A stretch of DNA of 64,000 nucleotides from positions 1 through 64,000 of the forward strand of contig NZ_JAGSOI010000002.1 in assembly GCF_023684405.1 (NCBI RefSeq). Direction: 5' to 3'. Below the pieces are notes generated by a model. That model worked only from the letters and a program-made list of their open reading frames with translations. It was not told the origin of the DNA and made no database searches. A program made the position numbers and the translations under genes. Positions 1 through 64,000 of the stretch are shown one piece after another; position 1 is the first letter of the stretch, and the number at the start of each line of letters is the position of its first letter. The DNA is from Methanococcoides seepicolus. GTDB lineage: Archaea > Halobacteriota > Methanosarcinia > Methanosarcinales > Methanosarcinaceae.

Positions 1-2
1 AC

Positions 3-551
3 TGCAATCATTCGATCTGTAATGCTCATTTATTGCGAGAACTAACCGGTATAAGTGAGAATGATGAACAACTGTGGTCGAAAGATATGGGTGATCTGCT
101 CATCAATATCAAATCCTCTGTAGATAAAGTCCGAGAAATATCTAGGAACCTGAAACAACAGAAGATAAAAGAATTCGAAGATTGTTATAATCGTATAGTT
201 CATACTGGGTTGGAAGAGAATCCACCACTCCAAATACAATCAAAGAAACGTGGAAGAAATAAACAAACCACGGCAAAAAATCTGCTGGATAGGTTTATTG
301 GTTACAAAAATGACATTCTCAGGTTTATGCACGATTTGAAAGTTCCATTTGAGAACAATCTTGCAGAAAGAGATGTGAGGATGGTGAAAGTACAACAGAA
401 GATATCCGGTACGTTCCGAAGTGTGCAAGGAGCTCTAATTTTCTGTCGGCTAAGAAGCTACATTTCTACTGTTAAGAAGAATCATCTTTCTGTAATGGAT
501 GCAATTCAAGATGCAATTGCTGGAAAGCCATTTGTTCCAACAATTGTTTGA
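3..551 (+). CDS. IS66-family transposase, C-terminal part (cut by window edge)
   Basis: The frame is open from base 3, so the gene enters from the left edge; the ATG-less beginning reads CNAHLLRELTGI, a typical internal IS66 motif, and the TTG at 33 is not a real start. Near residue 110 of the visible part lies PFENNLAERDVRMVKV, which holds the catalytic glutamate of the IS66 DDE domain, followed by the usual GTFRS and IS66 C-terminal block ending in GKPFVPTIV. The protein would cut and paste its own element. Only the C-terminal third or so is visible, so whether the copy is intact cannot be told. No accessory IS66 genes are seen downstream. Confidence 0.85.
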   Translation, partial: CNHSICNAHLLRELTGISENDEQLWSKDMGDLLINIKSSVDKVREISRNLKQQKIKEFEDCYNRIVHTGLEENPPLQIQSKKRGRNKQTTAKNLLDRFIGYKNDILRFMHDLKVPFENNLAERDVRMVKVQQKISGTFRSVQGALIFCRLRSYISTVKKNHLSVMDAIQDAIAGKPFVPTIV

Positions 552-871
552 TTTTAGGATTGCAAATTAATTTTGTGTATTATAGTCGGTCATACAGGAT
601 TGACGATAGGTAGGCTGAATAGTTACCTTATTTTTATAACACAATAATTATTCCGTTTTGATTTTTAGTAATTCTGTAACCCATTACACATCTCTACCAT
701 TGGTTCCTTATACAGACCATTAACCAACCACATTCCACTATCACATATCCTTTTTTCTGAAGAATAGCAGCCAAGTCTGTCCCTCAGATTGATAGTTTTG
801 TTATTTTTCAAGGAATAAAAAAAGAAAAATTTATGACATGCTAAACATGCCATAAATAACACACAAAAATA
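552..871. other. Intergenic stretch with possible IS66 right end
   Basis: No credible gene. The segment 609-626 (ggtaggctgaatagttac) lies about 60 bases after the transposase stop and could be the terminal inverted repeat of the IS66-like element, but the matching left end is outside the window, so this is a guess. The rest is AT-rich. A 65-codon frame on the minus strand has no family resemblance and no ribosome site. Confidence 0.3.
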
Positions 872-3800
872 TCAATATTCCTCTTTAATATACTTGATCA
901 TCTTCGGTGTCAACAGTGGAATGATCTGTGGAAGCATGTTCGGCATCAGGTTCCCCATCGCCTCTGGCATAAGATCAGGCATCTGCTCTCTCAGATCATC
1001 AGACATCTGAACACGCCTTCCCACAGCTTCAAGCATCTCCGGCATGACCTTTGGCATTATGCCTGGCAGAAGCATTGGCATCATAACAGGCATCATTGGC
1101 TTCATCATGAGGTCCATGCCTGGTACATACTTTACCATCTTCATCATACCCCGCAGCGGAGCGGGCATTGCAGCCATCATCTCTGGAAGCAGCTCTACCA
1201 TAAGATCGGTCATGTTCTCAGGCTTTAGCAGATGGATCATCTGGTCGAAAGTTACCCAGGCTGTGAGTGCAGCGCTCGTGGTGTCAGGTATATCATACCC
1301 AAGACTGCGGGCAACCGTTGCCGAAAGGTCCTGAACGTTCACAGAACTGCCACTGTTCTGTGCAGCTATCCTCAACTGTACCTGACAGCACGGACAGGCT
1401 GCGACCATGACCTCGGCACCGATGTCCTCGGCTTCCTTCAGTCGCATGTTACCAATAACATTCGCAACTTCCGGATCAGCGACCAGTGTGAGTACCGAGC
1501 CACAGCAATGACCGTTCTCCCTGTTATGTTCCATTTCACGGAAGTCAACACCTGGCACTGCTTTTATGAGATTCCTTGGTGGCTCGTATATGCCACCTGC
1601 ACGACCCATGTGACATGCATCGTGTATGGTTACGACCTTGTCGAGCGGCTTGACAAACTTCTCAGAAAGCACATCTAGCTTGTCCTCCAGCACCTGTGAA
1701 TAGTGTTTGGCCTCGAAGTCGTATTCGATACCGAGCTTCTCCGCCCACTGGCGATAGAATGTGTCCCATACCAACCAGCATGCAGGACAGGAGGTGATAA
1801 CGGTCTTAACACCCTTCTTCTTCATGTTCTCGATGTTCATCCTCATGATCTTCTCGAAAACATCCCACTTACCGGCTGCAAGCATAGGGATACCACAACA
1901 GGACTCTTCCTTTCCGAGATAGGTTATCTCCAGACCTGCATCTGTGAGTAGACGGACTGAAGCCTCAGCAATGTCCTTCTCGACAAAGGATGCAGTACAT
2001 CCTGCGAAGTAAGCGTATTCGGCCTTGTCCTTGATCTTTGGCTTAAGGTCCTCAGGGATCCATTCTTCCCTGTTCTTGAGATATTCTCCCCAGATGTTAC
2101 GCTCTTTGAGCAGGCTGGAAGCCATTATCTCGAACGGTGGGATGGTCATCATACCACGGTTAACCACCAGTTCATTCCTCAGGGTCATCCAGGAGTCATT
2201 TATTGGAAGATCGAGCTGGCATCTGTGGTCACAAAGTTCACAGGTGGTACAGGCAAGGAACGTGTCCACCTGTTCCTGTGTCATCTTGTCCCTGCCAGCG
2301 AGGTATTCCTTGATGAAGAACCACTTGCCTCTGGGGGACTGGGATTCCCAGCCACGACCATAGTACTGGTCACATTCCTCGACACAGTAACCACATTGAG
2401 CACAGGTGTATGCATGAGAAACAATGTCTGCTTCAATGTCCTTCTGTTTTCTGAACTTCTCGACCCCGACACCGCTACGATTACCTACGAACCTCATTAT
2501 TGGCTCGAATGCTTTTGATAATGTAATTCCGGTCTTGAGAATACCTTTACCTGAAATAGTCTCAGGGTTCATTATGTCATCAGGATCGACCTGTTGCTTA
2601 AGGTCAAGCATCTTCTTAAGACGGTTACCATAGACATTCTCTGCCTCTTTTGCAAAATAAAGACCTGAAGCATATATCCTTCCGCCGTTCTCTTCAGCGA
2701 TCTTGACGATGCTGATACCCAACGTGAATGCGAGGTTGAACTTGAACGACCTTTCAGAGTGAGGTATGAAACAAAGCAGTATGACATTACCATCCTTTGC
2801 CACCATACCTTCCATTAGCACAGGCAGATCGATCTTCTGCTTGATCTCGCTGACAACTTTGCCCACCTTGTCCAGAGGCACGATTATTTCTGCAGGAATG
2901 AAGGAAGGACCGAGCCTCTTTACCTTCATGGAACGGAACCATTCTCCGGCTTCATGTTTGGCGATGGCATCAGAAAGGACTTTGCCGCCACTGCTGGTGA
3001 TAATATTTTCAAGGGCACTTACATCCCTTGATTCAGGATAAATGAAGTTACAAATATATGACTTGGGCAATTCCGGCCTGTCCTCGACCACCGGTTCGCC
3101 ATGATGGGTAGAAAACGGCATTTCATTCTTCATGCCTGCCCAATCGGGATTTATAAATGAGATAGACCACAGTGGCACTTTTGCTTCTTTTACTGCCTGA
3201 ACAGCTTTCTGCATGGATGCCGGATCTGCAAATTCCGCAGAGATTATAGCAGTGTCTTCTTTGTTTCTTATCTTAAGGGTAATCTGTGTGATGATGCCGA
3301 TAGTACCCATACTTCCGATGAGGGCATCCATTTCATCGCCTGAGAAATCCCTTATCTCGCCGTTTGGCAATACTGCCCTTGCGGAGACCATTGTGTCCTG
3401 GGACCAGCCATATTCATAGCTGCCATATCCTATACCGTTCTGTGCAAGCCAGCCACCAACCGTTGCTGCCGGAGCACTTGAAGGCATGGTACAGACAGAA
3501 AGATTCTCTTTGTTGAGCTTTCTTTCAAGGCGTTCCCAAACGATGCCTGCTCCAACGGTCACTGTCATGTTGTCAGTATCGATGGATACAATGTCGTTCA
3601 GCAGATTGACGTCTGCAACGATACCACCCTTTGTAGGAATGACACCACCATAACCGGATGATGCACCTGCACGGGGGACAACAGGAATAGAATATTTTCG
3701 TGCGAATTCCATCAGTTTGACAATATCATCCTCGGTACGCAATTTTACAATCGCGGCAGGATCGGTATTGCCTAACATCATCTTTGCCATTGACGGCAAT

Positions 3801-3919
3801 GCGCCAACATCATGACAATAGAAGTGTCTTTCTCTTTTGCTTAAGTTCACACGGTCGCCAAATATGGCGGCAATTTCTTCCTGCTGAGAGGAATTCAGGT
3901 TTGCTATATTTTTTGTCAC
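872..3919 (-). CDS. FAD-binding / 4Fe-4S / CCG-domain oxidoreductase (D-lactate dehydrogenase-like) with methionine-rich tail
   Basis: 1015 residues from a GTG start preceded by GGGGGAG. Order of domains: FAD_binding_4/GlcD-type flavin domain (about 45-240, VPRAGASSGYGG being the FAD loop), FAD-oxidase C domain (to about 470), two 4Fe-4S motifs (CAQCGYCVEEC and CTTCELCDHRC, about 515-580), then two CCG domains of the HdrD/GlpC type (SCCGIPML, SCPACW, GHCCGS, CPCC). This is the build of D-lactate/2-hydroxyacid dehydrogenases of Methanosarcina and sulphate reducers, which pass electrons from flavin to iron-sulphur centres and on to a membrane carrier. The substrate cannot be read from sequence. 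The last ~115 residues are an unusual Met/Pro-rich extension. The membrane ferredoxin upstream on the same strand is the likely electron partner. Confidence 0.85.
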   Translation of the reverse strand: MTKNIANLNSSQQEEIAAIFGDRVNLSKRERHFYCHDVGALPSMAKMMLGNTDPAAIVKLRTEDDIVKLMEFARKYSIPVVPRAGASSGYGGVIPTKGGIVADVNLLNDIVSIDTDNMTVTVGAGIVWERLERKLNKENLSVCTMPSSAPAATVGGWLAQNGIGYGSYEYGWSQDTMVSARAVLPNGEIRDFSGDEMDALIGSMGTIGIITQITLKIRNKEDTAIISAEFADPASMQKAVQAVKEAKVPLWSISFINPDWAGMKNEMPFSTHHGEPVVEDRPELPKSYICNFIYPESRDVSALENIITSSGGKVLSDAIAKHEAGEWFRSMKVKRLGPSFIPAEIIVPLDKVGKVVSEIKQKIDLPVLMEGMVAKDGNVILLCFIPHSERSFKFNLAFTLGISIVKIAEENGGRIYASGLYFAKEAENVYGNRLKKMLDLKQQVDPDDIMNPETISGKGILKTGITLSKAFEPIMRFVGNRSGVGVEKFRKQKDIEADIVSHAYTCAQCGYCVEECDQYYGRGWESQSPRGKWFFIKEYLAGRDKMTQEQVDTFLACTTCELCDHRCQLDLPINDSWMTLRNELVVNRGMMTIPPFEIMASSLLKERNIWGEYLKNREEWIPEDLKPKIKDKAEYAYFAGCTASFVEKDIAEASVRLLTDAGLEITYLGKEESCCGIPMLAAGKWDVFEKIMRMNIENMKKKGVKTVITSCPACWLVWDTFYRQWAEKLGIEYDFEAKHYSQVLEDKLDVLSEKFVKPLDKVVTIHDACHMGRAGGIYEPPRNLIKAVPGVDFREMEHNRENGHCCGSVLTLVADPEVANVIGNMRLKEAEDIGAEVMVAACPCCQVQLRIAAQNSGSSVNVQDLSATVARSLGYDIPDTTSAALTAWVTFDQMIHLLKPENMTDLMVELLPEMMAAMPAPLRGMMKMVKYVPGMDLMMKPMMPVMMPMLLPGIMPKVMPEMLEAVGRRVQMSDDLREQMPDLMPEAMGNLMPNMLPQIIPLLTPKMIKYIKEEY

Positions 3920-3952
3920 ACAATCTCCCCCTTAAAAGTAGGGTCGTTTTTC

Positions 3953-3962
3953 AATATAAACG
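3953..3962 (-). promoter_or_regulatory. TATA box of the FAD/FeS oxidoreductase gene
   Basis: On the minus strand the sequence reads GTTTATATTG, about 35 bases before the GTG start at 3919. With the usual archaeal spacing of ~25 bases the transcript would begin about 10 bases before the start, just including the GGGGGAG ribosome site. This suggests the gene can be transcribed apart from the upstream pair, from which it is separated by 111 bases. Confidence 0.5.
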
Positions 3963-4030
3963 CTTTAAATATGACATGGAGATTTTGTCCAATTTAAAAA
4001 AAAAATAAATTGGAAACAAATTATCTCCAT

Positions 4031-4648
4031 TTAAAATTTCAGTGAATCTTTGGGACATATGTCAATGCATCGTCCACATTTGATACAATCCGGCTTGTTA
4101 CCGATATCACGAACCTCAAGTTCCATCGGACAGACCTTTTCACAGAGCTTGCAGTCAACACATGACTCATGATCCATCTTAAGCTGGTATTTATTACCGC
4201 CGATGATCCTCTGCATTGTTCCCATTGGACAGAAGTTACACCAGGACCTTGTGTTGAAGTAGCTTCCAAGCATTGTACCAATGACTGTCGTCACAAGACA
4301 TATTGACACAAAGATCATACCAATAAGTTCAATGGTATTCTGTGCTGCAATCGTTACTGAGATACGGTACAACATGAAAGCCATCATGAGACTGAATACC
4401 GGGATCCTGACCCACATACTTGACAGGACCTTGGGGATCTTTCTTTTCTTTGAGATCTTGATTATCCCGTAATCGAAGTAGCTCCCACGTGGACAGAGAT
4501 TTCCACAGAACCAACGGCCTCTGAAGATACTGCTAATGAACAATGTTCCCATGACAAGGAGCATGAAGTAACCAAGCATCGGATACCAGAGACCTGCAAT
4601 GGAAACGATCACTACCAGTGGACCAAGATAAGGAGTTATCTTAAGCAT
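4031..4648 (-). CDS. Membrane 4Fe-4S protein, NapH/FixG-like
   Basis: 205 residues with about four hydrophobic segments in the first ~140 residues. Two CP-type motifs sit next to membrane segments (FCGNLCPRG near 48 and CNFCPMGT near 137), as in NapH and related polyferredoxin quinol dehydrogenases; the C-terminal part carries two classical 4Fe-4S motifs, CVDCKLCEKVCP and CIKCGRCIDICP. The role is transfer of electrons between a soluble redox enzyme and the membrane pool (methanophenazine in this group, by inference). Its ATG directly abuts the TAA of the upstream regulator (TAAATG), with GGAGG just before, so the two are co-translated. The downstream FAD/FeS oxidoreductase is the probable partner. 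Confidence 0.8.
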   Translation of the reverse strand: MLKITPYLGPLVVIVSIAGLWYPMLGYFMLLVMGTLFISSIFRGRWFCGNLCPRGSYFDYGIIKISKKRKIPKVLSSMWVRIPVFSLMMAFMLYRISVTIAAQNTIELIGMIFVSICLVTTVIGTMLGSYFNTRSWCNFCPMGTMQRIIGGNKYQLKMDHESCVDCKLCEKVCPMELEVRDIGNKPDCIKCGRCIDICPKDSLKF

Positions 4649-4996
4649 TTACCATTCCTCCAGTTCCTGTTCCACTTTTGCCGCCCATTTGCTGACAATT
4701 CCCATTATCAGTTCCTTGATCTCTTTCTTGTTGTTTATTTTGTAAATGAATGAATAACCGCCTCCATCGAGATTATTCTGTGATCTTGTGAGTATTCCTT
4801 TCTCATGCAGTTTCTTGACAGACCTCTGTACCGTTGAAAGGTCGAGTTCCACAAGGATTGCTATCTGTTCCGTTTTGCTCCAATTATCGGGTTCTTCAAA
4901 GAAGTACTCCAACACTTTCATGTCAGCCCGTGTCAGGTTCAGAGCACATTTTATCACATCTTTAATTTTGAATTCTTTACATGCGAAGTCTATCAT
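4649..4996 (-). CDS. Winged-helix transcription regulator (TrmB/MarR-like)
   Basis: 115 residues. Residues ~18-80 form a winged helix: LTRADMKVLEYFFEEP, then WSKTEQIAILVELDLSTVQRSVKKLHEKG as helix-turn-helix with recognition helix, then the wing. The C-terminal ~30 residues are an amphipathic helix likely used for dimerisation; there is no separate ligand domain. The start has a good ribosome site (GGCGGTGA, 5 bases before ATG). It is the first gene of the oxidoreductase unit and probably controls it in response to substrate or redox state; the effector is unknown. Confidence 0.75.
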   Translation of the reverse strand: MIDFACKEFKIKDVIKCALNLTRADMKVLEYFFEEPDNWSKTEQIAILVELDLSTVQRSVKKLHEKGILTRSQNNLDGGGYSFIYKINNKKEIKELIMGIVSKWAAKVEQELEEW

Positions 4997-5041
4997 TAAA
5001 TCACCGCCATTAATTGTCAGTACTGCTACATTATCACAGCT

Positions 5042-5051
5042 GCATATAAAC
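5042..5051 (-). promoter_or_regulatory. TATA box of the regulator-ferredoxin unit
   Basis: Minus strand reads CGTTTATATG about 46 bases before the regulator start, giving a short leader containing GGCGGTGA. A small palindrome (cagtactg, 5017-5024) lies between this box and the start and could be an autoregulatory site. Confidence 0.5.
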
Positions 5052-5078
5052 GTGGTTAAGTAATGAAGAATGAAGGAT

Positions 5079-5121
5079 GGTTTTGGCAGTACCGTGGATA
5101 ACTGTGGTGTTTTGGCAGTAA
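5079..5121. repeat. Two copies of a TTTTGGCAGTA direct repeat
   Basis: The sequence ttttggcagta occurs at about 5081-5091 and again at about 5110-5120, 29 bases apart, or nearly three helical turns. The pair lies upstream of the regulator promoter and 125 bases beyond the end of the rloB-like gene. The even spacing fits two half-sites of a DNA-binding protein; no function is proven. Confidence 0.35.
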
Positions 5122-5245
5122 TAGAGAGTTGATAAAAATTTTAGATAAAGAATTGATACTACTCAGATAAAAGCTGATGCTGCAGAATAGAAACAAATAT
5201 CAAACGGTGACACTTTGCTAAAAAACCGAAAGAGATAAATTTGAT

Positions 5246-5845
5246 TTATTTGACAAATGTGCGTATTTTCTCAATCAGTTGGTGAACCAATGTTGAAGGA
5301 TTACTATCACGGCTTATGATGTCAACACCACTACTCTCATGCAGTGATACTACTTCTTCTGAATACTTCATTGCAATATCAATACGATCTTTAGTCTTTT
5401 CATATATTTGAGAATCATTCTTTTGATATTGTCCTAAAAATTGTACTAATTTTCTTTTTAGCAACTTATTATCAAGTGGTCTTTCATAACGCTCAAAATG
5501 AGAAAGAATCCAGAATTCAAAACATGGATTAGAAAATATTATTTGGATATCTTCAGCAGATGCGAGTTTTTTTGCTTGACTAAGTTCTTTAGAAGAATTC
5601 TCATCCCGATCAAAAACACAGAATATCAAATCTCCTGGCACATAGTCTCTGCTATGCTTTAAAACGTCTAATGCATATTTTATAACACTAAGAGCATCCT
5701 GATCATCCGATGATTTTACCTTAATTTTTAATTTATTAATTCTCAAATCCGATCTCATATGCTCAAAATAATGAATCTCAGTCTTTTCCCCTTCACAAAA
5801 GATCCACATCTGAGTAATTGATCTTGTACCTTCCCTTCTTACCAT
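5246..5845 (-). CDS. RloB-like TOPRIM-fold protein (AbiL partner)
   Basis: 199 residues. The N-terminus has the RloB signature CEGEKTEIHYF (17-27), then FCVFDRDEN (76-83, the acidic DxD pair) and the block SNPCFEFWILSHFE (~105-118). These are the conserved residues of the RloB family, a TOPRIM-like nuclease fold in anti-phage and type I R-M associated loci. It lies 19 bases after the stop of an ATPase of the RloA family, the arrangement called AbiL (AbiLi ATPase plus AbiLii/RloB). The expected role is effector of an abortive-infection response gated by the ATPase. Base composition is clearly more AT-rich than the surrounding housekeeping genes, suggesting transfer. Confidence 0.8.
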   Translation of the reverse strand: MVRREGTRSITQMWIFCEGEKTEIHYFEHMRSDLRINKLKIKVKSSDDQDALSVIKYALDVLKHSRDYVPGDLIFCVFDRDENSSKELSQAKKLASAEDIQIIFSNPCFEFWILSHFERYERPLDNKLLKRKLVQFLGQYQKNDSQIYEKTKDRIDIAMKYSEEVVSLHESSGVDIISRDSNPSTLVHQLIEKIRTFVK

Positions 5846-5864
5846 AGTACAGCCTCTTTAATGC

Positions 5865-7121
5865 TTATTCATACAATGTTTCATCAATGAAGGGGACGCC
5901 ACCAACTCTGCCATTAAGATAAGCTCTTTCAAAATCAATATCTTGCCGGATATCGTAATCGAGAAGTGAACTTAGTGTAGTAAAACTATTCTGCTCTTTG
6001 GAACAAAAATAGATTTGATCCTTTCTAAAAAGTTCATTGTCAAGCAAAGTAGTATCATGAGTTGTAAAAATCAATTGCCCGTTTTTGTTATTTTTGCTAT
6101 TAAAAAGCTTCACGATCATACGAGTAATTTCTGGATGAAGACTTGAGCCTAATTCATCTATGAAAAGCACTTTGTCCTTTTCCATTATGTCTAACAACGG
6201 ACCTAAAATAGAGAGGGTTTTTCTTGTGCCTTCAGATTCATCAATCAAATCAAAATAAACGATTTTACCATCATCTGATCGATGCATTGTCTTAACTTTA
6301 TATACATCCTCCATATCATCGGTGCTTTCAAAATTAGAATTTTCATTTGAAAATCCGAAAGTGACTTTTTTGATAGGAATTTTTTGGACATTGACTAAAA
6401 AGTTTTCGATACCGCCAAAATCAGCTTTCTTCAAAATATCAAGTACCTTTTTTTTGAATTGAGAATCTTCTTTTATTTTAGTAATTGTATAATCCATCCA
6501 GTTATTAGAAGAATCTCCATGAGTTAAATTCATGTTAACAATTATATTTTTTGAAATATACTCAAATATATGTTTTGTTTTATAATAACCTAATTGGGTC
6601 GCACGTGAAAGATAAAGAGTATTATCAATAGTTTGAGATGGATACAATTTTTGTTTTTCGGCATCAATGCCAAAATTGAAACTTTTTGTATTAGTCCTTG
6701 AAAATACAAGTTTTTCTTTTTTCTTTGATATTTCAAACAAATACTCTTCAAACACTTTTGTTGAATTGCAGGAAAAACCATATCTATAAGTCTTACCGCT
6801 ACAAGTAAAGATTAATTCAAACTTACTTGGTTTTTTATTTGAAGCTTCGCTTAACTTAAATGGAGTTACGATTGGAATTTTGGAATTTACATTAAAAGTA
6901 TGGGAATTCTTGACCATACTTTTCATAAAACTAATTGCTTTCATTAAATTAGACTTGCCCGCAGAATTTCCACCATATATCAATGCTGATTTTAAAAGGT
7001 GATTTCCATCATCTAAATTAATTAGATTTTGAGATATTTTTTTGCTTGAACTGGAGTCCATGTTCAAAGTAACTCTGTCTTTAAAAGATAGAAAATTTTC
7101 AACCGAAAATTCTAGTATCAT
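5865..7121 (-). CDS. RloA-like AAA ATPase (COG1106, AbiL ATPase)
   Basis: 418 residues from the ATG at 7121, where the family N-terminus MILEFSVENFLSF begins; the frame is open to 7193, and an ATG at 7181 has a GGTGG just upstream, so a longer form (442 or 438 residues) cannot be excluded. Walker A is GGNSAGKSN (50-58), Walker B is KVLFIDELGSSLHPE, and the switch is FTTHDTTLLD, as in ABC/SMC-like ATPases of defence systems. It should sense infection and control the RloB-like protein encoded directly downstream. AT-rich coding sequence, with no housekeeping neighbour in the same transcript. Confidence 0.8.
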   Translation of the reverse strand: MILEFSVENFLSFKDRVTLNMDSSSSKKISQNLINLDDGNHLLKSALIYGGNSAGKSNLMKAISFMKSMVKNSHTFNVNSKIPIVTPFKLSEASNKKPSKFELIFTCSGKTYRYGFSCNSTKVFEEYLFEISKKKEKLVFSRTNTKSFNFGIDAEKQKLYPSQTIDNTLYLSRATQLGYYKTKHIFEYISKNIIVNMNLTHGDSSNNWMDYTITKIKEDSQFKKKVLDILKKADFGGIENFLVNVQKIPIKKVTFGFSNENSNFESTDDMEDVYKVKTMHRSDDGKIVYFDLIDESEGTRKTLSILGPLLDIMEKDKVLFIDELGSSLHPEITRMIVKLFNSKNNKNGQLIFTTHDTTLLDNELFRKDQIYFCSKEQNSFTTLSSLLDYDIRQDIDFERAYLNGRVGGVPFIDETLYE

Positions 7122-7193
7122 ATTACATGCTATGATAGAAGGAGTAGATAAAGATAACCAATAAATACACATATATCTCATTTTTACCACCAT

Positions 7194-7957
7194 TTATGGG
7201 GAATAATTGAGATAAAATTGATTAATTTACAGTTTTTCCGTAAAATAATGCATAATATGCAATTCCCCTCTCACTTAAGAACATTGAATATTGAAATATG
7301 AATAATAAGTTTCAACAATACATATACAATAACGTACAACGACCGACATCCCAAAAAACAACCCTGCCCGATCTCACTCACATGAGCATTGAGAGTAAAC
7401 GGGTTATTACTCATAACATTCTGCTTCATGTAATGCAAAGTACCCTTGGAGAATCCCATCTTTTCCCATTCAGTATAGACATGTCAATGATCTTCTTCCT
7501 CAACAGATCAGAGTCATCCCTTTATTCATTTGCCATATAGAATGGAGTCAATCTCGCTTTACCACTATCAATTGCAGATAATGACCACATGTCTTCGTTC
7601 ATCATCCTTTGTATCTGATACAAACATATACAAGGGACTTTTTATTATTAGATATTTACATAATCATTGAATTCTTGCATCTGAAAACGTTCAAGGTATC
7701 ATGCAGAAAAATATCTACGGTACACCTACCACATCAGGCGATACTATCGATATTCCTGTAATGTATTTGTTCACTATATATCAGACTCCATCAAAAATAT
7801 TTAAAGCAAACTTAAGCCACAAATACTATGGCATATGTTTTTAATTAAGAAAACTAATTTAATTATAACCTAAAATTGGTTTTACTCAGCTTTTATTTTT
7901 ATTGTAGAAATACCGCATATTACCTCATAAATAAAAAAAAATAGTGTTTGTGATATA
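7194..7957. other. AT-rich intergenic stretch holding relic A
   Basis: 764 bases without an intact gene. The middle (7321-7620) holds a decayed minus-strand coding relic described separately. Bases 7620-7957 contain no recognised feature other than AT-rich runs (for example around 7870-7940) likely to include the promoter of the betaine-binding lipoprotein gene. Short frames on both strands here are relic or chance. Confidence 0.6.
7321..7620 (-). pseudogene. Relic A: decayed 3' end of a Cas1-like gene
   Basis: The minus strand encodes, across at least one frameshift, DLLRKKIIDMS, then YTEWEKMGFSKGTLHYMKQN, then NPFTLNAHV. The layout (basic helix, then a G-x-SKGTLHYMK block, then a short polar tail) resembles the C-terminus of archaeal Cas1 proteins, which end in a similar (G)INKSTLWYxKK block. 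The last ~60 bases (7321-7383) also match relic E near 13287-13351. No upstream Cas1 domain, cas gene or CRISPR repeat is present. Assignment to Cas1, as opposed to another protein with a similar tail, is by recollection of the family and is moderate. Confidence 0.45.
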
Positions 7958-8836
7958 TTGAATGGAAAAATAAAGTCATTATTACTGGTATTGCTAATTG
8001 CAATAAGCCTTGTTGGTGCAGGATGTGTCCAACAGGAAGATGAAACACCATCTGAAGAAGCAGAACCTGTCATTATTGGTTATCCTCCATGGGATGATGT
8101 GAGGGCAAATACCTTTGTGCTAAAGCAGGTACTTGAGTCTGAAGGATATGAAGTTGAAACTGTAAACGCTGATCTTGGAGCTGTTTTCCAGGGAGTTGCA
8201 CAGGGAGATATCGACCTCTTTGCCGGTGCATGGTTACCGACGACCCAGGGATTGTACTGGGACAGATATGCGGATGACCTTGATTACGTCAAGAACATAA
8301 GCAGCGGTGCAAAGATCGGATTGGTCGTTCCAACGTATGTTACTATTGACTCCATAGACGAACTTAATGAAAATAAGGACAAGTTCGAGGGAGTTATACA
8401 GGGAATTGAACCCGGTGCAGGAATAATGGCAACTACTGAAGTTGCAATTGAAGAATACAACCTTGATTATGTACTAAGTGCAAGCAGTACCGTTGGAATG
8501 GCAATTGAGCTGCAGGATTCAATCGATAATGAAGAGTGGATGGTTGTAACACTCTGGCAGCCACATTGGGCATTTTCACGCATGGACTTGAAATTCCTGG
8601 AAGACCCGGAGAATGTCTATGGTGAAGGTGACAATATTGTTCTCGTGGCAAGAAAAGATTTGTCTGAGGACAGGCCAGATGTCTATGAAATTCTTTCAAG
8701 ATATGAAATGGAACTCTCTGATATAGAATCCATCATGCTGGATCTTGATCAGGGATTGACTCAGGAAGATGCAGCAGCAAAATGGATAGAGGACAATCCT
8801 GAAAAGGTAAACGAATGGCTGGGAGAAGAATTATAA
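7958..8836 (+). CDS. Glycine betaine/proline ABC transporter substrate-binding lipoprotein (OpuAC/ProX-like), orphan
   Basis: 292 residues from a TTG start; no in-frame ATG or GTG lies nearby. A lipoprotein signal (hydrophobic 7-20, lipobox LVGAGC with the lipid-bearing Cys at about 23) is followed by a short acidic linker and an OpuAC-type domain: VIIGYPPWDDVRANTFVLKQVLE, DLFAGAWLPTT, VTLWQPHW. The tryptophans in these motifs are typical of aromatic cages that bind quaternary ammonium compounds. It would capture betaine-like solutes at the cell surface. No permease or ATPase gene is adjacent, so it either serves a transporter encoded elsewhere or was separated from its operon. Confidence 0.85.
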   Translation: MNGKIKSLLLVLLIAISLVGAGCVQQEDETPSEEAEPVIIGYPPWDDVRANTFVLKQVLESEGYEVETVNADLGAVFQGVAQGDIDLFAGAWLPTTQGLYWDRYADDLDYVKNISSGAKIGLVVPTYVTIDSIDELNENKDKFEGVIQGIEPGAGIMATTEVAIEEYNLDYVLSASSTVGMAIELQDSIDNEEWMVVTLWQPHWAFSRMDLKFLEDPENVYGEGDNIVLVARKDLSEDRPDVYEILSRYEMELSDIESIMLDLDQGLTQEDAAAKWIEDNPEKVNEWLGEEL

Positions 8837-9437
8837 CTTCTCTCTAATTTCTTTTTTTATTAATTTGTACATAGCATACAAGGATTAGAAGTGATCATTT
8901 CCTACGGACAATTTTGTATCTTTTTTATTGAATAGGATTTCTACAGAACCGTAGTTTTCATATTGTAGTATTATTACATATAAAACACATAACTGCACTA
9001 CGGTTATAAGCTACAAGATAAATTTCCTAATCCATATCTTTAATCATATATCTTACTGGGCTAAATATTTTTAATCAGTACACTCCCCAACTCTCCAACC
9101 TCTCCTTCCCATGTGCATTGAGAGTAAATGGCTTATCACTCCCGATATTCTGCTCCATGTAATGCAATGTACCCTTAGAGAATCCCATCTTCTTCATTTC
9201 AATCCGGAGACCACAACAGGCATATGTATCTTCCATTATTATTCATGATGGATGGGAACTATTAACCTATGGTTTCATTATCTCTTCCTTATTTGGTTCC
9301 ATGAACATCCATATCAACCGGCTTAATTTTTGCCTTGTGGAGTTTCTTCTATGGTTCCAGAGCTGAGTTCAATTGATCTGAAACTAGGTCAGGTCATGTG
9401 AAATATATAATGAATAACAGTTAGGAATAGATAGAAC
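8837..9437. other. Intergenic stretch with relic B
   Basis: 601 bases with no intact gene. Just after the lipoprotein gene is a T-rich run (8850-8880) that can end transcription. An inverted pair aaccgtag (about 8948) and ctacggtt (about 8999) could form a hairpin. Bases 9075-9236 hold relic B on the minus strand. The remainder up to the acs start shows only scattered stop-filled frames. Confidence 0.5.
9075..9236 (-). pseudogene. Relic B: 3' end of the same Cas1-like gene
   Basis: An open stretch of 53 codons on the minus strand ends in TGA and reads ...CCGLRIEMKKMGFSKGTL, HYMEQNIGSDKPFTLNAH, GKERLESWGVY. It matches relic A over MGFSKGTLHYM and PFTLNAH and has the best-preserved C-terminus in the set. 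Upstream on the same strand the frame is broken by stops, so only the 3' end survives. It may still be translatable as a micro-ORF but has no clear ribosome site. Confidence 0.5.
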
Positions 9438-11327
9438 ATGTCTGAAAAATTTGACGTTAAGCTGGACAGTAAAAGCTATTTACCTGATCCATCGGTAAAG
9501 GAAAATTCCTGGATGCAGGATTATGAAAAGGTTTATAGTGAATCTCTCAAGGATCCTGAAAAACACTGGGAAAATGTTGCAGAGGAACTTGAATGGTTCG
9601 AAAAGTGGGACAAGGTGATGGAATGGGACCATCCCTATGCAAAATGGTTCACCAATGCTAAAATGAACATCACCCACAATTGCCTTGACCGCCATGTCTT
9701 CAACGGGAGAAGGAACAAGGTCGCAATGATCTGGGTGGGTGATAACGGAGCAGAACAGGTTATCACATATCGTCAGCTTTACCGCGATGTCATGAGATTT
9801 TCCAATGGTCTCAAATCTTTGGGCGTTGAGAAAGGTGACACGGTATGCATATACATGCCACAGGTTCCTGAACAGATCGTGGCCATGCTGGCATGTGCAC
9901 GTATCGGTGCGATCCATAGTGTCGTGTTCGGAGGTTTTGGTGCCAAAGCATTGCATTCCAGGATAAAAGATGCACAGGCAAAGATCGTCATCACTGCAGA
10001 TGCAAGCCTTCGGCGTGGTAAGCGCATTGACCTGAAGTCCCTTGTGGATGAAGCTGTGGTCAATGCCTCATGTGTTGAGAAGATAGTGGTCCTGAGAAGA
10101 ATGACACCTCAAATGGAACTCTTTTCTGAGATAGAGGTGGACTTCTATGAGATAATGGAAGATGTGGAGAAGGAGTGTGAGCCCGAGATAATGGATTCCG
10201 AGGACCCCCTGTTCATTCTCTACACCAGTGGAACAACCGGTCCGGCCAAGGGGATAGTTCATACTTGCGGTGGCTACATGGTAGGCACATACTACACCAC
10301 AAAGAACGTTTTAGACCTCAAGGAAAACGATGTCATGTGGTGTACTGCAGATCCCGGATGGATCACAGGTCACAGCTACATTGTCTATGGTCCTCTTTCC
10401 ATGGGTGCAACGATCCTCATTTCTGAGACAACGCCTGACTACCCGGATCCGGGAGTATGGTGGAGCATGATAGAGGAATTCGATGTGAGCGTCTTCTATA
10501 CGGCACCAACAGCGATACGCATGTTCATGAGGATGGGAGAAGAATGGCCCGGGAAGTACAACCTGAGTTCCCTGAGAATCCTGGGTTCGGTTGGCGAACC
10601 TCTGAACCCAGAAGCGTTCAAGTGGTACTATCGTGTGATCGGTAAGGAAAAATGTCCTGTTCTGGATACCTGGTGGCAGACTGAAACGGGCATGCACATG
10701 CTCACCACAGCTGTTGGAGAGCCCATGAAACCGGGATTCACGGGAAGACCCGTGCCAGGTGTGGTTGTTGATGTTGTAGATGAGAATGGTGACCCGGTGC
10801 CTGCAGGAACAGGTGGTTTCCTTGTAATAAAACAACCCTGGCCTTCCATGATGAGGACCGTTTATGGTAATGATGAAAGATATCGTCAGTATTGGACAAC
10901 GATCCAGAATTACTACAGTGCAGGTGATCTTGCCGTAAGGGATGAGGATGGTTATATCATGATACAGGGACGTGCCGACGATGTCCTTATCGTTGCCGGT
11001 CACAACATTGGAAGTGCAGAGGTCGAAAGTGCACTTGTATCCCATGAGGCCGTGGCTGAAGCTGCTGTAATAGGAAAACCTGATCCTCTTAAAGGGGATT
11101 CCATCAAAGCTTTCGTCATACTTCGCATGGGCTTCAACTCCTCCGATAAACTGAGGCTTGATCTTATGTATCATGTAAGGATGAACCTGGGTCCAATTGC
11201 AATGCCTTCTGAGGTCGAAATTGTTGACTCACTGCCAAAGACCCGCAGCGGGAAGATCATGAGAAGGTTGCTTAAGGCACAGGAGCTTGGAATGGATCCT
11301 GGGGATGTGTCCTCATTGGAGGATTGA
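9438..11327 (+). CDS. acsA: Acetyl-CoA synthetase / acyl-CoA synthetase, AMP-forming
   Basis: 629 residues, full length for the family. Visible motifs: N-terminal ACS region with W-rich start, the AMP-binding loop LYTSGTTGPAKGIVHT (~265-280), TWWQTETGMH (~415), hinge region GRADDVLIVAGHNIG, and the acetylatable lysine in PKTRSGKIMRR near the C-terminus. It activates acetate (or a related short acid) to acyl-CoA with formation of AMP and pyrophosphate; in methylotrophic methanogens this is mainly for assimilation. It stands alone, surrounded by relic-containing spacers. Acetate as substrate is inferred from the close match to Acs; other short acyl substrates are possible. Confidence 0.88.
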   Translation: MSEKFDVKLDSKSYLPDPSVKENSWMQDYEKVYSESLKDPEKHWENVAEELEWFEKWDKVMEWDHPYAKWFTNAKMNITHNCLDRHVFNGRRNKVAMIWVGDNGAEQVITYRQLYRDVMRFSNGLKSLGVEKGDTVCIYMPQVPEQIVAMLACARIGAIHSVVFGGFGAKALHSRIKDAQAKIVITADASLRRGKRIDLKSLVDEAVVNASCVEKIVVLRRMTPQMELFSEIEVDFYEIMEDVEKECEPEIMDSEDPLFILYTSGTTGPAKGIVHTCGGYMVGTYYTTKNVLDLKENDVMWCTADPGWITGHSYIVYGPLSMGATILISETTPDYPDPGVWWSMIEEFDVSVFYTAPTAIRMFMRMGEEWPGKYNLSSLRILGSVGEPLNPEAFKWYYRVIGKEKCPVLDTWWQTETGMHMLTTAVGEPMKPGFTGRPVPGVVVDVVDENGDPVPAGTGGFLVIKQPWPSMMRTVYGNDERYRQYWTTIQNYYSAGDLAVRDEDGYIMIQGRADDVLIVAGHNIGSAEVESALVSHEAVAEAAVIGKPDPLKGDSIKAFVILRMGFNSSDKLRLDLMYHVRMNLGPIAMPSEVEIVDSLPKTRSGKIMRRLLKAQELGMDPGDVSSLED

Positions 11328-11364
11328 GTTCCTGCAGCCAGATCTTGCTTATGGAGTGCGAAAC

Positions 11365-11391
11365 GAGGTGATGGGCGTAGCTCATCACCTC
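11365..11391 (+). terminator. Hairpin after acsA
   Basis: gaggtgatg (11365-11373) pairs perfectly with catcacctc (11383-11391) around a 9-base loop, 38 bases after the acsA stop. No T-run follows directly, so it may act as an mRNA 3' end stabiliser more than as a terminator. Confidence 0.45.
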
Positions 11392-11415
11392 ACTTACAGC
11401 AAATCTCCACAAAAA

Positions 11416-11499
11416 TTAATCATTTGAGACAAGCTTTTCCCATTGATTTAACCTTTCCCTTACATGAGCATTCAACGTAAACTGCTTATAACTCTCAGC
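11416..11499 (-). pseudogene. Relic C: C-terminal tail of the Cas1-like gene
   Basis: The minus strand reads AESYKQFTLNAHVRERL followed by NQWEKLVSND and TAA. This is the clearest version of the final tail. Sequence before it is not recognisable, so only about 28 codons remain. It shares LNAHVRERLNQ with relic D. Confidence 0.45.
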
Positions 11500-11639
11500 A
11501 GTACCAGCTGTCTTGCTTCGTTCAGGCTTCTGGGAAAGTAGACAACACCGAATCTTATTCTTATTTCATAATAATGAGCATTATATCATTAGAAGTATAT
11601 TCGATAAGTTAATATGCTATTAATTTATTATTATATATT

Positions 11640-11770
11640 AAGAACCATGTGTCATTCACGACTCCGGTGGTACGGTCTGAAAACACGAACACTGTGGTGG
11701 TGGTGGTTCTACTTAATAAATAATTGGGAGTGGGGATGTCATTCCTCCTTCATCCCCTCTGTTTTTGAGA
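11640..11770 (+). ncRNA. Possible small transcript with terminator-like hairpin
   Basis: A TATA-like box (ttatatatta, 11631-11640) precedes a GC-rich patch in AT-rich DNA. agaacca (11641-11647 region) is repeated inverted as tggttct (11704-11710). A hairpin ggggatg/catcccc (about 11732-11757), extended past one mismatch, is followed by a short T-run (11762-11766). The same stretch contains a 48-codon frame (11647-11793) with seven tryptophans, four of them consecutive. Whether this is an RNA, a peptide or neither cannot be settled from sequence. Confidence 0.25.
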
Positions 11771-11885
11771 ACTTCAATTTCAGTCATAGATAAATTTTAG
11801 ACGTTTCTTCAGGCATTAATAATTCTATTTCATATCAATTTTAGAGAAAGCTATCAATTACTTTCCTTATCCCTTAGTATTTAGA

Positions 11886-12155
11886 CTAAAATCCCCCTTC
11901 CCTAACTCTGTCCTTCAGTTGTTTCAACGTACTCCTGTGTTCAATCCCCATTTCCCAAACATCATCAAGAGTCAGACAAAGCACCCATTCATTAATTTTC
12001 TCAATATTCAAGTATGATCCAACCCTATCCCCTTCAGGCTCCTGCATATCAATATTGTTTTCCTCCTTGCCAATGCAAACAATTGAATCAGCATAAACAT
12101 GCCTCCTCTCAAGAATCTCAACCTTGCCATCAAATTTATGCTCTGGATATTCCAC
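11886..12155 (-). CDS. Small hypothetical protein, possibly 5'-truncated
   Basis: 89 residues from GTG at 12155, ending in TAG, one of only two terminal TAG stops seen in the window; in-frame TAA follows three codons later. The frame stays open about 29 codons further upstream and reads sensibly (AINAISLLYFDNCSEPIRQY), with a GGGGTGAT ribosome-like site but no ATG, so the true start may be an unusual ATT or the gene may have lost its 5' end. The product is soluble and charged, with the tail WEMGIEHRSTLKQLKDRVRE. I do not recognise the family. Confidence 0.45.
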   Translation of the reverse strand: MEYPEHKFDGKVEILERRHVYADSIVCIGKEENNIDMQEPEGDRVGSYLNIEKINEWVLCLTLDDVWEMGIEHRSTLKQLKDRVREGGF

Positions 12156-12392
12156 ATACTGCCTTATTGGTTCTGAACAATTGTCAAAATATAATAGTGA
12201 TATAGCATTAATCGCATCACCCCTCTTTCAGATAAAGGTCTAAATTTGAATATATTTTTAAAATGGCACATATACTAACACTACTGGAAAAGGCACATGC
12301 CTTTGGAAACTACCAATAGCTTAGGTACATATAAAGAAAGAGAGTAATTTTCTTATTTGTAAAATTGTATTAGAGCAAGTGGATTTGGTATA

Positions 12393-12851
12393 ATGGGTAA
12401 AAAAATAAGAGATAACAAAGCACTTGAAGACATACTTTTAGATGCACAATACCTAAGGTTGGGACTTTGTAGTAATGAAAAGCCTTACATCGTACCAATC
12501 TCATTCGGATACAAGGATAATACAATATATTTACATAGTTCCCGAAAAGGTACTAAGATCAACCTTATAAAACAAAATAAAAATGTTTGTTTTGAAGTGG
12601 ATACTTTTTATGAAACTCTTCCATCAGATGAACCCTGTTCATATTATATGAAATACCAAAGCATTGTAGGCTACGGAACTGCAACAATTCTGGAAGATGA
12701 AAAAGAAATAAAAGAAGGTCTTAAGATCATTATTGATCGCTACCACAATAAAGAATACAGTATTGATGATCTAGACCTCAAGAGAGTGGCAATCATCCGT
12801 ATTGACATAGATGATTTGCATGGCAGACAATATGGAATGAATGATGAATGA
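12393..12851 (+). CDS. Pyridoxamine 5'-phosphate oxidase-fold flavoprotein (NimA-like)
   Basis: 152 residues. The sequence YLRLGLCSNEKPYIVPISFGYKDNTIYLHSS followed by KGTKINLIKQNKNVCFEVD is the classical split-barrel flavin-binding pattern of the NimA/pyridoxamine-oxidase-like family, including the YxxPxxFxY strand pair and the KxxxLxxN loop; Y-GTATI strand and the HGRQYG C-terminal motif follow. These proteins bind FMN or related flavin and reduce small oxidised compounds such as nitroimidazoles; the natural substrate is unknown. Monocistronic, with its own AT-rich upstream region. Confidence 0.8.
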   Translation: MGKKIRDNKALEDILLDAQYLRLGLCSNEKPYIVPISFGYKDNTIYLHSSRKGTKINLIKQNKNVCFEVDTFYETLPSDEPCSYYMKYQSIVGYGTATILEDEKEIKEGLKIIIDRYHNKEYSIDDLDLKRVAIIRIDIDDLHGRQYGMNDE

Positions 12852-12895
12852 TCTAATTAAACCAATTGTTTTAATGAAGAAGGAATAGGGACAGT

Positions 12896-12934
12896 ATGAA
12901 ATACGGACTTGGAATTGATGCCGGTGGCACTTAT
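12896..12934 (+). pseudogene. Truncated start of a hydantoinase/oxoprolinase-like gene
   Basis: An ATG with AGGAATAGGG upstream begins MKYGLGIDAGGTY, the phosphate-1 ATPase motif that opens HyuA-like proteins of methanogens (normally continuing T-D-A-V). After 13 codons the match stops exactly where an inverted repeat begins and the frame runs into a stop at about 12980. Only the first exon-like piece survives; the remainder has been lost by insertion or deletion. Confidence 0.5.
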
Positions 12935-13012
12935 GCTGTCGCTTTTCACTTGTCGCATTTGTCTCTCGGAATTCTCGTTTAATTTCCATAGAAAAAAGAC
13001 AAACGCGACAGC
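12935..13012. repeat. Imperfect inverted repeat at the break point of the truncated gene
   Basis: gctgtcgc (12935-12942) is inverted at 13005-13012 (gcgacagc), and gtcgcatttgtct (12952-12964) is inverted with one mismatch at 12997-13009. The ~78-base block sits where the HyuA-like reading frame breaks, and resembles a miniature mobile element or an excision scar. Confidence 0.4.
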
Positions 13013-13029
13013 AAAGCTACATAAGATAA

Positions 13030-13110
13030 AGCATTTGAGACAAATTTTCCTTATTGATTCAAGCGTTCTCTTACATGTGCATTAAGCGTAAAAGGCTTAT
13101 CATCCTCAGC
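13030..13110 (-). pseudogene. Relic D: Cas1-like C-terminal tail with nonsense change
   Basis: The minus strand reads AEDDKPFTLNAHVRERLNQ, then TAA in place of the tryptophan codon of relic C, then GKFVSNA in the same frame. It is the closest relative of relic C and clearly no longer functional. Confidence 0.45.
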
Positions 13111-13286
13111 ATAATCTCCCAGCTTTTACATTTCATTCAAAAATGTTAAAGTGATTTTTCAGAGAAAATCAGTCATAATATCAATACTATCTGAAATTTT
13201 AAAAAAATAAAATGAGATGATCTGGTCTTATGATATGTAATGACCAAGTTTATAGGCAATGCTCTTGATTTTTTCCATGAACAAAA

Positions 13287-13351
13287 CATATACACCAACG
13301 TACAACAACCGACATCCCAAAAAACAAGCTCCTGCCCGATACCACCCACAT
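13287..13351 (-). repeat. Relic E: copy of the terminal 65 bases of relic A
   Basis: This block matches 7321-7383 with only about ten differences, including a shared run tcccaaaaaacaa and ctgcccgat. In relic A it directly follows the LNAHV codons on the minus strand, so it is the far 3' end of the same repeated unit. Here it lies 45 bases upstream of the iorA start and may contribute promoter sequence. Confidence 0.5.
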
Positions 13352-13395
13352 ATTTATTAATAATGCCTATTTATGAGAATGACAGGAGATAAATA

Positions 13396-15201
13396 ATGAG
13401 CACACGCGAGTATATGCTTGGGAACGTAGCGATCGCACGAGGGATCGTGGAAGGAGGAGGACGTGTCATTTCCGGATATCCGGGTACGCCTTCTTCTGAG
13501 ATCGTAGATACGTTGTCCAAAATGAAGGAACGCGACTTTTATGTCGAATGGTCCGTTAATGAAAAAGTTGCAATGGAAGTTGCTGCAGGAGCTGCCATGA
13601 CTGGTGTGCGTTCTGTGGTCACCATGAAGCACGTAGGTCTGAACGTTGCAGCAGACCCTCTTATGACACTGTCCTACATGGGAGTCAAGGGCGGAATGGT
13701 CGTCATTGTGGCTGACGACCCGGGATGTCACTCATCCCAAAATGAACAGGACACACGCATATATTCAGAGTTCTCACTCATGCCATGTCTTGACCCTTCC
13801 ACCCCACAGGAAGCAAAGGACATGATACCTTATGCCTTTGAGCTTTCCGAGAAGTTCGAGCTTCCGGTCATATTCAGACCGACCACCAGAATATCACACG
13901 GCAAGGCAGATATCGAACTTGGTGAGATCACTGAACACAGAGTGCAAGCCAAGTTCGAGAAGGACACATCCCGCTGGGTAATGGTCCCAAGCAATGCGGT
14001 TGTCAGGCATCCACACCTTCTTTCAATACAGGATGGCATCAGGGAAGAGCTTGAGACATCCCCGTGGAACGAACTTACCCTCAATGAGAACTCCAAGATC
14101 GGAGTCATCGCAGCAGGTATTGCTTCGGTCTATGCAAAGGAAGCTATTGAGAACCTGGGTGTATCCGCATCATACTTGAAGATCGGTGCATACCCTGTCC
14201 CTGAAGGTCTTATCAAAAAGATGTACGAGCAGGTCGATACAGTTCTCGTTATCGAAGAACTTGAGCCCATTGTGGAAGACCGTTGCAAGATCATTGCAAA
14301 GGACATGGAAAGCAATGTCAAGATCATCGGAAAGACAGATGGCACTGTTCCAAGGGTCGGCGAACTTAATGTTGACCATTGCGTAAAGGCCATCGCAGAT
14401 GTTTTCGGCATCGAATCAGGTCTGCCGGAGATCAAGGAGATTGAGATGGAACTGCCACCAAGACCCCCTGCAATGTGTGCAGGTTGTTCCCACAGGGCTA
14501 CCTACTATGCCATGAAAAAGGTATTTGGCAAGAATGCGGTCTTCCCAAGTGATATTGGATGTTACACACTGGGCATACAGAATGGGACCGTGGACACCAC
14601 CTTGTGCATGGGAGGAAGTATCACCGTTGCATCAGGCATCTATCACTCTGGTGAAAAGCAGCCTATCTGCTGTTCCATTGGAGATTCAACGTTCTTCCAT
14701 ACCGGAATGAACGGATTGCTCAATGCAGTATATAATAAGGCGAACATCACAGTTGCAATTCTGGACAACCGTATCACCGCAATGACCGGTCACCAGCCAA
14801 ATCCTGGCATGGGACTTACATCCACAGGTGAGGCCACAAAGGAGATCGACCTTGAGCAGCTCTGTCGCGGACTCGGTGCCGAATTCGTCGAAGTTGTCGA
14901 TTCCTTCGATGTGAAAGCAACGATAGAAGCATTCAAATGTGCAAAGGATTACGAAGGCACATCAGTGATCATATCAAAACAGCCCTGCATCATCTACGCA
15001 CGCAGAACAGGTGTCAGGCTGATACCATTCAAGGTTGACCACGATAAGTGTGTAGGCTGTAGGATGTGTGTGAACCTTGGCTGCCCTGCAATTGAATTTG
15101 ACAAGGAGACCAAGAAATCCACGATCAATGCAATGTGCACAGGATGTGGACTGTGTGCAGAAGTATGTAAATTCGATGCGATAAAGGAGGTTCAGAAATG
15201 A
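13396..15201 (+). CDS. iorA: Indolepyruvate:ferredoxin oxidoreductase, alpha subunit
   Basis: 601 residues, usual length. The N-terminal pyrimidine domain starts EYMLGNVAIARGIVEGG with GYPGTPSSEI; the thiamine-pyrophosphate domain has RPPAMCAGCSHR and GDSTFFHTGMNGLLNAVYN with the Mg-binding IGDSTF...N motif (~415-445); the C-terminus carries two 4Fe-4S motifs, CVGCRMCVNLGCP and CTGCGLCAEVC. With IorB it oxidatively decarboxylates aryl pyruvates to aryl-acetyl-CoA using ferredoxin, and in methanogens can run in reverse to make aromatic amino acids from aryl acetates. ATGA overlap with iorB shows coupled translation. Confidence 0.93.
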   Translation: MSTREYMLGNVAIARGIVEGGGRVISGYPGTPSSEIVDTLSKMKERDFYVEWSVNEKVAMEVAAGAAMTGVRSVVTMKHVGLNVAADPLMTLSYMGVKGGMVVIVADDPGCHSSQNEQDTRIYSEFSLMPCLDPSTPQEAKDMIPYAFELSEKFELPVIFRPTTRISHGKADIELGEITEHRVQAKFEKDTSRWVMVPSNAVVRHPHLLSIQDGIREELETSPWNELTLNENSKIGVIAAGIASVYAKEAIENLGVSASYLKIGAYPVPEGLIKKMYEQVDTVLVIEELEPIVEDRCKIIAKDMESNVKIIGKTDGTVPRVGELNVDHCVKAIADVFGIESGLPEIKEIEMELPPRPPAMCAGCSHRATYYAMKKVFGKNAVFPSDIGCYTLGIQNGTVDTTLCMGGSITVASGIYHSGEKQPICCSIGDSTFFHTGMNGLLNAVYNKANITVAILDNRITAMTGHQPNPGMGLTSTGEATKEIDLEQLCRGLGAEFVEVVDSFDVKATIEAFKCAKDYEGTSVIISKQPCIIYARRTGVRLIPFKVDHDKCVGCRMCVNLGCPAIEFDKETKKSTINAMCTGCGLCAEVCKFDAIKEVQK

Positions 15202-15788
15202 GCAGTAAGGCATCCAAGTTCGATCTTGTAATATCAGGTGTCGGTGGACAGGGAGCGATCCTCGCTTCAGATATCATCGGAAGGTCCGCAGTTATTGAGA
15301 ACTACGGAGTTCGTGCAGCGGAAACTCATGGAATGGCACAGCGTGGCGGTTCAGTAGTCAACCATGTACGTATCGGCTGTGACCTTGGATCCATGATCCC
15401 CCTCAAAGGTGCAGACTGTCTTCTTGCACTGGAGCCTGTAGAAGCACTGCGCTATATCGATTCACTCGCAGACGATGGTGTTGTCATCATGAACACTGAA
15501 GCAGTTTATCCGGTGACAGTTACCACTGGAAAGGCACAGTATCCTGATGTTGAAAGCATCGTAGCAGAACTCAAAAAGACACACAGGGTAATTGCGTTCA
15601 ACGCAACCGAAAAAGCGGCCGAGGCCGGAAGCAGACAGGCTATGAACGTAGTTCTTGTAGGTGCAGTCTCCAACTTCCTGCCGATCAAGACCGAAACACT
15701 GCTGGAACGCGTAAAGGAGATGGTACCGCCAAAGACCATTGATACCAACGTGAAAGCTTTTGAGATGGGAAGAAGTATGGTCGAATAA
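15198..15788 (+). CDS. iorB: Indolepyruvate:ferredoxin oxidoreductase, beta subunit
   Basis: 196 residues. Begins FDLVISGVGGQGAILASDIIG, the POR gamma-domain signature, followed by AAETHGMAQRGGSVVNHVRIG. It forms the heterotetramer with IorA, supplying the gamma-type domain that contacts CoA and the cofactor. Its ATG overlaps the iorA stop by four bases. The T-rich run after the stop (15800-15815) probably ends the transcript. Confidence 0.92.
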   Translation: MSSKASKFDLVISGVGGQGAILASDIIGRSAVIENYGVRAAETHGMAQRGGSVVNHVRIGCDLGSMIPLKGADCLLALEPVEALRYIDSLADDGVVIMNTEAVYPVTVTTGKAQYPDVESIVAELKKTHRVIAFNATEKAAEAGSRQAMNVVLVGAVSNFLPIKTETLLERVKEMVPPKTIDTNVKAFEMGRSMVE

Positions 15789-15816
15789 GACCATAGCTTC
15801 ACTTTTTATTTTTATT

Positions 15817-15834
15817 TGCTAATAATTATTAGCA
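15817..15834. promoter_or_regulatory. Perfect 18-bp palindrome before the glycosylase gene
   Basis: tgctaataattattagca is its own reverse complement. It lies 28 bases after the iorB stop and 11 bases before the likely start of the glycosylase gene. As DNA it could be an operator; as RNA it is a weak hairpin preceded by T-rich sequence. Confidence 0.4.
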
Positions 15835-15845
15835 GTTGTTCACAG

Positions 15846-16685
15846 ATGTACACCATCAAAACAGAAGATTTCAACCTTGAATATACCCTGGACTGCGGTC
15901 AGGTATTCCGCTGGGACAGGGACGGCGACTGGTGGACAGGCGTTGTCAATGGTGCTGTGGCACGTATAAGCCAGAACCCTGAGACCGGCGACCTCCGGGT
16001 AGATTCCTCTCTTGATGAGGCCTTTTTTCATAGGTATTTTAGACTGGATGATGACCTGCCGGCAATATTCAGGCAGATAAACAAGGACGAGCATATGGAT
16101 ATCGCCATCAACAAATATAGAGGATTGCGACTCATACGCCAGGATCCCAGGGAATGTCTGATCTCCTACATGCTAGCAACCGCTTCGAACATCCCCCGTA
16201 TAAAGAAGAACATATCCATGCTCTCAGCACTCTTCGGGGAAGAAATTGAGAACGGTCATTACAGTTTCCCGAAAGTTGAAGCTCTCGCATCAGCCACTTG
16301 CGATGATCTTTGTGAATGCAAGATGGGATTTCGCACGGCAAGGATAATCAAAGCTGCGAATGCTGTCGCCAATGGCGATATTGTACTCGATGAACTGTTC
16401 AGTCTCGACTATGGCGAAGCTAAGAACGAACTGATGAAACTGGAGGGTATCGGGGAAAAGGTGGCTGATTGCATACTGCTCTTCGCTTTTGAGAAAATGG
16501 AAGGATTCCCTGTGGATACCCATGTAGAGAAAATAGTAAAGGCCTATTACGGGAACGACCCCTATTTTGAAGGCAATGCCACAAAATCAAAAATAGGTAA
16601 TTGGGGCAGGCATTATTTCGGCGAATACTGCGGTTATGCACAGCAATACCTGTTCTACCAGAAACGACTTGAAGGTCTTATCTAA
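15846..16685 (+). CDS. 8-oxoguanine DNA glycosylase/AP lyase (OGG1-type)
   Basis: 279 residues from ATG 15846 (MYTIKTEDFNLEYTLDCGQVFRW); an in-frame TTG 30 bases upstream is less likely. The N-terminal beta domain has the OGG pattern TLDCGQxFRW; the helix-hairpin-helix is LMKLEGIGEKVADCILLFAF (~200-218), and GFPVDTHVEKI carries the catalytic Asp; the Schiff-base Lys lies in the HhH (EKVADC). It removes 8-oxoguanine from DNA and nicks the site. It is separated from iorB by 57 bases and convergent with cca. Confidence 0.87.
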   Translation: MYTIKTEDFNLEYTLDCGQVFRWDRDGDWWTGVVNGAVARISQNPETGDLRVDSSLDEAFFHRYFRLDDDLPAIFRQINKDEHMDIAINKYRGLRLIRQDPRECLISYMLATASNIPRIKKNISMLSALFGEEIENGHYSFPKVEALASATCDDLCECKMGFRTARIIKAANAVANGDIVLDELFSLDYGEAKNELMKLEGIGEKVADCILLFAFEKMEGFPVDTHVEKIVKAYYGNDPYFEGNATKSKIGNWGRHYFGEYCGYAQQYLFYQKRLEGLI

Positions 16686-16694
16686 ACTTCCGTT

Positions 16695-18035
16695 TTATAA
16701 CCATCCATTGAGGAAGCTTCTAAACCCATCCTCTTTCAGTTCAAGGACCTGCTCACCTTCGAGAATTTCAAAGCCAGCCTTTACACTTTTGGAGATGTGC
16801 TTTCCAAGGGAACAGTTTGCAAGTTCTTTTTCAAGAAGCTCTCTTGCAGAGGTATGTTTTCGTGGAATTTCAGCCACATAGAAACCGTCCTTGATTGTAA
16901 ATGAGTAAGCATCCTCATTGTCAACGTATTTGTCCCTGAACTTCTCGGCATGATCACGTACCCATACCGGAGGACCTCTGTGCATTTTGACATTAGGCAA
17001 AGTGCCTGACATAAGTTCCAGCATCACAACAGAATCCTCGCCACTCCATTTTCCAGCCTTGAGTACGGTAAATTCGTTCTTATCGAGCATTGGGACCACC
17101 GAGTTCTCCATTTTAGCGAACTGTGGATAGAATATATCATCAACCACATCCGGTGTCTTGAAGACGATGGCCAGCAGTGTTGAACCTTTCTTTTCCAGCC
17201 GTTCAACGATCTCAATGTCAGATATTGGTGGTATCAAGGATGAGAAGAACAGGCTTTCGTCCGGACTGCCAAGGAAACTGCGAGCCACATCAACAAATGT
17301 GCAGAACTTGTCCAGAGAGAGTGCAGCCGCCACATTCCTTTTCGGGTCAGTAGGGTCTATGACTACCAGAGGGTCCTCGAACTTCAGTTTCCCGTGTTCC
17401 AGAATATCGAGAAGCAGACCGGGCCTCCAATTAGATGCTGCTTCCAGTACCTTTTCGAATGAGCCGTAATTGATTACCAGAAGCTCGGTCAGATAGCCTG
17501 AAAATCCTTCGGTCTTAAGCTCTGAACCGTAAACTCCAGTCCCTCTCATGAACTGCTTGAGAAGCAGAACATCGTCCTCAAGCCCGTTCAGATTGGCCTT
17601 GATGAACTCGTTGTGGAAAGGTGTCCTGTCAACTGCTGAGATAATAGAACTTGCACTGGAAACACCATAGCACGGAACCAGATCGACATCGAATCCCTTG
17701 TATCGCATCTTCACGTAAGGATGTTCAGCATAATGCTCATCCCAATGTTCCGCCTCCTTTGCCACCTGCCTGCCAACTGACAGACCATAGCTTTCAAGGT
17801 CTTCACGGCTGGTATCATCTGGAAATGTGATGAATATGTCAAGGTCATGCGTGCCGGATATCCACGTACCCCTGGCAGCGGAACCTACAAGCTGTGTTTG
17901 TACATCCGTCAGGCCAACCTTGAATGTAAGGCAATCGATCTTGTACATCAGCTCATCGGCCACTTTGGTCAGGTGTTCCCTTTCCTTTTCAGTTGGCTTT
18001 ATCTTTTCCAGAATGCTTTTTTTGAGGGATTCCAT
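16695..18035 (-). CDS. cca: CCA-adding tRNA nucleotidyltransferase (archaeal class I)
   Basis: 446 residues from ATG at 18035 (MESLKKSILEKIKPTEKERE) with GAGAG upstream; the frame is open 30 codons further but those residues are atypical. The catalytic motif LVGSAARGTWISGTHDLDIFITFP contains the GS and DxD pair (D about 60 and 62), and DVDLVPCYGV holds the third carboxylate. It adds or repairs the CCA 3' end of tRNAs without a nucleic acid template. Single gene, convergent with the glycosylase. Confidence 0.93.
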   Translation of the reverse strand: MESLKKSILEKIKPTEKEREHLTKVADELMYKIDCLTFKVGLTDVQTQLVGSAARGTWISGTHDLDIFITFPDDTSREDLESYGLSVGRQVAKEAEHWDEHYAEHPYVKMRYKGFDVDLVPCYGVSSASSIISAVDRTPFHNEFIKANLNGLEDDVLLLKQFMRGTGVYGSELKTEGFSGYLTELLVINYGSFEKVLEAASNWRPGLLLDILEHGKLKFEDPLVVIDPTDPKRNVAAALSLDKFCTFVDVARSFLGSPDESLFFSSLIPPISDIEIVERLEKKGSTLLAIVFKTPDVVDDIFYPQFAKMENSVVPMLDKNEFTVLKAGKWSGEDSVVMLELMSGTLPNVKMHRGPPVWVRDHAEKFRDKYVDNEDAYSFTIKDGFYVAEIPRKHTSARELLEKELANCSLGKHISKSVKAGFEILEGEQVLELKEDGFRSFLNGWL

Positions 18036-18424
18036 GTTAATTCTCTCGATAATCGTGTTCTTAGGGGTACTATCGTTCAAAGGTATAAACCATTTGAGAT
18101 TGAAGATGGTTTTTGGAAATATCAAAGTACTTTTTCATTAATATTAAGAGAAAGAGGCATGACAAATAGGACTTATTCTTCTAAAAGATGTAGTGACTCA
18201 GTTGAGCTTATAGATGAGGATTTCTACAAAGACTAACAAAGTTAGATTTGTATGCAATTAATTTTTTTAGAATCGTGTATACTATATACAATAAACATAT
18301 ACTTATGTAAAAAAGTAGGCATACTCATAAAGTCTTAGAGTATAGTATTGCTCAAATACTGTGATTAATTCTGTATAAGTATAACTAGAATTTGTGCTCT
18401 TATTTTTGGCGAAATGTGATAAAA
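18036..18424. other. AT-rich spacer with left direct repeat of the ATPase-Dam module
   Basis: 389 bases. It contains a short plus-strand frame (18159-18236) whose end encodes SVELIDEDFYKD and which includes the left 31-bp repeat (18201-18231). From 18240 to 18420 it is strongly AT-rich and probably holds the promoter of the ATPase gene. No other gene is seen. Confidence 0.5.
18201..18231 (+). repeat. Left copy of a 31-bp imperfect direct repeat
   Basis: gttgagcttatagatgagga plus 11 further bases; 27 of 31 positions match 21188-21218 in the same orientation. Both copies fall in a reading frame encoding VE-I-D-(D/E)-x-F-(Y/H)-K, so the repeat could come from the 3' end of a gene. The two copies bracket the AT-rich ATPase and Dam genes. 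Confidence 0.5.
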
Positions 18425-19969
18425 ATGAAAATTAATAAAATATCAATTAAGCAATTTAGAGGTTTTAATGATGTTGAATTTCATTTAGGAAGTAGATTGA
18501 CAGTTATAGCAGGGCAGAATGGAACTCAGAAAACTACTTTATTAGGAATGCTAAGTCAACCGTTTTCAATTCCAGATAAAGAGCATCCTTTATCTGGGGA
18601 AAAGCCACTTTGTGGTGGAAGGTTTAAATCTGGTTTTGCTGAGAAATTCAAATTGTCTGCTACTTTTGATAAACCTAAAAAACACGAATGGACTTTATAT
18701 TTTGATCAAGATGATTTTCCAGAATACACAGTTGAAAGTATACGGAGGAGTAAAGCGCCAGGAGATATTCGTTTTTGGAAAAAGGGTGATAGGTCGAAAG
18801 GCTCTGGTTATGTCCAAAAGCCAGTCATTTATTTGAGTTTATCTAGACTTTTTCCAATTGGTGAGGATAGTAATCTTGATTCAAGTAATGATATTGAACT
18901 AACTGAAGAAGAATTCAAATTTTATGAGGAATGGCACAATAAAATCCTTATAATTCCAGATGTCAAAATTGAAAGTGCAAATTATCTTGCAAGCCACCAA
19001 AAAAATACGCTTGGGGCAAACACATCTTTTTATGACTGGAAAATGAATTCAGCTGGACAAGATAATATTGGCAAAATATTGTTGGCAATACTTTCTTTTA
19101 AACGTCTAATGGGCAGGGAGGGTTATGCTGGGGGTATACTTGCAATTGATGAATTAGATGCCACTCTATATCCAGCATCACAACTTAAATTGTTGGCAGC
19201 ATTAAGAAAATTTGCTTCAAAGTACGATATACAAATACTTTTCACAACTCATTCACTTCCGATTCTTGAAGAGGCTTGCAAACTGAATTCAGATGAAAAG
19301 ATTTCAGGACAAATTAATGTCGTATATCTTGAAAAAAGAGATAATAATATAATTCCAATTGAGAATTTACAATTTGAATCAATTAATAATAGGCTTCATG
19401 TAATTGCTGGAAAAGCTACTAAGAAATCGAAAATAACTGTTTACTGTGAGGATGACGAAGCTCGTATCTTTTTAAAGTCATTACTAAAAAATAAAAGAAA
19501 CAAAAAATTGAATTATGTAGATGTAACATTTGGGTGTGAGAATTTAAAAGAACTTGCAAGAAAAAAAGTACCATGTTTCAGTTATCCACAATCATTGATT
19601 ATTCTTGATGGTGATGCATCTCTTAAGGGTGTTAAAGCAAAAAATATATTACGTTTGCCTGGTAGTGAATCGCCAGAAAGACTTCTTGCTAAATACCTTT
19701 TTAATCTTAGTGATTCTGATAATTTTTGGGCAGAAATCGGTAGTGATTATACAAAACAGTTTGTTTTCAAAGATATTAGTTATAATGACATTTCTGATAG
19801 GGAAAAAGCAAAACAGTGGTATGGGATGCAAAAAAGTTATTGGGGTAGAAATAGTGCAAAATTGATTAATAAATGGATGGAAGACAACCAAGAAGTAGAA
19901 TCTTTTTTGAATGAGTTTGATGAAACCTTATTGAGATACGAACATGAGTTAGGCATAGTTCTTGGCTAA
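18425..19969 (+). CDS. OLD-like ATPase with C-terminal TOPRIM domain
   Basis: 514 residues from ATG 18425 (MKINKISIKQFRGFNDVEF); the frame opens 11 codons earlier. Walker A is unusual, GQNGTQKTT (30-38), with Gln in place of the usual Gly before Lys; Walker B is GGILAIDELDATLYP and the switch histidine lies in FTTHSLPILEEA. The C-terminal third has TOPRIM-type acids: ITVYCEDDEARIFLKSLL (~335) and LIILDGDAS (~390). This is the architecture of OLD-family nucleases and of fused PARIS-type proteins. The AT-rich gene lies 196 bases upstream of a Dam-type methyltransferase and is flanked by direct repeats, pointing to a transferred defence module. Confidence 0.75.
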   Translation: MKINKISIKQFRGFNDVEFHLGSRLTVIAGQNGTQKTTLLGMLSQPFSIPDKEHPLSGEKPLCGGRFKSGFAEKFKLSATFDKPKKHEWTLYFDQDDFPEYTVESIRRSKAPGDIRFWKKGDRSKGSGYVQKPVIYLSLSRLFPIGEDSNLDSSNDIELTEEEFKFYEEWHNKILIIPDVKIESANYLASHQKNTLGANTSFYDWKMNSAGQDNIGKILLAILSFKRLMGREGYAGGILAIDELDATLYPASQLKLLAALRKFASKYDIQILFTTHSLPILEEACKLNSDEKISGQINVVYLEKRDNNIIPIENLQFESINNRLHVIAGKATKKSKITVYCEDDEARIFLKSLLKNKRNKKLNYVDVTFGCENLKELARKKVPCFSYPQSLIILDGDASLKGVKAKNILRLPGSESPERLLAKYLFNLSDSDNFWAEIGSDYTKQFVFKDISYNDISDREKAKQWYGMQKSYWGRNSAKLINKWMEDNQEVESFLNEFDETLLRYEHELGIVLG

Positions 19970-20165
19970 TCTAAAATAAATTAAGAAGTCTAATTTAATA
20001 TAATGGCAGACAATATTAATGAAAATAGGAACTGCTTCAAATTGCCTATTCAAAAACTGTTTATCAAATCATAGCATAATGTACATGAACAAACACGGAA
20101 CAGATTATGACAGTATTATACATTGTGGATTTTATTTTTTTAAAAACTTGTGGAGTAGATGAACT

Positions 20166-21038
20166 GTGAGTAGATTTTGTTCTCCTTTGAGATATCCTGG
20201 TGGAAAAAATCGTATTTTCAAGTTTGTTTCAAATCTATTTTACGAAAATGAGATGATAGGGGATAGTTACGCAGAACCATATGCTGGTGGAGCAGGTTTA
20301 GCATTGAAATTGTTATTTGAAGGCTATGTCAATCATATTTATATCAATGATTTTGATTATTCAATCTATTCTTTTTGGAAAGCTATTATTGAGCAAACTG
20401 ATCGTTTCTGTTCTTGGATTGAAAATTGTGATGTTTCTCTGGAAACATGGCATGATTGTAAGGAAATTCAAAAGAATGGGTCTGATGACTATTTTGATTT
20501 AGCGACATCAACATTTTTCCTTAATCGCACTAATATATCTGGAATTATTAAAGGTGGAGTTATTGGGGGGGTAGCACAGAAAGGAAAATATAAAATTGAT
20601 GCTAGATTCAACAAGAATGATCTAATATCGCGCATCAAAAAAATATCTGATTATCATTCACAAATTAGTATTTCTAATCTTGATGGCATTGATTTTTTAG
20701 AGAAATTTAAGGCAAATGCACAAGATACTTTTATCTATCTCGATCCGCCCTACTATAATAAAGGTGCAGATTTATATATGAACTTCTTTCAAGAAAATGA
20801 TCATGCTACATTAAGTGAATATGTGAAAAAGCTGAATAACAAATGGATGATTTCTTATGACTATCAGGATTGCATAATCCGATTGTACGAAAATCAAAAA
20901 TGTTTAAGTTATACTCTTTCACAAAATACTTCTAATAAAATGGGAACTGAACTTTTATTTTTTTCAGATGAGGTCAAATTTGAGGAATCAACTGTATTTT
21001 TGCGAGAACCAATTTTACTGAACAATTCAGTTGATTAA
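20166..21038 (+). CDS. Dam-type DNA adenine-N6 methyltransferase
   Basis: 290 residues from GTG with TGGAGTAG upstream. Begins with the Dam family N-terminus CSPLRYPGGKNRI (target for AdoMet motif X), has motif I AEPYAGGAGLALKL (36-49), DxF motif IYINDFDYSI, and catalytic motif IV DPPYY (193-197). It transfers a methyl group to N6 of adenine in DNA; the recognition site cannot be read from sequence, though the family often modifies GATC-like sites. The neighbouring OLD-like nuclease suggests that methylation marks self DNA. AT-rich like its partner. Confidence 0.85.
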   Translation: MSRFCSPLRYPGGKNRIFKFVSNLFYENEMIGDSYAEPYAGGAGLALKLLFEGYVNHIYINDFDYSIYSFWKAIIEQTDRFCSWIENCDVSLETWHDCKEIQKNGSDDYFDLATSTFFLNRTNISGIIKGGVIGGVAQKGKYKIDARFNKNDLISRIKKISDYHSQISISNLDGIDFLEKFKANAQDTFIYLDPPYYNKGADLYMNFFQENDHATLSEYVKKLNNKWMISYDYQDCIIRLYENQKCLSYTLSQNTSNKMGTELLFFSDEVKFEESTVFLREPILLNNSVD

Positions 21039-21112
21039 TGTTGTTATATTTGTCTGAGCTTTTTTAGGCAAGCTATTCCCATATAGCAACTAATCAAAAA
21101 GTGTATCTCTAG

Positions 21113-21232
21113 CCCAATCCTGCCATTCCAAACGTAAAAAACTTGCACGCAGATATTGTTCAAAGGACAATAGTTGAAGAATACCCGGTTGAGATTATAG
21201 ATGATAATTTCCACAAAGCCAAAGATACATAA
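21113..21232 (+). pseudogene. Orphan 3' coding fragment
   Basis: 39 sense codons end in TAA and read NPAIPNVKNLHADIVQRT then IVEEYPVEIIDDNFHKAKDT. It is preceded in frame by TAG at 21110-21112, with 14 further open codons before that. It has no start codon or ribosome site and looks like the end of a gene whose body was lost or replaced. Its last part overlaps the right 31-bp repeat. Family not recognised. Confidence 0.35.
21188..21218 (+). repeat. Right copy of the 31-bp imperfect direct repeat
   Basis: gttgagattatagatgataa plus 11 further bases; matches 18201-18231 at 27 of 31 positions, same orientation, 2987 bases apart. With the left copy it frames the ATPase-TOPRIM and Dam genes. Confidence 0.5.
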
Positions 21233-21416
21233 ATATTGTATCAAATTAAAGTCGTTGCAAAACAGATAACCATTTATACAGATGATAACTAATATTCTAC
21301 TGTTAGCCACAAAGCTAAAAACAACTACCCACAGGCTTTTTGGGGAATTTACCACATTGATTGTGGAGCCTGTTTATCGGATAGTAATTCAATTTCTATA
21401 AAAAGGAGTAAATCAC

Positions 21417-21947
21417 ATGATCAGTGAAAGAATGGTTAAAGCATTGAATGGTCAGATCAACAAGGAGATGTATTCCGCTCATCTTTACATGGCAATGTCA
21501 GCCTACAGTTCAAACATCGGGCTTAGCGGATTTGCCAACTGGTTCATGGTACAGTATCAGGAAGAGATGTTGCATGCCATGAAATTTTACAACTACATTG
21601 TTGATCAGGGAGCAAAGGTAGAACTTCAGGCAATTGACAAGCCGGCACAGGAATTCGGCACCACCCTTGACATGCTCAATGCTACCCTTGAACACGAGAA
21701 GTTCATCACCCGTTCCATCAATGACCTGGTAGACCTTGCCATTGAAGAAAAGGACCATGCAACCAACATCTTCCTCCAGTGGTATATTACCGAACAGATA
21801 GAAGAGGAAGGCAATGATAATGAGATCATTGACAAACTTAAACTTGCAGGCGAGGAAGGAAACGGGCTTTTCATGATCGACAAGGACCTTGCAGCAAGAG
21901 TGTTCAATCCACCTGCCGGAGTAGCGAACTGGACACAGATCAGGTGA
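21417..21947 (+). CDS. ftn: Ferritin
   Basis: 176 residues of the classical bacterial/archaeal ferritin type. The four-helix bundle carries the ferroxidase ligands: Glu17 in NKEMYSAHLYM, EEMLHAMKF (E50, H53), and the helix with EKDHATNIFLQWYITEQIEEE. It stores iron as ferric mineral and protects against oxidative damage. A strong AAAAGGAG ribosome site precedes the start. The next gene follows after 6 bases and is likely co-transcribed. Confidence 0.92.
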   Translation: MISERMVKALNGQINKEMYSAHLYMAMSAYSSNIGLSGFANWFMVQYQEEMLHAMKFYNYIVDQGAKVELQAIDKPAQEFGTTLDMLNATLEHEKFITRSINDLVDLAIEEKDHATNIFLQWYITEQIEEEGNDNEIIDKLKLAGEEGNGLFMIDKDLAARVFNPPAGVANWTQIR

Positions 21948-21953
21948 TAATAA

Positions 21954-22313
21954 ATGACAGAAAATATAGAAGGCGTTAAGCAAGTAAAGGGAACCATGCC
22001 AAAAGCCATCAGAATGGCCAAAAAGATGGATGATGACTTCGGGCAGGGAGTTGCAGGTTTCTACAAGGCCATCTGGAAGGACAGGGAAGAAGGGCTTTCA
22101 ATGAAGAACAAACACCTGATGGTCTTCGCCATAGCATGTTCAAAGAACAACACTAACAGTGCAAAGAAGATCCTTGTGAAGCTCAAAAATCACGGTGCAA
22201 CAAGGACAGAGGTCCTGGACGCAATGATGATGGCAGCATGGGCTGGTGGCATCCAGAACTTTACTGACATCAGCAGTGACGTACTGCCGGAAATGGAACA
22301 GATTGGATTCTAA
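21954..22313 (+). CDS. Carboxymuconolactone-decarboxylase-fold protein (AhpD-like) lacking the CxxC
   Basis: 119 residues with the CMD-family all-helical pattern: GFYKAIWKDREEGLSMKNKHLMVFAIACSKNN..C-terminal ATRTEVLDAMMMAAWAGGIQ. AhpD-type members reduce peroxiredoxins through a CxxC pair at the end of the second helix; here that position reads ACSKNNTNSAKK with only one cysteine, so peroxidase-type cycling is not expected as such. Position 6 bases after ferritin suggests a role in the same oxidative or iron stress response. Confidence 0.75.
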   Translation: MTENIEGVKQVKGTMPKAIRMAKKMDDDFGQGVAGFYKAIWKDREEGLSMKNKHLMVFAIACSKNNTNSAKKILVKLKNHGATRTEVLDAMMMAAWAGGIQNFTDISSDVLPEMEQIGF

Positions 22314-22339
22314 GGCTTGATATAAGCCTTCTCTTTTTT
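22312..22339 (+). terminator. Terminator after ferritin operon
   Basis: aaggctt (22312-22318, overlapping the TAA stop) pairs with aagcctt (22324-22330) around a 5-base loop and is followed by a T-run (22332-22339). It closes the ftn transcript 30 bases before the convergent ahbC gene. Confidence 0.7.
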
Positions 22340-22366
22340 AAAAACAAGAATAGAAGAGTGAAAAGC

Positions 22367-23566
22367 TCACTCTTCATCATAACCTATCTCTTCTTTTGTC
22401 AGATAACATGCAGGATCATCTGCCCAGACATTGCCATACACGGCTTCAGCCCGTACACGGAAATTAGCGTTGCACACATCGAACCACTTGCATTTTGCAC
22501 ATCTGTCAGCGTTCGCTTTGATAAGGAGTTTCCTGTCCTTGAGACCTGCCATGAGCTCATCGTTCAGGTCAGTCCATATCTCACTGAACTTCCTGTCCTT
22601 CACATTACCAAAGGTGTAATGCCTCCAGAACTGATCAGGATGAACTGAGCCGTCCCATGAAACACAACCAAATCCAATGCCAGTGGAATTACCGCGGTTC
22701 ATCTTGAGAAGTTCATAGACCTCCTCTGCGCGTTCTGGATTCTCCTCTACAAGCCTCATGTAGATGTACGGACCGTCACAGTGATTGTCCACTGTCAGGA
22801 CTTCCACAGGCATGCCTTTCTCATGAAGCTGCTTTGTGCGGTCCATGATAAGGTCAACGGTCTTGCGGCTTTCCTCATGGGAGAGGTCCTCTTCCACAAG
22901 CTTGGTCCCACGTCCGGCATAGACCAGATGGTAGAAGCAGATACGTGGAATATCCTCTTCCTCGATCATGTCGAAGATAGCAGGAATATCAGCCACGTTC
23001 TGTTTATTGATAGTAAATCTAAGTCCTACCTTGATGCCTTCTTCCCTGCAATTGCGAAGCCCTTCCATTGCAGCATCGAAAGCTCCTTCGACAGCCCGGA
23101 ACTTATCGTTGGTCTCTCGCAGACCATCAATGGAAATGCCCACATAGGACAGACCGATCTCCTTGAACTTCTTTGCCATGGGTTTATCGATAAGTGTACC
23201 ATTGGTGGAGATTACCGCACGCATACCCCTGGAGATCGCATACTCAGCAAGTTCCGGCAGGTCCTTGCGCATCAGCGGTTCACCGCCGGAGAAAAGCATC
23301 ACAGGAGAACCGAACTCTGCCAGGTCATCTATCAGTTCCTTACCCTGCTCGGTGGTCAGTTCGTCCTCGAACTCCATGTCCTTTGCATGTGCATAGCAAT
23401 GTACACATTTAAGATTGCAACGACGGGTCACATTCCAGACGACTACCGGTTTCTTATCCTTTGAGAATTGAAGCAGGTGTGACGGAAGTCTTTTTGAATC
23501 ACGCCCGTAACGAAGGGCATCCGATGGCTCAACAGTTCCGCAATAGAGTTTTGAGATTCCTATCAT
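22367..23566 (-). CDS. ahbC: Radical SAM haem biosynthesis protein, AhbC type (12,18-didecarboxysiroheme deacetylase)
   Basis: 399 residues. The radical-SAM cluster motif is RRCNLKCVHCY (about 48-58), followed by the AdoMet GGEP motif (LFSGGEPL) and a C-terminal SPASM-type domain with cysteines in GFGCVSWDG, CAKCKWFDVC and the final DDPACYL. The start MIGISKLYCGTVEPSDALRY is typical of AhbC of methanogens and Desulfovibrio. It removes the acetate side chains of didecarboxysiroheme to give Fe-coproporphyrin, on the route from siroheme to haem used by cytochrome-containing methanogens. It is the third gene after cobA and hemD. AhbD is the nearest alternative. Confidence 0.78.
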   Translation of the reverse strand: MIGISKLYCGTVEPSDALRYGRDSKRLPSHLLQFSKDKKPVVVWNVTRRCNLKCVHCYAHAKDMEFEDELTTEQGKELIDDLAEFGSPVMLFSGGEPLMRKDLPELAEYAISRGMRAVISTNGTLIDKPMAKKFKEIGLSYVGISIDGLRETNDKFRAVEGAFDAAMEGLRNCREEGIKVGLRFTINKQNVADIPAIFDMIEEEDIPRICFYHLVYAGRGTKLVEEDLSHEESRKTVDLIMDRTKQLHEKGMPVEVLTVDNHCDGPYIYMRLVEENPERAEEVYELLKMNRGNSTGIGFGCVSWDGSVHPDQFWRHYTFGNVKDRKFSEIWTDLNDELMAGLKDRKLLIKANADRCAKCKWFDVCNANFRVRAEAVYGNVWADDPACYLTKEEIGYDEE

Positions 23567-23605
23567 AGTTATCCTCCTGCATGTATAATTTCGTTTTTTA
23601 TGTGA

Positions 23606-24406
23606 TCAGTTTTCAAGAGCCGCTTTTGCGACCCTTAGTATCTCTTTGAAGGTGTACTCATCAGGAGTGACATTCACTTCCACACCATATTCCTTCAATG
23701 TATTGGCAGTCGGAAGACCGATAGCTGCCACAAGGGAATTCTCAAGTACTTCCCTTATGGACTCGCCTTCACAAAGAGCCCCTGCACGGTCGAAGAAGCT
23801 TCTGACCATCATGGAACTGGTAAATGCAAATACATCGATCTCACCATTGAGACTTTTAGTTATAAGCTCGTTCTGCAATGCTCCGTTTGGCATTGTCAGT
23901 GTATAGACCTTTGTCTCAAGCACGTTCGCACCACAGTCCCTCAGGCCCGAGATCAAAAATGTGGAACCGTAAGCGCTCCTTGCAGTATCTATCTGTTTAC
24001 CATTAACATCAGGACAGAGATATTCCACAAGCCCTTCTGAACTGTAGACTCCCGGCATCCCCATTACAGCTATTCCGAGATCTTCAAGCTGTTTACGAGT
24101 TGTCGGACCGATAGCTACCACATTTGTCTTGTTAAGAGCATCGATGAACTCGCTGTGCTTGTCCTCGGGTATCTTGGAAAGGGTATGGTCGATGCCATTG
24201 GCACTGGTGAATATAACATAATCGGATCTTCCGGAAAACACGTTCTCTGCAAATGCATCGAAATATTCGTCCTTCATATCCTCAAGTTCTATCATTGGGA
24301 TAGCCACAACTTCAAAACCAAATGATTCTGCAAGTTCACGTGACTTTACCACATAGACCTCGGGTCTCATTATAGCTATTACAGGCTTCTTTCCGTTTTG
24401 GTCCAT
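23606..24406 (-). CDS. hemD: Uroporphyrinogen-III synthase
   Basis: 266 residues from ATG at 24406, which has GGTGAT at the right distance; the frame begins 8 codons earlier but with no ribosome site. The two Rossmann-like HemD domains are visible, with motifs YVIFTSANGIDH (~70), VVAIGPTTRKQLEDLG (~105) and VFAFTSSMMVRSFF (~195). It closes hydroxymethylbilane to uroporphyrinogen III, the common precursor of siroheme, haem, corrinoids and F430. Operon with cobA upstream and ahbC downstream. Confidence 0.9.
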   Translation of the reverse strand: MDQNGKKPVIAIMRPEVYVVKSRELAESFGFEVVAIPMIELEDMKDEYFDAFAENVFSGRSDYVIFTSANGIDHTLSKIPEDKHSEFIDALNKTNVVAIGPTTRKQLEDLGIAVMGMPGVYSSEGLVEYLCPDVNGKQIDTARSAYGSTFLISGLRDCGANVLETKVYTLTMPNGALQNELITKSLNGEIDVFAFTSSMMVRSFFDRAGALCEGESIREVLENSLVAAIGLPTANTLKEYGVEVNVTPDEYTFKEILRVAKAALEN

Positions 24407-24435
24407 CTTATCACCATCAATAAATAGCAATATTT

Positions 24436-25188
24436 TCAGATCTGGGAACCCAGTATCTCATGAAGCTTGACAACATCGCCGATAACAGTAAGTGCCGGAG
24501 CCTTTACCCCTTCATCCTTTGATATCTTTGCGATGGTCTCGACAGTACCGATGGTCACACGCTGATCCGGACGTGTTCCCCTCTCCACCATTGCAACTGG
24601 GGTTTTTGGGTCCTTTCCGTTCTTCATCAGCTCGCCCATGTTACGTTCGAGCATCTTGACACCCATGAAGATAACGATGGTACCTCCAAAAGCAGCAAGT
24701 GTCTTCCAGTCAAGAGCAGTTTCCTCTTTTGTAGGGTCCTCATGGCCTGTTATGAAAGTGACCATTGAAGCATGATCCCTGTGTGTAACAGGAATTCCAG
24801 CATAAGCCGTAGCTGCAAGAGCAGATGTAATGCCCGGAACTATCTCGAACTCGATACCTGCTTTCACCAGTTCTTCAGCCTCTTCGCCGCCACGTCCGAA
24901 CATGTAAGGATCTCCGCCTTTGAGACGGACCACCATCTTACCTTCCTTTGCTTTTTCCACGATAGCATCGTTGATCTCACTCTGGGTCAGATTGTGGTCC
25001 CCTGCGTGTTTACCTGCATCGATCTTCTCTGCAGCCTCGGGCATGGAAGCCAGTATCTTTTCCCCGGGAAGCTGGTCGAAGACGATAACATCAGCAGTGT
25101 CAAGAAGCCTGCGTGCTTTCAAGGTCATCAGTTCAGGGTCTCCGGGACCGGAGCCTACAAGATATACTTTTCCGTATTGTTGAGCCAT
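24436..25188 (-). CDS. cobA: Uroporphyrinogen-III C-methyltransferase (SUMT)
   Basis: 250 residues from ATG at 25188 (MAQQYGKVYLVGSGPGDPELMT); an in-frame start six codons earlier is less typical. Carries VYLVGSGPGDPELMTLKA (binding of AdoMet), VVRLKGGDPYMFGRGGEE and GIPVTHRDHASMVTFITGHE, all SUMT signatures. It methylates uroporphyrinogen III at C2 and C7 to precorrin-2, leading to siroheme, vitamin B12 and F430. First gene of the cobA-hemD-ahbC unit. Confidence 0.93.
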   Translation of the reverse strand: MAQQYGKVYLVGSGPGDPELMTLKARRLLDTADVIVFDQLPGEKILASMPEAAEKIDAGKHAGDHNLTQSEINDAIVEKAKEGKMVVRLKGGDPYMFGRGGEEAEELVKAGIEFEIVPGITSALAATAYAGIPVTHRDHASMVTFITGHEDPTKEETALDWKTLAAFGGTIVIFMGVKMLERNMGELMKNGKDPKTPVAMVERGTRPDQRVTIGTVETIAKISKDEGVKAPALTVIGDVVKLHEILGSQI

Positions 25189-25394
25189 ATTACCAGATAT
25201 CCTCAATTAGTGTTTTGGAGATGTAATTACCTGATATAATAAATAGATTGATATATGTGATTTCTGCCATCTCAAAAATGTCCATAAAGAAGCAGCCAAA
25301 GAAAATGAATCACTGTTAGATAAGACATAGAAATAAGAATATAATGAATAAAATGAGAAATGTTGCCTGATCATAGGCAACAACTGTGATATGA

Positions 25395-25793
25395 TCAGCC
25401 CTGGCTCAGAATATAAAATAGCATTTCCTTGTTCAACTTTCCTTCACGTGAAAGTTTTTCAGCTATAATATCATCTGATATCCCTTCAGATCTCAGAGCA
25501 TTGATCCTTTCAGCAATAGCCGGAGATACAGTATAGTATTCATTGATATCCTTTCTGTGACCCCAGACATCCCCTACAATAAGCTTGATGTTCTGCATAT
25601 CCATGAACATTTCAATTGATTTGGATACAGTACGCCTATATGAAGTCGGTATCTGAATTACCTCGACATCTTTACATCTCTTTACAAGGTTAAAGATATC
25701 TTCATTGGAGGGTCTGAATGCAAGATGGATGATCTTTTCGTTAGTATCAAGTTTTTCAATTTCTTTCCTTTTGCTTACGATTCTAATTTTCAT
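25395..25793 (-). CDS. DUF1699 family protein
   Basis: 132 residues. The pattern KIIHLAFRPSNEDIFNLVKRC, VEVIQIPTSYRRTVSKSIEMF and GDVWGHRKDINEYY is that of DUF1699, a family that as far as I recall is confined to Methanosarcinales. No function is known. The C-terminal third (SEGISDDIIAEKLSREGKL) looks like a small helix-turn-helix, so a regulatory role is possible. It stands alone between cobA and hisD. Confidence 0.8.
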   Translation of the reverse strand: MKIRIVSKRKEIEKLDTNEKIIHLAFRPSNEDIFNLVKRCKDVEVIQIPTSYRRTVSKSIEMFMDMQNIKLIVGDVWGHRKDINEYYTVSPAIAERINALRSEGISDDIIAEKLSREGKLNKEMLFYILSQG

Positions 25794-25949
25794 AGGAACA
25801 CCTCATTATATTCAAACAGTCCTACCAAACTTAATAAATTAATTGATACTAAGTAACCTATTAAATAATTAACGATTGAAACGTTTTTTTAAGTTTGGGC
25901 ATCTCAAATTAGTCCCATGAACCTTCTAATTTGATGCCCTCGAAACTGA

Positions 25950-27230
25950 TCAATCATTGAGGCGAATTTTTACGGAATCGGCATGCGCCTGCAACCCTTC
26001 TTTTTCAGCAAGGGATATTATCGTATCTCCGATGGAGCTTAAGCCTTCCTTCGTTATCTTCTGTATGGTGGAATATTTCAGGAAATGGTGAATATTCAGA
26101 CCGGAATATATCCTGGGATAACCGGCTGTGGGGAGGACGTGGTTCGTACCCGATGCATAATCACCTGCTGCAACCGGAGCATAATTACCGATAAAGATAG
26201 AACCTGCATTCTCGATCCTATCGAGAACTGCATCATCATCTCTAACCATGATCTCAAGGTGTTCCGGTGCAAAATCATTGGATATTCCTATACATTCATC
26301 CATGGAATCCGCAACGAGGATAGCTGCATTCTCAAGAGATTGGTCAACGATCTCCCTGCGTACAGCAATAGCAGCCTGCTTTTTGACCTCGGTGTTAGTC
26401 TGTTCTGCAAGTTCAGATGATGTGGTCACGAGCACGGAAACCGCTTTTGGATCATGCTCTGCCTGTGCGAGAATATCAGATGCTATCATAGCAGCATCTG
26501 CAGAATCATCTGCAATGATAAGCACTTCACTCGGACCTGCCGGGAAATCGATCTCCGCTTTATCCCGGACCATCATCTTGGCAACTGTCACGAACACATT
26601 TCCAGGTCCCACGATCTTATCAACGCTTAATACCGTCTCAGTACCGTAGGCCATTGCAGCGATCGCCTGAACTCCACCGACCTTATAGATATGATCTGCA
26701 CCAGCCACTTTGCCTGCCACGATAGTAAGCGGATTTACCTTTCCATCAGAACCAGGGGGAGTACACATAACGACATTCTTTACTCCTGCGACCTTTGCAG
26801 GGATTATGGTCATGAGTGCAGTGGATGGATAAGAAGCACGACCACCTGGAACATAGGCACCTACCGATGCTATCGGAGTGGCCATCTGACCAAGTTTGAT
26901 CCCAGGAGACGGTTCTATGTACCATGTCTTCTGTGGAAGCTGTGCTGTATGGAAGTTTTTGATGTTCTCCGCTGCAACCTTAAGATGGCTGAGAAGTTCA
27001 GCATCGACCTCTTCCATTGCCTGCTCGATCTCTTCGGAACTGACCTCAATATCATGAATGTCAGCCCTGTCGAACTTCTTAGTATATTCACGCAGGCCTT
27101 CATCGCCTTTCTCCTGCACATCCTTTAGAATTGATGAAACAGTATCAGCAACGTCCATCATATCTCCGGTGCGGCAGAGAAGCTTCTCCATCTCTTCGTC
27201 AGTGACTTCCGATAGGTGTTTATACAGCAT
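25950..27230 (-). CDS. hisD: Histidinol dehydrogenase
   Basis: 426 residues from ATG at 27230 ([16 protein letters not shown]); the frame is open 16 codons further. Family motifs: [72 protein letters not shown] (zinc-binding Gln/His) and FAPEHLEIM. It oxidises L-histidinol to L-histidine in two NAD-dependent steps. Not in a his operon here. Confidence 0.95.
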
Positions 27231-27312
27231 ATGATCATCTCGTTTTAACCAGTGACAAAAAACAATAACAATTGGCATTTACGAACAGAAACCAAAAATG
27301 GATAGTTCAACA

Positions 27313-29553
27313 TCACTGGAAATCATTGAATGTCTTTTGGTTTTTGTCCAGTATTGTATCTAGAGTATTTGAACTTATAGGTATGCTTTCAAAGTGCTTG
27401 TCCTTGACCCGAACACCGATACCGGACAGTATATTGTAAGCGACCTTAGGCCCGACAAGTTTTGATAATATCGACATGTCAGCACCCTTAAGTTTTGCAA
27501 CCGAAACAAAGCCCGCATTGTACAACTTACGTGCCCGCACACGTCCCACACCCTTTATGCCCACAAGTTCCATGAGATCAAGCCCTGCACCGTAACGTAT
27601 CCTTTTCTCAAGACTGTACGCATGTGAAGAATATTCCACACCCAGCAACTCTGCCAGTTTTGCAGCAGCATGCATCAGCCATTCCGAAGTATCTGCAAGG
27701 GCATGAATATCCCCTTCCCCCACATTGAAATGCCGGGTGATGTCCTCAGCAGATACCTCGGAGACCCACTCTTCAAGAAGCATGGCGGTCTTCACCTCAC
27801 CCATGAACCATTCATAATCGGTCTCCTTGAACTGATTAGGAATATCATGGAATTCATCATTATGAGCCACGATATAGTCGTTCACTATCGTATAATCGGT
27901 ATTACGAAGGTAGAGCTGCCTCATGTCCGGAGTACTGCAAACAAGATGCAGAAGGGTCATGTCTGTCACTTTGACAGCATCCTTACCCGCATCCCTGAAA
28001 CCATCGACTATCTTTGAACCTGAAAGCGGGTCTATATAGAGCATGGATATCAGACCGCCAAGCCGAGTACCTCTTAAGAGCAGCTTACTTGCATCTTCGA
28101 TATCCTCGGTTTCACTCACCATGTCATTATCGATGAGGAATTCCAGACAGTCATTGATGACCTCTTCCAGCATCCATGCATCCTGCTGGTAAGCGAAGAA
28201 AGTAGCTCCAAAAAAATCGAACAACTCCTGCCTCGTGGAAGCAAAACCGTTCACGATTGTGGACAGCACATGTGTTCGCAGTGCGTTCTCTGTCCCGAGC
28301 TTCGACCATATATCTTCCGCATCAGCTTCAACATAGTTCTCCATAAGCTGTGCAAACTCGTCATATGTCTTCGCGATAAGAACCGACTCCCCATACGGAT
28401 CGAGATGAGGCCGACCTGCTCGTCCTGCCATCTGTTTATATTCGAGTACCGGGATCGGCTGCATACCAAAATTGGAATCGAACCTGCGATAGCTCCTGAT
28501 TATAACACGTCTTGCAGGCAGGTTCAACCCCGCTGCCAATGTAGGTGTGCTGGAAATAAGCTTGATGAGGTTTTGCCTGAATCCATTTTCCACAAGCTTC
28601 CTGTGGCTCGAGTTTAAGCCCGCATGATGAAAAGCAACACCCTTGCGAATGCAATTGCCAAGTACGATGGCAGTGTCGGTCTCACCTGTGGACTCCACCT
28701 CATCAGCTATCCCTGCCAGCTTGATCTTTGCATCATTATCGAGAATTTTCGCAACCTTTGAAGATGCGGTCTTTGCAAACCCCGCACAATTTCGCCTGCT
28801 GCTTTCAAAAACAAGACACTGCCCTTCTGCTCTGATAGTATCCAGAACAAGGTTCACAGCATCGTCCTTGTCGAGCCGGTCTATTTTCTTCTGGCTTCCA
28901 GGGAAGTTGATGGCTTCTCCGAAGAACACACCTTCATGAAGGTCAGTAGGTCTCCATTCGCTAAGCACAAGACCCGCACCGAGCCAGTCTGCCATCTCCC
29001 GTGCATTCCCTACGGTGGCAGAAAGTGCCAGTACCTGTGCATTAGGATTCAAGCGCATCAGTTTAGTGATCGTGACCTCCAGAGTAGGTCCGCGGTTCTT
29101 AGAATCCAGCAGGTGTATTTCATCAACAACAACAGTGGTGATCTCATCCATCCATGAAGTGCCATTGCGAAGAAGGGAATCGGTCTTTTCAGATGTGGCA
29201 ACGATGATATCGTTAGCTCCCAGCCAGTCAGCCCTTGAATCCAGATCCCCCGTAGAGATACCAACCTTGATACCAAAAGGTGCAAGTTCCCTGAAACGCT
29301 CGAACTTTTCAGAGGCCAATGCACGAAGAGGAACGATATAGAGAGCTTTACCGCCTTCACGAATAGCCTTTATCATTGCAAGTTCCGCAAGGAGCGTCTT
29401 ACCTGAAGCTGTGGGTATGGCGGCAAGGAGATTCTTCTTTTCAAGTAGACCCATCTCTATTGCTTCAGCCTGAGGAGGATACAGTTCCTTAATGCCGGAA
29501 TCCTCATAAAATCCAATAATATCCTCTGGAATGTCAAGCTCTCGTATCATCAT
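27313..29553 (-). CDS. hel308: Hel308/Hjm-type superfamily 2 DNA helicase
   Basis: 746 residues. Q-motif region [10 protein letters not shown], Walker [17 protein letters not shown] (~45-60), motif [10 protein letters not shown], motif [12 protein letters not shown], motif IV-VI with [22 protein letters not shown] and [10 protein letters not shown]. The C-terminal part contains the winged helix, ratchet domain and helix-hairpin-helix ([22 protein letters not shown]), as in archaeal Hel308. It unwinds lagging strands at stalled forks and acts in recombination repair. Monocistronic. Confidence 0.94.
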
Positions 29554-29797
29554 GGAAAATTCACATCACTGTTAGAACATTTGATTCAGTATTGTATAAG
29601 TAATTTCTTAAAAACTGGTGATAGCTGCTATATCTTCAATTGAATCGAAGATATAAAAGCATAGGTTCTACTATTCTGTATCCACCTGTTACAAAAAATA
29701 AATGTATTCGAACTGCCCTAAAATATGACAAATACATTAACCAGTATGCATCCAAAACTGACCTCAATATTAAGATCAGCTTAAGCGAAGACAATAT

Positions 29798-30319
29798 TCA
29801 TTCAAATGTTACAGGTTCATCGTCTATCAAAAGTTGTTTTATTACAGGAGAACATCCCGGACCAACTGAAACGACCACGGATGTGTTTTCGATCTGTTTC
29901 TGTATAGGTATGCCCTCCCCCTCCGGTACAAAGTAACTTTCGATTCCCCACCTGACATTCATAATGTTGCCATTGGGCCATCTGATCGTTCCTTTCATAC
30001 AGACCTCTTCACCATTGGTATCGGGTTTTGTATGGCTTACTGAATCGATAGTCCAATATTTCTCTTTTTCAGAAAGGATAGCATATATTGGCTCCCCTGC
30101 CACAAAATCATGATCATACGGAATTATATCCAGATCGATCGTTGAAATTTCATAGTTCAGGGTAACGTAATCTCCTCGGAATATATCCCTCGGGTCTACG
30201 GGTTCGGTCTTTAGTAAAATATCTTTGCCTAAACTTAGTGTGACCGCTTTAGGCAGGAATATCAATGAGATGATGATCAGTGAATAAGCCATAAGCAAAA
30301 GAAATCTCTTCGAATTCAT
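29798..30319 (-). CDS. GDYXXLXY-family membrane-anchored protein
   Basis: 173 residues with one N-terminal membrane segment (about 6-27) and the hallmark RGDYVTLNYE (48-57) after EPVDPRDIF. The rest is a predicted outside-facing beta-rich domain. This family is commonly encoded next to DUF2157 membrane proteins, as here, where its ATG overlaps the stop of the upstream gene (ATGA). Function unknown; a stress or envelope role is a guess. Confidence 0.8.
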   Translation of the reverse strand: MNSKRFLLLMAYSLIIISLIFLPKAVTLSLGKDILLKTEPVDPRDIFRGDYVTLNYEISTIDLDIIPYDHDFVAGEPIYAILSEKEKYWTIDSVSHTKPDTNGEEVCMKGTIRWPNGNIMNVRWGIESYFVPEGEGIPIQKQIENTSVVVSVGPGCSPVIKQLLIDDEPVTFE

Positions 30320-31602
30320 ATTACATTGTCCCCTTTGATCTCGTTTATGATCGATCGTCTCTTATCTTCCAGATACCACCCCAGAATTACGAGAATGATC
30401 CCTCCGGCAATGAAGGCAAGAGATCTGGGCAACAACTCGTAAAGCGTTGTAAAATACAGATTCAAAACACCCAACACAAAAAAACCCATCCCGATATTGA
30501 CAAAGGGTACTGTGGCTTTATAATATCCGATAAGGATGCTGCCAATGGATAGTACGAAAAAGATCAGATTAAATGCTATGAATAATATTGTAGCTGTTTT
30601 TGGGTCCATTTCCATGTAAGTATGACCAGATTTCACAATTGGTGTGGTCAATGCATCTATGAAGAAAGTTAACGACCATGTGCCTATCCAGCCTAAAAAT
30701 GCAATTGCAAGTACAATGACTTCGTATTTTGTGCTTTTGATCTTACGGTACATTGAAACATTCGATGCTAAAAAGATAAGGGACGTTATCATGAATATCA
30801 GGAAAAGCATCTGGACCTGCCAGTTGATTGGGGTGAATCGGGTCAATATGAACCTATATGGTATTTCTAAACTGAAGTAAAAATATGAAGCCAGGATGAA
30901 GAATAGACCAAAACCCTGATGGATCAGCCTGAAATTTGCATATTTTTCAAATTTCATGTGCAGTTGCCCAAATCCATAGAGATTGATACCAAATAAAAGG
31001 TATAACATGAATATCTCGAAGCTGCTCAGTAGCAGGTCCCGGGTCTGTGAGATATAGAACATTGTCCAAAGAGCAAATGTGAAAATATTCAATGACAGGA
31101 TGCTTGACGATCTGAAAGCATAACCAAAAGGAAGTATGGCCAGGAACCATACCAGTATAAGCCAATGCTCATTCGCATTCACATGAAAGATCTGGGCAAT
31201 CAGGAATATTGTTACACCCACGAACAATGAACCAAGGAAAAGCATTGCATCACCCATTTCAGGGTGTGTTTTCCTATTAAATTTCAAATTCCAGCCAGCG
31301 AAGTAAGTGGCATATGTGGTACCAACCAAGAGTATCATTTTTACAACAGTAGGGATCTTTTGCCAGTTCGAGGCAACAAACAGTATCGCCCCAATACCGA
31401 TCAGAAAGGCACCCAATATTGAAACGACTGTAATGAGCTTGGATGGATTTTTATTCAGACTGATCTTTTCAGTTCCAGAAGGCGCCTTGGCCAGCCCATA
31501 TCTCGACAAGATAAGCTTTGCCTGATGATCGTCAACGATTCCATCCCTGCTCCAATCCTCGACCTCTTCTCGAAGCCAGGTCTTATGCTCATTATCCCCC
31601 AT
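30316..31602 (-). CDS. DUF2157 multi-spanning membrane protein
   Basis: 428 residues. The soluble N-terminus (1-60, WLREEVEDWSRDGIVDDHQ) is the DUF2157 start, followed by about twelve hydrophobic segments. LILFVASNWQKIP (IGAILFVASNWQKI) is the family signature at the end of the first membrane helix. Overlaps the GDYXXLXY gene downstream by four bases, the usual pairing. No transport or enzyme function is known. Confidence 0.8.
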   Translation of the reverse strand: MGDNEHKTWLREEVEDWSRDGIVDDHQAKLILSRYGLAKAPSGTEKISLNKNPSKLITVVSILGAFLIGIGAILFVASNWQKIPTVVKMILLVGTTYATYFAGWNLKFNRKTHPEMGDAMLFLGSLFVGVTIFLIAQIFHVNANEHWLILVWFLAILPFGYAFRSSSILSLNIFTFALWTMFYISQTRDLLLSSFEIFMLYLLFGINLYGFGQLHMKFEKYANFRLIHQGFGLFFILASYFYFSLEIPYRFILTRFTPINWQVQMLFLIFMITSLIFLASNVSMYRKIKSTKYEVIVLAIAFLGWIGTWSLTFFIDALTTPIVKSGHTYMEMDPKTATILFIAFNLIFFVLSIGSILIGYYKATVPFVNIGMGFFVLGVLNLYFTTLYELLPRSLAFIAGGIILVILGWYLEDKRRSIINEIKGDNVI

Positions 31603-31797
31603 AATGAGGATATTAAAGAATTTAAGAGTATTTAATGTTTTTGTTACGATGTTATGATAAATAAAGAAAAATGATCAAGATCAAGATATCTTGCCATAAA
31701 AAGATCGATACGGGAACAACAAAGTAAACAAAAAAATAGAAGAGAGTAAAATAAAATAGAAAGTAAGAAAATACAGCTGTTAAGCCGCTTTCCCGGA

Positions 31798-33102
31798 TCA
31801 TTCGTTGCTCAGTTCACCACTGAAATACTTGTCGTAAGAATACATATCGAAGTGACCGTGTCCGCTAAGGCAGAACAGAATGGTCTTCTCTTCTCCGGTC
31901 TGCTTGCACTTGAGAGCCTCATCGATAGCGCATTTGATAGCGTGGTTGGACTCTGGTGCAGGTGGAATACCTTCGCTGCGGGCGAACATAACACCTGCTT
32001 CGAAAACCTCTACCTGATGATAGCTGGTAGCTTCCATAAGATTATCTGCGGTCAACTGGCTGATTATAGGTGAGCAGCCGTGGTATCTTAAGCCCCCTGC
32101 ATGGATGGCAGGTGGCATGAAATCGTATCCGAGTGAATACATCTTAAGGAGGGGGGTCAGTTTTGCCATGTCACCATAGTCATACTGGAACTTGCCGTCA
32201 CAAAGGGTTGGACAGGCAGAAGGTTCCACAGCAATGATACGTGGATCATGGGTGCCCTCGATCTTATCCCTCATGTATGGAAGGCTGATACCTGCAAGGT
32301 TACTTCCGCCACCACAGCAACCGATGACTATATCAGGATATTCCTCGACCTTATCTAGCTGTTTCTGGGCTTCAAGACCTATAACTGTCTGATGTAGCAT
32401 GACATGGTTGAGCACACTGCCAAGGGCATATTTGGTATTGTCGTGCTTCACAGCATCCTCTACAGCTTCTCCAATAGCAATACCAAGACTGCCTGCAGTG
32501 TCCGGATATTTTTCAAGCATGTGACGTCCGAACTCAGTATCAGGACTTGGCGAAGGTACTACCTTTGCACCCCAGAGATTGATCAGGGATTTACGGTATG
32601 GTTTCTGCTCGAAGCTTGAGCGTACCATGTAGACCTTACATTCGATATCAAAATAATTACAGCTAAGTGAAAGTGCACTGCCCCACTGACCAGCTCCGGT
32701 CTCGGTGGTTATCCTCTCTGTGCCTTCCTTCATATTATAGTAAGCCTGTGCAACAGAAGTATTTGGTTTGTGACTGCCTGCAGGACTGACGCCCTCATAC
32801 TTGTAGTAGATCTTTGCAGGTGTGTCAAGCAATTTTTCAAGCCTGTGTGCGCGGAATAGAGGAGCAGGTCTCCAGAGCTTGTATATTTCAAGAACCTCTT
32901 CCGGAATATCAATGTATTTCTCACTGCTCATTTCCTGTTTGATGAGCTCCATAGGGAAAAGAGGAGCAAGGTCCTCTGGTGCCAGTGGCTCATTATTTGC
33001 AGGATTAAGTGGAGGAGCCAATGGAGTGGGCATATCCGGAAGGATATTATACCATTTTTTTGGCATCTCGTTTTCATCAAGTAGGATCTTAGTAGGTTCC
33101 AT
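31798..33102 (-). CDS. trpB2: Tryptophan synthase beta chain, TrpB2 type
   Basis: 434 residues, longer than TrpB1 as is usual for TrpB2. PLP-lysine motif [15 protein letters not shown] (~105-119), then [16 protein letters not shown] and the phosphate loop [11 protein letters not shown] (~235). The family makes tryptophan from indole and serine but binds TrpA weakly; in archaea it is often a stand-alone indole-salvage enzyme. No other trp gene lies near, supporting that reading. iorAB, which handles indolepyruvate, is 18 kb away. Confidence 0.92.
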
Positions 33103-33286
33103 AGATATTCCTCATATAATGCACAAATAAGTACTATGATGTAGTTTAAATTATGATATATAGATGTTGTGTTCTGAGTTGAATCAATAGCTACAACTTA
33201 CAAAATAAAACAAAATTACCCATGGATGCTCTGCTTCCTCCAACTCCAGAAGTTAAAAACATCCGAGCGCTTCAACCATTTAAGCC

Positions 33287-33856
33287 TTAGGGTTTGCATC
33301 CAAGTGAGACACGCTCTTCCGGAATCAGTTCGAGGTAGAAATCGATTATTTGCAGGTCATTGAAATTCTTATTATGTAAAGCATCAAAGAACCTGTCAAG
33401 AACGTAGATGGTCTTCTTTTCAATTGGGTTTGAGGACAAAAGCGCTTCAGCTTCCTTAACAAGACCTATCTTCTTTAAACTTGTAGCTATACATTCGATC
33501 GTGTTCCTGTCGTGCTTGATAAATTCTTGTCTGATATGATCAAGGTCGACATATCCAGATGAAATTGACAAGTTCATACTTTCCGGCTTATCTCTTTCCA
33601 GTTCCCTGCAATCCCTTGCAGTTATATCGGAATAGAGATTGTTGTACCTACAGGTCAGATCTTTGTGTTTTTCAAGATACCAGGACCAGAAACCATTGGT
33701 GACCTGATGATCAGCAGCATACCTATGGTCATCTAGTTGCCTTGTCTTCGCATTCTCAACAAGCCACTCCTTACGCCACATGTTAAATTCTTCTTTAGAA
33801 GACGCAGAGCTCAAACTGAAAATATGATGCCCCATAGAACCATTCGCATCCATCAT
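33287..33856 (-). CDS. Hypothetical protein, unrecognised
   Basis: 189 residues if it starts at the ATG at 33856 (MMDANGSMGHHIF); the frame runs 32 codons further to 33952 but those residues are Cys-rich and unlike a coding start. The product is soluble, aromatic- and charge-rich (MWRKEWLVENAKTRQLDDHR, FWSWYLEKH) with a helical C-terminal half. No membrane segment, signal or known motif is seen. It lies alone between trpB2 and hmgA on AT-rich flanks. Confidence 0.55.
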   Translation of the reverse strand: MMDANGSMGHHIFSLSSASSKEEFNMWRKEWLVENAKTRQLDDHRYAADHQVTNGFWSWYLEKHKDLTCRYNNLYSDITARDCRELERDKPESMNLSISSGYVDLDHIRQEFIKHDRNTIECIATSLKKIGLVKEAEALLSSNPIEKKTIYVLDRFFDALHNKNFNDLQIIDFYLELIPEERVSLGCKP

Positions 33857-34307
33857 ACAATAACACCCATTTAAACACGTTTTCAAATTGTTGAATATGA
33901 TACAAAAATAACAGGTAATACCATTCCTGACCGACACACAATAATCATTCAAAAATATATGAGTCCCCGAGATTTCATCAATATCATATATATGATAACC
34001 ATAAAATAAGTGGCATTTTTGTATTTAAGTTTATCTACAAGAATTTAGATAGTAATCATCATCATGAGGATGAATCCACAGCCCATATCCGTATTTATAA
34101 TAGATCGGAATAAAAATGCCAAGACGTATAAAGATATCATTTGTAATATATTAATATATAAATGCCACCAACACATATAAGCAGGAAGCACCATAATGGA
34201 TTCAGATAATACTTGTTCATCGAAAATTTTTGACCAGGTTCAATACCACTCGATAATTCATCACACTATTGATACATTCTAAAAAAATAATATTGCAGGG
34301 AACACTA
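33857..34307. other. Leader region upstream of hmgA
   Basis: A TATA-like box (aatatataaat, 34152-34162) precedes AGGAAG (34183-34188) and an ATG at 34196 that opens a 28-codon frame (MDSDNTCSSKIFDQVQYHS...) ending at 34282, 25 bases before the hmgA start. It may be a leader peptide. Bases 33960-34140 hold nothing recognised apart from a second AT-rich box. Confidence 0.35.
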
Positions 34308-35552
34308 ATGGCATCAAAAACCGAAACCACAATGAAAGAAGATGAATTGCTTGAAAAGGTCGTCTCAGGAGAAATGCCACTCCGGAAAATAGATGCATAT
34401 ACAGACACTGATACAGCTGTGAGGGTTCGAAAATGTGCCATTGAGAAGATGAATGGAATTAAGTTCGAACACATACAAAACTATACGATCGATGCTGAAG
34501 CAGCCACCAAACGCAACATCGAGAACATGATAGGCACCATACAGATCCCGCTTGGTGTTGCAGGTGCTATAAAAGTGAATGGAGAATATGCCAACGGAGA
34601 CTTCACGCTTCCCCTTGCAACCACTGAAGGAGCACTCGTGGCAAGCGTCAACCGTGGATGTACAGTAATTACAGCTTCAGGCGGTTCAAATGTAAGGATA
34701 TTCCAGGACCTCATGACCCGTGCCCCGGTATTCAAACTGGAGAATGTGAACAAGGTAAAGGACTTTGTGGATTGGGTCAAAGAACCGGAAACTTTCACAA
34801 ATATGAAAGAGAAAGCAGGCGAAACCACACGTTTCGGAGAACTGCTCAGTGTAGATTCATTCATCACAGGGAATACTGTATTCCTAAGGTTTGCCTATGA
34901 CACCAAGGACGCAATGGGAATGAACATGGTAACCATTGCCACCGATGCTGTGCTCAACTTTATCTCAGAAGAATTCGGAGCTTACCCGATCTCACTTTCA
35001 GGCAACATGTGCACCGACAAAAAACCGGCTGCCATCAACAATATACTTGGCAGGGGAAAAACCGTTGCTGCAGACGTTACAATTCCAAAGGAGATCGTGG
35101 AGAAGAAACTGAAGACCACCCCGAAGATGATGGAAGAGGTCAATTACAGGAAAAATCTCCTGGGTTCAGCAAGGGCAGGTGCATTGGGATTCAATGCCCA
35201 TGCAGCAAACATTATCGTAGCACTCTATCTGGCATGTGGTCAGGATGCTGCCCATGTTGTAGAGGGAAGTAGTGCCATAACAACAATGGAAGTAAATGAG
35301 AACGGAGACCTTTACTGTGCAGTCACCCTCCCGTCAATACAGGTAGGAACTGTTGGAGGCGGAACAGGCATAGCCACCCAGAGAGACTGCCTTAACCTGC
35401 TGGGAGTTGCAGGAGCAGGAGAGGTGCCCGGGCATAATTCGAAGAAACTGGCAGAGATAATCGCCGCTGCGGTCCTTGCAGGTGAAATATCACTGATAGG
35501 AGCACAAGCTGCCGGACATCTGGCAAAAGCACACGCAGAGCTGGGGCGTTAA
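34308..35552 (+). CDS. hmgA: 3-hydroxy-3-methylglutaryl-CoA reductase (class I)
   Basis: 414 residues from ATG 34308 (MASKTETTMKEDELLEK) with AGGG upstream. Motifs of class I reductases: IPLGVAGAIKVNG, LATTEGALVASVNRGCTVI (catalytic Glu), DAMGMNMVT (NADPH binding, ~190), DKKPAAINNILGRGK (catalytic Lys), GFNAHAANI (His) and GGGTGIATQ. It commits carbon to mevalonate and archaeal isoprenoid lipids. Its terminator is shared with the convergent ligase gene. Confidence 0.95.
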   Translation: MASKTETTMKEDELLEKVVSGEMPLRKIDAYTDTDTAVRVRKCAIEKMNGIKFEHIQNYTIDAEAATKRNIENMIGTIQIPLGVAGAIKVNGEYANGDFTLPLATTEGALVASVNRGCTVITASGGSNVRIFQDLMTRAPVFKLENVNKVKDFVDWVKEPETFTNMKEKAGETTRFGELLSVDSFITGNTVFLRFAYDTKDAMGMNMVTIATDAVLNFISEEFGAYPISLSGNMCTDKKPAAINNILGRGKTVAADVTIPKEIVEKKLKTTPKMMEEVNYRKNLLGSARAGALGFNAHAANIIVALYLACGQDAAHVVEGSSAITTMEVNENGDLYCAVTLPSIQVGTVGGGTGIATQRDCLNLLGVAGAGEVPGHNSKKLAEIIAAAVLAGEISLIGAQAAGHLAKAHAELGR

Positions 35553-35571
35553 TTCAGCTTAACTTTTTACA

Positions 35572-35607
35572 GAGGGCACATCCTTTTTAAAAAAAGGATT
35601 TACCCTC
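35572..35607. terminator. Bidirectional terminator between hmgA and lig
   Basis: atccttttt (35580-35588) pairs with aaaaaggat (35591-35599), enclosed by gaggg (35572-35576) and ccctc (35603-35607). The A/T arms provide a T-run on both strands, serving both convergent genes; the right arm overlaps the ligase stop codon. Confidence 0.7.
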
Positions 35608-37285
35608 TTTGTGATAAATAGATGCTCTCGATACGATCTATCGTTTCAGCCTCTTCCGGAGATTTATCTCCCCTCACACTTACAAGCCGGGGAAAACGGA
35701 GAGCATATCCTGAACCATAGTTCGTACTTTTCTGGATCTCCTCAAATTTGATCTCGAACACCACATCAGGTTTAAGCTCGATCTCCCGACCCGATTCACC
35801 AACAATAAGCTCGGAGAAGGTCTCAGTGAGTTCAGCAAGCTGTTCATCTGAAAAACCTGTAGCCACTTTGCCGATAGGAAGGAATGTTCCAGCTTCCGGG
35901 TCAAGACATGCCAGGGCATAAGAGCCGATAAGATTTGCACGCTTCCCATAACCCCATTCCGCACCAATGACAACGAGGTCGAGTGTCTCCATGACAGACT
36001 TCATCTTGAGCCAGTTCTTACCCCGCTTACCGGGAGAATACGGAGCTTCCGGGTTCTTGAGCATGACCCCTTCGTGTCCACCGTCCAACGCATCAGTATA
36101 GATCTTGTTCACTTCGTCCTCAACATCTGTAAGGACATGCTTATGCACCTTGATGCTATCACAATTCTCCACACATGAGACCAGTTGTTCCTTTCTTTTC
36201 AAAAAGGACTGGTCCATCAATACATCTCCATTAAGATAGAGGATCTCGAAAAGGTACAACGTAAGAGGGAACTTACGAACCATTGCCTCAACATCATACT
36301 TTCTCCTGAAGCGTTTGAGTATGTCCTGGAAGGCACGAGGGGCTCCATACTCATCGACCGCTACAGCCTCCCCTTCCAGAATAGCGGAATCCGCCTTCAC
36401 ATGGAGCTTCACTGCCTCAACGATATCCGGCAGAGATAATGTCACATTCTCAAGCTTTCTCGAAAAGATGTTGACCGAATCCCCATTCTTATGAATTTGA
36501 ACCCTTGCGCCATCGAACTTCCACTCGACAGCCAGCTTACCAAGGTCCTTAATAGCCGTCTCGATGCTCGGAGTAACCTGTGCCAGCATCATCTTTATCG
36601 GACGGTCAAGCTCCACCCTGAGCTTTGATATCTCCTCAATACCACCCTCTTTTGCAGCAACTGCCACAAGACCCAGGTCGTTGGTCACCATAAAACCACG
36701 TTCAATTTCCCCTGCCGGAACATCGAAAGCCCTAGAGATAGCATCACGAACGATCCCTTCACCGACACCAATACGAAGGTCCTCGATCGCCAGTCGGGCA
36801 AGATAACGTGCTTCTTCAGAGCTGGATGAATTGAAAAGGAATTGCAGGTTCCTCATCTTATTACTCTGTGAACCTGAGCCTGAAGATCTGGAAATATCAA
36901 GGAAACGACCAAAGACATCCATTATAGAGATGGAAGGTTCCTCACCCATGAATGCAGAGAACGTAGACTGGTTCTTTTTCTTTTTACCAAGTGCCGCTAC
37001 CGCTGTCTCGCCTATATCGCCGGTGGAACGGACAAGGTCCTCAATATCTTTCAGGGAAAGACCGGATGATCTCGAAAGGGCACCATACAAAAGGCTCGTA
37101 CCCACACCAAGCTGTTCAACACTCCATGCAGGAAAAACATCCCCCATCACAAAATGGGTCACGACAGGAAGTTCCTCCGCCGACACCGACTTTAACATAT
37201 CCGAAACAACATCGGTTATCTCCAGTGAACTTGAGATATGTTCGATATGTTTACAAACGTCAGCGAATTCCTTGAAATCGGTCAT
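35600..37285 (-). CDS. lig: ATP-dependent DNA ligase
   Basis: 561 residues, standard archaeal length. N-terminal DNA-binding domain (1-220), nucleotidyl-transfer motif [16 protein letters not shown] (Lys near 252), [11 protein letters not shown] (motif III region), HEGVMLKNP (motif IV), and the OB-domain end with [15 protein letters not shown] and [11 protein letters not shown]. Joins nicks during replication and repair using ATP. Its start lies 43 bases after the hom stop, probably one transcript with ACT-hom. Confidence 0.95.
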
Positions 37286-37328
37286 GTATAGATATTCCTG
37301 TCGTTCCCATCAGGTAACCAGATAGCCA

Positions 37329-38324
37329 TCAGTCCTTGTAGATGGATACAATATCGCTCAAGATAGCACTTGCAGTCTCAATAGAACCTGCACCCCTGCC
37401 TGTAACCGTAATGGTCCCTGCAAGATCGGTACACACCGATGCAACGTTCAACGTACCGCCCACAGCCAGAGGATGGGATGCCGGTACAAGGCGTGGTGAA
37501 ACACGAAGACGATCCTTCTTGACCTCACCTATAAGCTTGATGACATAGCCTTCATCATAAGCAAGAGAAAGAGATTCCAGAGTTACCTTGGTAATTCCGG
37601 TAACATCCACATCCTGATAGGTTGCATCCTGATTGAATATGGAATTTGCAAGAATTACAAGTTTACATGCCGTGTCGATACCTTCCACATCATAGGTAGG
37701 ATCGGTCTCAGCAATACCAAGCTCCTGTGACTCCGCAAGCATCTGCTCATAAGAAGCATGCTCTTCCATCATGCGTGTCAGAATGTAGTTACATGTACCG
37801 TTAAGGATGCCTTCCACACTGAGAATCTCATTTCCGGCAAGCGTATCCCTCACAAGATTGATGATAGGCATCGCACCACCGACAGTGGCCTCAAAGAGCA
37901 ACTTACGGTCAGCTTCATTCGCAGCTTCGACAAGTTCCCGATATTTCAACGCAAGAGGACCTTTATTAGAGGTCACCACATGTCTGCCAAACTCAAAAGC
38001 AGCAACCATATTAACAAGGCCGATACCACCGGTCTCTATATCAGTAGGAGTGGTCTCGATCACAATGTCATGGTCCACACTTTTGATGACATCTTCCCCA
38101 GTAAGATTATCGATAGCAACAGTACCGAATTCCCGCTTTCTGCCAAGTGCAGCTTTAAGGTCTATACCAGCAAGATTTACCTCAGCGCCTTTGGAATCCG
38201 CGATGGCCACAACGTCGAGGTCGATACCAAGAGACTTTAATTCATCACCCTTTTTCAGAAGGACCTCTGCAACACCCTGTCCAACTGAACCAAATCCAAT
38301 AATGGATGCACGTACTTTTCTCAT
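37329..38324 (-). CDS. hom: Homoserine dehydrogenase
   Basis: 331 residues. Rossmann start [16 protein letters not shown], then the Lys of NKGPLALKY and the homoserine motif [25 protein letters not shown] and [18 protein letters not shown]. Reduces aspartate semialdehyde to homoserine for threonine and methionine. It lies 12 bases after an ACT-domain gene, a pairing conserved in methanogens, so the ACT protein probably feeds back on this enzyme. Confidence 0.94.
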
Positions 38325-38336
38325 TGAATATCACCT

Positions 38337-38861
38337 TTATGAAATTTCAGCTTCAATTGGTTCTATGACCAGAAGATCCTTCTTGATCGCGACCTGCCTA
38401 AGGACCGATATCGCTTCATGAAGCTCATTCTTACCCACAGCATCTATCTTTAAGGAAGCAGATGAACGCATATCTATCTGCGGCATTGAAAGAGAAATGT
38501 TCACGACCTCTGCAAAACCGGTCTTATCAATAGTATCAATGGTATCCTGTATATCAGTATGAACTATATGACCTATCAGGAGGACAGCACCATGTGCTGT
38601 GAAACGCTTCTCATCAACCCTTGCAACACCAATTCCATTCTCTTCAAGACGACCTATAAGGACCTCAAGATTGGCTGGTTCGATCTCAAAAACAAGCTGT
38701 ACCGGAATGGTACTTCTTGGAGTTCGTTCTTCATGATGATGCACGATCGATTTCAAGTTCCCTTTTAGCTCCGAAATCGGATTCAAAGCCAGAAGCAATT
38801 GTCCTGGAGTGTCCTTTAATTCAATGTCCATTGAAACTCTCATGTGTTCCCTCTTAGGCAT
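38337..38861 (-). CDS. ACT-domain amino-acid-sensing protein
   Basis: 174 residues with two ACT-like halves: VSMDIELKDTPGQLLLALNPISELKGNL (about 9-36), which shows the G-Q turn of ACT ligand sites, and a second fold around QLVFEIEPANLEVLIGRLEENGI. The family often stands just upstream of hom in methanogens and is thought to sense threonine or related products. Translation from Met7 is also possible. Operon with hom. Confidence 0.82.
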   Translation of the reverse strand: MPKREHMRVSMDIELKDTPGQLLLALNPISELKGNLKSIVHHHEERTPRSTIPVQLVFEIEPANLEVLIGRLEENGIGVARVDEKRFTAHGAVLLIGHIVHTDIQDTIDTIDKTGFAEVVNISLSMPQIDMRSSASLKIDAVGKNELHEAISVLRQVAIKKDLLVIEPIEAEIS

Positions 38862-38926
38862 TCTTCATATAAATGTATTGATAAGCCATATCATCAGTTC
38901 TTAAAATAGTACGGAAGCAAAAAAAC

Positions 38927-39796
38927 TTATTTCGTATCGTCAGGAATTATAATGATGTTGCCCCGCCCTTTCTTGAACTTTTCCACAAGTCCGCGGTTTT
39001 CCAGATCAGAGACTATCAGACTTACCTTCGCCTCGGAATATCTCAATTTCCCACGCAGGTCCTTTTGGGTTATGCGTCCACCATTTGCAATAACGATGTC
39101 CAGAACTTCCTGAAGGTCATCAGGCAGGACAGGTGGTTCAGCTTTAGTGATAATATCAATGGTTTCCGAATCATCGGTAATAGTACCGACCAGCCCATCT
39201 TCCCTCACATCAACGGAGAGGGACCCATCTTGTAAAGTAGCATCATTATCCCAGTCAGATGAAGTATTGACCAAACTCCCTTCATTCGCCCCTTTCTTAT
39301 TTGAATACACATATGCTGACAAAACGAGTACAAAAAAGATCAGCAGAACCGCTACATAGGTCAGATCTGAGATTTCCGCATCCTCCTCGATCAGCTGCGA
39401 ATCGGCTTCAAATGCTTCGCTCAAATTAGCTATTTCAGCATCTTCGAGGTCCTCATTTTCATAGGAAGGAAGAAGAAGAAGGTCGATTATGTAATCACCA
39501 TCATCGGTTATTGTTATTGATTCCTGTGCAGACGCTACGAGACTATTACCAGTATAATAAGTAGCAACTATCACATAGTCACCTGGAGCCAGGTCCAGGG
39601 AATAGACACCATACTTTGCAACTATGGACTGCGGAGGAGTGGAATTGACCTCAATTAAGACATTCTCAAGAGGTTCAAAGGTGTCCCATTCATAGATAGC
39701 CCCATGTATCGTTGCAGTTCCAACAGCTCCCACAGGAACAATAAGCAATATTAATGTAAGAAATGTACAAACCCCAAATAATGTCCTGACTTTCAC
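38927..39796 (-). CDS. Membrane-spanning winged-helix regulator with external Ig-like domain
   Basis: 289 residues. Signal/anchor 1-24, an outside beta-sandwich of the carboxypeptidase-regulatory type (AVGTATIHGAIYEWDTFEPLENVLIEVN, YSLDLAPGDYVIVATY, ~27-110), an acidic linker, one membrane helix (145-165), a charged stretch, then a cytoplasmic winged helix (220-289: DLQEVLDIVIANGGRITQKDLRGKLRYSEAKVSLIVSDLENRGLV). This is a one-component transmembrane transcription factor design seen in archaea, able to carry an outside signal straight to DNA. Target and signal unknown. Single gene. Confidence 0.8.
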   Translation of the reverse strand: MKVRTLFGVCTFLTLILLIVPVGAVGTATIHGAIYEWDTFEPLENVLIEVNSTPPQSIVAKYGVYSLDLAPGDYVIVATYYTGNSLVASAQESITITDDGDYIIDLLLLPSYENEDLEDAEIANLSEAFEADSQLIEEDAEISDLTYVAVLLIFFVLVLSAYVYSNKKGANEGSLVNTSSDWDNDATLQDGSLSVDVREDGLVGTITDDSETIDIITKAEPPVLPDDLQEVLDIVIANGGRITQKDLRGKLRYSEAKVSLIVSDLENRGLVEKFKKGRGNIIIIPDDTK

Positions 39797-40196
39797 AGTG
39801 TTATATTGCCGGGTTCTACTTTTATAGTTTTTTATTCCTGAATTAGTAGTATTGAAGCGAATTGTATCTCTGGAATACTAAATAATAGGAACACCGAAAA
39901 TATTGAATAGCTAAACAGTATAAATATAAAGGGACGGGGATTTCAGATAAAAACGTGAGATCATAGGTTTATATCGTAAAATAACCTTACTTTAAACTTC
40001 AATTAACAAAATAATTCAATATAAAGTATTATAAAGTAAAAAAATGCTTTTAATTCCCCAGATAATACTTTAGATCATCTTAGTTATGAGAATCAATTAA
40101 AGTAAGCTTATATCCCACGCATCCAAGTTGAGCTTGTAAGTTCATTACATCGATAATCAAGATCGTATCACATAGAAAAAAAGGAAGGGATCCATT
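39797..40196. other. AT-rich intergenic region upstream of the secreted repeat protein
   Basis: 400 bases, strongly AT-rich, with several TATA-like boxes (for example tttatatcg around 39968 and ataaagtattataaag around 40021). The start of the downstream gene is preceded by AAAAGGAAGGGA. No gene or repeat recognised. Confidence 0.5.
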
Positions 40197-41771
40197 ATGA
40201 AGAATAAAACAATGAAAGGGTTTGCACTGATCGGTGCCATACTGATGATATTAAGTCTTCTTCCTGTGACTGCTTTTGCTGCCAACCAAGGGGATAATGG
40301 TGTTGGAGCCATAGATGCAGACAGGATAAAGTTACAAGAACACAAAGATGAGAAGATCACACCAAAGTTTGCTGCCAATCAAGGGGATAATGGCGTTGGG
40401 GCCACGGATGCAGACAGGATAAGATTACAGGAACATAAAGATGAGAACATCACACCTGAAATGATCCAGGAAAAGGAAATGCAAAATGACCGGGCAAGGA
40501 GTAAAGTTCAGCTTTCAAAGGCCGGTTATGATGAACTAAGAGGTAATTTCCAGAATGCTAAAGCATTGCAGGCCAAAGGTGAATTAAATGCCACAGAAGC
40601 AATGGACGCAGCAAAGGAATACCTGACCGGAACCATTGATTACATGATCACCCGTCTTGAAACGACCAAGGAAGAAGGAAGCTATAATGAAGAGGTCAAT
40701 GCGACAATTGACACATACATTGACAGGCTTGAAGCACAGATAGATGATGTTGATGCTGCAGATACCAGAAAGGACCTCTCCGAAGCAACAAGGGACATAA
40801 GGAAGATCTGGAGTGATGCTCAGAAGGACCTGAACAGGATGAGAGCACAGAGGATCAACAGTGGCCTTGTTAACTACCTTGAGAAAACAGATGGTGTTTC
40901 AGAGAGACTCCAGAATGAGATCGACAGTTTGACCGAGGACGGCGAAGATACTGAAGACCTCCAGGAAATGCTTGACGATTACAATGCGCTTATCGAGGAA
41001 GCTAAACAGGCGCATGAACATGCAAGAGAAGCTTACCAGAATGGAGAAGATGACGCTGGCGAACAGCTCCGTAAATCCATCAGACTGACTAATGAAGCCA
41101 ACACAAAACTTAGAGCGCTTGTTCAGGAAATGAAAGGGTTCAGACAGGGCTATGTGACATTGGCAGGTGAATGTCTGATCGATGCTGAGGGTGATGGAAC
41201 AATCGTGCTTTCAGGAGAACTTGAGGTAGAGTTCACCGCAACCAATGCCACGATCGTCATCAAAGACCTTGCAGGTGACGCAGAAATTAAGCTTGATGGG
41301 GATTACGAGCAGTTCGATGAGGACAGCACAGGAGACGGAAGCTATGCATTTGTCTACCACAATTTCACCGGTGAAGCAAAAATTGAAGGGTCCCGCCTCA
41401 CAGTTATGGTCCGTGGAGAGGACATCACCATCAAAGCAGAAGGAACAGGCAGTACGTCCCTTTCAGGAGAAGGATCTTACAAGATCGAGAAGGATGATGA
41501 GAGCACTGAACTTGAATGGGCTGCTCCAAAGATAAGCGACAATGACGAAGATGATGATGACGACAGTGCTGATGAGGAAGAGAATGAATTGGAAGACAAC
41601 AGCACCGAAGAAATGGAAGATGAAAACTCCGATGATGACAGTGCTGATGAAAAAGAGAATGAACTTGAAGACAACAGCACAGAAGAAATGGATGATGAAG
41701 ACTCCGACGATACCGAAGATGATGATAAAGATGAAAGTTCCGATGACGACAACTCAACAGAGGTGGTCTGA
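40197..41771 (+). CDS. Secreted/surface protein with N-terminal 31-residue tandem repeat and acidic repeat tail
   Basis: 524 residues. Signal peptide 1-27 (cleavage after AFA). Two 31-residue units begin AANQGDNGVGA at residues 28 and 59, encoded by two 93-base direct repeats. A helical middle (~90-330) is coiled-coil-like, then a beta-rich domain (~335-440: LAGECLIDAEGDGTIVLSGELEVEF). The tail (~445-524) is almost only Asp, Glu, Ser and Asn, with a ~24-residue unit (DDDSADEKENELEDNSTEEM) occurring twice. The shape suggests a cell-surface protein adapted to salt or binding cations. Not a known family to me. Two bases separate it from a lipoprotein gene. Confidence 0.7.
   Translation: MKNKTMKGFALIGAILMILSLLPVTAFAANQGDNGVGAIDADRIKLQEHKDEKITPKFAANQGDNGVGATDADRIRLQEHKDENITPEMIQEKEMQNDRARSKVQLSKAGYDELRGNFQNAKALQAKGELNATEAMDAAKEYLTGTIDYMITRLETTKEEGSYNEEVNATIDTYIDRLEAQIDDVDAADTRKDLSEATRDIRKIWSDAQKDLNRMRAQRINSGLVNYLEKTDGVSERLQNEIDSLTEDGEDTEDLQEMLDDYNALIEEAKQAHEHAREAYQNGEDDAGEQLRKSIRLTNEANTKLRALVQEMKGFRQGYVTLAGECLIDAEGDGTIVLSGELEVEFTATNATIVIKDLAGDAEIKLDGDYEQFDEDSTGDGSYAFVYHNFTGEAKIEGSRLTVMVRGEDITIKAEGTGSTSLSGEGSYKIEKDDESTELEWAAPKISDNDEDDDDDSADEEENELEDNSTEEMEDENSDDDSADEKENELEDNSTEEMDDEDSDDTEDDDKDESSDDDNSTEVV
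40278..40463 (+). repeat. 93-bp tandem direct repeat (two units)
   Basis: Units 40278-40370 and 40371-40463 are in frame and differ by about a dozen bases, mostly third positions and toward the end of the unit. The low divergence suggests a fairly recent duplication, retained under selection on the protein. Confidence 0.8.
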
Positions 41772-41773
41772 TC

Positions 41774-42028
41774 ATGGTGAGCATTAAACATCTGGGAATT
41801 GTTGCCATCCTTCTCGTCGGACTAGCACTCTCCGGTTGCGTAGGAGAGCCTGCCGACAATGCCACAGAAGAAGAGACAGCTACCACCGTTGCAGACGAGA
41901 TACTTGCAGAAGAGGGAGTTGAGCTGACAGATTCTGAAATAGCAGACCTTGAGAGCGATCTTGAGGAATTTGAAGCTCTTATCTCTGAGATAGAAGAAGA
42001 TACAGAACTGATAGTCGAAGAGGTATGA
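41774..42028 (+). CDS. Small acidic lipoprotein
   Basis: 84 residues. Lipobox LALSGC places the lipid-bearing Cys at 22, after a hydrophobic signal. The mature part is ~62 residues with over 25 Asp/Glu and only one basic residue at most, probably helical. It begins TG-ATC-ATG after the previous stop, so it is co-translated with the secreted repeat protein and may anchor or accompany it at the membrane. Unknown function. Confidence 0.7.
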   Translation: MVSIKHLGIVAILLVGLALSGCVGEPADNATEEETATTVADEILAEEGVELTDSEIADLESDLEEFEALISEIEEDTELIVEEV

Positions 42029-42080
42029 AAGTCGAGATATCGACTTTATATTCCTTCTTTTTTTCTTTCTTTTTTACATT
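42028..42080 (+). terminator. Terminator of the secreted protein-lipoprotein operon
   Basis: aaagtcga (42028-42035) and tcgacttt (42040-42047) form a perfect 8-bp stem with a 4-base loop, followed by the T-rich run 42048-42076. It begins at the stop codon of the lipoprotein gene. Confidence 0.8.
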
Positions 42081-42422
42081 ACAGGGATAAAACAACGAAT
42101 AATAATGTTAACAAGGAAGAGCATTGCAAAGAGCATTAGAAGTTACATTCGCTTTGCATCGAAGCTTCCGAAGATGTGTTTTTCGATTGTGCCCTCGGCA
42201 CCATCCTTTTTTTAGGTGTCATGATGAGAACCATTTCACTCAAAACGGGTATTGCAGACAATATATTTGGGTTGCCAATATAAAATTATTTACGTCTCCC
42301 TGTACCACCCCAACGCATTTATATAGAACTACAAATCAATAGATATGATAGTAGGTGTAAATATCTAAAATTTACAGATTTTTCAAAGAACAAAAGATAC
42401 ATGCGCACTACTGAGGTAAAAC
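42081..42422. other. Intergenic region upstream of htpX
   Basis: 342 bases. A TATA-like box (tttatata, 42318-42325) lies about 100 bases before htpX, which would give an untranslated leader of ~75 bases. A 72-codon frame in the first part has no family resemblance. Nothing else recognised. Confidence 0.45.
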
Positions 42423-43280
42423 ATGAAGAACATGCTTAAGACCACATTATTACTTGCATCCTTGACAGGACTGCTTATCATTGTAGGTCGTCTTATCGGC
42501 GGAACTACCGGAATGTTCATCGCATTTGCGTTCGCACTTATGCTGAACTTCGGCAGTTATTGGTATAGCGACAAGATAGTCCTGAAGATGTACCACGCTA
42601 AAGAAGTGACAGAGTACGAAAATCCGCAACTTTACGATATTGTGAGGAATCTTGCAATGCGTGCCCAACTCCCAATGCCTAAGGTTTACATCGTGGAAAC
42701 ATCGATGCCAAATGCATTCGCCACTGGCAGAGATCCCAAACATGCAGCAGTAGCTGCGACTACAGGGATAATGAACATCCTCACACCAGAAGAGCTTGAG
42801 GGCGTGCTCGCTCATGAACTGGCACATGTAAAGAACAGGGACACACTTATCAGTGCTGTTGCTGCGACAATTGCCGGAGTTATCACAATGCTTGCCACCT
42901 GGGCAAGATGGGCTGCCATCTTTGGAGGTATCGGAAGCAGGGACGACGATGGAAGCAACAACATAGTTGGATTCATAGCACTTGCAATACTGGCACCGTT
43001 GGCAGCAACTATCATACAGCTTGCAATATCACGTTCACGTGAGTTCGGTGCAGATGCAGAAGGAGCACGCATTTCACAGAAACCTTGGGCACTTGCCAGT
43101 GCACTCTCTAAACTTGAATCTGGAGCACAGAACTACCAGCCAAGAAAGAACGATGTTCAGCCATCCCAGAACACAGCACATATGTTCATCGTCAATCCCC
43201 TAAGAGGAAGCTCATTGATGAAATTGTTCAGGACACATCCGGCCACAGAGGAAAGGATACGCCGCCTGAACGAGATGTGA
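42423..43280 (+). CDS. htpX: Membrane zinc metalloprotease HtpX (M48)
   Basis: 285 residues. Two N-terminal membrane segments (5-22, 28-48), zinc motif HELAH (H131, E132, H135), a further hydrophobic pair (~143-205), then the third ligand region [14 protein letters not shown] (~218). Degrades damaged membrane proteins, active site facing the cytoplasm. Ends 4 bases before the convergent DUF488 gene. Confidence 0.92.
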
Positions 43281-43284
43281 AAAT

Positions 43285-43731
43285 TTAGAACCTGAAAAGG
43301 TCTACCTGGCCAGGATCGGTCAGGTGTATTATTTTTATTCCGGAATATTCAAGAACCTTTGATAAATGGTATCTATGGCAATCCTTCGGGTTTTTTTCAG
43401 CACACATAAGAACGATACCTGAACCCGCTTTATTGACAGCCTCTATTTTATCCACTAAACGGGAGTAATATTTACTGAACTCATCGGTCTTTGTATAATC
43501 CATATAACTTCCATCCCTAAGACCTCCAAGACCAGGACAATGAGAATAGACAATATTGTTCTTGGGAAGCACTATCTCGAGGTTCTCCTTATTGAAATCC
43601 TCATGCACCGAATGCGGATAACTGCGAATATCCACCAAATGAACGATATTGAAACTTTGCACCATATCAATAAGATATTCAAGAGACCTGTTACCATAGC
43701 CTATGGTATAGCAGAAAGTACCGTCTTCCAT
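43285..43731 (-). CDS. DUF488 family protein
   Basis: 148 residues. Family signature: TIGYGNRSLEYLIDMV (10-25), VDIRSYPHSV, and CAEKNPKDCHRYHLSKVL (~108-125) with its conserved Cys, Lys and His. Function unknown; some members bind nucleic acid or act in DNA repair. Convergent with htpX and upstream of the hydrogenase operon end, without evident link to it. Confidence 0.85.
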   Translation of the reverse strand: MEDGTFCYTIGYGNRSLEYLIDMVQSFNIVHLVDIRSYPHSVHEDFNKENLEIVLPKNNIVYSHCPGLGGLRDGSYMDYTKTDEFSKYYSRLVDKIEAVNKAGSGIVLMCAEKNPKDCHRYHLSKVLEYSGIKIIHLTDPGQVDLFRF

Positions 43732-43768
43732 TGTGGCTACTGAATGGATTGGAAGCTTATTACTTTTT

Positions 43769-44254
43769 CTATCTTATGTCACTCAACGATGCTCTTTTAA
43801 AAAAGGGTTCATCGAACATAAGATCAATAACCACATCAATGCAAGCCCTTACTTTATCAGAAAGAACAAACGAGATATCATCCACCTGACCGATCTCAAT
43901 TCCAAATAGAACAATAGAATCAGGCATTTTCTGAACGTGCTCCGCTATGGAAAGCACATCCACAATACCGACATCATGGATGGTGAACATACCATCACGA
44001 ACGTATTCTTTTAGATCGTTCAGTTCAAACCTGTGTACGGAACCGATATCCCCATTGCTTTTGATCGCATCCACTATGATAACGTGATCCGATCCTTCCA
44101 AAAAGTTCAGCATATCAAGACCACAAGCACCCATATCGATCAGTTCAATATCATTCGGCAGGTCAGAATACATATTTTTTAATTTATCAATAACATGGAC
44201 ACCAATCCCATCATCCCCCATGAGAGGATTGCCACAGCCGAATATGCGGATCAT
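43769..44254 (-). CDS. [NiFe]-hydrogenase maturation endopeptidase (HyaD/VhtD type)
   Basis: 161 residues from ATG at 44254 (MIRIFGCGNPLMGDDGIG), five bases after the stop of the cytochrome b gene. The start motif GCGNPLMGDDGIG has the first Ni-sensing Asp/Glu position, and DMGACGLDMLNFLEG and ITIHDVGIVDV carry the others. It removes the C-terminal tail of the large subunit after nickel insertion; the encoded large subunit here does carry such a tail. The gene ends in TAG with TAA three codons later, so amber read-through would add only two or three residues. Confidence 0.87.
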   Translation of the reverse strand: MIRIFGCGNPLMGDDGIGVHVIDKLKNMYSDLPNDIELIDMGACGLDMLNFLEGSDHVIIVDAIKSNGDIGSVHRFELNDLKEYVRDGMFTIHDVGIVDVLSIAEHVQKMPDSIVLFGIEIGQVDDISFVLSDKVRACIDVVIDLMFDEPFFKRASLSDIR

Positions 44255-44258
44255 AGGA

Positions 44259-45047
44259 TCATTCCAAAGAATCTCTTTCTGCATCAATGAGCTCAACATA
44301 GTCCGGATCAGAAAGATCCTCTTTACCGGTCAGGAATACTGCCTTATAATATTTCCATACCTTTGGATCAAATTCCACAATGCCCACATGAACTATCAAT
44401 TCCACTATGAAGAAATATGACATGAGCAAATGTATAACTCGAATAAATGCCAGAGCACTCATATTCAAAGAAGGGGCGATCATTTCACTGGCCGACAGTA
44501 ACCATTCACTTACCGGCAATCCGAAAATAGCCCATTGGAGATCATAAAGAACGATCCCTGAAAAGGCAATGAACATGACCGCACCACCTTCAAAGAAAAG
44601 CATAAACTGGGTTACCGGATGTAATTTATCAATATAGCCCCGACGTTTGACATTATATATCGTAAATGCCGGATACCCACCTTTCCCCAAATAATTGAGG
44701 AATATCTGCTTCATTCTCCTGATATCCGTTGGCCCGAATAGATACCTATGCGATATGTGGGATATTTTATGGAGAAACATATTGTGAGTCCCGGTTGCAC
44801 ACATGGGACAACGAGGGCATTCGGTCATCAGGACATTATATGGAATAATGATCCAGTTCACAAACAAAAATAAAACCGCTGCAAACAGATGAATAACTAG
44901 GGCAATGTGATAGGTCATGAAATCCCATCCCATATAGATCTTAAATCCCGTTATCAGCAGGATGAACAAGCAGACAAGATGAACAAAGTGTGCCAGTCGC
45001 TCTAAAAATGAATATCTTTTCACAACCATTTCATTTTCTTGTACCAT
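44259..45047 (-). CDS. Hydrogenase cytochrome b subunit (VhoC/VhtC-like)
   Basis: 263 residues from ATG at 45047, which overlaps the large-subunit stop region and is preceded by GAGGAG. Four to five membrane segments with paired histidines (RLAHFVHLV, MTYHIALVIHLF, FIRVIHLLMSYFFIVELIVH) that can hold two b-haems. It accepts electrons from the small subunit and reduces methanophenazine in Methanosarcina-type enzymes. Insert CPRCPMCATGTHNM around 95 carries extra cysteines. Third gene of the hydrogenase operon. Confidence 0.87.
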   Translation of the reverse strand: MVQENEMVVKRYSFLERLAHFVHLVCLFILLITGFKIYMGWDFMTYHIALVIHLFAAVLFLFVNWIIIPYNVLMTECPRCPMCATGTHNMFLHKISHISHRYLFGPTDIRRMKQIFLNYLGKGGYPAFTIYNVKRRGYIDKLHPVTQFMLFFEGGAVMFIAFSGIVLYDLQWAIFGLPVSEWLLSASEMIAPSLNMSALAFIRVIHLLMSYFFIVELIVHVGIVEFDPKVWKYYKAVFLTGKEDLSDPDYVELIDAERDSLE

Positions 45048-45060
45048 CCCGCTCAACTCC

Positions 45061-46854
45061 TCAGACAATATTAAATGTGCGAGAAGCATTACCAAGTTTC
45101 TTCGTCAGATCGATAGTATGCACAGCACATGCGATACATGGATCGTATGACCTTGCAGTATGCAATATACCAGTAGGATTCGCATTATCTATCCCAAGCA
45201 AATTCTCGACTGCCGATACCTTTGTACCAAGAAGGGCCTGCTCGATGGGACCAGGAACTCCTAGGTCATCCCTTGGAGATGCATTCCATGTGGTTGGCAC
45301 AACCATCTGATAATTTATCACCTTTGAATCCCTCCCAGTCCTGACCCAGTGCCCCAGAGCACCACGCGGAGCCTCCCATAGACCGATACCTTGGGAATTC
45401 TCAGCCATAGAAAGATCAGTTGGGACACAGAATTTCCCATTTGGGTCAAGGTCCGAACTCACCCATTTGAGCAATTCATCAGAGAGAAGTAACATCTCCT
45501 GTGCCCTTGCCATCATCCTTGTAAACGTATTGGCAGCAGACTGACCATTCTTGGAAAACATATTTATCAAGCCCATTGTCAATGGCTCTTCCATTGCGAC
45601 CATACGAGCAAGAGGACCAACCTCACACGGAATACCATCATAACGCGGTGCCTTTATCCAACTATATTTACTTTCGTCATTCCCATTATAATCGATCTCA
45701 TCAGCATTCCGAACAGGATCGGTCACCCCTTCCAAGGGATGAAGATTGTGCTTACCAACATAGAACGAATGACCTATCTGTTCTGTCACATTTCTGTGGT
45801 CAAACTTTTTGTGTTCAAAGGAACCAGTAATAAAAGCAGCTTTCTGGAAACCGGACCTGCCAAATTCCAGTGGATCATAGCCATCGCCATGCTCCACGTC
45901 ATAGTAAACACCGTAAGATAAGAACCCTATCTTTGAAGGATCACTGTATCCGCCCGACCTATCAAACTTAAAACTGACAGGAAGCCCTAAATATCTTTCA
46001 CCAATAAGCTCAGAACCAAATGCTGCAAGCAGATCAATATCACCCCAACCCGCAACATGTGAAAAATCATTTGAGATCAAAGACTTTTCTACAAGCTCCT
46101 GCAGATGTTCGATCAAAAAATCTACTGCACGTTGAGGAGATGATGCCCTGAATGTATTATCCAGCCAGGTCCTATGATCCACTCCGAGAGTGGAACCATC
46201 GATAAAATCCATGACGTGATGATAATATGAAGTCAATTTGCCAATATCTGCAACCGTTGGTCTATAGGTGACACCACCAACTACGGATGACATCTGGTGA
46301 GGCATTTTGCCGGCAATGAGAGCTATGGCTTCCTGAAGCCTTTTCTTTTCCTTTATAGCATTTAGATACGCATTGCCCGGAGGAATAGATACGCCATTGA
46401 GCCGATAGCTTATCGGAGCAAATCTATAAAGAAGTTCTTTCCACAATGCAGCCCCGGTATCACCAATCGTGGCCAATACATCCCTATAAGCAGGGTTCAC
46501 GATATCCGGCAACCATAATACATAAATGTGGGTTGCATGGCTAGCCATCATATTTAGGGACTGTATGATATTCCTTGCAACAAGTGCATCTTTTGGAACT
46601 TGATCAGCAATCCCAAAAAGATCATCAAGAGCATTGGCAGATGCCATTGCATGAGAAGTGGGACAGACACCACACACCCTTTGAGTAATGCGTGCGGCAT
46701 CCCGTGGATCCCGGTTCAACAATATACGTTCAAATCCCCTGAAAAGCATACCTGCACTTTGTATATCTGAGATCACACCTTGCTCATTTACTTCTGCAGA
46801 TAAACGAAAATGCCCTTCGATACGGGTTAATGGATCTACAACGACCCGGGTCAT
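45061..46854 (-). CDS. Membrane-bound [NiFe]-hydrogenase large subunit (VhoA/VhtA-like)
   Basis: 597 residues, normal length. First nickel pair in RVCGVCPTSH (Cys61, Cys64), second in DPCIACAVH (Cys573, Cys576). The 18 residues after His579 are the tail removed by the maturation protease. Group 1 features include RIEGHFRLSAEV and the conserved SVVGGVTYRPTV and RDDLGVPGPIEQALLGT. It oxidises or evolves hydrogen at the Ni-Fe centre, here facing outside as the partner carries a Tat signal. Its ATG overlaps the small-subunit stop by four bases. Confidence 0.95.
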   Translation of the reverse strand: MTRVVVDPLTRIEGHFRLSAEVNEQGVISDIQSAGMLFRGFERILLNRDPRDAARITQRVCGVCPTSHAMASANALDDLFGIADQVPKDALVARNIIQSLNMMASHATHIYVLWLPDIVNPAYRDVLATIGDTGAALWKELLYRFAPISYRLNGVSIPPGNAYLNAIKEKKRLQEAIALIAGKMPHQMSSVVGGVTYRPTVADIGKLTSYYHHVMDFIDGSTLGVDHRTWLDNTFRASSPQRAVDFLIEHLQELVEKSLISNDFSHVAGWGDIDLLAAFGSELIGERYLGLPVSFKFDRSGGYSDPSKIGFLSYGVYYDVEHGDGYDPLEFGRSGFQKAAFITGSFEHKKFDHRNVTEQIGHSFYVGKHNLHPLEGVTDPVRNADEIDYNGNDESKYSWIKAPRYDGIPCEVGPLARMVAMEEPLTMGLINMFSKNGQSAANTFTRMMARAQEMLLLSDELLKWVSSDLDPNGKFCVPTDLSMAENSQGIGLWEAPRGALGHWVRTGRDSKVINYQMVVPTTWNASPRDDLGVPGPIEQALLGTKVSAVENLLGIDNANPTGILHTARSYDPCIACAVHTIDLTKKLGNASRTFNIV

Positions 46855-47996
46855 ACCTCACCCTCCTTTTCATCATCCTTATCAACAACGATCCTACGAA
46901 CAGCGTGGGCTGCACCAGCAAGTATTGCGGTGCCAACCCCCACTTTAGCAAGAGAATCCGCATTCATCCCAAATAAAACAGGCTTATCTTCGGCCTCTTC
47001 ATAAAAAGGAGAAGAACTGTCAGGGAAACCCGGTTCGCAGCAGGAGATGCACGGCGACCCTGCCTGAGTGCACATATTTACGGAACCATTCCATTTGCGA
47101 AGAGCACAATCCGAATGAGTGTAAGGTCCCTTGCAACCAAGTTTCCATAGACAACCATCCCCTGAAAGGTCGGTATCCAGTTTCCCGACATCATAAAATC
47201 CCCTGCGTGGGCAATTATCATGCAGCGTGTGGTCGGCAGGGAAGAAAACAAGAGGACGATCATATTTATCCAGAACAGCATCAAGGTCATCAGGGACCCT
47301 TATCTTTCCAAGTATCACAGCAGCAAGTGTCAGAAGCATCCAATCCGGATGGGCAGGACAGCCCGGCACATTTATAACCGGTTTGCTAATGCCAAGCTCA
47401 GTAAGCATTCCTTTTGAAGGGTCTTCTTTTAGGAAGGAAACCCCCCTAAAGTCCATGAGATCCGTGATGGCACTATCAGCTGCATTTACTCCACCGTATG
47501 TAGCACACATCCCCACAGCCAGGATCATATCGGCATTCTCTGCTGCTTTTTTAAATATATCTTTAAAAGGACGTTCACCATACATGCAATATTTACCAGA
47601 ACCATTGGGGCCATTGGCAATTGAACCTTCGACCACGAGTATATATCCGCCTTCCTCGATGGCATCATTCAGCAGTATTTCAGAATTCAACTCAGAGGTA
47701 CCTGCAAGTCTGCCATCAACAAAAATGCCTTGTTGTGCCAGAAGTGTTTCGTGATAGACCAGATCCACATTCAGTTTTTGGATCGCCTGTACAATGTCGG
47801 GGTTTTCTGCATTCAGCAATGATTCCGAACAACCTGTACATTCAGCACCATGTATCCATACTATTTTCGTCTTTGAGATCTCAATCGCATTTGAAATATC
47901 AGAATGATATATACCAAGGAATGCAGAAGCCCCAATTGCACCTGCTACCTTGAGAAATGTTCGTCGATCCATTCCAAGAAAATCGGTTTTCCCCAC
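46851..47996 (-). CDS. Membrane-bound [NiFe]-hydrogenase small subunit with Tat signal
   Basis: 381 residues from GTG 47996; ATG at 47972 would remove eight residues but keep the signal. The twin-arginine motif DRRTFLKVAG (10-19) precedes a hydrophobic stretch and SNA cleavage site. Proximal cluster ligands start with ECTGCSESLL (C53, C56); later cysteines (CPAHPDW, DNCPRRGFYD, GCKGPYTHSDC, CTQAGSPCISCCEPGFPD) hold the medial and distal clusters. A C-terminal hydrophobic anchor (LAKVGVGTAILAGAAHAV) sits in the membrane. It would drag the folded heterodimer through the Tat pore encoded nearby. Confidence 0.94.
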   Translation of the reverse strand: MGKTDFLGMDRRTFLKVAGAIGASAFLGIYHSDISNAIEISKTKIVWIHGAECTGCSESLLNAENPDIVQAIQKLNVDLVYHETLLAQQGIFVDGRLAGTSELNSEILLNDAIEEGGYILVVEGSIANGPNGSGKYCMYGERPFKDIFKKAAENADMILAVGMCATYGGVNAADSAITDLMDFRGVSFLKEDPSKGMLTELGISKPVINVPGCPAHPDWMLLTLAAVILGKIRVPDDLDAVLDKYDRPLVFFPADHTLHDNCPRRGFYDVGKLDTDLSGDGCLWKLGCKGPYTHSDCALRKWNGSVNMCTQAGSPCISCCEPGFPDSSSPFYEEAEDKPVLFGMNADSLAKVGVGTAILAGAAHAVRRIVVDKDDEKEGEV

Positions 47997-48026
47997 ATTT
48001 TCGATCAGATCATACCCCCAGAATTA

Positions 48027-48044
48027 AGATCAAAATTTTGATCT
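48027..48044. promoter_or_regulatory. Perfect 18-bp palindrome between hydrogenase and hyp operons
   Basis: agatcaaaattttgatct reads the same on both strands. It lies 31 bases before the small-subunit start and ~90 bases before hypC, in the 138-base divergent control region, next to a TATA-like ATAATATG on the minus strand. This is the position expected for a repressor site acting on the hydrogenase promoter. No regulator gene is nearby, and the site does not look like a known nickel (NikR) operator as I recall it. Confidence 0.5.
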
Positions 48045-48134
48045 AATCATATTATTGCTACAAACACAGTTAAAGTTTTCATTTGCACAGATTGTTGCTT
48101 ACACTTAAATATCAGCAATCCTTCAATTTATTTG

Positions 48135-48365
48135 ATGTGTATTGCAATCCCCGGGAAGATAACAAAACTGCTAGACGAATATACAGCAATGGTAGATTTT
48201 GGAGGAGTGGAACGAAAAGTGAACCTTGACCTTATTACCGGCTCTGAAGAGATCATACCCGGACTGAACATACTGGTTCATGTGGGATATGCCATCTCCA
48301 TAATTTCCGAAGATGAAAGAAAAGAAATATCAGAAATTCTTGAACAATTGGAGAATGATGAATAA
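48135..48365 (+). CDS. hypC: Hydrogenase maturation chaperone HypC
   Basis: 76 residues from ATG 48135; MCIAIPGKI is the invariant start with the functional Cys2, so the upstream TTG is not the start. Binds HypD and the large subunit to deliver the Fe(CN)2CO group. Overlaps the next gene by eight bases. First gene of hypCDABE, with TATA-like acttaaatat (48103-48112) close upstream. Confidence 0.92.
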   Translation: MCIAIPGKITKLLDEYTAMVDFGGVERKVNLDLITGSEEIIPGLNILVHVGYAISIISEDERKEISEILEQLENDE

Positions 48366-49425
48366 TATGTCCATGGAGGCAAAGCTGCTAAAAAGTATTT
48401 GTGATCGTTCAAGGCCCATCCGCATCATGCATATCTGTGGTACCCATGAAAGAACGATCTCACGCTATGGATTACGGAACGTATTGCCAAAAGAAATAGA
48501 AATATTGAGCGGTCCGGGTTGCCCCGTATGTGTTACCCCAGTTGAGGATATCGACATTGCGATCGCACTTGCAAGATCTGGCATAATAATAACATCTTAT
48601 GGAGATATGCTTCGCGTTCCCGGAAGCTCAATGAATCTTATGGAAGCACGATCAGAAGGATGCGATATAAGAACGGTCTACAGTATCGATGATGCAATTA
48701 CAATAGCAAAAGAACATCCCAGTCGTGATGTTGTGTTCTTTGCCATAGGATTTGAAACTACTGCACCCACCAATGCGGCCACGCTTTTACGCAAGCCCCC
48801 TAAGAACTTCAGTTTACTCACATCACACCGACTGATCCCACCAGCTCTTTTACATCTGCTCGATGAAACGAACATAGATGCATTCATAGCCCCTGGGCAT
48901 GTTTGTGCCATTACAGGCATACAACCATACCAGCAATTTGCAGACCTGGGGTTTCCAATCGTTTCTGCCGGATTTGAAGCAAATGATGTGCTGCTATCCA
49001 TCCTCATGTTGCTGGAACAGAGTCGTTTAGGCAGACCCATTGTTGAAAATGCATATCCGAGTGTTGTAAGAAGAAAAGGAAATTTGAAGGCACAGGAAAT
49101 GATGGCAAGTGTCTTTGATGTTGCAGATGCACAATGGCGAGGACTTGGCACTATTAAGAACTCAGGACTCAAGCTAAAGAATGAATTTGCAGATCATGAT
49201 GCGGTATTGGTTCATGAAAATGTGATCAGGTCCTACAAAAAAGAGACATCGTATGAACGTATCAATGTTGACAAATGCAGATGTGCTGATATTTTGAAAG
49301 GCAAAGAAGAACCCGATCATTGCCCACTCTTTGGAACAGATTGTACACCTGTGACACCAATAGGTTCCTGTATGGTCAGTCAGGAAGGTATGTGCTACAA
49401 CTGGTATCAGTACAGGAATGTGTGA
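48358..49425 (+). CDS. hypD: Hydrogenase maturation protein HypD
   Basis: 355 residues from ATG 48358, six bases after GGAGA in the end of hypC; the frame is open 15 codons earlier. Motifs: MHICGTHERTISRYGLR, GPGCPVCVTP, TSHRLIPPAL, PGHVCAITG and the C-terminal 4Fe-4S cysteines (CRCADILKG, HCPLFGTDCTP, GSCMVSQEGMCYNWY). Scaffold where iron, CO and cyanide are assembled. Two bases separate it from hypA. Confidence 0.93.
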   Translation: MNNMSMEAKLLKSICDRSRPIRIMHICGTHERTISRYGLRNVLPKEIEILSGPGCPVCVTPVEDIDIAIALARSGIIITSYGDMLRVPGSSMNLMEARSEGCDIRTVYSIDDAITIAKEHPSRDVVFFAIGFETTAPTNAATLLRKPPKNFSLLTSHRLIPPALLHLLDETNIDAFIAPGHVCAITGIQPYQQFADLGFPIVSAGFEANDVLLSILMLLEQSRLGRPIVENAYPSVVRRKGNLKAQEMMASVFDVADAQWRGLGTIKNSGLKLKNEFADHDAVLVHENVIRSYKKETSYERINVDKCRCADILKGKEEPDHCPLFGTDCTPVTPIGSCMVSQEGMCYNWYQYRNV

Positions 49426-49427
49426 AA

Positions 49428-49859
49428 ATGCACGAATATTCACTTGCCTGCGAGGTTGTTAAAAATGTCATGTCCATAGCAGAGGCAAACCAGGCAAAGG
49501 AAATCAGAACTATAACCCTTGGAGTAGGAAAGCTGACACATATAAATCCGGAGCAGTTATTGTTCTGTCTTAAAACACTGATGACAGATACCATTGCAAA
49601 GGATGCAGATATCGTATTGCAAGCAATATTCCCGAATATGGAATGTGAATGCGGATATTATGAAAAAGGCGAGGTCATATATTCTGCAACTAAAAGAGAA
49701 GCTAAAGAAAAGAGGAATATTTTGGATTTTCTCAAAGAGCCGGATGAATTCCATGGGATAAGAGCATTCTTTGAGACGCCTTGCCCAAAATGTGAGAAGA
49801 TGTTACATGCATCCGGCGGCAGGGAACTTATTATCCAGAGTATCGATATTGAACAATGA
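49428..49859 (+). CDS. hypA: Nickel-insertion chaperone HypA
   Basis: 143 residues from ATG 49428 (MHEYSLACEVVKNV). The nickel-binding N-terminus is M-H-E-Y. The zinc finger has CECG and CPKC pairs separated by a ~45-residue insert (YYEKGEVIYSATKREAKEK...), as in archaeal HypA; the upstream part of the same frame overlaps hypD and is not coding. Works with HypB to deliver nickel to the large subunit. Confidence 0.9.
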   Translation: MHEYSLACEVVKNVMSIAEANQAKEIRTITLGVGKLTHINPEQLLFCLKTLMTDTIAKDADIVLQAIFPNMECECGYYEKGEVIYSATKREAKEKRNILDFLKEPDEFHGIRAFFETPCPKCEKMLHASGGRELIIQSIDIEQ

Positions 49860-49879
49860 TATTTTAAGAGAATGATACG

Positions 49880-50530
49880 ATGTTAATGCATGTAATAAAT
49901 GTAGGTCACGACGTGCTTAAAGCAAACGACATGCTTGCAGAGAAAAATAAGGAACTTCTTGACAAAAATGGTGTGTTCGCTATCAATATAATGGGTGCCA
50001 TAGGGTCAGGCAAGACAACCCTTATCGAAAAAGCAATAGAAATACTTGGAGATCATTATCGTATAGCAGTAATTGCAGGCGATGTAGTAGCGGATATGGA
50101 TGCCGCAAGATTTGCAAAGCTTGGTATTACAACGATTCCTGTGAATACCGGACGTGAATGTCACCTTGATGCAAACCTTATAGAAAATGTCCTAAGCTCA
50201 ATGAACCTTCGTGATATTGACATCCTATTCATGGAAAATGTAGGAAATCTCATCTGTCCGACAGATTACAAACTTGGAGAACATCTACGCATAGTGATAG
50301 TGAGCGTTACAGAAGGAGATGATATCGTACTCAAACATCCAATGATCTTCAGATCCGCAGATGTTGCAGTGATCCACAAAACAGACATTGCAGAAGCAGT
50401 TTATGCAGACTGCGAGAAAATGGAACGTGATGTGAGACAACTGAATCCAAACATCCCGATCCTGTTGACATCGATACGCGATACTGAAAGTATCGAACAG
50501 TGGTGTTCGAAAATATCATCTTATATTTAA
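49880..50530 (+). CDS. hypB: Nickel-insertion GTPase HypB
   Basis: 216 residues. P-loop GAIGSGKTT (39-47), GDVVADMDAARF (switch I), GRECHLDANLIENVL (metal site, Cys and His), FMENVGNLICP (switch II) and HKTDIAE (base recognition). No N-terminal polyhistidine stretch, so it does not store nickel itself. GTP hydrolysis drives nickel transfer from HypA. Confidence 0.93.
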   Translation: MLMHVINVGHDVLKANDMLAEKNKELLDKNGVFAINIMGAIGSGKTTLIEKAIEILGDHYRIAVIAGDVVADMDAARFAKLGITTIPVNTGRECHLDANLIENVLSSMNLRDIDILFMENVGNLICPTDYKLGEHLRIVIVSVTEGDDIVLKHPMIFRSADVAVIHKTDIAEAVYADCEKMERDVRQLNPNIPILLTSIRDTESIEQWCSKISSYI

Positions 50531-50553
50531 AACTTCATACCGAAGCAGGAATT

Positions 50554-51606
50554 ATGACAAAAAAAAACATCATCACAATGGAACACGGTGCAGGCGGTCA
50601 AGTCATGCAGGGATTGATCAGCAAGTCGATACTAGGCAACATTTCAAACCGATCGGCAGGAACAGTCGGACTTGACGATCTTGATGATGGTGCCACCATT
50701 GCCTTACCTGCAGACTTTAATTCCAGTTATGAAATTGTCATTACCACTGACAGCCATGTTGTAAAACCATTGTTCTTCCCAGGAGGAGATATTGGGAAAT
50801 TGGCTGTTTGCGGAACTGTGAACGACCTTACAGTAATGGGGGCCAGACCAGTTGCTTTGACATGTGCCATCGTCGTAAGTGAAGGATTTGAAAGGGAGAT
50901 ACTTGAAGAGATAATCCAATCCATGGACCTTACAGCAAAGGAGGCGAGGGTTGCCATTGTAACCGGGGATACCAAAACAATACCAAGAAATGAACTGGAT
51001 TCCATAATAATAAACACCAGCGGGATAGGTTTTGCACCCCGAATTATAAGGGACAATGGCCTTAGCCCGGAAGATATGATAATACTTACGGGCACCATAG
51101 GGGACCACGGAATTTCATTATTGTCACATCGGGAAGGGTTCAACTTCAATACTAAACTGGAATCTGATGTTTCACCACTGAACGATCTTCTGGAAAAGTC
51201 GCTACAAATAACAACACATGATGGAAGAAGTGCCATAACAGCGATGAAAGATCCTACAAGAGGAGGATTGTCTGCCAGTATCAATGAAATGACACAGAAA
51301 AGCAATGTTGGCGTGATCCTTGAGGAAGAGGATATTCCGATCAAAAGCGCAGTAAGGTCTGCATGCGAGATGCTGGGGCTGGACCCATATGAGATCGCAA
51401 ACGAAGGTAAAGCCATTATGGGCGTTAGACCGGAGTATGCTGATGAAGTACTGGAGCTACTGCATAGCCATAAATATGGAAAGGATGCAGCTATTATAGG
51501 AAAGGTTGTTGCAGAACATCAGGGGAAGGTGTTACTAAGAACACCCATTGGAAGTCTGCGTCAATTGAACATGCCTGTTGGAGACCCCATTCCAAGAGTA
51601 TGTTGA
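50554..51606 (+). CDS. hypE: Hydrogenase maturation protein HypE
   Basis: 350 residues from ATG 50554; the earlier open codons overlap hypB. Begins ITMEHGAGGQVMQ and ends PIPRVC, the C-terminal cysteine that HypF carbamoylates and HypE dehydrates to thiocyanate. ATP-binding glycines lie in AVCGTVNDLTVMGARP. The gene depends on HypF function, relevant to the amber codon in hypF. Last gene of hypCDABE; convergent with tatA. Confidence 0.93.
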   Translation: MTKKNIITMEHGAGGQVMQGLISKSILGNISNRSAGTVGLDDLDDGATIALPADFNSSYEIVITTDSHVVKPLFFPGGDIGKLAVCGTVNDLTVMGARPVALTCAIVVSEGFEREILEEIIQSMDLTAKEARVAIVTGDTKTIPRNELDSIIINTSGIGFAPRIIRDNGLSPEDMIILTGTIGDHGISLLSHREGFNFNTKLESDVSPLNDLLEKSLQITTHDGRSAITAMKDPTRGGLSASINEMTQKSNVGVILEEEDIPIKSAVRSACEMLGLDPYEIANEGKAIMGVRPEYADEVLELLHSHKYGKDAAIIGKVVAEHQGKVLLRTPIGSLRQLNMPVGDPIPRVC

Positions 51607-51628
51607 CATCCCTCACTCCCTTAACTGC

Positions 51629-51931
51629 TCACTTCTGCAACAGTACATTTATCTCAGAAAGAAGTTGCTCATCGGTCTTGTCCTTAGTATCGATACCAAG
51701 GTTTGCTGCCACCTTATTCACATCGGGCTTATTTTCAACCCCGGAATACGAATCTTCAAGAGAACGTTCAAAGTCCTTTAATGAAAGTTCCGATTCTTTC
51801 TGTGCTTTTTTAAACTCACCCATGGAAGTTCCCATTGAGCGTGCCAGTTCCGGCAACTTACTTGCACCAAAAAGTAACAATAATCCTGCGAATATAAGTA
51901 ATAGTTCGCCAGACCCCAATCCTCCGATCAT
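51629..51931 (-). CDS. tatA: Twin-arginine translocase subunit TatA
   Basis: 100 residues from ATG 51931, which follows GGAGGGTG; a GTG three codons earlier is possible. One membrane helix (8-24, ELLLIFAGLLLLFG), the FG hinge and amphipathic helix ASKLPELARSMGTSMGEFKKA, then an acidic tail. Subunits assemble around TatC to make the pore for folded proteins such as the hydrogenase small subunit. Sits beside a second TatA-like gene. Confidence 0.88.
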   Translation of the reverse strand: MIGGLGSGELLLIFAGLLLLFGASKLPELARSMGTSMGEFKKAQKESELSLKDFERSLEDSYSGVENKPDVNKVAANLGIDTKDKTDEQLLSEINVLLQK

Positions 51932-52006
51932 TAATTTCACCCTCCATTACATAATTCTGTTACATATATTTGTGAACATATTGCTTATAAAATGTCGGTT
52001 TACCCA

Positions 52007-52297
52007 TCACTTCGCCTTCACAACATCCGCAAGAAGATCTAATAGTTCATCACTGGACTTCCCACGCACATCTATACCAGAAGATATTGCCATTTCCATG
52101 ATCTTCCTGTCAACATCCTTTCTGTCAACATCATGATAAAGATCAAGATCGTTCAAGCCCAATTCTGTGGCACGCTGTGCTTTCTTAAAATCACCTACTG
52201 CTTTACCAAGTGAGTGTGCAAATTCCGGGATCTTGTCAGGACCAAAAATAAGTAATGTTGCGATCAGCACAACAAATACTTCAAGAGAACCTATCAT
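52007..52297 (-). CDS. Second TatA/TatB-like subunit
   Basis: 96 residues: short outside N-terminus, membrane helix (5-19, LEVFVVLIATLLIFG), hinge PDKIPEFAHSLGKAVGDFKKA, acidic tail. Similar to the neighbour in plan and tail (both end in a small LGID/SGID repeat-like helix), but only distantly identical. The pair may divide TatA and TatB roles. Lies between tatA and tatC on the same strand. Confidence 0.82.
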   Translation of the reverse strand: MIGSLEVFVVLIATLLIFGPDKIPEFAHSLGKAVGDFKKAQRATELGLNDLDLYHDVDRKDVDRKIMEMAISSGIDVRGKSSDELLDLLADVVKAK

Positions 52298-52352
52298 CTT
52301 TATTAAAATAATGATGTTCGTTCTTTAAATAAATATTGTTTTGCCTGTAAAC

Positions 52353-53105
52353 TTATCTGGATACCAGCAATCCAATCTCAAATAAAATAACAATCAGAAG
52401 TGCACAAACAAACTGTGCTATAAAAGTTAGATCAGGAGACAGTGAAAATGCAAATGCCAGGATCGAACTATACACAAGGATGCGCATTTTGCGCAGTGAT
52501 CTGCACTCCACAATATTCATTTTTGTTGCAAAGAACATCAATACAGGTATCTGGAAGATCAGACCTGACCCCAGGATCAGAGTTATGACCACTGAAATGG
52601 CTTTTGCTACCGAGATCTGATCATCTGCGATCATCCCGGAATACAACACCACATTATCAAATATCATTGGCACCATGAACAAAAAAGCAAGGCCCGCACC
52701 TAAAAGAAAGAAAATGAATGATACAGGAACGATGCTTATGCAGAATCTCCGCTCATTGGGATAAAGGCCTCTTGCTGCAAACCTGAACCCTTCATAGAAT
52801 ACTAAAGGGAAAACAAATATGACTGCCATCAAGAACGAAAGTCGGATCCTGAGGAATATCCATTCCAACGGAGAGTATACGGTCATCCCGATAACATCAG
52901 GAAAGAACTTATGCCACATCTGTTGCAAGATCAATTCAGAAAACGGATAAAAAACACATATGAAGAGGAACATGACAAGGATGATCGCAATGGAACGATC
53001 ACGTAATTCTGCCAGATGGGAGATCAACGGCTCTTCGAAGTCGCCATCTACACCACCAATAAAAATATCACGAGATCCGCTTTCAAGACATCTTTGCTTT
53101 TCCAT
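52353..53105 (-). CDS. tatC: Twin-arginine translocase subunit TatC
   Basis: 250 residues from the ATG at 53105 (MEKQRCLESGSRD); the frame extends 13 codons further but those are not typical. Six membrane helices with the signal-recognition motif EEPLISHLAELRDRS before the first helix and SPLEWIFLRIRLSF after the first loop. Receptor for the RR signal, as carried by the hydrogenase small subunit encoded 5 kb away. Divergent from a second TatC-like gene over 66 bases. Confidence 0.88.
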   Translation of the reverse strand: MEKQRCLESGSRDIFIGGVDGDFEEPLISHLAELRDRSIAIILVMFLFICVFYPFSELILQQMWHKFFPDVIGMTVYSPLEWIFLRIRLSFLMAVIFVFPLVFYEGFRFAARGLYPNERRFCISIVPVSFIFFLLGAGLAFLFMVPMIFDNVVLYSGMIADDQISVAKAISVVITLILGSGLIFQIPVLMFFATKMNIVECRSLRKMRILVYSSILAFAFSLSPDLTFIAQFVCALLIVILFEIGLLVSR

Positions 53106-53171
53106 ATAACCATAATAGGTTTGGAATATATGCAATAAAAACATAGTACATGATAAGAGGAGCAGAATAAG

Positions 53172-53897
53172 TTGACATCTTATACAGAAGATATGAACAT
53201 AATAGCTGCTGAAATGCGAAAGAAGCTATACCTATTCATAATCGTCCTTTTTACTACTTTTTCAGTATCTTTTCAGTTTACAAACCCATTGATAAGAAAT
53301 ATCAAGGAAGGACTGCTGCCAGAAGGTGCAAAACTTGTCTATGTCTCACCCCTTGAAGTGATCTTGCTCAAAATAAAGATAGCATTGGTGATAGGACTAT
53401 TTGCCCTACTTCCGCTTGTGCTTTTTTTTGTGATAAGCCCCCTTATAAAGAACAGAAATATACAGATACAGATAAGCAAACGATGGTTGACGATGTCAGC
53501 ATTTTTTGCGATAGCTTTGTTCGTTACAGGTGTGGCCTATGCATACTACATCATGTTACCACTGTTCATTAACTATCTATACCTTAACGCAAGCACATCA
53601 GGGGTCATTGCTACTTACTCGATATTCAGTTTCATTTCTTTTGCAGTACAAGCATCCTTCATATTTGGAATAGTGTTCGAAACACCGCTTTTCCTTACCC
53701 TGCTAACAAGGTCCGGCATCGTACAATATAAAGTACTCCTTGAGTACCGCAAACATGTCTATGTATTCTGCCTTATTGCAGGTGCAATAATAACACCACC
53801 GGATATTATTAGCCAGATAATGGTAGGAATTCCACTTATCATCTTCTTTGAACTGAGCCTTTTAATAGTCAGATATACCGGTGGTAACAGGAACTAA
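53172..53897 (+). CDS. Second TatC-like protein, diverged
   Basis: 241 residues from TTG, which has GAGGAG nine bases upstream; an ATG at 53193 is the alternative. Six hydrophobic segments and the TatC core motifs SPLEVILLKIKIAL and YRKHVYVFCLIAGAIITPPDIISQ, but the N-terminal HLxELRxR receptor motif is degenerate (IIAAEMRKKLY). Such partner TatC copies occur in archaea and may form a heteromeric receptor with the normal copy. Convergent with hypF. Confidence 0.78.
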   Translation: MTSYTEDMNIIAAEMRKKLYLFIIVLFTTFSVSFQFTNPLIRNIKEGLLPEGAKLVYVSPLEVILLKIKIALVIGLFALLPLVLFFVISPLIKNRNIQIQISKRWLTMSAFFAIALFVTGVAYAYYIMLPLFINYLYLNASTSGVIATYSIFSFISFAVQASFIFGIVFETPLFLTLLTRSGIVQYKVLLEYRKHVYVFCLIAGAIITPPDIISQIMVGIPLIIFFELSLLIVRYTGGNRN

Positions 53898-53919
53898 GGT
53901 CAGATCGAGCCGAATATCA

Positions 53920-56196
53920 TTATTCCCACCTGCTCAGCCCTGCTACGATGGCTTGTCCAAGTGATATACCCCCATCTCCGCATGGCAACCTTCTGTGAGA
54001 AATAAACCTTATTTCAGAAGCATTCACCTCATCAGCTATCCTTTTAGCAATGTGTTCATTATACGCAACTCCACCTGTCAATCCAATGATATCAACATCA
54101 CATTTTTTTGCCGACCTTAGTGCAAGCTCTGCCACCCCCAAAGCAAAAGCGTCTTCAAAGGCGTATGCAAGCTCTGAAACAGAATGCTCCCCGATCCGAT
54201 CATACAGCTCATGCAAAAGCATCCCGGAATCAAATACCCCATTATTTAAGACAAGCGGCAACTCAACATCAGAGTTAATACCCCCCCTTGCAACTGATTC
54301 CAGTTTCATGGCAGGTTCACCTTGATAACTTCGATAACTACAGATTCCCAAAAGTGCAGATGCTGCATCCAAAACCCTTCCAGCACTGGTAGACATGACC
54401 GTATTTAGATCCTTATCCAATTGGTCCAGCACAACATTTGCTTCCTTTGGACCATTCTTCAATCCCAGATCCAATTTCAATAGTTCATCCCGACCCACAA
54501 TATCCTTCAGCATCCCCAGAACCATTCGTCCGGGATAATATGAAGCAATATCCCCTCCTGCCATGGGTTGTGGTTTTAAGTGAGCCTGTCTATTGTAATC
54601 CGTATAGGTCGTCTCTAAGATTTCCCCGCCCCAAACACTGCCATCCCCACCATATCCGACCCCATCAAGAGCTATACCAATTATCCTAGAATCCTTTTCC
54701 AATTGAGCATCCGCCATAAGGGATACAACATGTGCATGATGATGCTGAACAGGCACAACATTATCAACACCATGCTCCAATGCAAATTTAGTTGTACTGA
54801 ACTGGGGATGAAGGTCACAGCCCCAAGATTCAGGTGTGATCGAAGTCAGTTCTCCAAATCTATTGAATAACTTCTGATAATACGTTGCCACCTCAAAATG
54901 AGCCATGTTGCCTATGTGCTGGGATATGTAAGCTTTATTACCTGTTGCAAAAGTCATTGTGGTGTTCAGTTCCGCTCCTACCCCCACAGAGGGGTCTATC
55001 ATAAAAGGCAGATCTAAAGATCGTGGCACATATCCACGTGAGCGACGAACGAATAGCGGACCCCTTGAAGTGGACCTTCTCACAGAATCGTCAACCCGGT
55101 TCTCTATTTTCAGATCATGCAGGAGATAATTGTCCGCTATTTTTGCCATAGCCTTTATGGCAATATCATTGTCCAGAACCATTGGAAGATCGGGTAGGTT
55201 TGCCGAGGTCATTACATACACAGAAGCCAAAGTGTTATGGAAAAGAAGATGATGGATACCAGAATAAGGCAACATCACACCAACATTGCACAATTGCGGA
55301 GAGATCGACGACAGAGACAGTATATTTTCCCTTTTATCTAAAACAACTATAGGATTGCTTACATCACACAACAGTTCTTCTTCTTCGGAATTAACAAAGG
55401 CAAATGACCTCACATGCCCAATGTCCTTTGCCATGACTGCAAATGGTTGCTGTGGTCTTTGGAGTTTTCTCCTTAGCAATTCCACCACATTGTCCTTTGA
55501 AGCATCACATATAATGTGGAACCCTCCATATCCTTTAACGGCAATGATCTTACCTGAATCGATCGCTTTTGCACAATCCACGATCGCACTATTACCAAAA
55601 GAGCTGGAGTTGCCATTTTTATCTGCAAAGGTGATGTTGGGACCACAGTTCGAACAGCAAATTGTTTGCCCATGGAAACGACGATCTGAACAGGAGATGT
55701 ATTCCTGAGCACAATAAGCGCATGGAATAAAAGCACCCATGGATGTATTTTGCCGATCATAGGGAAGTGCATGTGAGAATGTATAGCGAGGCCCGCATTC
55801 CGTGCAGGATATGAAAGGGTACTGATAGCGCCTGTCATAAGGATCGAACAATTCATTGAGACACTTAGGGCATATACCAACATCCTATATCATTATCGAA
55901 TCAGGAGTTGTTTCGGATCTACTGTCAAGGATAGAAAAATCCCTGTAATTGGAATTGATCGATCCATTCACCTCAACTGTATCGATCTTGCTCCGAGGTG
56001 GATTTTTAAAATTGAGGTCATATAGAAATCGATCGATATTTGACATATTACCTTCGACTACGATCTCCACACGCCCTCCGGTGTTTCTGACATAACCATG
56101 CAGACCATATTTTTTAGCAATGCGATAGATGAACGGGCGAAATCCCACACCCTGTACGACACCCCTTACCAGTATCCTCTTGCAACCCCCAGCCAT
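53920..56196 (-). CDS. hypF: Hydrogenase maturation carbamoyltransferase HypF with in-frame TAG
   Basis: 758 codons read as one frame with a single TAG at 55885-55887 (codon 104). N-terminal acylphosphatase domain (VRGVVQGVGFRPFIYRIAKKYGLHGYVRN, 9-37), then TAG, then zinc fingers (CPKCLNEL, CTECGPRYTF, CAYCAQEY, CSNCGPN), YrdC-like domain (IIAVKGYGGFHIICDA) and Kae1-like domain (HHHAHVVSLMAD, GVGYGGDGSVWGGE, GLTGGVAYNEHI). HypF carbamoylates the HypE C-terminal cysteine using carbamoyl phosphate. The amber falls at a point usually occupied by Pro in the IPDxxxC junction, and full length is normal, so read-through as pyrrolysine is the best guess; a sequencing or nonsense error is the other. 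Confidence 0.82.
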
Positions 56197-56291
56197 TGTT
56201 TTTTATTCGTCCCGATGTTTTAAGATGTTTTTAATAGATACCTATATTAGAAGGATAATGCCTATTTAAGTTCATTAGTGGAGAATTTGTC

Positions 56292-56945
56292 ATGACGCAT
56301 GATGCTGCAATTGGAAGGATCATAAAAGCCCGGACTATAAGCGATGCATGGTATCGAGGACTCAATGTCATATGGAACCATGGAAGTGTGATTACCGATG
56401 AGCGTGGGAGCCAGATACGCGAATTCATGAACCTTATGGTGGTTATCGAGGACCCATACAGTAATGAGATACCTGAGGATAGCGCCTGGAACCATGAGAG
56501 GCTGGAGGAATATGCAAAACAGCTTATTACAGGTGAAAATGCACAGGATTTCGAATACACCTACGGTCAACGGCTCAGGAACTGGGATGGTAAGGTCGAC
56601 CAGATAGAGTATGTCATCGAGAAACTGACAGACAACAAGACAACACGCAGGGCTACTGCCGTCACATGGGTACCAACGATCGATACCGAAGTGGATGAAG
56701 TGCCATGCATGATAATTGATGATTTTAAAATACGGGATGAAAAAGTACATCTTACAACATTGTTCAGAAGCCATGATTTTGCCGGCGCATATCCTGCAAA
56801 CCTGTATGGGCTTTCAAAACTGCTCGAATATGTTGCAGAGGAAGTAGACCTTGCCCCAGGAACGATAACGACCATGAGTGTTTCCGCACATATATACGAC
56901 CATGACTGGGACAAGATCGAGAAGATCATTAAAGGGGTGCAGTAA
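56292..56945 (+). CDS. thyA: Archaeal thymidylate synthase (ThyA type)
   Basis: 217 residues, the short methanogen type. Begins with AWYRGLNVIWNHGSVITDERGSQIRE, and has YTYGQRLRNW (dUMP-binding), RRATAVTWVPTIDTEVDEVPCM with the catalytic Cys, and RSHDFAGAYPANLYGLSKL (~170). It methylates dUMP (or hydroxymethylates dCMP) with a tetrahydromethanopterin or folate-type donor. Divergent from hypF; its stop is directly followed by the aroA start. Confidence 0.88.
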   Translation: MTHDAAIGRIIKARTISDAWYRGLNVIWNHGSVITDERGSQIREFMNLMVVIEDPYSNEIPEDSAWNHERLEEYAKQLITGENAQDFEYTYGQRLRNWDGKVDQIEYVIEKLTDNKTTRRATAVTWVPTIDTEVDEVPCMIIDDFKIRDEKVHLTTLFRSHDFAGAYPANLYGLSKLLEYVAEEVDLAPGTITTMSVSAHIYDHDWDKIEKIIKGVQ

Positions 56946-58229
56946 ATGAAAGTTACAGTAGGAAGATCAGGAGTGCACGGAGAGATCTTTGCCCCTCCTT
57001 CAAAAAGTTACACTCACAGGGCTATCACAGTTGCAGCCCTCTCAAAAGAATCCATTATCCACAGACCTTTGATCTCAGCAGACACCCAATCAACGATAAA
57101 GGCCTGTGAGATGTTAGGTGCATACATAGAGAAGGATGGAGATAAATTATTGATAAGCGGTATTGATGGAGAACCACAAACTCCTGATAACGTTATCGAT
57201 GTTGGCAATTCCGGAACAACGCTTCGTTTTATGACAGCCGTTTCTGCCCTTGGCCAGGGAACTACCGTTCTTACAGGAGATAATTCCATAAGATCAAGGC
57301 CTAATGGACCACTGCTCAATGTATTGAACGACCTTGGAGTTCAGTCCATATCAACACGAGGGAATGGGTGTGCACCTATTGTGGTGACCGGAGGATTAAA
57401 AGGTGCTATCGCAAAGATAGACGGTTCCATAAGTTCACAGTTCATATCCGCACTTCTGCTTGCATGCCCACTGACAAAGAACAGTACGACACTCTCAATA
57501 AAGGGAGAACTGAAATCCAAACCTTATATCGATGTCACATTGGACATTCTGGAGAAAGCCGGTGCTGAGATATATCTGGAAGAGAATCATAGCCTTAAGT
57601 TTATAATACCTGGTAGCCAGAAGTACAGGCTCAAGGAGTATACAGTTCCCGGAGACTTTTCCTCGGCTTCATATCTTCTTGCAGCGGCTGCAATGACCGA
57701 TACGAAGATCAAGGTCAATAATCTGTATCCATCCATGCAGGGAGATATTGCCATCATTGATATCCTCAAGGAAATGGGTGCCAATATCTACTGGAACAAA
57801 GAGGAAGGAACCGTGGAAGTGAATGGAGGCAAACTTCACGGCATCACAATGGATGCCGGTGCAACACCTGACCTCGTACCTACAGTCGCGGTCCTCGGTG
57901 CAGTTGCAGAAGGTGAGACGGTCATTACCAATGCCGAACACGTCAGATACAAGGAAACCGACAGGCTTCATGCAATGGCTGTAGAACTTAATAAAATGGG
58001 AATCTCCACAAGTGAGGAAAAGGACAAGCTCACCATAAAAGGAGGAGAGCTTAAAGGTGCAGATGTCCATGGCTGGCACGACCACCGCATAGTGATGTCG
58101 CTGACACTTGCCGGAATGATAGCCGGTAATACGACCATCGATAATGCAGAAGCTATCTTTATCTCATATCCGAACTTCTTCGATTCAATGCGTTCTATCG
58201 GAGCGGATGTGATCCTAAGCGAACAGTGA
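56946..58229 (+). CDS. aroA: 3-Phosphoshikimate 1-carboxyvinyltransferase (EPSP synthase)
   Basis: 427 residues. Motifs: FAPPSKSYTHRAITVAAL, DVGNSGTTLRFMTAVSALG (~85), GPLLNVLNDLG, GSISSQFISALLLACPL, and HDHRIVMSLTLAGM near the C-terminus. Joins shikimate-3-phosphate and PEP in aromatic synthesis. ATG begins one base after the thyA TAA, so the two are one transcript, likely also with the next gene 34 bases downstream. Confidence 0.95.
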   Translation: MKVTVGRSGVHGEIFAPPSKSYTHRAITVAALSKESIIHRPLISADTQSTIKACEMLGAYIEKDGDKLLISGIDGEPQTPDNVIDVGNSGTTLRFMTAVSALGQGTTVLTGDNSIRSRPNGPLLNVLNDLGVQSISTRGNGCAPIVVTGGLKGAIAKIDGSISSQFISALLLACPLTKNSTTLSIKGELKSKPYIDVTLDILEKAGAEIYLEENHSLKFIIPGSQKYRLKEYTVPGDFSSASYLLAAAAMTDTKIKVNNLYPSMQGDIAIIDILKEMGANIYWNKEEGTVEVNGGKLHGITMDAGATPDLVPTVAVLGAVAEGETVITNAEHVRYKETDRLHAMAVELNKMGISTSEEKDKLTIKGGELKGADVHGWHDHRIVMSLTLAGMIAGNTTIDNAEAIFISYPNFFDSMRSIGADVILSEQ

Positions 58230-58263
58230 CGAAGAAGACATATTTTCTTCAGGTCAGCTTCCC

Positions 58264-59463
58264 ATGATATACGATGTAGTGGTTGTCGGCGCAGGACCAA
58301 CTGGCTCTACAGCAGCGCGTTACGCAGCAATGGCCGGTGCGAAAGTGCTCATTATCGAAGAGCATGCTTCCATCGGGACTCCTGTGGAATGCACAGGATT
58401 GCTGAGCACACGTGCTGTTTCGGAATGTGATGTACGTCCTGAAGATGATTTCGTATTGAACAGTGTTCGCGGGGCTTTCGTGCATTCCCCTAACGGATCC
58501 TGCCTGCCCATTGATGGAAAACGGACAAAGGCCTATGTCGTTTCCAGAAAGATATTTGACCGCCATCTTGTCTCGCTTGCAGTTGATACCGGAGCAGAGC
58601 TCATGCTTAAGGGCAGGGTCACAGGGATACAACAAAAAAACGGGATACAACTCCTTTCGGTCATCCACATGGGAAAGATGATAACCGTCAGATCGAAAAT
58701 CATCATCGGTGCAGATGGTGTCAAGAGCAACGTTGCCAGATATACAGGGCTTGGAAAGGTTGACAGGATCCTTTCAGGAGTACAGACCGAAGCACTTTAC
58801 AGCTCAAGTGACACTGATTTTGTGGAACTGTTCGTTGGTTCACAGGCACCTGGGTTCTTTGCCTGGACAGTACCTGTCAATGAAAGAATATCAAGGATAG
58901 GACTGGCAGTAGAACCCGGAAATGAACACAACGCAATGAACTACCTGCGGAACATTGTGAATAAGAACGAACATCTTGCAGGTAACTACACCAGCAACAT
59001 GCTTGACCTTGTTGTCGGAGGAATACCGATCGGTCCGCTTAAGAGGACATATTCAGATGGCGTCCTCATTGCAGGCGATGCCGCTGGACAGGTTAAACCC
59101 ACTTCAGGAGGAGGGGTTTATACCGGTGCGGTTTGTGCAAAGATAGCTGGACAAGTTGCAGCCGAAGCTGTTAGTGAGGAGAACTTTTCGGCAAACAGAC
59201 TGAAAGAATATGAAAGCAGATGGAAAGCAGCTCTTGGTCGTGAACTTAGAACAGGAATGAGGATACACGATTTCATGGGCGGGCTGACCGACAAAGAACT
59301 GGATGACCTTATCGGTTCAATGAACAATAATGCGCTCCTCGAGCTTATCACAAAATACGGAGATATGGACCATCCGTCCATACTTATCAAAAAGCTACTG
59401 AACCCTATGAACTCACGTCATTTGATAGGGGTTTTCAGAGCATTTGCAAAAGCTGTTCTGTGA
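58264..59463 (+). CDS. Geranylgeranyl reductase family FAD protein
   Basis: 399 residues. FAD-binding start VVVGAGPTGSTAARYAAMAGA with the family motif EEHASIGTPVECTGLLS, the GADGVKSNVARYTG and GDAAGQVKPTSGGGVYTG (~275) loops. Members saturate isoprenoid chains of archaeal lipids; the N-terminal half matches the digeranylgeranylglycerophospholipid reductase subgroup. Likely cotranscribed with aroA. Another substrate, such as a quinone-like lipid, is possible. Confidence 0.85.
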   Translation: MIYDVVVVGAGPTGSTAARYAAMAGAKVLIIEEHASIGTPVECTGLLSTRAVSECDVRPEDDFVLNSVRGAFVHSPNGSCLPIDGKRTKAYVVSRKIFDRHLVSLAVDTGAELMLKGRVTGIQQKNGIQLLSVIHMGKMITVRSKIIIGADGVKSNVARYTGLGKVDRILSGVQTEALYSSSDTDFVELFVGSQAPGFFAWTVPVNERISRIGLAVEPGNEHNAMNYLRNIVNKNEHLAGNYTSNMLDLVVGGIPIGPLKRTYSDGVLIAGDAAGQVKPTSGGGVYTGAVCAKIAGQVAAEAVSEENFSANRLKEYESRWKAALGRELRTGMRIHDFMGGLTDKELDDLIGSMNNNALLELITKYGDMDHPSILIKKLLNPMNSRHLIGVFRAFAKAVL

Positions 59464-59468
59464 AAGCA

Positions 59469-59972
59469 TCAATAGATACTTACGCCTTTTACGCCGGGAA
59501 GCTGTAAGATATCACTGACAAGATCTCCCGGTACTTTGGAATCAGTGATTATGGTCAACTTTGCTTCGTTGTTGAAATAAGGATCATCTGATACCGCCTG
59601 CCTGATACTGATGTTGTAGGAAAAGATCAACTTTGAAACGCTGTACAGGATACCAACGTTCGCAGCATCATCAGGAGTAATTATTATCACACCAAGACCA
59701 AGAGCGGGAGCTACATCACGAAGGAAAGGTATGGACGTGACGTTCTGGAAGATATTCTTCAATAGTTCATCCGAGAGTATGGTTTCAGTAGTTGCATCTA
59801 CGACCCTGCGATCCACACCTGCCTCTTTTGCAAGCTGAGTGTGAGGGATCTCTATCGAGCCTGATGTTACCTTTCTATCGCCATTTACCTGAAACCCACG
59901 TTCGAAGAGTAACTTAATTACCTTCTGCTGTGCAGGGTGTTTTTCGAACTTCTTGAGTACTGTGCTCCACAT
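59469..59972 (-). CDS. Winged-helix-ACT regulator of amino acid metabolism (COG2150 type)
   Basis: 167 residues from ATG 59972 (MWSTVLKKFEKHPAQQKVI) with GGTAAT upstream. N-terminal half is a winged helix (VIKLLFERGFQVN, IPHTQLAKEAGVDRRVVDATTETIL); the C-terminal half is an ACT domain ending LTIITDSKVPGDLVSDILQLPGVKGVSIY. Typical of archaeal regulators that read amino acid levels. Convergent with the reductase gene, five bases apart; the target may be aro genes, but nothing in the sequence proves it. Confidence 0.82.
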   Translation of the reverse strand: MWSTVLKKFEKHPAQQKVIKLLFERGFQVNGDRKVTSGSIEIPHTQLAKEAGVDRRVVDATTETILSDELLKNIFQNVTSIPFLRDVAPALGLGVIIITPDDAANVGILYSVSKLIFSYNISIRQAVSDDPYFNNEAKLTIITDSKVPGDLVSDILQLPGVKGVSIY

Positions 59973-60164
59973 GATTACCATCTTGTTTCCCAAATTATAA
60001 AGATTTAAGCTCTAATCCATACTAAAAAAGAAATAAAGAAATAAATATTCCGTTCATGGGTCCTGACACAAAAAAATCAGATCAATATCAGCCCTTTGAA
60101 CAAAAAGATCTTCCCGATTATTTTAAAACGAAAATGGCATATATTTGCTGCCTCAAATATATGT

Positions 60165-60220
60165 AATGTATGCATTTCTTGAACAGGTCTCAATGTATGC
60201 ACTTTTTTGAACAGGAATCA
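60165..60220. repeat. Short tandem repeat of ~27 bases after the cbiO gene
   Basis: aatgtatgcatttcttgaac (60165 on) recurs as aatgtatgcacttttttgaa (60192 on), each followed by cagg and a tca-type end. Two tandem copies, the second overlapping the cbiO stop codon. A third partial match (tgaacaaaaag, 60098 on) lies further away. The rest of the 60000-60165 spacer shows nothing. Not CRISPR-like, as there is no spacer. Confidence 0.55.
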
Positions 60221-61126
60221 GTGCCTGTAGCTTGATATTACATCATTGACCATTTCATGGGTGCTTTCATGTATATGAAGGCTCATTTTCCCTTCAAGCG
60301 CTTCAATTGCTTGTGTCAGTTCTTTAACAGATTCATCTATTGACATAGGAGTTTGATCACAATCCCCCCCAAAACATTTCAGGATCTTGAAAAACTTAAA
60401 TATATCAGGGGCATCCAGATTGTTTTCTTTTACAAGCACATGATCTGAAAATATATCCCTTGTTGGCCCCTCTGCCACTATAGACCTGTTCAGGACGTAG
60501 ACCCTGTCTGCCAGCTCAGAGAGAGCATTGATATCGTGCATTGCTATTACAGTGGTGATACCATGGTTCTTGTTCAGGTCATTGATCACTCTTATTAGAT
60601 CTGCCCTGCTTTTAGGATCAAGGTTCGCTGTAGGCTCATCGAGTACCAGGACCCTTGGCTCCATGGAAAGAACTGCTGCAAGAGCCGCCTTTTTCTTCTG
60701 GCCAAAGCTCATGTGATGAGGTACTTTGTCCTCGAATCCTTCAAGACCGACGGTTGCAAGTGCTTTTTTTACCCTTCTGTCCACCTCTTCTTCACTAAGT
60801 CCCATGTTAAGGGGTCCGAATGCAATATCATCATAGACCGTAGACATGAACAACTGGTCGTCAGGTTCAGCAAAGACAACTCCGACCTCCCTGATCCTGT
60901 CTTCGGTCTTCATGCTCCCGATATTGTTGCCAAATATTTTCACATTGTCCTGCTCAGCGCGGATGACACCATTAAGATGAAGGAAAAGAGTGGTCTTCCC
61001 GGCCCCATTTGGCCCCATTATGACGATCTTTTCACCCTGTTCGATCTCAATATTTACATTATCCAGTGCTTTTGTACCATCAGGATAAGAATAGTTCAGA
61101 TCTGTTATACTTATAGCCGTTTTCAT
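60218..61126 (-). CDS. cbiO: Energy-coupling-factor ATPase of a Ni/Co transporter (CbiO)
   Basis: 302 residues. Walker A MGPNGAGKTT (34-43), Q-loop GVVFAEPDDQLF, signature HHMSFGQKKKAALA, Walker B VLVLDEPTANLDP, switch AMHDI. The C-terminus after ~235 is longer than usual and carries CFGGDCDQT, a Cys pair of unknown use, and HIHESTHEMVNDVISSYRH with three histidines. Powers uptake through CbiQ and CbiM. Its start overlaps the cbiQ stop by four bases. Confidence 0.92.
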   Translation of the reverse strand: MKTAISITDLNYSYPDGTKALDNVNIEIEQGEKIVIMGPNGAGKTTLFLHLNGVIRAEQDNVKIFGNNIGSMKTEDRIREVGVVFAEPDDQLFMSTVYDDIAFGPLNMGLSEEEVDRRVKKALATVGLEGFEDKVPHHMSFGQKKKAALAAVLSMEPRVLVLDEPTANLDPKSRADLIRVINDLNKNHGITTVIAMHDINALSELADRVYVLNRSIVAEGPTRDIFSDHVLVKENNLDAPDIFKFFKILKCFGGDCDQTPMSIDESVKELTQAIEALEGKMSLHIHESTHEMVNDVISSYRH

Positions 61127-61887
61127 GATAAGGACATCCCATATATTATAAATATCAAAACAGTACCAATTAAGATCGCTGCCAATCCGTAATCTGCAGT
61201 CTGCATTTTAAATTTAACAATTGTCCTGGACTCTCCGGTGTAACCTTTTGAGGCCATAGAATGATAGACCCTTTCAGCTCTTTCATAGCTCCTGACAAGG
61301 ATCATGCCAACTATATTGCCTATGATGGAAAGGGAATGCTTGTTTGCTTTTACCTTAAAACCTTTGGCTTTCATTGATGTCCACATGCTAAGGAACTCAT
61401 CAATAAAAACAAAAATGTACCTATAAGAGAACATCAGCGTCTGGACAAAAGGAGAAGGTACCTTAAGTGAATGAAGTGACTTCATCGTAGTATCCATTTT
61501 CGTTGTCCCAAGCATGATCAGAGTAAGCATGATCGATGTTGCTGCCCTTATAACTACAAGGCTGCCATAATAAAGACCATCATAACTGATACTAATTCCG
61601 TTATAGGAATAAAGGACATTTCCATCTAATGCAAAAGGCATTACTATCAGAAATGGCATAACAAAGATCAAGCCTGGTTTCATCCTATTGAAGATAAATC
61701 CAAAAGGAATTCTTGATACAAGTAAAATGAAGAATGAAAAAAGCAGGCTTACAAATGCGATCCTTATATCTTCTATAAAAACAAAAGAAAAAATAAGAAG
61801 GGTAAAAGTAATTATTTTTGCCCTTGGGTCAAATCGATGAATAAGAGAATCAAGTTCTGCATATTTATCAATCTCAGGGTATTTCAT
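61123..61887 (-). CDS. cbiQ: Transmembrane T-component of a Ni/Co transporter (CbiQ)
   Basis: 254 residues with about five hydrophobic segments. N-terminal DSLIHRFDPRAKIITFTLLIF and the coupling helix motif RVYHSMASKGY..R are family marks (ARG-type AxxARGY region: AERVYHSMASKGYTGES). It couples the ATPase to the substrate-binding CbiM. Operon cbiM-nikL-like-cbiQ-cbiO. Confidence 0.88.
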   Translation of the reverse strand: MKYPEIDKYAELDSLIHRFDPRAKIITFTLLIFSFVFIEDIRIAFVSLLFSFFILLVSRIPFGFIFNRMKPGLIFVMPFLIVMPFALDGNVLYSYNGISISYDGLYYGSLVVIRAATSIMLTLIMLGTTKMDTTMKSLHSLKVPSPFVQTLMFSYRYIFVFIDEFLSMWTSMKAKGFKVKANKHSLSIIGNIVGMILVRSYERAERVYHSMASKGYTGESRTIVKFKMQTADYGLAAILIGTVLIFIIYGMSLS

Positions 61888-61904
61888 TTCAATTACTCCA
61901 CCAA

Positions 61905-62342
61905 TTAATTATTTCCTTTCTTTGAGGTATAGACCATTGCAATTCCTGCAAGTCCCATAAGGTATCCAAATCCGGTGAAGATCCTCATGAAAAGAGGAAG
62001 TTCAACTGGCTTGTTGTTGCCACCTGTGGCATTTACTATAGCATCACCTTTGTGACCAAACTGATCAACGACCACATGGTATTGTGTAACACCTTCAACC
62101 GGTGCAAAACTTAAGAAACCATCTTCATCGGTCTCTCCTTCATAAAGGAGCTCTTCGGTATCTGCATTAAGTATCTGGTACTCTGCCAATCCCATTGGTG
62201 CATCGCCTTCATAGAAAGCCTTTACAATGATCTCATCGCCACTGAACTGTTCTACGAAACACCTATGTGCAGATGCAGTTGGTATAAGTGACATACACAG
62301 AATTAATAATATTGTTATAGTGAAAATTTTGGTGGATCTCAT
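61905..62342 (-). CDS. NikL/CbiN-like accessory membrane protein
   Basis: 145 residues. Signal peptide 1-25 ending in ASA, then an outside beta-rich domain (HRCFVEQFSGDEIIVKAFYEGDAPM, DEDGFLSFAPVEGVTQYHVVVDQFGH) and a C-terminal membrane helix (~120-138). After signal cleavage His26 would be the first residue of the mature protein, with a Cys next to it on Arg-Cys. The plan matches NikL-type parts that accompany nickel ECF transporters. Overlaps the cbiM stop by four bases. Confidence 0.7.
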   Translation of the reverse strand: MRSTKIFTITILLILCMSLIPTASAHRCFVEQFSGDEIIVKAFYEGDAPMGLAEYQILNADTEELLYEGETDEDGFLSFAPVEGVTQYHVVVDQFGHKGDAIVNATGGNNKPVELPLFMRIFTGFGYLMGLAGIAMVYTSKKGNN

Positions 62343-62965
62343 TTTTTGTCCTCCTTGTTAAGTGGAAGAAGTTCTGGCTTTACCTTTGCAAGGTAAGCTA
62401 CTACTGATGCTGTTACTATTGTTTCAATTACCATTATGAGCATGTGTGGGATCACTACAAGCTTTGCCATCATTTCGAATTGCTCTCCTGCTGTAATAAG
62501 TGTTATAGCCAGGAAGACCGTGGTCAGAAGTATTGCAAGACCTCCACAAATACCGCCAATAGCAGGCTTTGAAAGTCCCATACCCGAACCTTTCCTGAAT
62601 ACTGCATAACAGATCAAAGCAGGTACACCCACATTGAAACTGTTTATTCCTATCGTGGTTATGCCCCCGTGCTGGAACAACAATGCCTGAAGTACCAGAC
62701 CAATGAACATTGCAGGATATGCAAGTGCGCCAAGGACAACACCCAGTAATCCATTCAGGATAAGATGTACACTTGTAGGTGGTACGTTTATGTGAATAAG
62801 TGAAGCAACAAAAAAAGCTGCTGTGAATACGGATAGTTTGGGGATCTGTTCTGCAATGCTGCCCTGTTTTTGAGCCATCTTGAAAGCAAATGCAATAAAA
62901 ATTATTGAAACGATCCAGCCAAACGCTATAACAGCTGGAGATAGTACCCCGTCTGAAATATGCAT
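62339..62965 (-). CDS. cbiM: Substrate-binding S-component of a Ni/Co transporter (CbiM/NikM)
   Basis: 208 residues with six or seven membrane helices. Starts MHISDGVLSP, where Met1-His2 and the following DG form the metal site with a later His; PTSVHLILNGLLG carries His71-type ligand and FQHGGITTIGINSFNVG is the third conserved block. Binds Ni2+ or Co2+ at the outside. Presence of a NikL-like gene and of hydrogenase genes 15 kb away favour nickel; sequence alone does not decide. Confidence 0.9.
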   Translation of the reverse strand: MHISDGVLSPAVIAFGWIVSIIFIAFAFKMAQKQGSIAEQIPKLSVFTAAFFVASLIHINVPPTSVHLILNGLLGVVLGALAYPAMFIGLVLQALLFQHGGITTIGINSFNVGVPALICYAVFRKGSGMGLSKPAIGGICGGLAILLTTVFLAITLITAGEQFEMMAKLVVIPHMLIMVIETIVTASVVAYLAKVKPELLPLNKEDKK

Positions 62966-62995
62966 TATATATCACTCCTTGAAAATAAAATAGAA

Positions 62996-63022
62996 TGAAA
63001 GGGGATTTGGAACCCCCTTTCA
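62996..63022 (-). terminator. Terminator of the PGF-CTERM protein gene
   Basis: tgaaagggg (62996-63004) and cccctttca (63014-63022) form a perfect 9-bp stem with a 9-base loop, 12 bases after the stop on the minus strand, followed on that strand by T-rich TTCTATTTTATTTTC. It separates this gene from the transporter operon, though read-through is possible. Confidence 0.8.
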
Positions 63023-63033
63023 ATATTAGTTAC

Positions 63034-64000
63034 TTATTTCCTTCTAAAAAGACAGATTGCACCAAGGATACCTGCAATTGCAATTGGGAATCCAAATCCT
63101 GGTGTGCTATTACCTTCAGCTTCTGTTGAGACTTCGGAAGGTTCTGCTGCAACTGCTTCAGGTGCTGCTGCAGGATAGAGGGCAGCTTCAAGTTTCTCGG
63201 ACTTTTTCTGGAGCTGTTTTGCTTCATACTCTACCTTGTGGACAGCGTCGTGTGATGCAGATGCATGGGTAAGGTATGGTTCCTCAAGCTCAAGAATTTT
63301 GTGAACAGCCTCATTTTGGGCCAGAAGCTCGTCCATGACCACCTGTGCGTGGTCATTGATCTCACCGATCATGGCCTTGACAGCAGCTTCATTTGCAGCC
63401 GGCTCTGCAGCGAGGGTCTTTAGCTCATCGATGTCCTCGAGAATTTCCTTTGATGCATGTTCTGTGGTATGGGACGCAAGGTGTACTTGCTTGGCATAGT
63501 CCCTCCATTGCTGATCAAGTGACTCATCTTTGACTAAACACTTAGTCTCAAGAAGTATGGTGGTAGAATCATCAAGCATATCGTTTGCAATTCCTTCCAT
63601 AGCTGTTACGTGTATTCCAGCATCGCCTTCAAGTACTACAGCTTCTGCAAAACCAAGGTCTTCCTCTACTTCTGCAGCGTGGGTCTTGATGTGATCTGCA
63701 ATTGAACCTGCTTCGGTTACAGAGTTTTTGATATCTGCTGCATACTGCTGGTGTGATTCAGGTGCATCAGAAAGCATCTTCTGAAGGTCTGCGTCCTTGC
63801 TGTCGATAAGCTCAAGTGCTTCATCAGCATGTTCGTTGATCTCACCAAGGGCGATCATGATCTCCTCTTCATTTGCTTCAGGGTCAGCAGCGAGTACTTT
63901 AAGCTCCTCTGCATGTTCCTTAATGTGCGCTCCGATATGTTCGATATCATGGGAAGAAAGATGGATAGATTCTCCTGCAGCCCTGAGGTCATCATCCAGA
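63034..64000 (-). CDS. Histidine-rich PGF-CTERM surface protein (5' end beyond window)
   Basis: The frame is open to the window edge (322 codons visible). C-terminal sorting signal: TPGFGFPIAIAGILG then FRRK, the archaeosortase-A target, so the protein is cut and joined to a lipid at the surface. The body is helical and consists of two similar segments of about 120-150 residues: GEINEHADEALELI against GEINDHAQVVMDELL and SIHLSSHDIEHIGAHIKEH against QVHLASHTTEHASKEI. The first segment has six histidines in 17 residues, which could bind Ni or Co. It lies upstream of the transporter. Not a named family to me. Confidence 0.7.
   Translation of the reverse strand, partial: LDDDLRAAGESIHLSSHDIEHIGAHIKEHAEELKVLAADPEANEEEIMIALGEINEHADEALELIDSKDADLQKMLSDAPESHQQYAADIKNSVTEAGSIADHIKTHAAEVEEDLGFAEAVVLEGDAGIHVTAMEGIANDMLDDSTTILLETKCLVKDESLDQQWRDYAKQVHLASHTTEHASKEILEDIDELKTLAAEPAANEAAVKAMIGEINDHAQVVMDELLAQNEAVHKILELEEPYLTHASASHDAVHKVEYEAKQLQKKSEKLEAALYPAAAPEAVAAEPSEVSTEAEGNSTPGFGFPIAIAGILGAICLFRRK

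Follow-up and report, generated by a model that had tools for sequence, protein, structure and literature searches.

OLD nucleases belong to several major anti-phage systems. Five genetic classes have been described, none with a known methylase partner. Class 1, with P2 Old and the OLD protein of Thermus scotoductus, is defined by single isolated genes; P2 Old works alone, and defence by this class is known in the P2-lambda case only (PMC10568477). Class 2 is Gabija (GajA and the UvrD/PcrA/Rep-like helicase GajB), class 3 comprises the retrons of the Eco8 / I-B type, and class 4 is PARIS, with ATPase and TOPRIM split (AriA/AriB). Class 5 is Cran1 of the Sulfolobales, an OLD protein of archaea that is essential and acts in the cell cycle (PMC12796447). 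A further point of reference is PD-lambda-5, a system from an E. coli prophage consisting of PD-Lambda-5_A and PD-Lambda-5_B, which protects E. coli against most phages tested and was described as a compacted RM+Abi system (Vassallo et al. 2022; PMC9519451).

In contrast to the described classes, the archaeal OLD gene analyzed here has a methylase partner. The window, i.e. the whole stretch of 64,000 nucleotides that was analyzed (contig NZ_JAGSOI010000002.1 of Methanococcoides seepicolus, GCF_023684405.1), contains an OLD-type nuclease gene and a Dam-type methylase gene as a two-gene cassette between a CCA-adding-enzyme gene and a ferritin-like gene.

The two genes and their nearest relatives

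Both genes lie on the forward strand: P0001 (514 aa) at 18425..19969 and P0002 (290 aa) at 20166..21038, separated according to the ORF list by exactly 196 nt, as the preliminary description had it. The homologues of P0001 begin at the ATG at 18425, and its longest ORF opens at an upstream TTG (18392); P0002 starts with GTG.

P0001 has the architecture of the OLD family, an N-terminal ABC-type ATPase fused to a C-terminal TOPRIM domain with the E and DxD residues. It matches the profiles AAA_15/AAA_21 and, over its full length, phrog_3940 (1e-111); the best PADLOC model is ATPase-Toprim_I-B (2.8e-22). The Walker A motif GQNGTQKT occupies residues 30-37, Walker B is formed by D242-E243, and the TOPRIM residues are E342 and D395-x-D397, with a conserved K463; in the alignment, D242, E243, E342, D395 and D397 are invariant across 53 homologues. 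For the AF2 model (pLDDT 92.7), the best fold match in the PDB is Thermus OLD (6p74), followed by Septu PtuA, GajA and retron-Eco8, and the Gabija entries 8x5i and 8sm3 are also among the best. The three metal-A residues of Ts OLD (E377/D431/D433; PMC7049728) correspond to positions that are invariant in 53/53 members of the P0001 family. Judged by sequence and structural model, P0001 is an OLD-family enzyme with predicted nuclease activity, and the OLD-like TOPRIM identity proposed earlier is borne out by both the top fold match and the invariant TOPRIM residues.

P0001 shares the ATPase-TOPRIM architecture with Gabija, but a methylase gene and no GajB-like helicase gene adjoins it. With class 3 it has the ATPase-Toprim_I-B match and the Eco8 fold match in common; no reverse transcriptase ORF, which retron type I-B would have beside the OLD gene together with an ncRNA, is found among the neighbouring ORFs. 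PARIS has ATPase and TOPRIM in two neighbouring genes or belongs to the AriAB fusion family; here both domains reside in a single ORF, and matches to the AriA/AriAB models are weak. Membership in Gabija, retrons, PARIS and Septu was rejected on account of weak model scores and missing partners. PDC-M38, a PADLOC candidate, has a model that picks up the ATPase as well as the ParB-like gene; no model of its partner occurs among the PADLOC matches of the methylase.

P0002 is a D12-class adenine-N6 DNA methyltransferase by its profile (MethyltransfD12, 1.4e-19) and is present as a single copy in its genome. Its motifs AEPYAGGAG and DPPY are intact and invariant in the alignment. The match to the PADLOC model PD-Lambda-5_B (PDLC04018) has an E value of 1.6e-112. 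The preliminary description overlooked that the second protein of PD-lambda-5, an anti-phage system validated by experiment, is of this methylase family. The archaeal pair thus shares the methylase family with PD-lambda-5, but instead of the ParB-like partner PD-Lambda-5_A it has an OLD nuclease. The combination of a D12 methylase with a putative nuclease recalls type II restriction-modification, in which the cognate methylase blocks a site-specific endonuclease; here, in contrast, the partner is an OLD ATPase-TOPRIM protein.

Compared with their counterparts in an archaeon of another genus (G105), the OLD gene and the methylase gene have dN/dS values of 0.20 and 0.12, respectively, which indicate purifying selection on both genes between the two genera. 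The intergenic stretch (19970..20165) is 72% identical to that of G105 over 160 aligned positions, as against 52-55% at synonymous sites. It is probably the methylase's own regulatory region, although this comparison is suggestive only. In the Bacteroidota relatives L006-L008, a PD-Lambda-5_A-like gene sits where the archaeal genomes have this gap.

Insertion site and flanking repeats

The cassette is part of an inserted block of 3154 bp (18108..21261) at the site between the CCA-adding enzyme and ferritin genes. In three congeners (L039, L040, L041) the flanks are 92-94% identical and contiguous, and only 32-36 nt replace the block, so that the insertion postulated in the preliminary description has its empty site in relatives. 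The AT-rich character of the module noted there holds as well, with 29-35% GC inside and 45-50% in the flanking genes. One congener has cas3-cas4-cas1 at the same site.

The 31-bp direct repeat that frames the genes is real: 27/31 bases are equal between 18201-18231 and 21188-21218, within a 52-nt match at 75%. Its origin is different from the similar coding tails assumed at first. The left copy (18163..18240) belongs to a segment of about 63-70 bp that is dispersed through the genus (E down to 2.6e-18); the same genome contains further copies, and one congener has 19 matches. This segment forms the ends of a DDE-type insertion sequence of about 1 kb, where inverted pairs flank the transposase (e.g. 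L047:2309-3308, transposase of 323 aa). The left copy is a decayed end of this genus-wide element and the right copy (21183..21234) a solo end, both in the same orientation. A reading of the left copy as a transposase coding tail was also considered; the 54-aa translation gave nothing informative, and it was the search at the DNA level that explained the repeat. The insert extends about 60 nt past the left copy and about 40 nt past the right, and both copies are missing from the empty sites. Repeat-mediated exchange as the mode of insertion is therefore not supported and was rejected: the repeats are remnants of insertion sequence ends, and the borders defined by the empty sites lie outside them.

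Among phage records, the block has DNA-level kin only in Vibrio phage ValB1MD-2, over 161 nt, and no donor emerged from this search. The insertion, the low GC content and the rarity of the pair within the phylum (2/393 genomes) fit a mobile defence module.

Linkage of the genes and exchange of partners

Linkage was assessed by searching viral contigs, a sample biased towards prophages, with the ATPase alone. The methylase adjoins the ATPase gene in 65 of the 74 scorable loci, directly downstream on the same strand in 60, usually at a spacing of less than 100 nt, and this among highly diverged ATPases (about 30% identity). All loci devoid of a Dam gene fall into one clade. The distance matrices of the two proteins are correlated (Mantel r = 0.35, 0/2000 permutations as high; rank rho = 0.14), if only modestly. 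The recurrent pairing suspected from the single locus is thus found in the relatives, and neither of the two observations that the preliminary description had named as speaking against it was made: the methylase is not regularly absent beside homologues of the ATPase, and the distributions of the two genes are not unrelated. With class 1, P0001 shares the 6p74 fold match, the ABC ATPase with C-terminal TOPRIM, the metal-A residues and the prophage habitat; yet that class consists of isolated genes, whereas a methylase gene is adjacent both in our locus and in the large majority of scorable relatives.

Dozens of bacterial prophages carry the pair as well, most of these loci consisting of OLD and methylase with no further gene of the system, and in archaea and Bacteroidota it persists where no prophage is recognisable. 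A pair of the phage phiNP type is present in 85 out of 5426 complete E. coli genomes (about 1.6%). In the records examined, its genes carry only the annotations 'AAA family ATPase' and 'DNA adenine methylase', and an integrase lies beside the pair in both E. coli loci opened (n=2). In agreement with the preliminary description, no name for the pair was found in the openly accessible journal literature that was searched; nor did this literature yield an activity, methylation or phage phenotype for any such pair. These data suggest that the OLD and methylase pair is a widespread, apparently unnamed anti-virus system.

The methylase family changes partners, a feature that had also been overlooked. 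Across 80 loci, the partner is PD-Lambda-5_A (ParB-like) in 52, OLD in 16, both in others and HerA-NurA in two. The methylase tree implies at least 14 changes of partner label, six of which are forced by well-supported branches. Of the two components, the methylase seems to stay constant while the effector varies, and a single methylase whose nuclease-type partners can be exchanged fits a role as self mark. In six relatives (L003, L006-L008, L096, L100), the genes for PD-Lambda-5_A, PD-Lambda-5_B and OLD occur together. Since, in the tree, the archaeal pair is nested together with loci from Bacteroidota that hold all three genes, it probably descends from a form with OLD, PD-Lambda-5_A-like and methylase genes, of which the middle one was lost. 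A search with the A-like protein of L006, run with no positive control, found no such gene in the locus, in the rest of the genome or in G105.

Function of the pair

We lean slightly towards the view that the locus is a mobile anti-virus module of bacterial or prophage origin, acquired by the archaeon, in which an OLD effector is combined with a methylase whose methylation serves as self mark. The analysis shows the identity and catalytic residues of the genes, their conserved linkage, the purifying selection, the insertion history and the exchange of methylase partners, whereas DNA as substrate, methylation as self mark, the antiviral role and an outcome of either direct immunity or abortive infection are inferred. 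Since the sample of viral contigs is biased to prophages, the term defence rests on analogy. In the most likely mechanism, which would resemble restriction-modification, the methylase would mark the resident genome at its own target sequence, and the OLD dimer, gated by the ABC ATPase, would bind DNA. The two-metal TOPRIM centre would then nick or degrade unmarked DNA, or DNA that a virus is invading or replicating, so that methylation would restrain or direct the nuclease. Three observations stand against this model: the archaeal pair lacks the PD-Lambda-5_A component present in its closest relatives, the distances of the two genes correlate only modestly, and one ATPase clade lives without any methylase, which implies that an OLD effector, like that of class 1, can act without a guard.

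An unlikely alternative, though one to be taken seriously, is abortive infection with the methylase as antidote. The methylase or its methylation state would keep OLD silent until a phage blocks this enzyme or disturbs the DNA; the freed OLD would damage host DNA or RNA and the cell would die, as in PARIS with tRNA. Methylation would be a tether rather than a sequence-specific restriction signal. OLD relatives in PARIS and retrons do act abortively (PMC10568477, PMC12839542), the RM+Abi description of PD-lambda-5 (Vassallo et al., PMC9519451) points the same way, and in most loci the methylase gene immediately follows that of OLD. The clade without methylase, however, speaks against a default toxicity of OLD, at least in that branch.

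The frequency of Dam-type methylases in phages (90 phage records) and the autonomy of P2 Old (PMC10568477) would also agree with two independent cargo genes that merely travel together, the methylase serving the mobile element in anti-restriction or regulation and OLD acting as a stand-alone class 1 effector. We consider this quite improbable, given the close adjacency maintained across diverged ATPases, the pairing of the methylase family with other effectors and the retention of the pair outside recognisable prophages. Still less probable is a degenerate remnant, i.e. a three-gene system broken by loss of PD-Lambda-5_A and deprived of its function. The four nearest non-archaeal relatives, among which the archaeal pair nests, all carry an A-like gene that is not found elsewhere in the archaeal genome; but neither ORF is truncated, the catalytic motifs are intact, the low dN/dS values come from two genera that both lack A, and OLD and methylase stand alone in most prophage loci. 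A housekeeping role like that of the cell-cycle nickase Cran1, likewise an archaeal OLD protein but an essential one, is largely refuted and almost certainly wrong, since a sporadic insertion with a methylase that is missing at this site from three congeners and so rare in the phylum cannot be a core gene.

Returning to the preferred model of a self-marking methylase, we hypothesize, at about even confidence, that OLD nucleases with an adjacent PD-lambda-5_B-type methylase form a sixth genetic class, in which methylation gates OLD. The methylase would be the hub for swapped OLD, PD-Lambda-5_A and HerA-NurA partners within an extended family of compact defences, carried by prophages and similar to restriction-modification, that would also have entered archaea. 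The partner exchange also helps to explain PD-lambda-5. The occurrence of the phiNP-type pair in E. coli makes the idea directly testable in standard laboratory strains, and the conserved methylase partner would give an OLD enzyme a concrete self/non-self signal that can be tested.

The ATPase and methylase genes

The pair lies in a block of low GC content (29-35%) between a gene for a CCA-adding enzyme on the left (16695-18125, minus strand) and one for a ferritin-like protein on the right (21417-21947, plus strand), both named from reading the sequence. Its gene content marks the genome as archaeal. The ATPase gene (18425-19969) and the methylase gene (20166-21038) are intact open reading frames on the plus strand. 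The 196 nt that separate them (19970-20165) are 72% identical, over 160 aligned positions, to the counterpart in G105, a genome of another archaeal genus of the same family, versus 52-55% at synonymous sites. This conservation is suggestive of a promoter or other control of the methylase's own, in which case modification could precede restriction; the spacer is also a possible regulatory element or small RNA.

The window ATPase matches Pfam AAA_15/AAA_21, and PHROG family 3940 (function not assigned) spans it end to end (1e-111). An AlphaFold2 model built on 53 sequences, i.e. the window protein and its viral and genomic homologs, has a mean pLDDT of 92.7. The top solved structure is the OLD nuclease of Thermus scotoductus (6p74, E 2.4e-13); Septu PtuA, Gabija GajA and retron-Eco8 rank next. 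TM-scores for the whole chain reach only 0.3-0.4, which is usual when domains can move; hence the OLD fold assignment leans on the E-value, the domain order and the residues. The ligands of metal A in OLD enzymes are E377, D431 and D433 (Ts numbering; PMC7049728). The TOPRIM pattern of the window protein consists of E342-D343 and D395-G-D397; E342, D343, D395, D397 and the Walker B residues D242-E243 do not vary among the 53 aligned sequences, Walker A reads GQNGTQKT, and the nearly invariant K463 is a candidate for the catalytic lysine/arginine position. In agreement with the preliminary description, which proposed an OLD-like ATPase-TOPRIM protein, the gene product is a member of the OLD nuclease family according to model and alignment.

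The methylase is of the D12 adenine class (Pfam, 1.4e-19), with intact AEPYAGGAG and DPPY motifs, and its best PADLOC model is PD-Lambda-5_B (1.6e-112). Because Mrr attacks foreign-methylated DNA, the need for an mrr-less host would agree with an active PD-lambda-5 methylase. This E. coli prophage system, studied in a host without the mrr region, cut plating or plaque size of all phages tested but one (PMC9519451).

The window also contains a second defence-type pair (5246-7193, minus strand), composed of an AAA ATPase matching AbiLi (1.8e-88) and an RloB-like protein (AbiLii, 1.8e-23; Pfam RloB, 4e-38), and a fragment of an IS66-type transposase at its left edge (33-551; Pfam DDE_Tnp_IS66, 3.6e-15).

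Linkage and exchange of partners

Scanning viral contigs with the ATPase alignment only yielded 80 loci, six of which stop at the gene. Among the 74 scorable loci, the methylase is adjacent in 65 (in 60 it comes next downstream, in the same orientation), 2 kb away in one and absent in eight; after clustering at 80%, it is adjacent in 37 of 41. The co-occurrence to be expected of a two-gene system is thus found. Loci without a methylase form one supported clade, placed just after a phage repressor gene. Members of this clade at L105:4097-6659, L160:4152-6656 and L171:4152-6654 have an N-terminal extension and directly follow a phage CI-type repressor gene.

Vibrio phage ValB1MD-2 is an annotated example of the pair; in Streptococcus phage GBSInt4 the order is ATPase-methylase-integrase, and in Citrobacter phage phiNP the methylase frame is present though unannotated. 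The phiNP-type pair occurs in 85 of 5426 complete E. coli genomes; in the two loci opened (JJ1886, Ec-RL2-1X), it is located beside a phage integrase, near gab genes. ATPase and methylase distances correlate across the 41 paired loci (r = 0.35, with none of 2000 permutations as high), but the rank correlation is only 0.14, which indicates conserved linkage with reassortment.

The reverse scan, with the methylase alignment only, again gave 80 loci. The adjacent partner is PD-Lambda-5_A (ParB-like) in 52, the OLD ATPase in 16 and both in two; A is farther off in four, neither partner is present in five, and one locus meets the contig end. HerA-type genes occur in two of the five loci with neither partner, a NurA-type gene being shown for one, and they constitute a third partner type of this methylase family. 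At these loci (L206:4962-9284, L209:5055-9230), genes for a HerA-like helicase and a protein of 460-485 aa come after the methylase; the latter protein was tested for the NurA domain in L206, where a Schlafen/AlbA_2 gene lies upstream. On the methylase tree, a quick search with SH-aLRT support only, the OLD label changes at least 14 times, six of them forced by well-supported branches. Thus, nuclease-type partners of several kinds share a single methylase family.

OLD, A and methylase genes occur together in ValB1MD-2, in the loci L096, L100, L110 and L169, and in three Bacteroidota genomes, whose A-like gene lies between the other two (L006:6566-7801, L007:3206-4453, L008:6581-7828). By the label-assignment rule, L100 was counted as OLD-only in both trees, and L110 and L169 likewise in the ATPase tree; all three fall outside the supported clade containing the window protein.

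Origin and insertion of the archaeal pair

The G105 ATPase is 74% identical to the window protein, and the two gene pairs share 80% DNA identity in different flanks. In the ATPase tree, both proteins nest with four three-gene loci (support 100/99), and the closest relatives outside archaea belong to Bacteroidota (61-62% identity). No A-like gene was found in the window genome or G105 by a search without positive control; the simplest reading is a loss in the archaeal line. The family is rare (two of 393 genomes of the phylum). Comparison of the two genera shows purifying selection on both genes (dN/dS 0.20 for the ATPase, 0.12 for the methylase), so the two-gene form is maintained.

The empty site sought in relatives exists: in three congeners, 32-36 nt replace window 18108-21261 between flanks 92-94% identical. 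The 31-bp direct repeat noted earlier is real (27/31 bases) but belongs to a sequence of ~63-70 bp dispersed through the genus, copies of which, inverted relative to each other, flank a ~1-kb element that encodes a 323-aa DDE-type transposase. Both window copies are such ends; they point the same way and lie within the borders of the insert, which does not support insertion by repeat-mediated exchange. IS-assisted acquisition of the block is possible. The element that gave rise to the repeat is represented by L047:2309-3308, and has 19 matches in the congener G091, many of them truncated or solo ends. Insertions may be frequent next to the gene for the CCA-adding enzyme, as at a hot spot. There, G091 carries cas3, cas4 and cas1 (L042:433-4170), and another congener a NosD-like beta-helix protein (L043:4456-5901).

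Proposed function and relation to known OLD classes

In the best-supported reading, the methylase would mark self DNA, and the ATP-gated OLD nuclease would attack unmarked DNA or DNA undergoing invasion. A rival reading assigns the two proteins an antidote or abortive logic; we favor self-marking mainly because the effectors exchange around a constant methylase. OLD classes are distinguished by gene context: the gene stands alone in class 1, class 2 is Gabija, class 3 the retron type, class 4 PARIS and class 5 Cran1 (PMC10568477, PMC12796447). Unlike the lone gene of class 1, the window OLD gene adjoins a methylase. No description of a methylase-linked class was found in the literature searched, and as subscription papers and preprints lay outside that search, an earlier one may exist. 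The parts are already known; what is new is the combination of OLD and methylase and the exchange of partners.

Follow-up and report, generated by a model that had tools for sequence, protein, structure and literature searches.

The window, that is, the whole 64,000-nucleotide stretch of Methanococcoides seepicolus DNA analysed here, carries a hydrogenase/hyp/tat module of which hypF forms one end. The features are as follows:

43771..56229 (.), hydrogenase/hyp/tat island of 12.5 kb, delimited by blastn against stretches of four congeneric genomes
43769..44299 (-), hydrogenase maturation protease (PF01750), its TAG end at the island edge
44259..45095 (-), cytochrome b-like membrane subunit adjoining the large subunit (PF01292 at 26.1 bits, cut-off 30.1)
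45061..46854 (-), [NiFe]-hydrogenase large subunit, the sole full PF00374 match found in the genome
46851..47996 (-), [NiFe]-hydrogenase small subunit (PF14720, PF01058; Tat signal match PF10518 under cut-off)
48313..51606 (+), hypD, a hypA-like gene, hypB and hypE (TIGR00075, TIGR00073 and TIGR02124 above cut-off; HypA models under cut-off)
52007..53897 (.), tatA-like gene (-), tatC (-) and tatC (+) (PF00902 twice; TIGR01411 at 48.4 bits, cut-off 53.9)
53920..56196 (-), hypF (TIGR00143), 758 codons and a terminal TAA, codon 104 being TAG
55777..55875 (-), first HypF zinc finger (PF07503), downstream of the TAG
55885..55887 (-), in-frame TAG at residue 104 of hypF, pyrrolysine in the explanation favoured here
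55930..56178 (-), acylphosphatase domain of hypF (PF00708, residues 7-89), upstream of the TAG

The hypF frame runs from an ATG at 56196 to a TAA at 53920, and the TAG is its sole internal in-frame stop, which confirms on the sequence what an earlier, sequence-only reading had claimed for this codon and for the length of 758. The same reading held that the domains continue in frame past the TAG, and indeed, when the codon is read through, TIGR00143 matches residues 8-751 at 816.6 bits (cut-off 466.1), and the Pfam domains follow one another in the order acylphosphatase, two zf-HYPF, YrdC, HypF_C and HypF_C_2. The HypF motifs were located and are kept, 654 codons are open after the TAG, and the cysteines C109, C112, C131, C134, C159, C162, C181 and C184 are invariant in 33 sequences. 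With this full-length match, domain order and set of motifs, the predicted product would belong to the HypF carbamoyltransferase family. HypF carries out carbamoyl phosphate-dependent synthesis of the cyanide ligand of [NiFe]-hydrogenase. Among the HypF structures 4g9i and 3vth, residues 8-754 of the window HypF align with 4g9i (E 1.2e-190), the difference being that the proline of the linker is replaced by TAG in the window gene. In an AlphaFold2 model built on the 33-HypF alignment (mean pLDDT 92.4), in which a lysine stands in for pyrrolysine, residue 104 falls in a coil that joins the acylphosphatase domain to the first zinc finger, a linker in which the bulky pyrrolysine side chain should be tolerated. 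A second hypF was not found by a search of the own genome; the one other match to the gene is a frame on contig C13 that, at 109 codons, has the size of an acylphosphatase.

The island is sharp-edged, with a GC content below that of its neighbours, and the TAG that ends the protease gene (43769-43771) straddles its left edge, the host match ending at 43770. Four genomes of the same genus (G016, G017, G022 and G023) lack it at the corresponding place, where 76 bases (807 in G017) separate the flanks. Both flanks align with these four genomes at 86-95%, and the adjacent aroA shares 96-98% identity with theirs. Contamination, for which the genome is listed at 4.36%, was considered and rejected, the contig being the host's according to the aroA identity and the flank alignment. 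The module is complete in a stretch of G068 and is partly covered by the stretches read from G057 and G052. Moreover, in the HypF tree the window copy groups with two other genera, g10 and g11 (support 0.98), apart from its own genus, and its codon usage resembles that of the host weakly: it scores 0.017 bits per codon, where 30 relatives reach 0.046-0.115 on the same table. Hence hypF has a low coding score before as well as after the TAG. The simplest reading is that the island was gained by transfer, loss in the four sister genomes being the alternative, and it may be a recent arrival.

The sequence-only reading had made its proposal depend on the presence of pyl genes in this genome, and pylT, pylS, pylB, pylC and pylD are all there, with PylS, PylB, PylC and PylD above their NCBIfam cut-offs. 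Three of the four MtmB genes of the genome hold an internal TAG. Stop codon usage was determined with a simple codon-usage gene caller on 41 pieces, the window among them, that add up to 565 kb of a 2.80-Mb genome: the 312 called genes end with TGA (172), TAA (134) or TAG (6). Since TAG makes up 18.6% of the stop triplets in six frames, the probability of six or fewer TAG-ended genes is ~3e-20, in line with the earlier statement that TAG is rare as a stop. A smaller sample of 298 kb gave 3 TAG-ended genes out of 141. The same reading had counted two genes of the window as ending in TAG; this number was not matched exactly, as the caller gives one, the hydrogenase maturation protease, the first part of hypF being under its threshold, so that hypF comes in addition to the six TAG-ended genes.

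Among these six, a single Pfam domain extends across the TAG in mtbB and in two histidine kinases, and a multiheme cytochrome is matched across it by an NCBIfam model at 43.2 bits, far under the cut-off of 250, with no spanning Pfam domain. In the hydrogenase protease the next stop comes 2 codons on, and in a DUF255 protein 0 codons on. Thus, four of the six TAG-ended genes appear to continue in frame past the TAG, the fourth weakly. For comparison, 31 TGA or TAA codons flanked by coding sequence before and after were likewise read through, and none splits a domain, bar one nominal match to the repeat PF14583 at L140, which runs across tandem beta-propeller genes. A looser scan found a second TAG inside the MEDS domain of one kinase, another TAG in a phage-type integrase and, on L155, a TAG-bearing frame without Pfam family. 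In the integrase (L132:1339-2079, G000:C17, own genome), the TAG is within the N-terminal SAM-like domain and the catalytic domain is incomplete in the frame; the multiheme cytochrome-like frame (L153:4557-5966, G000:C98, own genome) has its TAG at residue 315 and continues in frame. With an extra release factor in mind, aRF1 was searched for: one match is above cut-off, and three more, all partial, lie in two other frames. TAG in this genome is close to being entirely a sense codon.

Histidine kinases with a TAG in the ATP-binding domain lie at L156:13867-15648 (G000:C110), at L129:312-2258 (G000:C5) and in L177 (G000:C146); in two of them the TAG comes after the same FT-x-x-x-G stretch, and one is a MEDS-domain type with two TAGs. 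The kinase TAGs are common to copies in other species of the genus, and dN/dS after the TAG is low. A histidine kinase of ~450 residues has its TAG at the same place in all six copies compared, each having been chosen because it was listed with a TAG, and dN/dS after the TAG is 0.09-0.26 in the five comparisons with the own copy. For the two-TAG kinase, the second TAG is common to the copies of G023 and G016, in which the first is a CAG; dN/dS past the second TAG is 0.21 and 0.31 for these copies. Counting against our reading, dN/dS before the first TAG is 0.48-1.00, over 79-85 codons with few changes; the TAA-holding kinase rows given below and the lack of a Pfam domain across the TAG of the cytochrome count against it as well. 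When this kinase was searched against the genus (191 matches in 11 genomes), at least 25 rows among the matches listed hold a TAG and at least three a TAA (one of them also a TAG), and none a TGA, many of the listed rows being orthologous and so non-independent. Kinases of the genus are thus under purifying selection past shared TAGs. Together with the pyl genes and the TAG-specific read-through elsewhere in the genome, this supports the earlier interpretation of the hypF TAG as a codon that is read through. TAGs common to sensor kinases across the genus are also a stronger sign than hypF of pyrrolysine as a routine residue in these archaea.

The sequence-only reading had further placed the TAG at a conserved proline and had called for a comparison of hypF in relatives at this codon. 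We aligned the codons of 30 family loci among the matches listed, the window's own included, plus G022:C61. Among these matches, the TAG codon faces a proline (CCN) in 29 of 30 relatives and a threonine in one, with a TAG at codon 104 in none of the 30. Position 104 is likewise a proline in 74 of 80 named HypFs, the others having alanine (2), tyrosine, glycine, histidine or threonine (1 each), and none of these 80 loci holds a stop inside hypF. The 80 were kept out of 592 loci given by an alignment-based query, a search of genome contigs with the HypF protein alone having given no match; none is titled Methanococcoides, and this search may omit records of the own genome or of genomes near it. 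Across the class, 77 hypF matches (E <= 1e-100) were found in 76 of 237 genomes, and two hold a stop, in both cases a TAG and in both cases in this genus. A conserved functional pyrrolysine site, as in the methylamine methyltransferases, would be expected to keep its TAG in homologues, and the homologous hypF sequences do not appear to do so; the count of 0 out of 30 speaks against a conserved switch. A TAG that sits in a linker, at a near-invariant proline, and that is absent from relatives suggests neutral capture. Since any change from proline to TAG needs at least two base changes, an intermediate residue is likely.

The second TAG-bearing hypF belongs to G022 (L039:586-2838, G022:C61) and adjoins hydrogenase subunit genes. 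Its TAG is codon 588, a position held by glutamine or aspartate in others of the genus, and dN/dS past it is 0.14-0.20 in six comparisons, against 0.10-0.22 in six control pairs. G022 also carries a TAG-free hypF copy.

We propose that the window hypF is intact and that its codon 104 is very probably decoded as pyrrolysine, giving a full-length HypF, a claim drawn from sequence comparison. The alternative that deserves most attention, raised already by the sequence-only reading, is a recent nonsense mutation, in which TAG would act as a stop, HypF would end after 103 residues and the island, newly acquired, would be non-functional. Such a loss would agree with the absence of a TAG at this place from all 30 relatives among the matches listed and with the replacement of a near-invariant proline, a residue so strongly preferred at position 104 that it counts against read-through. 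It would also agree with the absence of the island from the four sister genomes, as an island that is possibly recent has perhaps left decay no time to show, which again counts against read-through. Moreover, the nearest hypF homologues are 59-63% identical, too diverged for the TAG to be dated, and in the dN/dS comparisons with G068, G057, G052 and G060 the synonymous sites are saturated, so that the constraint seen reflects past divergence only and constraint since the TAG is not separable. Against this stand the pyl system and the reading through of TAG in other genes, the 654 open codons with their kept motifs past the TAG, and the need for at least two changes from CCN to TAG. At columns invariant in the other 29 HypFs (30 of 31 sequences used, the truncated HypF of G045 in L021 being excluded), the window gene deviates at 0 of 22 before the TAG and at 8 of 174 after it, like other long branches, since the next most deviating HypFs have 5, 8 and 11 changes after the TAG. 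A decayed hypF is, furthermore, of another appearance: the remnant beside tatC at G052:C25:11763-12397 (in L173) mixes TGA, TAA and TAG, unlike the window hypF. We therefore consider the nonsense mutation unlikely. An intact hypF of G052 lies ~5 kb from this remnant.

A split gene, in which an acylphosphatase-like protein ends at the TAG and a second protein restarts downstream, would suit the two parts, which match domain borders, and E. coli HypF fragments without the N-terminal domain are stable enough for crystals (the alignment with 3tsp and related chains starts at residue 102). The first in-frame starts after the TAG are, however, a TTG at residue 116 and then an ATG at residue 153, and either would lose D105, C109 and C112, which come after the TAG but before the earliest possible start and are invariant in 33 HypFs; by eye, a ribosome-binding site before the TTG is not obvious, and we regard this arrangement as highly improbable. 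An error of sequencing or assembly in this draft genome of 158 contigs is equally far-fetched, as any proline codon would need at least two wrong bases to become TAG, in a frame that is otherwise unbroken.

Decoding of the TAG by tRNA-Pyl as pyrrolysine would yield the 758-residue HypF, with the pyrrolysine placed in the linker from the acylphosphatase domain to the first zinc finger. TAG being nearly all sense in this host, ribosomes would pass codon 104 without a special mRNA signal, and insertion of pyrrolysine is thought to need none according to passages of PMC8211752. A signal-dependent recoding by a PYLIS-like element was considered and rejected: no unusually stable RNA structure was found after the TAG, the 103 nt from the TAG being less stable than shuffles (z +1.43). 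Most likely, the TAG is of neutral origin under constitutive read-through, and since several genes tolerate this codon, its capture was probably neutral.

The sequence-only reading had also tied hydrogenase maturation to the supply of pyrrolysine. The physical part of this tie would follow from our results, for no other hypF was found, and an active [NiFe]-hydrogenase of the island should therefore need charged tRNA-Pyl; selected regulation is without support here. The data show the TAG itself, the pyl genes, how few genes end in TAG, homology that goes on past TAG and, in other genes of the genus, selection past it; the read-through of hypF itself, the dependence of the hydrogenase and the neutral origin of the codon are what we infer from them. 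A bolder hypothesis could be that hydrogenase maturation is gated by pyrrolysine supply through the methylamine/pyl programme and that, together with the kinase TAGs, pyrrolysine serves as a metabolic signal beyond catalysis. Such a regulatory link is conceivable because a second hypF was not found in the genome, and we hold it to be rather improbable.

The window hypF thus looks like one more example of a known habit of these microbes, with no new mechanism. A 2025 report in Science reportedly describes an archaeal 'Pyl code', in which some archaea read all TAG as pyrrolysine. The present genome resembles it in its pyl genes, in the near absence of TAG as a stop and in its in-frame TAGs in non-methyltransferase genes, and differs in that the carrier here is hypF. 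A literature search found no paper pairing the whole words 'pyrrolysine' and 'HypF'. The methylamine methyltransferases MtmB, MtbB and MttB share with hypF an internal TAG past which the frame stays open in a genome with pyl genes, and such genes occur here too; the difference is that their pyrrolysine is catalytic, as stated in parts of PMC8211752, and that the one in hypF would lie in a linker and is seen in no relative. For MttB, PMC4928046 gives a pyrrolysine residue mass of 237.3 Da. In-frame amber genes beyond the methylamine methyltransferases are described as rare in a section of PMC11467909. Passages of PMC1242214 mention a CobN-like read-through open reading frame in Methanosarcina acetivorans, and passages of PMC3639795 mention transposases and a TetR regulator with in-frame amber codons; these scattered cases are like the window gene in having one in-frame TAG where homologues have ordinary residues, and unlike it in concerning genes other than hypF.

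The window hypF would be a clear example of an enzyme that has no part in methylamine metabolism and should need pyrrolysine in order to be made. Annotation under the standard code would call this hydrogenase system broken. With a single hypF, a single full large subunit and an island absent from sister genomes, the locus bears on how acquired genes adapt where TAG is a sense codon. As a minor observation, the own genome also holds a TAG-free MtmB homologue (L038, G000:C104:4660-6009) beside a Cdc6-like gene, comparable to the nonpyrrolysine MtmB homologue in Methanococcoides methylutens named in the title of PMC13044021.
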